This document shows, piece by piece, positions 1 to 28,686 of a DNA stretch of 28,686 nucleotides. Within the stretch, counting starts at the first letter, position 1; each line of letters starts with the position of its first letter. This DNA comes from a virus. The stretch spans positions 1 to 28,686 of the IMG/VR virus record IMGVR_UViG_3300009129_000936; one strand, 5' to 3'. Made by a program: the position numbers and the translations under genes. Under the pieces are notes generated by a model. That model made no database searches. It saw only the letters and a list, made by a program, of their open reading frames with translations, and was not told the DNA's origin.

Positions 1-506
<506 letters not shown>

Positions 507-710
507 CTATTTAAAAATCCAGGCATAAAAAACATACAACCAACCAAAACATCCATGAAGAATTGCCCATAGAACACTATGATTATACTGCCATGACATA
601 ACAATTGCCAAAACTACTCCAATAAGACTAAACACTCTATACACTCTCTTTTCAAACCTCGACAACACATCTTGTGTCTTTTGATTATGGTCTTGCCATC
701 CAGAAGGCAT
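507..710 (-). CDS. Small two-helix membrane protein, unknown function
   Basis: This 67-residue protein has a polar N-terminus of about 30 residues and two hydrophobic stretches (VFSLIGVVLAIVMSW and a second, Trp/Tyr-rich one ending at the C-terminus), so it should span the membrane twice. The chosen start is the ATG at 710: a GGAG ribosome-binding site sits 8 bases upstream and the start lies just past the stop of the sigma-like gene. A longer reading from a TTG at 740 would overlap that gene by 26 bases and has no ribosome-binding site. Small Trp/Tyr-rich membrane proteins of this type are common in myophages and have no assigned role. No enzyme or holin motif is recognised. Confidence 0.72.
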   Translation of the reverse strand: MPSGWQDHNQKTQDVLSRFEKRVYRVFSLIGVVLAIVMSWQYNHSVLWAILHGCFGWLYVFYAWIFK

Positions 711-714
711 GAAT

Positions 715-1029
715 CTACTCCAACCCGTATCCACCTTCAACTAGAGCATCACGAACCTTATTTAAAGCACGGTTCTCAAGTTGGCGAACTCGTTCTATAG
801 AAACCGGCAATCCAGTTTCAATATTAACAATCTTATTGCGAACTTCGTCAAAAGTTCTCCCCTCATAACTATGCAAAATAAGAATCCTAGATTCACGATG
901 GGGAAGTTTAGCCATTTCCTCAAAGGCCTTTCCCAAAGTTTCTTTACGAAGAAAATGCTGAAGCGGAGAAAGAGATTCCTCATCAACGATATTTTCCGGG
1001 TTAATTTTTTCTACGGGTTGCCAGTTCAT
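715..1029 (-). CDS. Sigma-70 region 4-like transcription factor
   Basis: This 104-residue protein is almost only a sigma-70 region 4 helix-turn-helix. Residues about 43-95 read as region 4.1/4.2, with LPHRESRILILHSYEGRTF followed by the recognition-helix block IERVRQLENRALNKVRDAL. The family consensus is RERVRQIExxALxKLR. Regions 2 and 3, which melt and bind the -10 element, are absent, so it cannot act as a complete sigma factor. It may be a co-activator or appropriator that contacts the -35 region or the polymerase beta flap, the role T4 gp33 or AsiA play by other means. The ATG at 1029 follows a GGAG ribosome-binding site. It is in the group downstream of the TATAAATA late promoter at 1599-1606. 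The domain call is strong; the regulatory role is inference. Confidence 0.85.
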   Translation of the reverse strand: MNWQPVEKINPENIVDEESLSPLQHFLRKETLGKAFEEMAKLPHRESRILILHSYEGRTFDEVRNKIVNIETGLPVSIERVRQLENRALNKVRDALVEGGYGLE

Positions 1030-1057
1030 TTTTTGCTCCTATCATTATATAGCATTT

Positions 1058-1336
1058 TTATAAGCCTAATCGTTGCCGATCCTTTTCCTCCGAACACTCT
1101 TCGCAGGCGTATAGGGCTTTTGATTTCACTCGTTCATATTCGCCGTCAATAAAAACTCGGCGAACTTGATTCACAGGTTCCTCACAAAAGTCACAAACAA
1201 AATCTGCAAGATATTCTTCCTGTGTGTTCTTTGCACCACCTCTAGGTTCCCGGCGATCCTTCATCGGACCACCAGAGCGGAGGCAGGCATCCATCGCATT
1301 ATAATCGCGAGGCTTATTAGGTTTCTTGTTCGCCAA
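1058..1336 (-). CDS. Small zinc-binding protein (CxxC...CxxC)
   Basis: The gene is read from the TTG at 1336, giving 92 residues. A GAAGGAG ribosome-binding site lies 6 bases before this TTG, while the longer ATG reading from 1378 has no such signal. The N-terminus is basic and Gly/Pro-rich (KKPNKPRDYNAMDACLRSGG). The C-terminal half carries CDFC and, about 27 residues later, CEEC, an arrangement expected to hold one zinc ion in a ribbon. It overlaps the preceding gene by 20 bases and is followed by the sigma region 4-like gene. The fold is likely; the partner (DNA, RNA or protein) is unknown. Confidence 0.7.
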   Translation of the reverse strand: MANKKPNKPRDYNAMDACLRSGGPMKDRREPRGGAKNTQEEYLADFVCDFCEEPVNQVRRVFIDGEYERVKSKALYACEECSEEKDRQRLGL

Positions 1337-1577
1337 GATTATCTCCTTCGTGGAATCCACACTTGGGGCAAATATCATTCATAATTCCGCGTGAACAAAA
1401 ATCAATATTTCCCTCTTTGTTTACAAAACGACTGAGAGTACCGTCATTAACCAAATACTCCAACGTCCCCTTCATTCCAATTTCAATTCCATTACTTCGA
1501 CCAAAATAAAAATTAATACAGGCAGCAGCTATGACCGTTGCCAATAAAACCATTTCAAGAATTGTTAAATCCAACAA
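1317..1577 (-). CDS. Membrane-anchored small protein with C-terminal CPxCG motif
   Basis: The 86-residue product has one N-terminal transmembrane helix (LDLTILEMVLLATVIAAACI) and a cytoplasmic domain with an IEIGMKGTLEYLVNDGTLSRF segment, then CSRG and CPKCGF. Short phage proteins with the same layout, one helix then a G(I/M)xxTLxYLxxxG segment, are common in T4-like genomes and uncharacterised. Translation appears to begin at a TTG (1577), 8 bases after an AAGGA site. The gene is the first one downstream of the late promoter octamer at 1599-1606, with a leader of only about 15-20 bases, so it is probably expressed late. No function is assigned. Confidence 0.66.
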   Translation of the reverse strand: MLDLTILEMVLLATVIAAACINFYFGRSNGIEIGMKGTLEYLVNDGTLSRFVNKEGNIDFCSRGIMNDICPKCGFHEGDNLGEQET

Positions 1578-1598
1578 ACCAATATTCCTTAAATAAAA

Positions 1599-1606
1599 TA
1601 TTTATA
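1599..1606 (-). promoter_or_regulatory. T4-type late promoter octamer TATAAATA
   Basis: On the minus strand the sequence is exactly TATAAATA, the T4 late promoter -10 element recognised by gp55-type sigma. It sits directly downstream of the terminator that ends the structured RNA and about 20 bases before the AAGGA/TTG start at 1577. This position suits re-initiation of transcription for the 1577-to-1 gene group. It is the only perfect copy I noticed in an intergenic position. Confidence 0.7.
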
Positions 1607-1638
1607 AAAAAGACCGGGGAGTGGCAAGCTCCCCGGTT
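1606..1638 (-). terminator. Intrinsic terminator of the structured RNA
   Basis: The minus strand has a perfect 9-bp GC-rich stem (ACCGGGGAG pairing with CTCCCCGGT, plus-strand arms 1629-1637 and 1613-1621), a 7-base loop and then C followed by six T residues. This is a textbook rho-independent terminator in the minus direction. There is no T-tract on the other side, so it is not bidirectional. Confidence 0.93.
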
Positions 1639-2070
1639 TCGATTTCTTATGACAGAACCCATTGAATGTCCAAGCAATCTATTTTTAATTAGATAGGAGA
1701 GTACGAGCGTTATCATTTACGCCAAAGCTGGAAATCATTGTCAATAAAGGTCTATGGTTGTGCCACCAACCTACTTTATTATAATTAAGACACGATCTTT
1801 CTTTGACTAAGCTCGCCTTTCTTATCGGTGCCAGTCACCGTCCCATTCGGGAAGACCCGTTGTCATCCCTGCCTTAGAATACTACTTCACAGACAGCAAA
1901 GTTTAGCCCCAACGAGATAGGGCAACTTACCAACTCTTCCACGGGATCGCGATAATCCACTTCGCTACTAACCACAGTTATGGTGTTGGCTACTCGGCTC
2001 CCTTGGTAAGAAACTCCTTATATATTATTAGTATACTGGGTTCAGTATCGTTAAGGTTCTGTCACGATAT
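1606..2070 (-). ncRNA. Candidate large structured noncoding RNA (about 420-470 nt), class not recognised
   Basis: This is the only long stretch here without a plausible gene. On the minus strand it begins just after the 67-aa gene and ends in the terminator above. TGACAGAACC (2064-2055) and GGTTCTGTCA (1659-1650) form a perfect 10-bp helix closing about 400 bases. Inside are CTTACCAA/TTGGTAAG (2010-2003 with 1933-1926), ATACTG-AACC-CAGTAT (2048-2033), CGGG-TCTT-CCCG (1859-1848), CGGTG-ACTGG-CACCG (1840-1826), AATAAAG/CTTTATT enclosing GTTG/CAAC (about 1780-1744), GCGT/ACGC (about 1722-1707) and ATCTA/TAGAT (about 1694-1677). Stems of this number and quality, with stops in all frames, argue for RNA. 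I do not see tmRNA ends, RNase P CR-I/CR-V or group I P7 elements. GOLLD and ROOL are phage-associated large RNAs but longer. No convincing promoter is visible; it may be processed from a read-through transcript. Confidence 0.72.
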
Positions 2071-2083
2071 TCTCCTGCTATGA

Positions 2084-2287
2084 TTATGAATACACTTCAT
2101 CTTCATAAAGTTCTTCGTAATAAGTATCATACTCTTGATTTGTAGTCATATCCTTGATTAACTTTTCTGCATCTCGGCGGCGGTTGCGTCTCTTTTTGTT
2201 TGAGTTTTTCTTCCCACCGGCCCAAAACTGTTTCTCATCAAGATAGTCATCGAACTGCTCTTTCTTATTACGGTTCTTCTTGGCCAT
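2084..2287 (-). CDS. Small highly charged protein, unknown function
   Basis: This 67-residue protein has an ATG at 2287 with an AGGAG site 8 bases upstream. The first 45 residues are very basic (KKNRNKKEQ, KKNSNKKRRNRRR), and the C-terminus is acidic and Tyr-rich (YDTYYEELYEDEVYS). No known domain is recognised. The basic half suggests nucleic-acid or ribosome contact. It starts 2 bases after the stop of the 5' nuclease gene, so the two are probably co-transcribed, and its stop lies 14 bases before the structured RNA. Confidence 0.66.
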   Translation of the reverse strand: MAKKNRNKKEQFDDYLDEKQFWAGGKKNSNKKRRNRRRDAEKLIKDMTTNQEYDTYYEELYEDEVYS

Positions 2288-2289
2288 TG

Positions 2290-3138
2290 TTAAAACTCCT
2301 GTATGTTTTCCATTAGTTGTTTAAGATTATGTTTCACGAAGTAGTTGAATAGATTACTTCGATCCGCAGGCTCTTTGGAATACTGATCCAAAATTTCCTT
2401 GGATACATCTTCCGGTATACATTCCAAATCAATCAATTGCTCGTTCCTACGATAGCCGCGCAACATCGCGTCATCGCAAAAATCTTCTGGGTTGGATACC
2501 AACCAACCCTCTACTTTTTTAGTTGAAATTGGGCGTTGTCTTTTACCGGAGAGAAGTACATCATCGGCACTCAGAAAATTCGGAATGCCGTCGCCTCGAT
2601 CTCCGCGTAGGATCTGTTCTTTAAGAAACTCGCCAGCCTTTTTGGTTTTGAGAAACTTCTTTTGAACAGGTGCATACTGATCCACATTTAAAATCTTTTG
2701 CAGTTGCATAAAATCTTTGTCGCCTGATAAAATCAAAGTTGGTTCAAACGGACTCTTATTCAAGACAATTGTTCCAATAATATCATCGGCTTCTGCACTG
2801 TCCACATCGACAACCTTATATGGAAAATAATCTTTCAGTTCGTCTCTAATTTTATTTAGCGTTTCAAAGATTTCGTTCCAATTCAAACCGGACTGTGTTC
2901 GATCTCTCTTGCGTCCTGCTTTGTAATAAGGAAAAAGTGTTTTTCTCCAATAATTTCTTCCATCACAACAGATCACAGGCTCCCCGTACTTCTCCCCAAA
3001 CTTAACCTTATAGGCTCGGATAGAATTGAGAACCATATGTCGAATCAAATCTTCATTGATCTCTGCATTCTTATTATATGTGTTTATACTTACCATTAAA
3101 TTGCTAATGGCAACTTGATTGTAGTCTACTAAAATCAT
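2290..3138 (-). CDS. rnh: T4 RNase H-like 5'-3' exonuclease (FEN-1 family)
   Basis: The protein (282 aa) matches phage 5' nucleases of the FEN-1/T4 RNase H family, which remove RNA primers and flaps during lagging-strand synthesis. Visible metal ligands are D5 (ILVDYN), D59 (CCDG), the E116/D118/D119 cluster (SAEADDIIG), D140 and D142 (LSGDKDF), and D180/D183 in LRGDRGDGIPN, the start of the helix-hairpin-helix-like DNA-binding region. The basic segment YYKAGRKRDR (about 71-80) fits the helical arch. Length is near that of T4 RNase H (305 aa). The start is the ATG at 3138 in a TAATG overlap with the preceding membrane-protein gene. It differs from bacterial RNase HI despite the shared name. 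Confidence 0.9.
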   Translation of the reverse strand: MILVDYNQVAISNLMVSINTYNKNAEINEDLIRHMVLNSIRAYKVKFGEKYGEPVICCDGRNYWRKTLFPYYKAGRKRDRTQSGLNWNEIFETLNKIRDELKDYFPYKVVDVDSAEADDIIGTIVLNKSPFEPTLILSGDKDFMQLQKILNVDQYAPVQKKFLKTKKAGEFLKEQILRGDRGDGIPNFLSADDVLLSGKRQRPISTKKVEGWLVSNPEDFCDDAMLRGYRRNEQLIDLECIPEDVSKEILDQYSKEPADRSNLFNYFVKHNLKQLMENIQEF

Positions 3139-3392
3139 TACTTGAGCCTTTTACCTAAGAATGGAATGAATAGAATTGGAACCAATGTCCCAAGCACCAC
3201 TCCAAGAATCATGGGTTGGAGTGCAGGATCAAACACACACCCCAATCCATCTGAAATAGAGTTTCCGATTGCTGCACCAAAGACAGCACCCTTAACTCCA
3301 CTTCCTTCAAAATACTTTTCAATTTCCAGACCTGTTACGGCACCGAAAATAAGAACAGCATTGTCTACGAACCCAAAAATAAAACCATCCAT
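3138..3392 (-). CDS. Glycine-rich small membrane protein, conserved phage type
   Basis: The 84-residue protein has a hydrophobic N-terminal half (FIFGFVDNAVLIFGAVTGLE), a Gly-rich centre (GVKGAVFGAAIGNSISDGLG) and a C-terminal helix (MILGVVLGTLVPILFIPFLG), so two to three membrane passes are likely. The pattern VDNxVLIxGAxTGLE...GxxGNxxSDxxG is one I associate with an uncharacterised family in marine myophages. A holin-like role cannot be excluded, but nothing here shows it. The ATG at 3392 overlaps the stop of the 366-aa gene (TAATG), and its own stop overlaps the nuclease start, indicating tight translational coupling. Confidence 0.72.
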   Translation of the reverse strand: MDGFIFGFVDNAVLIFGAVTGLEIEKYFEGSGVKGAVFGAAIGNSISDGLGCVFDPALQPMILGVVLGTLVPILFIPFLGKRLK

Positions 3393-4492
3393 TACTGTAC
3401 CACCCTCACAATTACTGTGTCCTTTCCAATGCGACCTGTGACCTTGGATTCCTTGGCATTGATTCCATCCATCAACTTTCGCAACTTCACTTTACCACCA
3501 GAGACAACATCGGGAAGAACCTTTTCCGGCTTACGAATCTTCTTCTTAAACGAATCCGTCTCATCCCAATCGTAGAGCGTGGTTCCCTTGACCACCATTC
3601 CACGGGTAGAGGTATACTTGTGCAAGAAACGATCCTTGGTGTTAAACAGCCAAACCTGTGACGCATCCATCAGATTAGTCGGATCAACGCTAACGATCTT
3701 GTAGTCGTCGTCCTTGACCTTGTACTTCACCTTGGAAGTCACATCACGAACCGACTTCACCTTCCGCTTACGCGGCTTCCGGTTTGCCTTGGCTAGACTA
3801 CCAAAAGTCTCGGCATCGTTAACAAGTTCATTAATGAACTTTCGATACTTCTTCAACTTCGGTTTGGTCAAGAAAGAATAACCCTCTGCCAGATCGTCAT
3901 CATCTCCGGCAATGACATCTTCAATCTCATCCAACACTCCCGCATAATGATTCTTGATGCGCGAAGCATGAACACCCTTGACTTCCTTCTTCTGCAACCA
4001 CTTGAAGAGATTGAACTTGGACTTACATCCGTCCACAAGGAACTCGTCCACCTCAAATTCAATCTCACCGATCAAATCACCAGCGACGGCCCGAATGCGT
4101 TCCTGAATATTGGGAACATATACTTTCTTCTTTGCTGATTGAATAACACCCTTCTCGGCAAGGATCTCATTGCCCTTCTGGACAATCTCGATCACGCGAC
4201 CATCGGTTCGTCGCTTCCAGTCTTCATCCTGAAGACCACGCGAGAGCATCCGGGCAACAGACCCCCAGGAAGAAGACACCCAGACTTGTGCCGCCTTTAC
4301 CGCCGGGACAATCGCCGGGTCGATATTCTTGGCATATTCAATAAAATAGGATCTCAATATATTTGTTGAAATTTGATTATGATGATACCAACTCAGGGCA
4401 TCATCCCGAACGTCCGCCTCGACCTCTCCGTCGAATGTGGGTTCGTCATCTACTACGGGAACCCTACGCCGGGTCACCTTCTTACGAGCCAT
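3392..4492 (-). CDS. Conserved phage protein of unknown function (366 aa)
   Basis: This long soluble protein is rich in Lys and Asp. Features are an acidic N-terminal tail after a basic start (MARKKVTRRR), an ALSWYHHNQ segment, a probable helical middle region, a very basic stretch KANRKPRKRKVKS (about 234-246), then a beta-rich C-terminal part (KVKYKVKDDDYKIVSVDP, NTKDRFLHKYTS, VKGTTLYDW). The order resembles a family recurrent in T4-like marine phages that has no assigned function; a virion or replication role is equally possible. A good AAAGGAGAG ribosome-binding site precedes the ATG. It is the first gene of a unit with its own sigma-70-like promoter (4525-4552). G+C content is visibly higher than in the glycan island upstream. 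Confidence 0.8.
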   Translation of the reverse strand: MARKKVTRRRVPVVDDEPTFDGEVEADVRDDALSWYHHNQISTNILRSYFIEYAKNIDPAIVPAVKAAQVWVSSSWGSVARMLSRGLQDEDWKRRTDGRVIEIVQKGNEILAEKGVIQSAKKKVYVPNIQERIRAVAGDLIGEIEFEVDEFLVDGCKSKFNLFKWLQKKEVKGVHASRIKNHYAGVLDEIEDVIAGDDDDLAEGYSFLTKPKLKKYRKFINELVNDAETFGSLAKANRKPRKRKVKSVRDVTSKVKYKVKDDDYKIVSVDPTNLMDASQVWLFNTKDRFLHKYTSTRGMVVKGTTLYDWDETDSFKKKIRKPEKVLPDVVSGGKVKLRKLMDGINAKESKVTGRIGKDTVIVRVVQ

Positions 4493-4524
4493 TACAGAAC
4501 TCTCCTTTTAAAAGTTACCCCCAT

Positions 4525-4552
4525 AGTATAGCACCGGAGGAGGCAGAGTCAA
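4525..4552 (-). promoter_or_regulatory. Sigma-70-like promoter for the 366-aa gene unit
   Basis: On the minus strand TTGACT (4552-4547) and TATACT (4530-4525) are separated by 16 bases, and the -10 is preceded by TGC, giving an extended -10. The predicted start of transcription is near 4518 and the ATG is at 4492. Rest of the 4493-4616 gap: A+T-rich sequence with TTAATTAATTAA near 4600-4612 and no terminator hairpin that I can see after the cupin gene. Confidence 0.75.
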
Positions 4553-4616
4553 GGGTTATTTGTTAAATAGAAAAACTTTTTTATTCATTAAATATAGTGA
4601 AGTTAATTAATTAAAT

Positions 4617-4958
4617 TTAATCACCTTTTATAATACGATAACTGTCTTCTTCAAAATGTTCTGTAGAAAACTCAAAGAGTTCTGAATCCTCTATGGCTTC
4701 CATTTGGTGACGCAGCCCCGGATAAACATAAAAATTTTCTCCGGGCATCAAAACCAATTCCTTTGCATCCTCCAAGGAGTCCTCATCAGAATATCGAACA
4801 ATCAATTTACCCGACTGCAAATAAAAAGTTTCATCCTTCTCGACGTGATAGTGAAATGAACATTTCTTGCCCTTCTCAAAGAAAAGCAACTTGCCACAAT
4901 ACTGCGGCTTGTTTACAATCCACTTTTCATATCCCCAACCTTTATCAACGTATTTCAT
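4617..4958 (-). CDS. Single-domain cupin, sugar isomerase/epimerase-like
   Basis: The 113-residue protein is one cupin domain. Metal-binding motif 1 reads CSFHYHVEKDETFYLQSG (about residues 33-50: His, His, Glu and Gly as in GX5HXHX3-4EX6G) and motif 2 is PGENFYVYPGLRHQ (about 73-86). The opening GWGYEKWIVNKPQYCGKLL resembles the cupin domain of type II phosphomannose isomerases and related stand-alone cupins. It lies directly downstream of gmd with an ATGA overlap, so a role in GDP-mannose-derived sugar handling is reasonable. It lacks the nucleotidyltransferase half of bifunctional ManC, so it is not a complete GDP-mannose synthase. Substrate is unknown. Confidence 0.82.
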   Translation of the reverse strand: MKYVDKGWGYEKWIVNKPQYCGKLLFFEKGKKCSFHYHVEKDETFYLQSGKLIVRYSDEDSLEDAKELVLMPGENFYVYPGLRHQMEAIEDSELFEFSTEHFEEDSYRIIKGD

Positions 4959-5929
4959 TTAATTGTTTCCATCCAATGCCCAATCATTTCATCCATTAGA
5001 GATTCAAATGAATAGGTGGGACTCCACCCCAAGGCACTTCTAATTTTCGTAGAATCTCCCCTCAAATATTTGAGTTCCTCTGGTCGCAAAAACTTTTCAT
5101 TTTGAAATACAAAATCTTTATAGTCCATGTCCAACTGAGAAAATACATAATCACACATCTCTCGTACAGAATGAGTTTCTCCAGTCGCCACAACAAAATC
5201 ATCTGGCTGCGTATGATTTAAAATTAAATTCATCGCATTAACATAATCTTTAGAATGTCCCCAATCTCGATATGAATCCATATTACCAAGCTCTAATTTA
5301 TCGAGCAATCCTTTTTTAATTTGAACGGCTGCCTTAACCACTTTATTTGTAACAAAGTTTGACCCTCGACGTGGTGATTCATGATTAAACAAAATACCAT
5401 TCGATGCAAATAAATTATAGGCATTACGATAATGTCGAACTATATTGTACCCAAATACCTTGGCGCAACCATAAGGACTAACTGGATTCATTGGCGTAGT
5501 TTCTCTTTGATAATCATCCTCATCTATAGAATTGCCAAACATTTCAGAAGACGATGCCTGATAAAATCTGGCATTTGGACAATTTTGCCGATACGACTCC
5601 AACATATTAAGAACACCAAGAGCATTCGTTTGCGTAGTAAACTCTGGAATATCAAAACTGATTCTCACATGACTTTGGGCAGCAAGATTATAAATTTCAT
5701 CTGGCTGAATTTGTTTCAACAACCTATCTATAGAAGATGGATCTAAAAGATCACCATAGTCTGTAGTAATAAAAGACTCAATATGATCTATGCGACTTTC
5801 TTGATGTTCAGGAACAGAATTTCTTCGCGCAATTCCATATACTTTATAATCCCTTTCCAATAAAAGTTCTGCCAAATAACTTCCATCCTGACCATTAATA
5901 CCCGTAATAAATGCCTTTCTTTTATCCAT
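4955..5929 (-). CDS. gmd: GDP-mannose 4,6-dehydratase
   Basis: Gmd converts GDP-D-mannose to GDP-4-keto-6-deoxymannose, the precursor of fucose, rhamnose, perosamine and others. The 324-residue protein has the NADP(H)-binding TGINGQDGSYL (9-19), the ARRNS segment typical of Gmd (35-39), SSSEMFG (126-132), the catalytic Y153-x3-K157 pair (SPYGCAKVFGYN) and the ESPRRGSNFVTNKV block that shapes the mannose site. Length is slightly under the usual 340-370. Start is the ATG at 5929, overlapping the DegT-like gene by 8 bases. Next steps could be the adjacent DegT-like protein (transamination at C4, giving a perosamine-type sugar) or a reductase not seen here. Confidence 0.95.
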   Translation of the reverse strand: MDKRKAFITGINGQDGSYLAELLLERDYKVYGIARRNSVPEHQESRIDHIESFITTDYGDLLDPSSIDRLLKQIQPDEIYNLAAQSHVRISFDIPEFTTQTNALGVLNMLESYRQNCPNARFYQASSSEMFGNSIDEDDYQRETTPMNPVSPYGCAKVFGYNIVRHYRNAYNLFASNGILFNHESPRRGSNFVTNKVVKAAVQIKKGLLDKLELGNMDSYRDWGHSKDYVNAMNLILNHTQPDDFVVATGETHSVREMCDYVFSQLDMDYKDFVFQNEKFLRPEELKYLRGDSTKIRSALGWSPTYSFESLMDEMIGHWMETIK

Positions 5930-6515
5930 CTTTAAACAACTCCATTTCTTTTAAATTAGGCCAATCGGCAATTTTCCATTGACGAGGTTTAGTTTCAATT
6001 GCAGTTGGAAGTTTTTTAAGTCCAAGAGTTGCACCTTCTGGAGTCATATAATAATGATACCCCATTGAATTAATATTTTGTTCTCTCCAAGGAACATTTG
6101 GATTTCTTCCGTCATAGGACATTTTTTTAAGTTCGTTTCTTGCTTCTTTACTGTCTGTTAAAATCATTCCACCACGACCCAAACTTAAATGCTTCTGAAA
6201 CTGAAAACTTAAACACATATATGTATTTGGAATATAACTATCTCGTTTCCACAAAACAGCAGCATCAATAATATCATCTGTTAAATAATAATAATCTACC
6301 CAATCCTCTTCTTTCCACTTTAATCCAATTCCCAACTTACTAGCTAACATAGGAATTGAAACATATGTTCTATAAGGAACCCAAATTTTTTTTGCTTCTC
6401 TATATCTCAAACACAATTCAATTGCATGAGTACAACAGTCCACAGCAACAGCATATGGCGAACCAAAAAATTCTGCAATTTCGTTTTCAAATTTTTCGAC
6501 CACACTAAAACTCAC
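5922..6515 (-). CDS. Miniature DegT/DnrJ/EryC1-type aminotransferase homologue
   Basis: The DegT family makes amino sugars with PLP. This 197-residue protein corresponds to the large PLP domain only; typical members have about 370-390. The expected PLP lysine is K108 in LSFQFQKHLSLGRGGMIL, with the pyridine-binding Asp likely D84 (IIDAAV). The usual MNYRMxxxQAAxGLxQL element survives as YHYYMTPEGATLGLKKL. It then ends where the C-terminal small domain should begin. Start is a GTG at 6515 with an AAGGA site 9 bases upstream and a GTGA overlap with the cupin gene. It sits beside gmd, so a GDP-4-keto-6-deoxymannose aminotransferase or a sugar-binding relic are both possible. A paralogue lies at 13976-14599. 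Confidence 0.8.
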   Translation of the reverse strand: MSFSVVEKFENEIAEFFGSPYAVAVDCCTHAIELCLRYREAKKIWVPYRTYVSIPMLASKLGIGLKWKEEDWVDYYYLTDDIIDAAVLWKRDSYIPNTYMCLSFQFQKHLSLGRGGMILTDSKEARNELKKMSYDGRNPNVPWREQNINSMGYHYYMTPEGATLGLKKLPTAIETKPRQWKIADWPNLKEMELFKDG

Positions 6516-6925
6516 TCTATAAATTCCTTGTCCTTCTTTTGCCCTTTATATGGGCCTGTCTTATATTCGTAAACCAATGTTCCATCTTCTAGACATTCAT
6601 AGTTATGACCACCACAAAAAGTCAAAGAACAGTCTCCCACATTTAATATTTCTGTGGCAATAATGGAATTATCTAAATCATACATTATAACTTTAACACT
6701 TCCTCTAAGCACAACCCAAGATTCTTGGGCAATAACTTCTTCTTCTCCAGACTTCCATATATGCCTATGGGGGCGAAAGGTCTTTCCCTTTTCCATATTC
6801 AATGCGGACAACTGAATAAACTGATTTTCTGGCGCAATATCAGTTCTTCCGGGTGAAATATCGTCCAGCCTATTGATTGCGTGTAGTAACGTGTCTGGGT
6901 TAACTTTTGAATAAATTTTATGCAT
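6512..6925 (-). CDS. Cupin-fold protein of the glycan cluster
   Basis: The 137-residue protein shows a cupin pattern: KGKTFRPHRHIWK (metal-binding His pair), AQESWVVLRGSVKV (Glu and turn Gly), and LTFCGGHNYE for motif 2. The C-terminus YKTGPYKGQKKDKEFIE is characteristic of a WbuC/WxcM-like cupin family seen in O-antigen and phage glycan clusters. These proteins act as ketoisomerases, epimerases or simple sugar-binding partners. It is placed directly upstream of the DegT-like gene and downstream of an FkbM methyltransferase, both with overlaps of a few bases. A role as 3,4-ketoisomerase feeding the aminotransferase would fit but is not shown. Confidence 0.75.
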   Translation of the reverse strand: MHKIYSKVNPDTLLHAINRLDDISPGRTDIAPENQFIQLSALNMEKGKTFRPHRHIWKSGEEEVIAQESWVVLRGSVKVIMYDLDNSIIATEILNVGDCSLTFCGGHNYECLEDGTLVYEYKTGPYKGQKKDKEFIE

Positions 6926-7595
6926 TTTCCAATTCCTTATTTTTTAACAAAACATTTCCAAAATTTCCAAAGAAATTATACACACCAAGCTCTTCAAAAG
7001 TAGGAAGAAAATTTACAATATCATCTTTTGACCAACACTCGCTATATAAAGTATCATTTCCATTAGAATTAAATTCAATGTATAGATACCTGACACTATT
7101 TTTTATTGTATTGATCCCACCATTCAAAAATTCCCGTTCGCCGCCGTTCACATCTGCCCACAATAAATCAACAATATTAATATTTTTATCCTTCATCCAA
7201 GTATCAAGCCTCGTCGAAGGAACCGCTTCTCCATCATTAAAAGTTATATCATCAAATATAGCTAAATGATTGTCTGGTTTTTTAATTGAACTAGACGCAG
7301 ACCAACCAGATTGAAAATCATAATGCCTTCTACTCTCACTATCGCTCTTATATAAGATAATTTCACCATCAACATCAGACAAAGCAGTTTCATATAAACG
7401 AATATTTTCTTTATCCCCAATACATCTCTTAAACAATTCAACTGAACGATTGTCTGCATCAAAGGCATAAATTTCAGCACTCTGAAATAAATCATTCAAT
7501 TTTTTTGTGTCTCTGCCATCATAACAACCAACATCAAATATAATAGGAGATTCATTATTAACTAAAGATTTCAAATAAGAAATATCAACATCCAT
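6918..7595 (-). CDS. FkbM-family SAM-dependent methyltransferase (copy 1)
   Basis: This 225-residue protein has the SAM-binding motif I FDVGCYDGRD (20-29), an acidic post-motif (YAFDADN, 43-49), and the FkbM hallmark DLLWADVNGGERE (143-155) corresponding to the usual D(V/I)EGxE. FkbM enzymes O-methylate sugars and other hydroxyls. The chosen start is the ATG at 7595, which overlaps the preceding stop (TAATG) and has a GGAGAG site; an upstream TTG at 7607 adds only four residues and is less likely. It is the most divergent of the three FkbM copies at the Glu position of the hallmark (Gly-Gly-Glu). Confidence 0.83.
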   Translation of the reverse strand: MDVDISYLKSLVNNESPIIFDVGCYDGRDTKKLNDLFQSAEIYAFDADNRSVELFKRCIGDKENIRLYETALSDVDGEIILYKSDSESRRHYDFQSGWSASSSIKKPDNHLAIFDDITFNDGEAVPSTRLDTWMKDKNINIVDLLWADVNGGEREFLNGGINTIKNSVRYLYIEFNSNGNDTLYSECWSKDDIVNFLPTFEELGVYNFFGNFGNVLLKNKELENA

Positions 7596-8416
7596 TAATC
7601 TCTCCAATGCTTATCAACATAGGATAAAATAAAATCAACATCCTTTTTTCTGACCGGACCCCTTGCGCCATAAGTAAGAACATTGTTTTCATAAGGGATA
7701 ACAAACCTCTTTCCTCCACCAGATTGAAACACATTACAAGATTCAAAAAGATCATTTGGTTGATCTATTGATATTATCCTTGCCCCATCCTTTTTAGATT
7801 GAGGCATATTAGCAAGTTCAAAATCCCAAGGAGACATTCCCGGTTTAAGAAAACTTAAAAAATAATTTTTTTCCCAAATTGCAGGATGTAAGGTAGTTCG
7901 ATAATCAGCAGTCTGAGAAATTTCTAATATTCTGGGTGTACGTTTTTTTTCAAACTTTAATCCTGCCGGATCATTTGGAGGCCACTCCTCTGGATATAAA
8001 AAATTAGTATCAAGAACAGAATCTTTATACACAAAAGAATCAAAGTTTCGTTTAAACCCCGGGCCATTTTGAGAACAAGTTAAATATGCTTTTTGAACTT
8101 GACCAGATTTAAATTCATTTTCTAAAAACTCTATCTTTTCAAGATCCACATATTCCATAAGAACCACATCATCCAGTAAAAGAGTAAAATATTTATCATC
8201 AATAGAATTGAAAAATGGAATAAGCATATCCGACCATGATCCAGAATTTTGATTTCCCAAAGAAATGAATTTAAAATTTTCTGGTAAAGGAGGAACTAAA
8301 GATTCATCAAATCCCAAGACCTCAACAGATTGCCCCGGCCAATATCTGTTGAATAGAATAGAATAAGGTTCCAACAAAAAAGAATATTGGTTAGAAGACG
8401 TTACATAAATTTTCAT
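7595..8416 (-). CDS. Putative glycosyltransferase with DD motif
   Basis: The 273-residue protein looks like a nucleotide-sugar glycosyltransferase. A hydrophobic strand leads into LLLDDVVLM (79-87), a DXD-like metal site. Near the C-terminus, YRTTLHPAIWEKNYFLSFLK and MSPWDFELA resemble the acceptor-side region of phage and LPS transferases with the pattern HPAIW...PWDFE. The gene is enclosed by two FkbM methyltransferase genes with 1- and 4-base overlaps, suggesting that sugar transfer and methylation act in sequence. The donor sugar is unknown. Confidence 0.68.
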   Translation of the reverse strand: MKIYVTSSNQYSFLLEPYSILFNRYWPGQSVEVLGFDESLVPPLPENFKFISLGNQNSGSWSDMLIPFFNSIDDKYFTLLLDDVVLMEYVDLEKIEFLENEFKSGQVQKAYLTCSQNGPGFKRNFDSFVYKDSVLDTNFLYPEEWPPNDPAGLKFEKKRTPRILEISQTADYRTTLHPAIWEKNYFLSFLKPGMSPWDFELANMPQSKKDGARIISIDQPNDLFESCNVFQSGGGKRFVIPYENNVLTYGARGPVRKKDVDFILSYVDKHWRD

Positions 8417-9111
8417 AGTATATCATCATATCTTTCATTAAAACATACAATATTACAATAACCATAGTGATCCTTAAATCCGGTATTCCAATTTATAGGT
8501 TCAAGACGAGTTGGTGCCAAATATGAAAAATCACGAAAGCCAAATGGCAACAAATAAGAAATAATATCATTCAATGATATACCACAAGCATAAGTACAAT
8601 CACCATATTCAAACTGAATTGTTTTTACTTTATATAAAAAATCTTTAAACCCCTTCAACACTTGAAGTTCATGCCCTTCCGTATCTATACTAACAAAATC
8701 TACTTCTTCAAATTCATTTTCAATCATATAATCCGATGCCGCTTTTGTTTTCATAATACGATCTGCATTTTCAGTATATAAAATTTCCCCCGAAGCCTGC
8801 GGAAGAACGCCCGAAGTTTCCCAAGTAATTTCTTTAGAGTCGCTTGTTTCATCAGACAACCCAAAAGTATTAAAATATGATTTACTGTTTTTAGTCTTAC
8901 CAATAGAATGAATTCTTGAAGTCGGTTCAAAATAATGAACCTCCCCTAAAAAATTAACATATATAGAATTATCACTAGCCCCAACATCATAAACAGATTT
9001 AATATTATTTTGAATCTTATTAAGAAACCACAATTCTCCATTTGTAATTGCATTGCTATTTCCAAAACAATCACCAACCAACTCTGGAATATTATTTGGT
9101 CTTGAAAGCAT
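8413..9111 (-). CDS. FkbM-family methyltransferase (copy 2)
   Basis: This 232-residue protein has motif I VYDVGASDNS (40-49), the ribose-binding FEP (61-63) and a clear FkbM hallmark FVSIDTEGHELQVLKGF (139-155), followed by IQFEYG. This is the canonical SIDxEGxE(xx)VLKGx block of O-methyltransferases that act on sugars or polyketides. It starts at the ATG at 9111 behind a CGAGG site, 8 bases downstream of the heptose kinase stop. The C-terminus (FSYLAPTRLEPINWNTGFKD) is unlike the other two copies, so it likely has a different acceptor. Confidence 0.87.
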   Translation of the reverse strand: MLSRPNNIPELVGDCFGNSNAITNGELWFLNKIQNNIKSVYDVGASDNSIYVNFLGEVHYFEPTSRIHSIGKTKNSKSYFNTFGLSDETSDSKEITWETSGVLPQASGEILYTENADRIMKTKAASDYMIENEFEEVDFVSIDTEGHELQVLKGFKDFLYKVKTIQFEYGDCTYACGISLNDIISYLLPFGFRDFSYLAPTRLEPINWNTGFKDHYGYCNIVCFNERYDDIL

Positions 9112-9118
9112 ATTATAT

Positions 9119-9943
9119 TTACCTCGGCTTGCTCATATTATATATCTCTTGATAAAAACTATCATTCTGTAAATCATCTAATGTTACTGCATATGTTCCA
9201 GACTTCTGCACAGCAATTTCCGAACACCAATTCGCAAAGCCTATTGCCTTTGGAATATCTCTGTTTAACAAATAATCAACAACAAGCCCTGCCAAGAAAC
9301 TATCCCCGGCACCAGATACGTCAAACACGTCTACTTTTCTAGCCGGATAAATTTTATCATTCCACTTTGCTCCGCGTTCTCCTAAAGTTATAACTAACTC
9401 ATAATCTTTTGGTGGGGGAAATTCCATTATTGAATTTAATTCTATTTCATTAATTTTAATAATAGAATGATTAAAGCAAGACAAATCCTTTTTCTTAGAA
9501 TCAACAAAGATTAAACCAGAAAACTTAGAAGTTAATTCATTGACGACATCATAACTAACAAATCCTTTTTCATAGTCCGAAATAACTATGGCATCATATT
9601 CTTCTAACCGAACATCATTTAATGAAAAAGAAGAACTAACTAATTCTTCTCCAGAGTCCACTCTTAAAAATTGTTGTCTGGATTTTTCATCAACATAACG
9701 CTCTTTAGCAATACGATTATTGTTGGTTACAAAATCACAAGACAAACCCAAGCCATTAAGATTGGCCTTTACATTTGCCGCCATTCCGGGGTATTCTTTT
9801 GTTTTTTTAATGTTTAATACCGGAACTGGAGCCTCTGGACTTATTCGATCACAGGTTCCATAATGATACTTGTCAATACAGGAATCACCTATTAGCAATA
9901 CTTTGAATAGTTTTAGTTGTTGAGTATCCATCAATTCGCTCAA
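9119..9943 (-). CDS. HldE kinase-domain homologue (heptose-7-phosphate kinase-like, PfkB family)
   Basis: In bacteria the HldE kinase domain phosphorylates heptose 7-phosphate at C1 in ADP-heptose synthesis. This 274-residue protein has the typical start LLIGDSCIDKYHYGTCDRIS (17-36), then PEAPVPVL, GMAANV (53-58, GGAANV in HldE), and the PfkB signature DVSGAGDSFLAGLV with catalytic D214. It is about 40 residues shorter than the HldE kinase half, mostly in the middle. The start is a TTG at 9943: AAGGAGG lies 9 bases upstream, whereas the ATG at 9931 is too far from it. It overlaps the adenylyltransferase gene by 59 bases. Gene order (adenylyltransferase then kinase in transcription order) is opposite to the fused HldE. 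Confidence 0.86.
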   Translation of the reverse strand: MSELMDTQQLKLFKVLLIGDSCIDKYHYGTCDRISPEAPVPVLNIKKTKEYPGMAANVKANLNGLGLSCDFVTNNNRIAKERYVDEKSRQQFLRVDSGEELVSSSFSLNDVRLEEYDAIVISDYEKGFVSYDVVNELTSKFSGLIFVDSKKKDLSCFNHSIIKINEIELNSIMEFPPPKDYELVITLGERGAKWNDKIYPARKVDVFDVSGAGDSFLAGLVVDYLLNRDIPKAIGFANWCSEIAVQKSGTYAVTLDDLQNDSFYQEIYNMSKPR

Positions 9944-10283
9944 AAAATTTTACCTCCTTTGCATACTCACTTCCAATTACAGGTTTGCCTTTCCAATCTG
10001 AACCAACCACCAATATATCTGGCTTCATTGATTTAACAAGATCAGTCAAGCCTTCTGTATCTTTAAAAGAACATACACCATCTATGTATTTAATACTCCA
10101 TAGGGCTCGCATTCTATCTTCCAAAGAATTAATAGGACGATCTTCCCCCTTATCCTTTTTTACTTTCTCGTCTGAATCGACTCCAACATACAAAACATCG
10201 CCTAAAGATTTAGCATAAGTAAATAACTCAAAATGACCTCGATGTAAAATATCAAAACACCCATTGGTAAAAACAACTTTCAT
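9885..10283 (-). CDS. HldE adenylyltransferase-domain homologue (heptose-1-phosphate nucleotidyltransferase-like)
   Basis: This 132-residue stand-alone cytidylyltransferase-like protein corresponds to the C-terminal half of HldE, which forms ADP-heptose from heptose 1-phosphate. The motifs are TNGCFDILHRGHFELF (6-21, with the HxGH signature at 14-17), VGVDSDEKVKKDKG (33-46), RP (49-50) and YSTTKTIQSI (120-129), which matches the G-x-STT element of HldE. TagD-type glycerol-3-phosphate cytidylyltransferases share the HxGH core but end in RTxGISTT. The ATG at 10283 overlaps the preceding gene's stop (ATGA). Together with the kinase it makes a split HldE. Confidence 0.87.
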   Translation of the reverse strand: MKVVFTNGCFDILHRGHFELFTYAKSLGDVLYVGVDSDEKVKKDKGEDRPINSLEDRMRALWSIKYIDGVCSFKDTEGLTDLVKSMKPDILVVGSDWKGKPVIGSEYAKEVKFFERIDGYSTTKTIQSIANR

Positions 10284-10975
10284 TCATATATCCTTTTTAC
10301 GTCTAATTTTATTTGCTCAACTCTATTGATTGGACCGGACTCAAAAATACCACCTCCAGCATAATGAATTATATAAGAATCAAATCTATTTTTATTTCCA
10401 TGCCACGGCTCTGAAAACATTGCCATATGATTAAATTTATAACCTAAATTATGAAGTTGAAAATTATTTTTTTTAATGTTATATCCTAAATGAACATCAT
10501 CATAACCATAATCCAACCAATACTCTCCATTTATATGCTCAAAAATAATTTGATGTTCTTCTGATACAACAAAAGCTCCAGTATTAATATAATCCTTTTC
10601 CCATCCAACATCACCAAAAAATTCTTGTGATTTTTTAATCCTTTTACGACGAGCTTCTTCCCTACTTCCAGCATCTTCTAAACAAGATCCTATTTTATCT
10701 TTAGGAACCTCATCAAAAATATTAGGACACCAAGGCAAAATTAAAGTATCAGTATCAATACAAAACACTCTTTCATAGGTATCTAATAATTCCTTTAAAT
10801 GCATAATTCTATAATGAATAGGACCAAGCCCCAAGACTCCACCCGGAACATCAAAATTTTTATCTAATACAACAAAATCCATATCATACTTTAAAGCATA
10901 ATCTTTCATATAAGGATGTGTAATGGAACTCATTTCTACAATATTAGAATCACATCTAGTCACCAAAGCATTCAT
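10280..10975 (-). CDS. Glycosyltransferase with DTD motif (GT8/GT34-like)
   Basis: The 231-residue protein starts LVTRCDSNIVEMSSITHPYM and reaches a DXD site in VFCIDTDTLIL (70-80), as in retaining nucleotide-sugar transferases of the GT8 or GMA12/MNN10 type. Later elements are YINTGAFVVS, which matches the xNxGxxxx strand of GT8 enzymes, and HYAGGG near the end. I chose the ATG at 10975, which overlaps the upstream methyltransferase stop (ATGA) and has an AAAGGA site; an upstream in-frame start at 10999 lies inside that gene. Family assignment within GT8/GT34 is uncertain. Confidence 0.75.
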   Translation of the reverse strand: MNALVTRCDSNIVEMSSITHPYMKDYALKYDMDFVVLDKNFDVPGGVLGLGPIHYRIMHLKELLDTYERVFCIDTDTLILPWCPNIFDEVPKDKIGSCLEDAGSREEARRKRIKKSQEFFGDVGWEKDYINTGAFVVSEEHQIIFEHINGEYWLDYGYDDVHLGYNIKKNNFQLHNLGYKFNHMAMFSEPWHGNKNRFDSYIIHYAGGGIFESGPINRVEQIKLDVKRIYE

Positions 10976-11697
10976 TGCAATCTTTCCTTTGGAACACAAA
11001 GATATTCCCCCCCAGTAGAAAATCCATTACATCTCATATCAAAGGGGCGAAAAATAAAATAATCCAAATTACTAAAAGTTTTAAAATCAAACCCCCCATC
11101 TTCAGGCTCAACAAAACCAGGATACCCGTCAAACTTAATATCATTTTCCCTATGATAACCAATTTGCCAAATTGGTCTTACGGCCTCTAAAAGATCAGTC
11201 ATTCCAAATAATGCTACCGTCTCCATTCCCTCAATATCCATTTTAACAAAACTAGGAAAAGCCAAATTATTTTCCTTTATATAATCATCTAAAACAACAT
11301 AAGAAATGTCTCTTGGAGTTGCTGGATAAATGTCGGTACAATCATTAAATTGAGTAAACACATTATCCTCTTTATTACTAACTGCAACACAATGAGTAGA
11401 AATATTACTATATGGGGCAACATTAACATTTAATCTTTTGTAATTGTCTGGAAATCCTTCAAAAGCAATTACGCTCATCCCTTCTAACGCCATCGGAATA
11501 GAAAAAGTTCCTATGTAGGCCCCAAGATCATAAACTACATCACCAAGATTTAATAGCCTCAATAAAGGATCAAAATTATGATCGGACCTATTATATAAGG
11601 TACCATTTAAAATATTGGCATCCATATTATGACCCTCTTCCAAAAGATTAGAAAAAGAAATTTCATGGTGATTATAAAAAATTGTACTAGTTTTCAT
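10972..11697 (-). CDS. FkbM-family methyltransferase (copy 3)
   Basis: The 241-residue protein has motif I VYDLGAYIGTFS (55-66), the acidic FEGFP element (79-83) and the hallmark FVKMDIEGMETVALFG (150-165), with D154 and E156 in the FkbM D(I/V)EGxE position. Translation begins at the ATG at 11697 after an AAAGGA site. Its gene overlaps the next glycosyltransferase by four bases. The long C-terminal extension beginning near IWQIGYHREND differs from copies 1 and 2, so acceptor specificity has probably diverged. Confidence 0.86.
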   Translation of the reverse strand: MKTSTIFYNHHEISFSNLLEEGHNMDANILNGTLYNRSDHNFDPLLRLLNLGDVVYDLGAYIGTFSIPMALEGMSVIAFEGFPDNYKRLNVNVAPYSNISTHCVAVSNKEDNVFTQFNDCTDIYPATPRDISYVVLDDYIKENNLAFPSFVKMDIEGMETVALFGMTDLLEAVRPIWQIGYHRENDIKFDGYPGFVEPEDGGFDFKTFSNLDYFIFRPFDMRCNGFSTGGEYLCVPKERLQ

Positions 11698-11699
11698 CT

Positions 11700-12347
11700 T
11701 TATTCCTTTAAAAGTTTAAAAAGTTTTTCGGCAACCAAAAAGTCAAATTCAGTATCAATATCAACAGATTCAATTTCATCTAAAACTTTAAAGTGCGGCG
11801 TATCAGTTACAATATTTTTATATTCCAATAAATCATTTCTTCCAATTAAACACACACCATAAGTTATAGCATATATGTTTGGCAAATCCTGACTGTTAGG
11901 AGAATTTCTAATATCGTAATTTAAAGGTTTATCATTCAACCATAAATGATGCTTAACCGGCGAAACCGTAACTACATTATCACAGGCATTAAAAACATTA
12001 ATACATTCATTATAAGTTTCAAGAGAAATAAAGGGACAAGTAACCGGACTGTACATAATATTTTCTGAATTGGAAACACTTCCCAAGTTTTCAAAAAATT
12101 CAGAATTGGTTGCCGTTGAACTCGCAAAGTATTCTTCTCGTTGATGGCAAACTACTCCCATCTTTTTAGCAATTTCTAACATCTTTTCACAATCTGAACT
12201 AACAACAATTTCAGAAATTCCAGAAACTTTTTTAAGCTGCTTAATCTTCAACTCCAAAAGAGAAGACTCTCCAAATGGTCTTATGTTCTTATTTTTAACT
12301 CGTACCGATCCCTTTCTTACAGGAACTATAGCAGTAATTTCTTTCAT
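11700..12347 (-). CDS. CMP-sugar synthetase (acylneuraminate cytidylyltransferase family)
   Basis: These enzymes activate nonulosonic acids or Kdo with CTP. The 215-residue protein has the nucleotide-binding N-terminus TAIVPVRKGSVRVKNKNIRP (5-24), matching IPARxGSKxxxxKNI. EIVVSSDCEKMLEIAKKMGV matches the IVVSTDDxxI step, and the C-terminus has IDTEFDFLVAEKL, the DxDTxxDLxxAE element near the end of NeuA-like proteins. Start is taken as the ATG at 12347, overlapping the preceding stop (ATGA). No NeuB-type synthase is in the window, so the acid sugar must come from elsewhere in the genome or the host. NeuA versus PseF/LgiF or KdsB-like specificity is not decidable. Confidence 0.86.
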   Translation of the reverse strand: MKEITAIVPVRKGSVRVKNKNIRPFGESSLLELKIKQLKKVSGISEIVVSSDCEKMLEIAKKMGVVCHQREEYFASSTATNSEFFENLGSVSNSENIMYSPVTCPFISLETYNECINVFNACDNVVTVSPVKHHLWLNDKPLNYDIRNSPNSQDLPNIYAITYGVCLIGRNDLLEYKNIVTDTPHFKVLDEIESVDIDTEFDFLVAEKLFKLLKE

Positions 12348-13330
12348 GATATTTTGTTCAAAACCTCTTCCCAATTATTATTAAATTCAATTGCCTTATC
12401 GTCAATATAAAAACTTGCTCTGGGCTTCTCATGTGTTATCTCAGATATGTACTGTCGGATGTCATGCTTTCTCAACCACTCATCAACCAATTCATATCCT
12501 GTTTTCCCATTAACTAATGGACGGTCTGGCTTTACCTTGGCAGTAAATATTATTAGATTCCATTTTTCTGATAACTTCTTTACTGCCTCGATTGATCCAC
12601 CAATAGGTTCTCCATAGCAAGTTCCATCATGCCACCCTTTATCAAAAGTATGAATAACTCCATCAAAATCAATTGCCAAATTATTAATTTGACTGTCCAT
12701 TCCGGGCGGAACATCTTTATCTGAAACTTCAAGCTCTGATTCTATTCCCAAAAGCTCAAATCTTCTTTCTCTAGTTTTCTTAGAAATAGTTGGACAATTA
12801 TGCCCTGACCCTTGAATCAATTCATAAGTAAGAGCCAAAGACAACAATTCAGAAGTATGATAATATTCTGCGTCTTGAACAATTTGTATTACGTTATCTT
12901 CAATCGAATTTTGTTTTTGTGTTGCTGCAATCAAAAAACTTTTAATCCCATTTTTGGCTGACCAATTTAATGCAGTAAGAATAGAATCAGAAGAGGCCCC
13001 AATTGTAGAACATGAAAATCCAACAACTAAACATTTAGACAAATCCAAATACTGCGTTCTCATCTCTAGCCAATGCATTAACCAATCATTAAAATTAGTG
13101 TCTCCTTGAATTGAAGTTACAAGAACTCCACCGCCGGGAGCTTGAACATCTTTATCAGTAAGCCTTGATGAATCTATTGCCGCGTGTTCAGCAATTGCCA
13201 TATTTCCACCATGCCCAAAATAAAAAATAGTATCTGCAAAATTAAATGCATCTTGAAGTTGTTGAAATTCAGGAGTACCAATTATATGACGCAACTTCGA
13301 TTCATAATTTTCAATTTCTAATTTCATCAT
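12344..13330 (-). CDS. SIS domain-HAD phosphatase fusion (possible GmhA-like/GmhB-like pair)
   Basis: This 328-residue protein joins two domains. Residues about 10-180 form a SIS sugar-isomerase domain resembling phosphoheptose isomerase (GmhA): FYFGHGGNMAIAEHAAIDSS (36-55) and VVGFSCSTIGASSDSILTAL (102-121). Residues about 216-328 form a HAD phosphatase: LAIDFDGVIHTF (218-229, nucleophile D221 and acid D223), IIFTAK (260-265), K302 in EKPRASFYIDD (301-311) with D310/D311. This HAD type is common in phages. GmhA's catalytic Glu appears as Asp53, and its late His is not obvious, so isomerase activity is uncertain. With the kinase and adenylyltransferase nearby, the fusion could supply the isomerase and phosphatase steps of ADP-heptose synthesis. 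The ATG at 13330 follows GAGG by 6 bases. Confidence 0.82.
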   Translation of the reverse strand: MMKLEIENYESKLRHIIGTPEFQQLQDAFNFADTIFYFGHGGNMAIAEHAAIDSSRLTDKDVQAPGGGVLVTSIQGDTNFNDWLMHWLEMRTQYLDLSKCLVVGFSCSTIGASSDSILTALNWSAKNGIKSFLIAATQKQNSIEDNVIQIVQDAEYYHTSELLSLALTYELIQGSGHNCPTISKKTRERRFELLGIESELEVSDKDVPPGMDSQINNLAIDFDGVIHTFDKGWHDGTCYGEPIGGSIEAVKKLSEKWNLIIFTAKVKPDRPLVNGKTGYELVDEWLRKHDIRQYISEITHEKPRASFYIDDKAIEFNNNWEEVLNKIS

Positions 13331-13979
13331 TCCTAACCTCTTCAAATATTTTTAATGCAACTGGATTCACAGAAAAAAAGCTAACATCAGGATAATTAAT
13401 ATTTACCCATTCTTTCGTGCAAGCCCAACACTCTATTAAACCACTTCCTTGTGATCCATGAAACTTAGTTCTAAATGTTCCATTAGAATAATCACAATCA
13501 TGGCCCACCAAATATATTTTTTTAATTCCAGAATATAAAACAAACTGTAAGGCTTCAAATGCAATTGTAGCACCAGACCACAAAGGAGCCATTGAAATGT
13601 CCTTTTTAATTTTACATTCTATCCATGCAGGAACATCATCGAGATCACATGGATAATATTTTGCATACTTCATATTTTTAGGAAGAGCGCCGGGGCAATT
13701 CCAAGTCGGATGTCTAATAAATTTTTGAAGTCTAGGCTTATAGTTATTATAATCATCAAAATGATTTAAAAATTTATTAGGATCTCTTGGAAAAGCATCT
13801 CCCATAAACCAATAATCTAAATCCAAATCTAAATAGATAGATTCGTTCAAACCCACCTTTAGAATATTGGAATCTGCTAAACTAGCATCATATTTTTCAA
13901 TAGACGGACCACACCCAAAAAGAATACAAGATTCCCCTAAATGAATATTTTCATATGGCTTAAATGGATTTTCCATCAT
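13311..13979 (-). CDS. DUF115/GT42-like glycan protein
   Basis: The 222-residue protein opens with CILFGCGPSIEKYDASLAD (18-36), a nucleotide-binding GxGPS loop shared by DUF115 proteins (Maf-like, MptE-like) and GT42 sialyltransferases. It ends in a second strand-loop, KKIYLVGHDCDYSNG (153-167), preceded by SMAPLWSGATIAFEAL, which resembles the GxxxxTxAxxLAxxLGxxxIYLIGxD block of DUF115. Maf proteins transfer nonulosonic acids to flagellin, so proximity to the CMP-sugar synthetase one gene away is suggestive. Starts at the ATG at 13979 (GGAG, 7 bases) in an ATGA overlap with the DegT-like gene. Confidence 0.68.
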   Translation of the reverse strand: MMENPFKPYENIHLGESCILFGCGPSIEKYDASLADSNILKVGLNESIYLDLDLDYWFMGDAFPRDPNKFLNHFDDYNNYKPRLQKFIRHPTWNCPGALPKNMKYAKYYPCDLDDVPAWIECKIKKDISMAPLWSGATIAFEALQFVLYSGIKKIYLVGHDCDYSNGTFRTKFHGSQGSGLIECWACTKEWVNINYPDVSFFSVNPVALKIFEEVRNDEIRN

Positions 13980-14599
13980 AAAATAACTCCACAATTTTTA
14001 AAAACTGTAAATTCAGTCAAATCTCTATATCCACCAACTTCTTTCACATCTTTATTATGCTCAGGATATTGTTGCATTAATGAAAGACCCACAGCAGCTT
14101 GTTGTGGCGTCATATACATATTCCACCCCAACATATCAATATCATCATCGCTGTAATACTTTTCGCTTCGACCTTCATATCTAGCTTTTTTAAACCAATT
14201 ATATGCATCCAAACTGTCGCATAGAATCATACCTCCCTTAGATATGGGTAAAGCCTTTTTCATATGAAACGATAGACACATAAAAGTTCCCGGCATATAC
14301 ATTTTGCTAGTTAACCTTTTTGCAGAATCATAAATTGGATAGGGTTTCAATTGATATATTCCAGACCAATTATTAGTAAAATCCCTTTTGTCAAACACAA
14401 CCGTTCCCCCAGCATGAATTATTGATTGGGGGACAGACAAATATGTTTTTGAAGGAATCGTTACAGCTTCAACATTTAAATATTTACAACACAAAAATAA
14501 AGCATTAGTACAGCTATCAACAGATACTGCATATTTAGCCCCAGTATATTGCTGAAGTTCTTCCTCAAACATTTTCACTATTTTAAAAGGATTGTGCAT
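13976..14599 (-). CDS. Second miniature DegT/DnrJ/EryC1-type homologue
   Basis: This 207-residue protein is a clear paralogue of the one at 5922-6515: shared landmarks are EExxxYTGAKYAVSVDSCTNAL (AVAVDCCTHAI in the other), PSKTYLSVP (PYRTYVSIP), IYDSAK with D91, FMCLSFHMKKALPISKGGMIL with the expected PLP lysine K115, and MYMTPQQAAVGLSLMQQY. It also ends where the small domain of full-length DegT proteins should start. Parallel conservation of lysine and aspartate in both copies argues for a selected short form rather than a decayed gene. The ATG at 14599 has only a weak ribosome-binding site (GGTGG). Role is probably amino-sugar formation. Confidence 0.8.
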   Translation of the reverse strand: MHNPFKIVKMFEEELQQYTGAKYAVSVDSCTNALFLCCKYLNVEAVTIPSKTYLSVPQSIIHAGGTVVFDKRDFTNNWSGIYQLKPYPIYDSAKRLTSKMYMPGTFMCLSFHMKKALPISKGGMILCDSLDAYNWFKKARYEGRSEKYYSDDDIDMLGWNMYMTPQQAAVGLSLMQQYPEHNKDVKEVGGYRDLTEFTVFKNCGVIL

Positions 14600-14632
14600 A
14601 TTTTTTTAACCACCCTTCTAAAGAATAATTTC

Positions 14633-15445
14633 TCACAATCCAACCTCTTTCATTTTCTGAGAAACCAAATCCACGCTTGGTTTCCAACCCATCTCACCAA
14701 AATAATTCACAGAAATATTAAATGGATTTTTAACAGATTCATATATTATTTTATTTTTAGACATACCAGACCAAACAACTTGAGGACATTCACATAAAGT
14801 TGCAAGATGTATAGGACCGGAAGAAGGACCAACAATTGCCTTTGCGTTACGAAGAATGTCTACAGTTTCATTTAAAGAAATTCCCCTACGATTTTCAGTC
14901 CCATCAACATAATAAGAACCCTCATTAGTTCCAATAGACAAAATCTTATACTTATCAGACCATCGTTCAGCCAGCAAATTCCAATTTTCTTGTGACCAAT
15001 TCATACCAGAAGTTAACCCTCGATCTGGTCTGTTCCTGGCATGAAAAACCACATAAGAAGATTTTTGTTCAATAACTTTACCGTATACAATATAAGATGG
15101 TTCTACGTCAGAAATAAAACCAAGAGTTCGATTCGCTTTATTAAACCGATTTGGCTTCAACCAAAACAAATCTGTTTTCTTGGGTTCATTTACACCAGCC
15201 TGAAACAATTCCGACAAAGTAACTTTAAACTCATTATCATCAGTAGGCAAAAAGAACATATCAGGCTCTCCTACTGGATCATAATTAATGTAATGATTAC
15301 AAAAATCCTGATACAGTCCCTCATGCCCTGTTCGACCAACACAAGTTACTTTATCAAAATATTGTGCGAAAGTTCTTAAATAACCTTGCCAATGAAAAAG
15401 CTCATGACCAAATTCACCAACCCAAGGACCTGCAAGTAATTCCAT
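14633..15445 (-). CDS. GT9-like glycosyltransferase (heptosyltransferase-like C-terminal half)
   Basis: The 270-residue protein ends in a GT-B nucleotide-sugar fold typical of GT9 heptosyltransferases: YVVFHARNRP (131-140), LAERWSDKYKILSIG (158-172), then AKAIVGPSSGPIHLATLCEC (201-220), matching the xGxDSGPxHLAxxxxxP element, and PQVVWSG. The N-terminus GPWVGEFGHELFHWQGYLR (6-24) is distinctive and seen in uncharacterised glycan-cluster proteins. Given the heptose-activating genes in the same island, an ADP-heptose-dependent transferase is a reasonable hypothesis. It overlaps the next upstream gene by a TAATG junction. The acceptor cannot be inferred. Confidence 0.74.
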   Translation of the reverse strand: MELLAGPWVGEFGHELFHWQGYLRTFAQYFDKVTCVGRTGHEGLYQDFCNHYINYDPVGEPDMFFLPTDDNEFKVTLSELFQAGVNEPKKTDLFWLKPNRFNKANRTLGFISDVEPSYIVYGKVIEQKSSYVVFHARNRPDRGLTSGMNWSQENWNLLAERWSDKYKILSIGTNEGSYYVDGTENRRGISLNETVDILRNAKAIVGPSSGPIHLATLCECPQVVWSGMSKNKIIYESVKNPFNISVNYFGEMGWKPSVDLVSQKMKEVGL

Positions 15446-16365
15446 TATAAAAGCTCCTCAGTAATCTGAATTATTTTCTTTGCCCAATTTACCTTGTTAT
15501 ATTTTTGAATTTTCTTATATCCACTATTTCTTATAAGTTCCCGTTCTTCTGGGCGACTTAAATAATACTGCACCTTTTCATTTAGATCATCAATAGAATT
15601 AAATACCACTAAATCTTCTCCGTCTATTAAATTATGTCCCTCGATTCGACCATACCAATCATCAGAAAATAAAAGTCCTCTGGCACCCAATATTCTATAA
15701 ATTCTTGCCGAGGCACCTTCGGCAGTACAAAGATTAATATTAATTTTACTTCGACTAACCGCAACAGAATGTTCTTTACCATAAGCATTATCAAAAATTT
15801 TAATAGGAGGCCTGATTGCAGATAATATATTTTTACGGGATTGAGAATCTATATGATTATTTACATCTCCAATAAAGGATACGTCTATATCTTGGTCATA
15901 ATTTTTAGGATACTCAATTCTTGAATCTAATCCATCGAATATTAAATGTGAATTTAAATTAAGTTCTTTCGCCGCCTCGAAAACATTATACTTATCACAA
16001 CAAAAAAAAGAAGCCAACTTCGTCTTAATTCTCATTTCATCTTTAACAAAAGCCGGATCACTATGATACGTTACTGTGTTATATGTCACTAAAGGATCTG
16101 GAAACCACAAACCAACCACGGCTTCTTTTTTACATTCTTCAAAAACCCTAAAATCAATAGAGCTACCTTTGCCAAATAAAATTAACTCTGGAGATTCCTT
16201 TCTACACAAGTCTATAATTTCTTGATCCCTAGAGAACCTTCCAATTTGATTTGCTCTAATTCGATATTCATATCGAACAACATCAACATCAAGACTTTCA
16301 AATGTTTCAGCTTGATAAAAATTACTAGATTTCTCATTAAATACTGCAACAAATAAAATCTTCAT
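15445..16365 (-). CDS. CgeB-like GT4-type glycosyltransferase
   Basis: The 306-residue protein resembles the CgeB/GT4-like group: an N-terminal Rossmann part (MKILFVAVFNEKSSNFYQAE), a central VSFIGDVNNHID strand-loop and the donor-binding C-terminal half ASARIYRILGARGLLFSDD (218-236), DGEDLVVFNSIDDL and YYLSRPEERELIRNSGYK. The last part is the usual end of this family, which CgeB shares. TAATG overlaps link it to both neighbours, so it is part of one translated series. The sugar it moves is unknown. Confidence 0.78.
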   Translation of the reverse strand: MKILFVAVFNEKSSNFYQAETFESLDVDVVRYEYRIRANQIGRFSRDQEIIDLCRKESPELILFGKGSSIDFRVFEECKKEAVVGLWFPDPLVTYNTVTYHSDPAFVKDEMRIKTKLASFFCCDKYNVFEAAKELNLNSHLIFDGLDSRIEYPKNYDQDIDVSFIGDVNNHIDSQSRKNILSAIRPPIKIFDNAYGKEHSVAVSRSKININLCTAEGASARIYRILGARGLLFSDDWYGRIEGHNLIDGEDLVVFNSIDDLNEKVQYYLSRPEERELIRNSGYKKIQKYNKVNWAKKIIQITEELL

Positions 16366-17018
16366 TACTTGTCTTTCCTGTCTCCAAATCCACCACCAGA
16401 CCCAACGTCTTCTTTATAATTTATCTGCGTAAAAACATAATCAATCCAAAGAGGATTAAGAATGGTTTCCAATTTCACGCCAACGCGGAAATCACTTTCT
16501 TTTACCTCGTCCCATTGTGCTGCCCATTTGTGTTTGCTGTGAAACATAAAACAGAACGAAGGAAATTCATATCGAGCAACCTGCAACCCAAACGAACGGT
16601 CAGGAAGAACCTTATCTGCAAACTGGGTTTTCCAAATCAAAAGATCATCTTCATTTCGTATACAGTTAACAATTTTCTCAATCGCAGTCGGCTCAGTAAA
16701 CAAGTCATCGTCATCAAGAAACATAATCCACCCATCATCCACATGATCCATTAACTTATTGCAATACAAATTATATGGGGAATGCCAGATGCCGTACTTC
16801 TCTTTTCTATCTTCGTGAAGAACACGAATCCATTCTGAGTCGTGATAATCCAATACATACTTGAGCGTATACTCATCATCCACGCTAACAATGTGTCGAA
16901 TGTTCTTGTACGTCTGACCATGCACACTATCGCCATTCTCTTTAAAGAATTTAGGACGATCAGACGTTCTGGTTAAAACATTCACCAAAGGATAATCAAA
17001 AACATTTACTTCACTCAT
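16365..17018 (-). CDS. GT2-family glycosyltransferase
   Basis: The 217-residue protein has a GT-A fold of the inverting GT2 type: LVNVLTRTSDRPKFF (11-25) as the first strand-loop, QTYKNIRHIVSVDDEY (35-50), and the metal-binding run of four Asp residues in IMFLDDDDLF (98-107). Length suits a single catalytic domain. It lacks membrane helices. The ATG at 17018 overlaps the next gene's stop (ATGA). It is one of four consecutive GT-A proteins in this part of the island. Confidence 0.83.
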   Translation of the reverse strand: MSEVNVFDYPLVNVLTRTSDRPKFFKENGDSVHGQTYKNIRHIVSVDDEYTLKYVLDYHDSEWIRVLHEDRKEKYGIWHSPYNLYCNKLMDHVDDGWIMFLDDDDLFTEPTAIEKIVNCIRNEDDLLIWKTQFADKVLPDRSFGLQVARYEFPSFCFMFHSKHKWAAQWDEVKESDFRVGVKLETILNPLWIDYVFTQINYKEDVGSGGGFGDRKDK

Positions 17019-17788
17019 TGAACAACCAACTCCTTTTTATTGTCCCAATTGTTCATATATTTTTCTTTTACTACATCATAAGAACGAAGATAATGAATGC
17101 CTAAATTATATTGCCGATTGTCATCAGAATATCTATTGGCAATCATTTGAGTTCTCTTCCATTTATAGTCCAAAGACAAATCCTTGTAGTGCAACAACTT
17201 TAATCCTTCTGGTTTGATTAGTCCATTTAACATCTTTCCTGCTTCTTCTGTAATAATTGGCTCGTCTCTAAATTCCTCATGGCTTCCATGTGCATAATTC
17301 ATTTCGCGGACTGCATTTGGATTAAATAAAATTAGCTTAGAATAGTTATCTGCTCGCCATCCATATGGAATTGCATCCTTTAAATCTTCATCGCTCGAAG
17401 GAACATCAGCATCCGGGTCTGCAATCATCTCATAACCATCTGGTTGAAAAATATCAACCTCTAACTTTTTGGCTTCTTCCAAAAACTCTTTAATGTTTGG
17501 ATGATATAAAAACTCATCAAAGTCACAGACAATTACATAGTCTGCTTTGCCCTTCGACTTCTTCCAACAATTGCGGCGAATGTCTGTTAGAATCCTACTC
17601 TTGTGTTGACCTTCCGTTTTAAACGTAGAGACTTCTACTTTAGGATTCTGCGTCAACAATTCAATCGTTCGATCATCAGACTCATTGTCATTGATAAAAA
17701 TCTTATCAACAAATGAATCATAATGTCGAAGAAAGAACGGAACCATTATTTCTTCATTCCACGTTAAGGTATGGATATGTACTTGCAT
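17015..17788 (-). CDS. Glycosyltransferase, GT2_4/GT92-like
   Basis: The 257-residue protein begins HTLTWNEEIMVPFFLRHY (6-23), the LxxxNExxxLxxxLxxHxxxVD opening of the Glyco_tranf_2_4 group, followed by KIFINDNESDDRT (29-41) and the metal site VCDFDEFLY (87-95). This group transfers sugars onto surface glycans. An AAAGGA ribosome-binding site precedes the ATG at 17788. C-terminal HYLRSYDVVKEKYMNNW has no clear motif. Donor unknown. Confidence 0.82.
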   Translation of the reverse strand: MQVHIHTLTWNEEIMVPFFLRHYDSFVDKIFINDNESDDRTIELLTQNPKVEVSTFKTEGQHKSRILTDIRRNCWKKSKGKADYVIVCDFDEFLYHPNIKEFLEEAKKLEVDIFQPDGYEMIADPDADVPSSDEDLKDAIPYGWRADNYSKLILFNPNAVREMNYAHGSHEEFRDEPIITEEAGKMLNGLIKPEGLKLLHYKDLSLDYKWKRTQMIANRYSDDNRQYNLGIHYLRSYDVVKEKYMNNWDNKKELVVQ

Positions 17789-17802
17789 TTTATTAATATC
17801 CT

Positions 17803-18435
17803 TTAGTTATGAACGAAAAGAGTTTTTTGAATTTTTGCTATTTTAATTTCCTGGCTATGCTTTTCCATGATGGCACAAATATAATCCCAATCGGCCTGCA
17901 TACGTTTACTGGTAAACCCAACCGACTTTGCAATATCGGCCCGAACAGCAAAGCATCCCATGTCAATATGCTGTTCTTTTAATTCGGTACTTTCTGCTTG
18001 ATAATTATGGTGGTCATGGAGCATATCGCAAAATATAAATCCTATATCATCAGAGGATTCTGCTGCTTTAGTAAACTCTTCTATAAAAGTAGGAACATAA
18101 TAATTATCATCGCTCGTTAAAATAATCCAATCTCCAGTTGAATTCTTAAGTCCGAACTCTCTCGGAGTATGCCCAAAGTCACCATAATTTTTATCTGTAT
18201 AAAGATATTGAACGTCTTCTTGTTTGCCAGAATATATCGAAACCAATTTTTCTGTAGGATTATCATGTCCATCAGAAACCAAAGTCAACTTCCAGTTATT
18301 GGCAGACTGACACAACATGGAATTAATTAACAAACTTATATGAGCATGAGAATGCTTTCGGTTTTCTTCAATGCCCTTCCAGGGATTTACAAACTTCTTC
18401 CTTGGATACGATGCCGCAATAATTTCAAAAATCAT
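17803..18435 (-). CDS. GT2-family glycosyltransferase, short form
   Basis: The 210-residue protein has a GT2 pattern with LLINSMLCQSANNWKLTLVS (35-54), the TPREFGLKNSTGDWIILTSD (90-109) segment with an SDDN metal site (108-111), and FCDMLHDHHN. The N-terminal strand FEIIAASYPRKKF is typical. A C-terminal helical cap is short. The ATG at 18435 sits 2 bases after the previous stop. A role in glycan chain building is likely, but the linkage is unknown. Confidence 0.78.
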   Translation of the reverse strand: MIFEIIAASYPRKKFVNPWKGIEENRKHSHAHISLLINSMLCQSANNWKLTLVSDGHDNPTEKLVSIYSGKQEDVQYLYTDKNYGDFGHTPREFGLKNSTGDWIILTSDDNYYVPTFIEEFTKAAESSDDIGFIFCDMLHDHHNYQAESTELKEQHIDMGCFAVRADIAKSVGFTSKRMQADWDYICAIMEKHSQEIKIAKIQKTLFVHN

Positions 18436-18436
18436 A

Positions 18437-19069
18437 TTAATCTTTCTCCATCAAATCAAAATATTCGCCAATCTTAAACTTCATATTCGTATTGATTGTT
18501 GAACCATCTCGTTCTTGATATATAGACTTCAGTAAAATACGAAAATCTACAGACACTCTAGAAACTCCAGTTGTGTTTTGATAATTACCATGTTCTAATG
18601 CTCCACTCCAAATAGCAAACTCTCCATACTTCAATTCTACTGGATTATAATCCTTCTTGTCCTTTTTGCTTTCGACCAAAAAAGTATTTGTTCCGTATGC
18701 TCTTGTCAATGGAAGATATACATTCATTTCATTTTCACTATGCCCATAATCAGTATCTCGATGAAACTCTCCGACTGCAAGATTGTTCGGCATATGAATT
18801 CTAAAATTAGGAATTCGTTGATATACTAATGATTCATTATACTTTGGTAATATCACATTACGAATAAAGACTTCATAAAGATTGAAAAAGACATTTTCAA
18901 TCTCATAAAATTTTTCATGAAACTCTGTCTTGAAATCATTTTCTCGTACAACCAATTCATATTCTTTGGATGCTTTTGTATGAAGATACCTAAGATCCAA
19001 ACAATCAAAATGTTCTTGCACTAATTTCGCAAAAGGATATTCTTTTGTACTGTAATTATATTTCTTCAT
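18437..19069 (-). CDS. 2-oxoglutarate/Fe(II)-dependent oxygenase, StrG-like
   Basis: This 210-residue protein has the jelly-roll iron triad: H103-x-D105 in GEFHRDTDYGH (100-110) and H160 in LEHGNYQNTTG (158-168), with R171 in SRVSVDFRI (170-178) as the 2-oxoglutarate salt-bridge partner. The spacing and the FHxDxxYGH...ENxxxPxT...GTNTFxxES pattern match StrG-like oxygenases of antibiotic and phage genomes. It could hydroxylate a sugar or amino-acid side chain of the glycan. It overlaps the large glycosyltransferase gene by 14 bases. Substrate is unknown. Confidence 0.82.
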   Translation of the reverse strand: MKKYNYSTKEYPFAKLVQEHFDCLDLRYLHTKASKEYELVVRENDFKTEFHEKFYEIENVFFNLYEVFIRNVILPKYNESLVYQRIPNFRIHMPNNLAVGEFHRDTDYGHSENEMNVYLPLTRAYGTNTFLVESKKDKKDYNPVELKYGEFAIWSGALEHGNYQNTTGVSRVSVDFRILLKSIYQERDGSTINTNMKFKIGEYFDLMEKD

Positions 19070-20108
19070 TGATATGGTTCTCCAAAATATATTTCATTTT
19101 TTCTTCAATGGTCATCAAAGAAGGAATGGTAACATAAGGAAAATTCTCGCGAGTCAATCCAGTTAGACAATTATATTTCTCGTCTTGAATATACCTTTTA
19201 ACAATTCCTTCTTTATCAAATGGCCACCCCAACTCTGGATCAAACTTATCGGCTCGATGTAGATGGCTATCCCCGGTTGTTCTATCCTGCCGGATCGAAG
19301 TAAGATTTGTTTGGTCGTAAATGTAAATATCATTACAATCAGTATTCACAAATCGAACCTTACCCTTTACATGATTATATAAACAATTAATCATGTGCCC
19401 ATAATCATCACACTCCAGAGGCCCGTCAGCAGTTCTTCCTTCAATCCATTCAATGTTCTGTTCTACTGCATATCTAGAAATGCAAACCGTTCTTTCTCCA
19501 CCGGGACATTGAACACCATTCCAATAAAGCCAAGGAAAAATATCATATCTTTTATGTGCTGAAGTCCACAACCAAAGATTTTCTTTTAATTGAACTCGAT
19601 CTCTTTCCTTATTAGGAAACATATTTAATTCATCGCAACCTTGACCGCCATCAACATATCCCCTTGGAGAGTTTGAATCTTTTAATCCGATAACCCCAAT
19701 ACAATTTAATATGTCAAAAGGCTCTTCTTCCAATAATTTTGATATGCCCTTGAACGCAAACGGATAATAAAAATCGTCAGAATCCAAATACAACAAATGA
19801 GAATATTCTTTTCTCTCTCTAAAAAGTTCGATTAACGAATTATGACCCCTACCATTTGTTCCGTTACTGTCGGTCTTTACAATTTTAATTTTTGGATGAT
19901 CGAATAACTCGACTTCCTTAAAGGCATCAACAACTTCACCGTGATATTCTTCTTTCAAAGAATTCGTAACAACTAAAATATCATAATCAAAAGGAAATTC
20001 TTCTTGATTTAATATCGAACGAACGCTACGAATTGTTCTTTCATTAGAAATTGCATGGCTAGCCAAAGAACAAACAAGAGCCTTTTGTATTTTATTTTCT
20101 GGCTTCAC
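19056..20108 (-). CDS. Large GT2-like glycosyltransferase (GTG start)
   Basis: Reading from the GTG at 20108 gives 350 residues. A GGAGG site 9 bases upstream supports it. An ATG at 20237 would prepend a false hydrophobic segment that lies in the coding region of the preceding gene. Motifs are LVCSLASHAISNERTIRSVR as the first GT-A strand and helix, ILVVTNS, and the metal-binding YLDSDDFYYP (with D109, D111, D112). The C-terminal half is unusually long, with CPGGERTVCIS, GPLECDDYGHM and IYIYDQTNLTSIRQ, and may hold the acceptor site. It overlaps the GT4 gene by 17 bases. Confidence 0.8.
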   Translation of the reverse strand: MKPENKIQKALVCSLASHAISNERTIRSVRSILNQEEFPFDYDILVVTNSLKEEYHGEVVDAFKEVELFDHPKIKIVKTDSNGTNGRGHNSLIELFRERKEYSHLLYLDSDDFYYPFAFKGISKLLEEEPFDILNCIGVIGLKDSNSPRGYVDGGQGCDELNMFPNKERDRVQLKENLWLWTSAHKRYDIFPWLYWNGVQCPGGERTVCISRYAVEQNIEWIEGRTADGPLECDDYGHMINCLYNHVKGKVRFVNTDCNDIYIYDQTNLTSIRQDRTTGDSHLHRADKFDPELGWPFDKEGIVKRYIQDEKYNCLTGLTRENFPYVTIPSLMTIEEKMKYILENHINEEI

Positions 20109-21084
20109 CCCGTAATCCCTCCAATAACGTAGTCCAATCATTAATAAGATTGTCCCAGGAATAATAATAATTATAATAGGCAGCTTGAAGCGAAAGGGCG
20201 CTCTGAACTCCCTCATTCCAAAAACCATCAATTGCATAATTTAATATTGTTGCAAATTTATTCATATGAGCTTCTGGATCTGATTCCCAATTATACATCC
20301 ATGCAAACTCAGCGCAAGTTTCTGGCAATGCTCCATAGTTAGGAAGCACCGCAAGACACCCTGCTGCCATAGATTCAATCGCACAAAGACAAGAAGTTTC
20401 TTTATAGATAGACGGGTATGCAAAAATATGAGATCGTTGTACTGCTTCTCGAATCTCGTCATTGGAAACTGTTCCGTGATAGTTGACGCAATCCAATTCA
20501 TTTAAGCGTTCATACAATGCCTTAAACTGAGGATGTTCGTCTTGTTGGCCCCATCCATAAAGTTTAAAACTAGAATACACATCAACTTCAAAATCATTTC
20601 GATGCTGTCTTAATAATCGAATTGCGGGTTCAAGTATACCCAGTCCACGGTGGGGAGTTGAAAAATAAATCAAACGGATTTTTCCGTCTTTTGGTTTTTT
20701 ATGAAGAGGAATGGGTTGAATTGGATTTTTAATTACAATTCCTTCTTCATACGGAATCCCCAATGTCATATGATAATTGTATTGTTGCCAATGGCTAACA
20801 AAAACTAATTTTGCAAATCTATCTCTTGATTCTTTATCTTTAAGATGGGCAGACTCAGGATCTTCTGGAAGGTCATGCAACCAAAGAATAGCTTTTCTCT
20901 CATCAAAAAATTCATCACGAACCTTTGACAACATAAAATTATAATCAATTCTAAGCTCTGGAGGAAGTCTAGAAAAAAGCCCTTCACGAAGAAGTTCTGT
21001 TCCCCCCATTGCATTTGGATTTACTATATTTTCGGATAAAGCCGGAGAACCTAGATCACCAGTAATATTAAATTCAAAAGACAT
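20092..21084 (-). CDS. GT4-family (group 1) glycosyltransferase
   Basis: The 330-residue protein (ATG at 21084, GGAG 8 bases upstream) is a GT-B retaining transferase. It shows LWLHDLPED in the N-terminal domain, IYFSTPHRGLGILEPAIRLL as the mid-region donor loop, and the donor-binding AYPSIYKETSCLCAIESMAA element with its Glu residues and GCLAVLPNYGALPETC. It is the first gene of the glycan island, directly downstream of the strong terminator at 21104-21136, so its promoter must lie after that terminator or read-through must feed the island; I see no good promoter. Confidence 0.86.
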   Translation of the reverse strand: MSFEFNITGDLGSPALSENIVNPNAMGGTELLREGLFSRLPPELRIDYNFMLSKVRDEFFDERKAILWLHDLPEDPESAHLKDKESRDRFAKLVFVSHWQQYNYHMTLGIPYEEGIVIKNPIQPIPLHKKPKDGKIRLIYFSTPHRGLGILEPAIRLLRQHRNDFEVDVYSSFKLYGWGQQDEHPQFKALYERLNELDCVNYHGTVSNDEIREAVQRSHIFAYPSIYKETSCLCAIESMAAGCLAVLPNYGALPETCAEFAWMYNWESDPEAHMNKFATILNYAIDGFWNEGVQSALSLQAAYYNYYYSWDNLINDWTTLLEGLRGEARK

Positions 21085-21103
21085 AATAAAAACTCCAAAA
21101 AAT

Positions 21104-21136
21104 AAAAAAGGCGGGGAGGCCAAAAGCCCCCCCGCC
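21104..21136 (-). terminator. Strong intrinsic terminator of the HTH gene
   Basis: The minus strand folds into an 11-bp stem (GGCGGGGGGGC with GCCTCCCCGCC, arms 21136-21126 and 21120-21110, one G-U pair) around a 5-base loop, followed by six T residues. It closes the transcript of the 78-aa HTH gene and insulates the glycan island. Confidence 0.93.
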
Positions 21137-21154
21137 AATTTTAGTGGTTAAGAT

Positions 21155-21173
21155 ATGGAAAAGAAATTTCCAT
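21155..21173 (-). other. Small 3'-UTR hairpin of the HTH transcript
   Basis: ATGGAAA (minus strand, 21173-21167) pairs perfectly with TTTCCAT (21161-21155) around a 5-base loop, lying 7 bases past the HTH stop codon and before the terminator. It could shield the message from 3' exonucleases. Confidence 0.5.
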
Positions 21174-21179
21174 TCTCAA

Positions 21180-21416
21180 TTACGAACGACGTGACCGTCG
21201 AACCTTCTGGATACCATACTTGGTAGTACCATTCTTGGCGAGATTCTTAGTAACCTTCCAGTTATCATAAGCCTCTACCGTTTCCTTGATGGTACTCATG
21301 GTTGCGCTGAAGTTAGCGATACCGAACCGAGCATCAGCCTGGGCTGCGGTTAGGGTCTTGCCAGAAGCAAGGTAATCGACGACCTTACGGGTCGCACTAT
21401 TGGGACGAAATGCCAT
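21180..21416 (-). CDS. Small HTH-like DNA-binding protein in its own transcription unit
   Basis: Reading from the ATG at 21416 (AAGGAG site 8 bases upstream) gives 78 residues. VVDYLASGKTLTAAQADARF followed by GIANFSATMSTIKETV reads as a helix-turn-helix of the kind found in small phage regulators, where a conserved GKxLTxxQAxxRFG turn precedes the recognition helix. The basic C-terminus GIQKVRRSRRS could add DNA contacts. It is the only gene here framed by its own promoter (21556-21584), a long structured leader and a strong terminator, which suggests abundant, separately timed expression. It may be an early DNA-binding or transcription-modulating protein. An alternative start at 21437 has no ribosome-binding site. 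Confidence 0.78.
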   Translation of the reverse strand: MAFRPNSATRKVVDYLASGKTLTAAQADARFGIANFSATMSTIKETVEAYDNWKVTKNLAKNGTTKYGIQKVRRSRRS

Positions 21417-21455
21417 AATATTGGCTCCTTCATTCACGCTGGGATTGTCATAAAT

Positions 21456-21536
21456 GGTTTAGTTTATCCCCAGCAACAAACTAAACCCACACATACTATA
21501 TAGCATGATTTCAAGCAGACGAATTCTTCACCTGCT
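21456..21536 (-). promoter_or_regulatory. Hairpin-rich 5' leader of the HTH gene
   Basis: The roughly 130-base untranslated leader has three stems: AGCAG/CTGCT (21536-21532 with 21518-21514), CATGCT/AGTATG around ATAT (21507-21492, one G-U pair), and a perfect 10-bp GGTTTAGTTT/AAACTAAACC around a 12-base loop (21487-21456). The last ends about 29 bases before the ribosome-binding site. It is not a riboswitch class I recognise; it may stabilise the message or be bound by a protein such as the HTH product. Confidence 0.62.
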
Positions 21537-21555
21537 AGAACTCTGGATTCCTATA

Positions 21556-21584
21556 AGATTAGCATAATTGCCAACCCATGTCAA
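21556..21584 (-). promoter_or_regulatory. Sigma-70-like promoter for the HTH gene
   Basis: TTGACA (minus, 21584-21579) and TAATCT (21561-21556) are separated by 17 bases, and the -10 carries an extended TGC. It is one of three similar promoters in the window (also 4525-4552 and 27539-27566). Transcription should begin near 21549. Between here and the tRNA (21585-21642) I see only A+T-rich sequence. Confidence 0.78.
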
Positions 21585-21642
21585 CACTTTTCTTTTCATT
21601 AACGTCATTTTTTTCTTCACTATAATATTCAATTTAAATAAA

Positions 21643-21718
21643 TGGTAGGCTCGGCGGGAATTGAACCCGCGACATCCACCTTATAAGGATGGCGCTCTAA
21701 CCCCTGAGCTACGAGCCA
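21643..21718 (-). tRNA. tRNA-Ile (anticodon UAU, reads AUA)
   Basis: A full cloverleaf of 76 bases is visible: acceptor arm TGGCTCG/CGAGCCT with a T-T mismatch at position 1-72, D-stem GCTC/GAGC, anticodon stem CCATC/GGTGG, loop CTTATAA with anticodon TAT, T-arm GCGGG/CCCGC with TTCAATT loop, discriminator A and encoded CCA. U34-A35-U36 reads AUA isoleucine codons, which are likely common in the A+T-rich phage genes. An A+T-rich hairpin GTTTAAT-TTA-ATTAAAC (21743-21727) lies between it and the RuvC-like gene. Bacteria usually decode AUA with a lysidine-modified CAU tRNA, so this is a phage-supplied alternative. Confidence 0.95.
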
Positions 21719-21732
21719 ATAAAATAGTTTAA

Positions 21733-22293
21733 TTAAATTAAACTTAACCCGTATTTTAATATGTAATAACTATCCACAATATCGTTAACAGGACTAATAA
21801 CATTGCTTGACCGAGGAGTAAGCCATTCTCGTAAACTAGAGTCTTTATTCTCATCACAAAACGCTTCATACATTTTCTCCTTGTTTGCATTACCCTTCCC
21901 GGTAGCAAACTTCTTTATCACCGTTGGAGGAACCACTTCAAATTCCAGTTCCTCATCCCACATTAAATATTTAAGGACCGCAGTATTCTCTGCGATATGG
22001 AATACCTTTCCTGTTGACCCGTATGAGTATCCCTCCAAAAATACTTTGTCTACATTGTGTTTTCTTATAAGAATCTTTAATGCCCAGTTGGCAATATCAT
22101 CATATCTATCTTCATCTGTTTTATATTGTCCATGATTCTCGGCAATCATATTTCGCTCATCGAACCAAGAAAATCGTTTGAGATTGGATCTGAAATAACT
22201 CGAAACTGTATCAAAGCAAAAATTATTGGCTCCTGTATCATATACAGAAATTGCAGGACAAGTAAGCGAGTAATCTATTCCGGCAACAACCAC
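21733..22293 (-). CDS. RuvC-like Holliday-junction nuclease
   Basis: The 186-residue protein has an RNase H-like fold with four acidic residues placed as in RuvC: D7 (AGIDYSLT), E87 (VFLEGYSYG), and D171/D174 (PVNDIVDSYYI). VVPPTVIKKFATGKGNANKE (120-139) matches the substrate-loop region of phage RuvC-like enzymes, which have PxxxKKxxTGxGxAxK. Such proteins resolve branched DNA before packaging. Start is GTG at 22293 with a GAGGAG site 5 bases upstream that lies inside the previous small gene. Confidence 0.85.
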   Translation of the reverse strand: MVVAGIDYSLTCPAISVYDTGANNFCFDTVSSYFRSNLKRFSWFDERNMIAENHGQYKTDEDRYDDIANWALKILIRKHNVDKVFLEGYSYGSTGKVFHIAENTAVLKYLMWDEELEFEVVPPTVIKKFATGKGNANKEKMYEAFCDENKDSSLREWLTPRSSNVISPVNDIVDSYYILKYGLSLI

Positions 22294-22295
22294 AA

Positions 22296-22442
22296 CTACT
22301 CCTCGACTTGATACTCACCACAGAACGGACAATAACAAACTTCTTCTTTGAGAAATTCTTCATTCAAGACAATTGAAAAAAGCGCCTCACAATTAGAACA
22401 CTCAAATTCATAAGTTATTTCGTCAAGTTCTTCTGGGTCCAT
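22296..22442 (-). CDS. 48-residue zinc-ribbon protein
   Basis: The short gene reads from the ATG at 22442 to the TAG at 22296. It encodes 48 residues with CSNC (residues 15-18) and CPFCG (38-42), two CxxC pairs that form a zinc ribbon, in a very acidic context (MDPEELDEITYEFE at the start). Its ribosome-binding signal is weak and the ATG is only 2 bases past the RNR stop, so coupled translation is likely. Small acidic zinc ribbons like this recur in phage replication blocks. No function is assigned. Confidence 0.75.
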   Translation of the reverse strand: MDPEELDEITYEFECSNCEALFSIVLNEEFLKEEVCYCPFCGEYQVEE

Positions 22443-22444
22443 GT

Positions 22445-24361
22445 TTAAACTTCGCATCCTCCTGAAGCAGAACAGGCAAGCTCCTGAGAACCAATCGTTT
22501 CATCTGTGTTTTCATAATCCATCAATCGCTTCCAATCTACTTCTTTTGGCATCTTAGAAGAGAGAGCATTATACTCTTTCTTGCTACAGTCTATATAGGG
22601 TGCCTGCTTATAGGCATGATCCGACATCGGAAGAAACGAAATTCCACTCATCTCATCAAAATGCTCATACACCCATGCACCAACCTGTAGCCACTCGCTC
22701 TCTTTTACTGTGACCGTACATGATGGCTTATGCTCACACCAATATCTCTGGTATGCCAACCAATGCTCTAGCTGTTCAATTGCGCCAACGTCTGTTCTGA
22801 AGATTGCGTTCTCTGGTGCCTGCATAGGAAACGAAAATACATAATTATGATCTGGTTGCATGACATCATCTTCAACAGGGAATCCCATATCCACCATCAT
22901 TTTAGCAAGAGGGTCCTTTTTGTCAGCACGCACAGAACGTATGTAGTGAGGATTATGACGAGCGTGAATCCCAGAAGCAGCGTCAACAAGTTGAGATACA
23001 GTACCTGAAGGTTTGACACAAGTGATGGCGGCAGCTTGGTTAATACCAAATCGTTTAGCCCACTCTTTATTTGTGTCCACAGCGATTGACTTGAGTTCTT
23101 CAAGTCTCTTAGGAAGTCCATCTTTCTTTCCATTCGTTAAGATGTTATCCATAATGCCGGTGAGACTGACCCCTAATAGCCTTTCTTCTTCACAATTCTT
23201 GGCCCATCCACTACCTATATATCTAAAATTGGTAAGCGAGGCTTGAATCGTGCCTAAAATAGTTGCAAGGCGAACCTTCTCTCGTAATTTTGCCATTGTA
23301 TCCTCTGGTCGAATCACTACCTCAGACAAATTGCAGAATTCTTTGGAGCGAAGAATGATCTCGCTGCATGGATTAGTTCCAAAGTCATGCTCTGGATCGC
23401 GGCGACCATTCTTTGCTGCCTGATCCTGACAGGCAACCCGAGAGAAAATCCCACGTTCACCACTCTTGCTATCGTACAATGCCAACCACTCTGCCATGAA
23501 AATTCCAATATCCGGCTTCTCTTGGTATGCAGCAGAGTTATTGGATAGTGCCCGCTGCGGTTCTGCAAAATGCCATTGACCGCTCTTTGCATGACGCATT
23601 CGTTCATCCGAAAGATTAGATAGAGACAGCAATGCAGAACGTCGAACACCACCGACCACAACAATCTCGGCAATCTTGCATACAAGATCATGGCACTCAA
23701 GGGAAGTCAACTTCCTTCCGGCAGCAGTTTGGAAAATCCGAACAGCAAAGTTAAATAAATCATCAAGGGGCTCCGGTCCTGATGCACGTCCACCGAAAGT
23801 TTTTAGCGGAGTTCCTGCTGGACGAATACGGGAAAGATCCCATGATGGAACCTGTCCTGTATAGAGCATTGCAAGTAATTCTTTCAATGCCTTCGCCCAG
23901 CCTAGCTTACTGTCTGGAACAACGATTGTAGTATCTGTTGGATGAAACTCCTCTGCAATAGCAGGAAGATTATTCACAAACTGACGTTCCACAGAGAACC
24001 CGACCCCTGTACCATTCATTAGGATATAAAGAATTTCATCAAAGGCTCGTTGATTATCAACAGCAACAAATGAACAATTATATCCGGCAACATTCTCACG
24101 CTCCAATGCAGGACCGGCAGTCATAAGGCATCGCATAGATGGCATGACCTGTAGGTTAAGAACTGCGGTCTGCAATTCCGCTCGAACTTCCGGTGATAGT
24201 TTTCCCTTTGTGTTTTCACTAATGTGGTTTTCAAAAAAGTTAAAATAGCGAGCAACAGTTTCTTCCCATGTTTCACGTCGATTTTCTTCTGGCAACCAAC
24301 GGGCGTATCGAGATAAATGAATATATTGCTGATATACTGTGGGAAGATTATACTGGCTCAT
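22445..24361 (-). CDS. Adenosylcobalamin-dependent (class II) ribonucleotide reductase, monomeric type
   Basis: The 638-residue protein matches monomeric AdoCbl-dependent ribonucleoside-triphosphate reductases (RTPR). The substrate-reducing pair is C96 (AGYNCSFVAVD) and C343 (EFCNLSEV), the thiyl-radical cysteine is C332 with E334 in TNPCSEIIL, and the redox-active tail pair is C630 and C636 at the very end (ACSASGGCEV). VMPSMRCLMTAGPA (72-85) and LMNGTGVGFSVE (114-125) are family hallmarks. Length is about 100 residues below L. leichmannii RTPR (739), so insertions are reduced. B12 dependence makes it oxygen-tolerant and independent of a beta subunit, and ties phage dNTP supply to host cobalamin. 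Its start overlaps the ThyX stop by 14 bases. Confidence 0.93.
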   Translation of the reverse strand: MSQYNLPTVYQQYIHLSRYARWLPEENRRETWEETVARYFNFFENHISENTKGKLSPEVRAELQTAVLNLQVMPSMRCLMTAGPALERENVAGYNCSFVAVDNQRAFDEILYILMNGTGVGFSVERQFVNNLPAIAEEFHPTDTTIVVPDSKLGWAKALKELLAMLYTGQVPSWDLSRIRPAGTPLKTFGGRASGPEPLDDLFNFAVRIFQTAAGRKLTSLECHDLVCKIAEIVVVGGVRRSALLSLSNLSDERMRHAKSGQWHFAEPQRALSNNSAAYQEKPDIGIFMAEWLALYDSKSGERGIFSRVACQDQAAKNGRRDPEHDFGTNPCSEIILRSKEFCNLSEVVIRPEDTMAKLREKVRLATILGTIQASLTNFRYIGSGWAKNCEEERLLGVSLTGIMDNILTNGKKDGLPKRLEELKSIAVDTNKEWAKRFGINQAAAITCVKPSGTVSQLVDAASGIHARHNPHYIRSVRADKKDPLAKMMVDMGFPVEDDVMQPDHNYVFSFPMQAPENAIFRTDVGAIEQLEHWLAYQRYWCEHKPSCTVTVKESEWLQVGAWVYEHFDEMSGISFLPMSDHAYKQAPYIDCSKKEYNALSSKMPKEVDWKRLMDYENTDETIGSQELACSASGGCEV

Positions 24362-25010
24362 TTGCTACTCCTTCTTGGGTTAGATATTTCCACGATACGG
24401 GATATTCTCGTTCTGCGAAATATGAAATTTGTCTTGCGACTTCTCTGGTTTCTTTTTGCGTATCCTTTGCACAACGTAAATTGCACACTCTCGAAAACGC
24501 ATAAAGACTTCCAGTCCAATACCATTCGGTAAATGTATTTAGCGGAAGAATCATCCTTGCCTGCTCGGCACATACACCCATAGATAATAGTTGTCTATAT
24601 CTATTAACTGCGGTTTTGCTCACATCATCAAGAAAAAAATTTGCACTTCCGCTTTCATCAGCATCTAACACTTCCGTCTCTGAAGAACCCTGCTTTGCAT
24701 TCTCTGGATTCTTTCTCCATTCATCTGGCATATAATATTCGGGGTCGTCACTAACATACCTGCGACTAACCTCATTCCATACCAAACCAACTTGATGTTT
24801 CACCAACTGGCGTGCAACAAAAATAGGTGCCTTGATCCTGAACTGCAAAGTGCAATGGGCAAAGGGAGTCCAATGATTATGCTTCGCAAGATATTTAATT
24901 AACTTCTCATCCCCATCAGAAAAATCGGGAGAGTGTTTATTGAAACTAACTCGGGCGGCATTCACCACAGTCAAATCACTTCCCATCCAATCCATTAACC
25001 ATACATTCAT
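24348..25010 (-). CDS. thyX: Flavin-dependent thymidylate synthase with variant signature
   Basis: ThyX methylates dUMP using FAD and methylene-tetrahydrofolate. The 220-residue protein (ATG at 25010, GAAGG 7 bases upstream) has NAARVSF (17-23), HNHWTPFAHCTLQFRIKAP (44-62), RQLVKHQVGLVWNEVSRRY (67-85) and LPLNTFTEWYWTGSLYAF. The usual RHRxxSxNExSxRY is replaced here by KHQ with one extra residue before NExSRRY, and K71/Q73 replace both arginines. The remaining residues (N79, E80, S82, R84, Y85) are kept. It follows the primase gene by two bases and overlaps the RNR start, forming a dNTP-supply operon. Confidence 0.9.
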   Translation of the reverse strand: MNVWLMDWMGSDLTVVNAARVSFNKHSPDFSDGDEKLIKYLAKHNHWTPFAHCTLQFRIKAPIFVARQLVKHQVGLVWNEVSRRYVSDDPEYYMPDEWRKNPENAKQGSSETEVLDADESGSANFFLDDVSKTAVNRYRQLLSMGVCAEQARMILPLNTFTEWYWTGSLYAFSRVCNLRCAKDTQKETREVARQISYFAEREYPVSWKYLTQEGVANEPV

Positions 25011-25012
25011 AA

Positions 25013-26053
25013 TTAAACCTTCTTCCATTCATTAAATGCAGCCAACGCCGATAGACCGGAAAAAGTGCGAGCATCAATCTGCTTTACAATTTCGTCTGTA
25101 GACATACCTGCCATTACCATATCATTTATATCTTTTTGTTGATTGTTTGCTGGCGGCCAGATACAAATATCAAACCCCGCATCAATAATAGTCCTCATCC
25201 TTTGAACAATTTCTTTACCTCGCGGTTCATTGTCAAAAATGATTGTGCAATTATCTCGATCAACCAGTTCGCGCATACGCCCAAACTCAGCGCCGCCGAC
25301 AGCAAGGCTATTCCGTATAAAGAGTGAATCAATTGGTCCTTCAACTACATATATCCTTTCATTCTCGTTAACCCGCTCAAGTCCAAATACAAGGGGATCG
25401 TCTTCGCTAATGCGAAAAGTTAAATATCTTAATGTATTTGCATTATTGATTGCGCGGGCGGTTATTCCAACCAGCTCATTTTGTTTGTTATAAAAGGGTA
25501 AAAGAATCCTTGACTCTCTTCCCATTACTCGACCACGATATTTAGGATCAATCTTCTCTAGACATTGACTATCGGAAACATAATACATTCTTTCATGGGA
25601 TTCCCTCGGTAGCTTTCTGCTATCCGCAAACCGAATTGCCTCATGGTTTAATGCAAGATGATCCAACCGAACTGCGCCTATAACATCCTCTAAAAGATTC
25701 TTCTGCTTAAACTTAGGTGCGCCAAACTTAAACGGCAACTTCTTGGGTGACTTCTTGCGTTTAACATTCGCAGTTCCAGTCTTGTACTTCTCAAGAAGAT
25801 ACTTCTGATATAGATGTGTATCAATGTCCTTAATAAAATAACCCAAAGAACGAGAGTCGCCGCAATTATGACATTTAAATACGGCAGCATCCGTCTTTGG
25901 GTTATTGAAAAAATACCCTCGGGCTTTTAATTTATTTTTCTGGGAGTCCCCACAAAAGGGACATCTGAAATTATAAAGATTGTCGTTCTTGCGCTTGAAT
26001 AATTCAAGGCGACTAGAGATCAATCCAATGTACTTGTGATCCACATAATGCAT
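25013..26053 (-). CDS. DNA primase, T4 gp61-like
   Basis: This 346-residue protein has a zinc-binding N-terminus with C31-P-F-C34 and C61-H-N-C64 (FRCPFCGDS and FKCHNCGDS), followed by a linker and a TOPRIM-type catalytic domain: VVEGPIDSLF (236-245, E238), the acidic IIFDNEPRGKE (271-281), and IWPPANNQQKDINDM. The domain order matches phage primases such as T4 gp61, which make the RNA primers for lagging-strand synthesis. Neighbours (ThyX, RNR) are nucleotide-supply genes and the nuclease at 2290-3138 removes such primers. Start is the ATG at 26053 with an AGGAA site about 10-12 bases upstream. Confidence 0.87.
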   Translation of the reverse strand: MHYVDHKYIGLISSRLELFKRKNDNLYNFRCPFCGDSQKNKLKARGYFFNNPKTDAAVFKCHNCGDSRSLGYFIKDIDTHLYQKYLLEKYKTGTANVKRKKSPKKLPFKFGAPKFKQKNLLEDVIGAVRLDHLALNHEAIRFADSRKLPRESHERMYYVSDSQCLEKIDPKYRGRVMGRESRILLPFYNKQNELVGITARAINNANTLRYLTFRISEDDPLVFGLERVNENERIYVVEGPIDSLFIRNSLAVGGAEFGRMRELVDRDNCTIIFDNEPRGKEIVQRMRTIIDAGFDICIWPPANNQQKDINDMVMAGMSTDEIVKQIDARTFSGLSALAAFNEWKKV

Positions 26054-26068
26054 AATATAACTTTCCTA

Positions 26069-26389
26069 TCAGTCAGTAGAAGTCTTTGACGACCTCGATC
26101 TCCCGATCTGATTCCAGTCGGGATTTAAATCATGTAATGTTCTAGTAATTACCTCAACACGGGTAACGCTATCTTCTAATGCTCGCACTCTGTCAATTAA
26201 CTTGACGAGTATTGCCATTTGTTCTGCTTGCGTATCTTCTAATTTATGCTGCACTCGACGAATATCTCTTTCAAGAGTATTCATTAACCATTTTACAACA
26301 AACCACATTCCCCCGGCAACGCCAAGGGTTGTGACGATTGGAAATCCTAACTCTTCTACGATTGATAATAGTGGATGATTTGGGTCCAC
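26069..26389 (-). CDS. Single-helix membrane protein with coiled coil, holin-like candidate
   Basis: Starting at a GTG (26389, GAGGGG 5 bases upstream), this 106-residue protein has one membrane helix (FPIVTTLGVAGGMWFVVKWL, about 16-35) followed by a coiled-coil-like stretch (NTLERDIRRVQHKLEDTQAE to about 80) and a polar tail. This topology resembles BhlA/UviB-type holin-like proteins, but similarity is only architectural. It is the first gene downstream of a small lysis-type group (26433-27150) and precedes the primase gene. Function is therefore only a suggestion. Confidence 0.62.
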   Translation of the reverse strand: MDPNHPLLSIVEELGFPIVTTLGVAGGMWFVVKWLMNTLERDIRRVQHKLEDTQAEQMAILVKLIDRVRALEDSVTRVEVITRTLHDLNPDWNQIGRSRSSKTSTD

Positions 26390-26432
26390 GCATTCCCCTC
26401 CTCTTTGCTATTGCATAATATACGATAATATA

Positions 26433-26723
26433 TTAACGAGGGGCGATTGTATCGAAACGGTCTTCCCAGTTATTAAGAGATTCTCTAACTTCTGCTCGGA
26501 ATACTGCCTGTTCTATTTCTTCGCGATGGAAATCTTCTTTGAATTCCTTTATGTCTTCAGAAATAATGCTATCGCGAGCCTTACTCTCAACCTCAACTTT
26601 CACAACATCTGAACTTGCTGCGCGGGTGGCTGCAAACGCCCATGCTCCTGCTGTTGCCGCAATGACAATACCAACTGCAATCTGTTTAGCCATACCATTT
26701 ATCCCGCCATTTGTTTCCGGCAT
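26433..26723 (-). CDS. Single-helix membrane protein, unknown
   Basis: The 96-residue protein has a short N-terminal tail, a small-residue-rich membrane helix (IAVGIVIAATAGAWAFAA, about 15-32) and a charged helical region (VEVESKARDSIISEDIKEFK and beyond). The ATG at 26723 has a GAGGA site 7 bases upstream and lies 3 bases after the preceding lipoprotein stop. The architecture would suit a pinholin or inner-membrane anchor, but it has no named motif. Neighbouring genes may be a spanin pair. Confidence 0.62.
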   Translation of the reverse strand: MPETNGGINGMAKQIAVGIVIAATAGAWAFAATRAASSDVVKVEVESKARDSIISEDIKEFKEDFHREEIEQAVFRAEVRESLNNWEDRFDTIAPR

Positions 26724-26726
26724 TTA

Positions 26727-27023
26727 TTATTCCTCATCGTCTAGCCACGCATCAAGAGCTTCACAATGCCTTAATTGCTCTGCTACATGATACTCTAAAT
26801 CTTTTGTTTCCAATCCACTCGTCAAAACAGCATTCAGTTGGTTAATTGCTTTGTCATTCCATGCAGGACACGCTGGGGGTTTAAGTGTTGCTACTCCCGT
26901 CGTCGCGCACCCTGACAGTACGATTACGCAAACCGGCAATAAGATCGCTACCCGTTTTAATGGGCTGAGAAAAAATCTTACTTGCTTTTGCTGCCCTCCG
27001 AGCATTTTCTTCATGCCCGACAT
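26727..27023 (-). CDS. Small lipoprotein, possible outer-membrane spanin (Rz1-like)
   Basis: The reading from the ATG at 27023, with GGAGG 6 bases upstream, gives 98 residues. A hydrophobic signal segment (VAILLPVCVIVLSGCATT, about 25-42) ends in the lipobox LSGC, so Cys39 should be lipidated. The mature part has PPACPAW and a short acidic C-terminus (EALDAWLDDEE). A longer reading from 27089 has no ribosome-binding site. It overlaps the 89-residue gene by 143 bases in another frame, the arrangement of Rz1 inside Rz. The Cys residues at about 53 and 88 may be in disulfides. Confidence 0.66.
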   Translation of the reverse strand: MSGMKKMLGGQQKQVRFFLSPLKRVAILLPVCVIVLSGCATTGVATLKPPACPAWNDKAINQLNAVLTSGLETKDLEYHVAEQLRHCEALDAWLDDEE

Positions 27024-27150
27024 TCTTCGCCTCCGCTTCGCCTCGTTTTCTGGACTCTCGCATTTGCATCCACTTAGTAACCACGCCATTAATAATGTTG
27101 CTTAGAAAATCTGCCACAAATTTTGCGGCGACTCCCATAAATCCTACCAT
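26881..27150 (-). CDS. Small membrane-associated protein, possible inner-membrane spanin partner
   Basis: The 89-residue protein starts at the ATG at 27150 (GGGAGG 8 bases upstream, TAATG overlap). An N-terminal hydrophobic/amphipathic helix (MVGFMGVAAKFVADFLSNII) is followed by a highly charged helical region (MRESRKRGEAEAKNVGHEEN), as in i-spanins, though it is shorter than lambda Rz. The C-terminal third encodes, in another frame, the start of the lipoprotein at 26727-27023. Architecture and overlap suggest a spanin pair; homology is not shown. Confidence 0.6.
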   Translation of the reverse strand: MVGFMGVAAKFVADFLSNIINGVVTKWMQMRESRKRGEAEAKNVGHEENARRAAKASKIFSQPIKTGSDLIAGLRNRTVRVRDDGSSNT

Positions 27151-27515
27151 TAATAAGACCTCCCAATTGCTGCTTTCTTTCCGTATCTAAGAAAAGTCAT
27201 ATTTCCATACCTATCGTCCTTAAGAATAATTGCCTTGCCCGGATTCTTCAACCCAAACTCTCGAATTGCCTGACCAATCTCGTCATCTCCAACGTGCTTT
27301 ACATATCGGTCATACTTTCCCTTTGCATCCTTACATCGAAAAAAGATGTCTTGGTTCACTTCAAAAACATCCATTCCAGCAAAAGTTTCTCGACGAACCA
27401 TACATCCCTTCTTTTTCTTTTTCCTTGGACCAGGAACAGTATCTGGAGGAAGACCGGCAATGTTTCCCCCAAATGCAACATTCGTAGTTTCTCTTATGTC
27501 TTTAAAATCCTTCAT
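27150..27515 (-). CDS. Conserved phage protein, unknown function (121 aa)
   Basis: The protein has a Gly/Pro-rich N-terminus (FGGNIAGLPPDTVPGPR), a KKKKKG stretch, a central strand-rich part (VFEVNQDIFFRCKDAKGKYD) and VGDDEIGQAIREFGLKNPGK, ending in MTFLRYGKK. This pattern recurs in T4-like marine phages as an uncharacterised protein. The ATG at 27515 has an AAGGA site 9 bases upstream. A consensus sigma-70 promoter lies just upstream, at 27539-27566 in the preceding gene, so it can be made independently. Confidence 0.76.
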   Translation of the reverse strand: MKDFKDIRETTNVAFGGNIAGLPPDTVPGPRKKKKKGCMVRRETFAGMDVFEVNQDIFFRCKDAKGKYDRYVKHVGDDEIGQAIREFGLKNPGKAIILKDDRYGNMTFLRYGKKAAIGRSY

Positions 27516-27906
27516 CTGTAAAATTCCTTAATTGGTGAATTATAGCATCATCTAATTCAATGTCAATAGATTTTATATTTTTATTATTAATAGATGCCAC
27601 CGTATCTGGCATATATCCCAAGTAAACTAAAAAAGTCTTTAATGCCGAATGACAACTCTCATCCATTTTATAAAACAAAATTCTAGTTGCATCAAGACTG
27701 AAAACATTAAATAGAATAATAATATGATTTAATATTAATCTTTCTTTTAATTCTCCATTTGTTAAGTACCGATTAAACAACCTCTTAATATATTTAATTC
27801 TTTTTACGTCCTCTTGAAATTCTTCTATACTTGTGCATTGCGGATTGTCGTACACCCTCATCATAAACGGCTCTATGGTCTTTTCATTCAAATCCTCAAC
27901 AAGCAT
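27502..27906 (-). CDS. Conserved phage protein, unknown function (134 aa)
   Basis: The 134-residue protein is read from the ATG at 27906; a GTG at 27912 would add two residues. The core has YDNPQCTSIEEFQEDVKRIK and RLFNRYLTNGELKERLILNH followed by IIILFNVF, and is mostly helical. I associate YDNPQCxSxEEF with a small, uncharacterised protein found in many T4-like genomes. Its 3' end holds a promoter for the next gene. It starts after an unusual TTAATTAATTAATTAATT run (27920-27937). Confidence 0.76.
   Translation of the reverse strand: MLVEDLNEKTIEPFMMRVYDNPQCTSIEEFQEDVKRIKYIKRLFNRYLTNGELKERLILNHIIILFNVFSLDATRILFYKMDESCHSALKTFLVYLGYMPDTVASINNKNIKSIDIELDDAIIHQLRNFTDEGF
27539..27566 (-). promoter_or_regulatory. 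Consensus sigma-70 promoter inside the 134-aa gene
   Basis: TTGACA (27566-27561) and TATAAT (27544-27539) match the consensus exactly, are 16 bases apart, and the -10 has an extended TGC. Transcription would start near 27532, about 17 bases before the ATG of the 121-aa gene. It lies inside codons for SIDIELDDAII, so it was selected on top of coding sequence. Confidence 0.82.
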
Positions 27907-27934
27907 AACCACTCATTTTCAATTAATTAATTAA

Positions 27935-28686
27935 TTAAGTTGCGTCACCGTTCCATTGATTTGCATCTTCATAATCGGAATCTTCTCCACTAACTCCTGC
28001 CAGATCAAAACGACGTTGACGATTTTGAAAGTCATTAGAGCTTTCTGAACGGAAACCAAGAACTCGCTTGGCTGCCTCTTCTGGTCGGGCTCCTGCACTA
28101 TACATGGCATTTACTTGTAGTATATCAACATACTGTTGTGGATCTTCGTTTGCAACATATTCATGAAACTTCGTCATCCAACCTTCTCGATACTCTACTT
28201 CTTCTGGAGTTCCATATCCCCATGTATGTTGAAAAACTTCATTTAGTGCTTCTTCTTGATTAGAAGAACCATTATAATTATCAACAACCCTTTGGAATGG
28301 ATTCATTCCCATCGCAGCAGGAACATCTTCCTTTACAGGAGGATTAAAGGTAATCTTTTCCTTCTTTCCACTCAGCTTGATCTTCTTTTCTTCTTTTGTT
28401 TCCTTCTTGCCCTTCCAATTCTTGTCTACATAATCAAAGAAGGACTTCTTCTTGTCGCCTGCTAGCTTGCTTGGGTTATCAACACCAAACTTCTGTAAAG
28501 CAGACCGAAAGAATTCTTTATAGTCTTCTGTGACCTCGAATTCTTCATTCTTCTTCTTCTTATTCTTTCTCTTCTTTGCTGCGACTGCTGCTGCGCCGAC
28601 ACCCGTAGCGCCGATTGCTGTCTTCACCGGATTTTCTCCTGCCTTCTTTCGTGCTTTGCCTACAGCGGCACCGGCTCGAAAAAGGC
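27935..28686 (-). CDS. Lys-rich phage protein, 5' end outside the window
   Basis: The reading frame is open from the right window edge (28686) to a TAA at 27935, about 249 residues; an internal GTG at 28627 is not a convincing start. It opens with Ala/Gly/Lys-rich low-complexity sequence (GATGVGAAAVAAKKRKNKKK), then a DYKEFFRSALQKFGVDNPSK segment and SFFDYVDKNWKGKKE. The FxxxLxKFGVxxPSxL...KKxFFxYVDKNW pattern is one I associate with conserved T4-like phage proteins, often near structural genes. A C-terminal region (GARPEEAAKRVLGFR) looks helical. Function is unknown. Confidence 0.78.
   Translation of the reverse strand, partial: LFRAGAAVGKARKKAGENPVKTAIGATGVGAAAVAAKKRKNKKKKNEEFEVTEDYKEFFRSALQKFGVDNPSKLAGDKKKSFFDYVDKNWKGKKETKEEKKIKLSGKKEKITFNPPVKEDVPAAMGMNPFQRVVDNYNGSSNQEEALNEVFQHTWGYGTPEEVEYREGWMTKFHEYVANEDPQQYVDILQVNAMYSAGARPEEAAKRVLGFRSESSNDFQNRQRRFDLAGVSGEDSDYEDANQWNGDAT

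Follow-up and report, generated by a model that had tools for sequence, protein, structure and literature searches.

Two unlike sugar-activation modules side by side in a marine phage glycan cluster

Described sugar-activation systems and the layout of the locus

In the synthesis of CMP-Kdo, the enzymes act in the order KdsD-KdsA-KdsC-KdsB, that is, a SIS isomerase, a condensing enzyme, a HAD phosphatase and a cytidylyltransferase. The ADP-heptose pathway consists of GmhA, HldE, GmhB and HldD. In the CMP-Kdn route of Bacteroides thetaiotaomicron and Prymnesium, a NeuB-type PEP synthase acts on mannose 6-phosphate, and the condensed phosphosugar is dephosphorylated before NeuA-type CMP activation (PMC6200933). 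Related genes are also carried by phages. An rfaE/HldE-type module is present in cyanophages such as P-SSM2 and SynMITS9220M01 (PMC7378029), and an ocean phage genome carries, according to the accessible part of its description, Gmd, WcaG, ManC, NeuA, KdsA and WaaG (PMC5332604).

The window analyzed here, i.e. the whole stretch of 28,686 nt (28.7 kb) from IMG/VR record IMGVR_UViG_3300009129_000936, is a fragment, possibly incomplete, of a marine phage genome. Within positions 9119-13330, as part of a phage glycan cluster of ~16 kb, two unlike sugar-activation modules are found side by side. Module A comprises a kinase, a nucleotidyltransferase and a cupin, and module B a SIS-HAD fusion, a CMP-sugar synthetase and a sialyltransferase-fold gene. 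The features are:

4617-4958, minus strand: small cupin, phrog_7851 ('cysteine dioxygenase'), usual partner of the phage HldE-type pair (module A)
9119-9943, minus strand: HldE domain-I-type PfkB kinase (module A)
9885-10283, minus strand: HldE domain-II-type nucleotidyltransferase (module A)
10280-10999, minus strand: putative glycosyltransferase, GT8-like by eye, no Pfam match
10972-11697, minus strand: FkbM-family methyltransferase (TIGR01444, E 7.8e-20)
11700-12374, minus strand: NeuA/PseF-like CMP-sugar (ulosonate) synthetase, CTP_transf_3 (module B)
12344-13330, minus strand: SIS-HAD fusion, with a GmhA-like SIS domain (~residues 1-190) and a HAD phosphatase, putatively C0-type (~215-328) (module B)
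13311-13994, minus strand: predicted CMP-sugar glycosyltransferase, GT42/Maf-like sialyltransferase fold (module B)

Module B resembles the CMP-Kdo pathway in its types of enzymes and in their proposed order. It differs in having a SIS-HAD fusion with a GmhA-like SIS and a cytidylyltransferase nearer to NeuA/PseF than to KdsB, and in its condensing enzyme, which in relatives is mostly an HpcH/HpaI pyruvate aldolase or was not found. With the CMP-Kdn route it would share phosphosugar condensation followed by dephosphorylation and NeuA-type activation, whereas the NeuB of that route was rarely seen next to SIS-HAD genes. The ocean phage, too, has genes of the NeuA and KdsA types for surface polysaccharide, but the accessible part of that report mentions neither a SIS-HAD fusion, nor an aldolase, nor a sialyltransferase-fold partner (PMC5332604). 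Among open-access papers, we found no description of a SIS-HAD/CMP synthetase/aldolase block.

Conserved partners of the two modules

The kinase/adenylyltransferase pair of module A is a real and already known phage module. The kinase matches TIGR02198 (HldE domain I, E 1.2e-43), PfkB and phrog_8133 (E 6e-84), and its best PDB match is the heptose-7-P kinase 4e84 (E 5e-22). The nucleotidyltransferase matches TIGR02199 (HldE domain II, E 6.9e-38) and phrog_7878; both HldE-type matches score below the NCBI curated cut-offs. The motifs RISPEAPVPV and GAGD in the kinase and HxGH in the nucleotidyltransferase mark the pair as HldE-type, with a putative activity on D-glycero-D-manno-heptose 7-phosphate. 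The cupin shows a weak match to the D-lyxose isomerase family PF07385 (E 2.5e-4). HldD was reported absent by an earlier, sequence-only reading of this DNA, and this holds for the window fragment: the sole epimerase-family gene examined, at 4955-5929, is GMD-like and scores 29 bits, where the HldD cut-off is 275.

The two modules differ in their conserved partners, and elsewhere they almost never lie within 6 kb of each other. Among 49 non-redundant viral SIS loci, fetched by the SIS-HAD sequence alone, a CMP synthetase is found ≤6 kb from the SIS in 44 (37 of 39 among loci with full flanks), compared with none of ten HAD-only viral loci used as control. An HldE-type nucleotidyltransferase is equally close in two of the 49 loci and an HldE-type kinase in none. 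Conversely, 68 viral HldE-kinase loci have an adenylyltransferase ≤1 kb away in 66 cases and a cupin ≤6 kb away in 59, and neither a SIS nor a CMP synthetase in any. Other contigs with both modules have a separate HAD for each. In L008, L019 and L024, SIS and HAD are encoded by two overlapping genes, and the HldE module comes with its own small HAD. Complete genomes of cyanophages that carry the HldE-type module gave no detectable SIS protein; in phages this module comes with a cupin and a small HAD gene of its own. The SIS-HAD genes of other phages thus accompany enzymes that would make and transfer CMP-linked acidic sugars of the Kdo or sialic-acid type, and the four genes of the interval probably do not form a single heptose pathway. 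The presence of both modules in one window is apparently a juxtaposition.

The sequence-only reading correctly placed the open reading frames, and its domain assignments were confirmed for the HldE I kinase and HldE II nucleotidyltransferase, as well as for SIS (by relatives, profile and fold) and HAD (by motifs in 41 of 41 sequences). It also suggested a GT9-like gene at 14633, a family of heptosyltransferases. This stands on a sub-threshold NCBIfam heptosyltransferase match (E 0.0079), with no Pfam match at 1e-3 and no credible match of its profile in the PDB, and the GT9 assignment is unsupported. The gene, at 14633-15445, is conserved together with 10280-10999 in L003, L007 and L015, as seen by tblastn of the neighborhood.

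Enzymes of the SIS-HAD module

The CMP-sugar synthetase matches PF02348 (E 1.2e-13) and TIGR03584 (E 3.8e-18), and its family profile finds NeuA structures in the PDB at E 5.9e-36 and KdsB at 2.4e-8. In 19 sequences R17, K21, N22 and D197 are invariant and D199 nearly so, preserving the CTP-binding N-terminus and the DxD metal motif. For the gene at 13311-13994, upstream of the SIS-HAD fusion, the AlphaFold model (pLDDT 76, pTM 0.82) gave only sialyltransferases in Foldseek (13 of 13 matches at E≤1e-3), with VIA Z scores of 12.7 to Maf and 11.2 to CstII. The modeled fold is that of GT42/Maf-type sialyltransferases, and the use of a CMP-sugar donor is predicted from it.

Profile searches of the window ORFs examined found no aldolase, KdsA or NeuB in the 28.7 kb, so that KdsA does not accompany the other three CMP-Kdo-type enzymes there. 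Any of the three was detected in only 18 of the 49 relatives' contigs, many of which are fragments. An HpcH/HpaI pyruvate aldolase, with invariant catalytic residues, lies directly upstream of the SIS-HAD module in 14 contigs, and KdsA (full-length PF00793 match) occurs in two. NeuB was considered as the usual partner and rejected, being present in two contigs only, in L169 next to a second CMP synthetase. GT29, whose best-known members are eukaryotic sialyltransferases, is found in 20 of the 49 SIS contigs versus none of 14 control genomes, and the contiguous order GT29 - CMP synthetase - HpcH aldolase - SIS-HAD recurs in L147, L151, L159, L163 and L172. Cellular parallels exist as well: a Pelagibacter MAG contig (L043) has the order HAD - HpcH aldolase - epimerase - CMP synthetase - MptE-like, and Prochlorococcus L048 carries SIS, IMPase, HpcH aldolase and CMP synthetase.

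The SIS-HAD fusion starts with an ATG at 13330, with GAGGTTAGG ahead of the start codon. Single-sequence Pfam, NCBIfam and PDB searches returned nothing useful for the window protein, and in Pfam its SIS part matches nothing at 1e-3; the domain was recognized only through relatives, profiles and fold. The relatives' SIS domain matches PF01380 (E 1.5e-5) and TIGR00441 gmhA (E 1.8e-8), and a PDB search with the family profile retrieves GmhA (best E 2.4e-7). Superposed on GmhA 5i01, the model reaches a VIA Z of 19.8 (rmsd 2.4 over 164 residues), compared with 18.9 for E. coli DiaA and 15.8 for KdsD. The top ranks are all GmhA/DiaA, placing the SIS in this subfamily by fold search and profile. Being closer to GmhA than to KdsD, the domain could take a heptose phosphate as substrate. 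With the curated GmhA model, the window protein has no match at 1e-3, and relative L031 reaches 34.6 bits against a cut-off of 209.

In the HAD part, DxD, Lys and DD are invariant in 41 of 41 relatives, and the motif II position is Thr in the window, so that the HAD motifs also expected of GmhB (DxD, Ser/Thr, Lys, DD) are all present. The whole HAD domain contains one Cys, and the zinc-binding Cys/His loop of GmhB is therefore absent; no GmhB model matched it. The fold search of the whole fusion model returned a list filled by SIS-domain matches.

A candidate CMP-ulosonic acid route and competing readings

We consider it rather probable that the interval holds two different modules, and that module B produces a CMP-activated 3-deoxy-ulosonic acid and uses it for a surface glycan. 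From the domain identities, the conservation of active-site motifs and the linkage, as seen in sequence or fold, we infer its reactions, step order, substrates and glycan use as follows. The SIS domain would convert a ketose phosphate into an aldose phosphate, to which three carbons would be added by an enzyme that condenses it with pyruvate or PEP; in relatives this is an HpcH/HpaI aldolase or KdsA. For the window phage, this enzyme might be supplied by the host or encoded in the unsequenced part of the phage. The HAD domain would then take off the phosphate and the NeuA-like enzyme would attach CMP to the acid; transfer of the acidic sugar to a glycan would fall to the sialyltransferase-fold protein. 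The steps would follow one another as in the Kdo pathway or the Kdn-9-P route, and the fusion would place steps one and three on a single polypeptide. The ulosonate may be of the C8 Kdo type or the C9 Kdn type.

The earlier reading had instead joined the SIS-HAD fusion, the HldE-type kinase and the adenylyltransferase into one ADP-D-glycero-D-manno-heptose pathway, the fusion performing its steps one and three. The four domain types do lie on the same strand within 4.2 kb, the SIS fold is nearest to GmhA, and the small HAD gene that goes with the HldE pair in many phages is missing from the window. We nevertheless find a single heptose pathway improbable, as kinase and SIS never lie within 6 kb of each other in either set of loci, a CMP synthetase overlooked in that reading sits inside the interval, the HAD lacks GmhB features, and the HldE-type module runs without a SIS in complete cyanophages. 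With different conserved partners and an own HAD for each module, the assignment of the fusion to ADP-heptose synthesis is unsupported. It is also unlikely that a SIS-HAD of CMP-module origin additionally serves the ADP-heptose route in this phage after loss of the small HAD. This would fit the GmhA-like SIS and the lack of a small HAD in a window that has the kinase, the nucleotidyltransferase and the cupin, but such absence is common (a small HAD was detected ≤6 kb away in only 25 of the 68 kinase loci), host phosphatases could fill in, and the window may be incomplete.

The SIS might also be a phosphosugar-binding or regulatory domain of the DiaA or RpiR type that positions or gates the HAD, a reading to which we give little credence. 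GmhA binds metal and catalyzes through His61, Glu65, Gln172 and His180 (E. coli numbering). In the SIS family, the His is kept in 41 of 41 sequences and the Glu is Asp in all 41. The Glu to Asp change noticed earlier at residue 53 is real but, with Asp in all sequences, a trait of the family. No clear counterpart of the late His/Gln pair was found, the late-helix alignment being ambiguous, and position 171 is Gln in the window and His in 38 of 41 relatives; the isomerase activity is therefore putative. These changes, and the shared fold of E. coli DiaA, would suit a regulatory domain. On the other hand, 41 sequences with identities as low as 38% show little or no variation at His47, Asp51, Tyr155, Glu159 and the serines of the phosphate loop, which points to an active site, and separate SIS genes persist beside HAD and CMP synthetase in some relatives.

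If the CMP-ulosonic acid reading of module B is right, most of the pathway to a sialic-acid- or Kdo-like sugar is encoded by phages together with the transferase, which would alter the charge of host or virion glycans and their identity as receptors. More tentatively, marine phages could possess an undescribed, self-contained route to CMP-3-deoxy-ulosonic acids, in which SIS-HAD and an HpcH/HpaI-type pyruvate aldolase replace the PEP-dependent synthase route and are coupled to GT29-/GT42-like transferases acting on host or virion glycans. This would point to a possible pyruvate-aldolase entry into ulosonate synthesis and to a bacterial-virus reservoir of GT29.

Against isolated phages, tblastn of the SIS-HAD fusion gave distant HAD-only matches and nothing else. 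The HAD part matches phrog_1238, which is labeled 'phosphoheptose isomerase'. This family matches the P-SSM2 protein annotated in the same way, which has a HAD but no SIS domain, and the label should be corrected to that of a HAD-only protein.

The glycan cluster and its CMP-sugar synthetase

The window, a 28.7-kb fragment of a marine virus, is assigned to the T7-like marine phages because of its tRNA-Ile and its class II ribonucleotide reductase, the latter 64% identical to the counterpart in Puniceispirillum phage HMO-2011. The tRNA (anticodon TAT, 21643-21718) lies beside the ribonucleotide reductase region. A sequence-only reading had joined an isomerase, a kinase, a HAD phosphatase and an adenylyltransferase into one ADP-heptose pathway. 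Its gene inventory was incomplete, as it overlooked a CMP-sugar synthetase inside the same interval.

Glycan genes of the window
about 4.6-21 kb, minus strand: glycan cluster with several glycosyltransferases, FkbM methyltransferases, GMD, short DegT proteins, cupins and the four domains named above
9119-9943 and 9885-10283, minus strand: HldE-type kinase and nucleotidyltransferase
11700-12374, minus strand: NeuA/PseF-like CMP-sugar synthetase, between SIS-HAD and the HldE pair
12344-13330, minus strand: SIS-HAD, a fusion of a GmhA-like SIS domain and a HAD phosphatase domain
13311-13994, minus strand: predicted sialyltransferase-fold gene, upstream neighbour of SIS-HAD

Compared with solved structures, the CMP synthetase family profile matched NeuA (E 5.9e-36) and KdsB (E 2.4e-8), and the DxD motif is conserved in the family. 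By sequence, the 13311-13994 product gave a weak MptE-like match and nothing else. Its predicted model (pLDDT 76) had 13 Foldseek matches at E<=1e-3, every one a sialyltransferase, and a second structural comparison recovered Maf (Z 12.7) and CstII (Z 11.2). The cluster also holds two short DegT-like aminotransferases of about 200 aa, roughly half the usual length (5922-6515 and 13976-14599); the first has GMD (4955-5929) and a WbuC-like cupin (6512-6925) as its partners in a conserved block.

Two modules in marine phages

With SIS-HAD as the sole query sequence, 49 viral loci remained after removal of redundancy. A CMP synthetase lay within 6 kb of SIS in 44 of them, and in 37 of the 39 with both flanks of at least 6 kb, the contigs being fragments and the distance thresholds our own choice. 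In scans that required exact matches to peptide patterns and took the 80 best hits, where absence is not proof of absence, an HldE kinase was found within 6 kb in 0/49 loci and a nucleotidyltransferase in 2/49. HpcH aldolases (14/49) and SDR genes (11/49) also occurred, and none of ten HAD-only viral control loci had a CMP synthetase. On several contigs (L014, L015, L019, L024, L177) the two modules lie at a distance of more than 7 kb from each other, with a separate HAD for each; on L008, L019 and L024, SIS and HAD are not fused but encoded by two overlapping genes, and the CMP synthetase is still next. The window is the only case in the sample with an HldE kinase within 6 kb of SIS-HAD.

The converse set, 68 non-redundant viral loci centred on the HldE kinase, gave a different gene company: 66 have the nucleotidyltransferase no more than 1 kb away, 59 a small cupin (window 4617-4958; phrog_7851, labelled cysteine dioxygenase) no more than 6 kb away, and 25 a small separate HAD; by pattern scan, neither SIS nor CMP synthetase turned up in any of them. 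The complete genomes of P-SSM2, S-CAM3, S-T4 and S-SSM7 have this module and no detectable SIS. Cyanophages and pelagiphages are already known to carry it (PMC7378029, PMC7029224). The cupin weakly matches D-lyxose isomerase and might provide the isomerase step missing from the module. Heptose and Kdo are reportedly absent from the LPS of the marine Synechococcus strains WH8102 and CC9311 (PMC4515613), so the cyanophage genes may have a role outside the ordinary LPS core.

Like all functions given here, that of the SIS-HAD module is inferred, in part from predicted models: it would supply parts of a CMP-3-deoxy-ulosonate pathway, as in Kdo or Kdn synthesis (for Kdn, see PMC6200933). Such a pathway needs an isomerase, a condensing enzyme, a phosphatase, a CMP synthetase and a CMP-sugar transferase, and the module and its relatives match this list. 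As the window fragment holds no condensing enzyme, the host would have to provide one, or it would be encoded in phage DNA beyond the sequenced part.

Partner genes of SIS-HAD

Two blocks recur: GT29, CMP synthetase, HpcH aldolase and SIS-HAD (L147, L151, L159, L163, L172), and cupin, SDR, CMP synthetase and SIS-HAD (L146, L150, L153, L156). GT29 occurs in 20/49 SIS-HAD contigs vs 0/14 control genomes. Candidate condensing enzymes over the 49 contigs were HpcH aldolase (14), KdsA (2) and NeuB (2), never two kinds on one contig; the HpcH aldolase has the complete set of catalytic residues expected for class II pyruvate aldolases.

Partner genes in relatives
L276:744-1448, L277:791-1507, L278:572-1399: KdsA on two phage contigs and NeuB on one of its two, in genomes that also have SIS-HAD
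L147:2506-3237, L151:7931-8668, L159:3437-4294, L163:7938-8678, L117:9247-9975: marine phage GT29 genes (eukaryotic-type sialyltransferase family)

Cellular parallels are found on a Pelagibacter MAG contig (HAD, HpcH aldolase, epimerase, CMP synthetase, MptE-like gene) and a Prochlorococcus contig (SIS, inositol-monophosphatase-like phosphatase, HpcH aldolase, CMP synthetase). At some loci the aldolase or SDR beside the CMP synthetase is replaced by a fumarylacetoacetate hydrolase-family gene (L048:6925-7533, L167:9434-10051, L171:11576-12232), assigned in L167 by sequence resemblance only. A HAD-sugar nucleotidyltransferase fusion (L031:11573-12943 and relatives) recurs near the CMP synthetase/SIS-HAD block.

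HAD-only relatives (59-68% identity) lie directly 3' of a larger cupin (L038-L041, L183-L195), and probably represent another sugar pathway around the same phosphatase. On L188 (9313-13235), genes for two TPP-enzyme (E1-like) subunits and a DegT aminotransferase come next after the cupin and the HAD-only gene.

The SIS-HAD protein

All four domain types proposed earlier were recovered. The kinase (TIGR02198, E 1.2e-43; best solved relative a heptose-7-phosphate kinase) and the nucleotidyltransferase (TIGR02199, E 6.9e-38) are HldE-type by profile. The SIS domain, without a match in single-sequence searches, was confirmed by matches of its relatives and by a 41-member profile against PDB (GmhA, E 2.4e-7). 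The AlphaFold model (mean pLDDT 85) confirmed it too, its SIS part superposing on GmhA (Z 19.8) and KdsD (Z 15.8). The HAD motifs (DxD, Lys, DD) are present in all relatives, and the domain has no GmhB-type zinc motif.

Two changes had been suspected of preventing isomerase activity. Asp does replace the catalytic Glu, but it is invariant across the SIS-HAD family; the late His of GmhA indeed has no clear counterpart. Also invariant are His47 (at the position of GmhA His61), Glu159 and the phosphate-loop serines, and position 171 is His in 38/41 relatives and Gln in the window. PSSM2_311 of P-SSM2 (L009:9749-10093) bears the annotation phosphoheptose isomerase, but its matches (phrog_1238 and, weakly, EcbF/BcbF) mark it as a HAD phosphatase, and reports of phage gmhA may derive from the phrog_1238 label.
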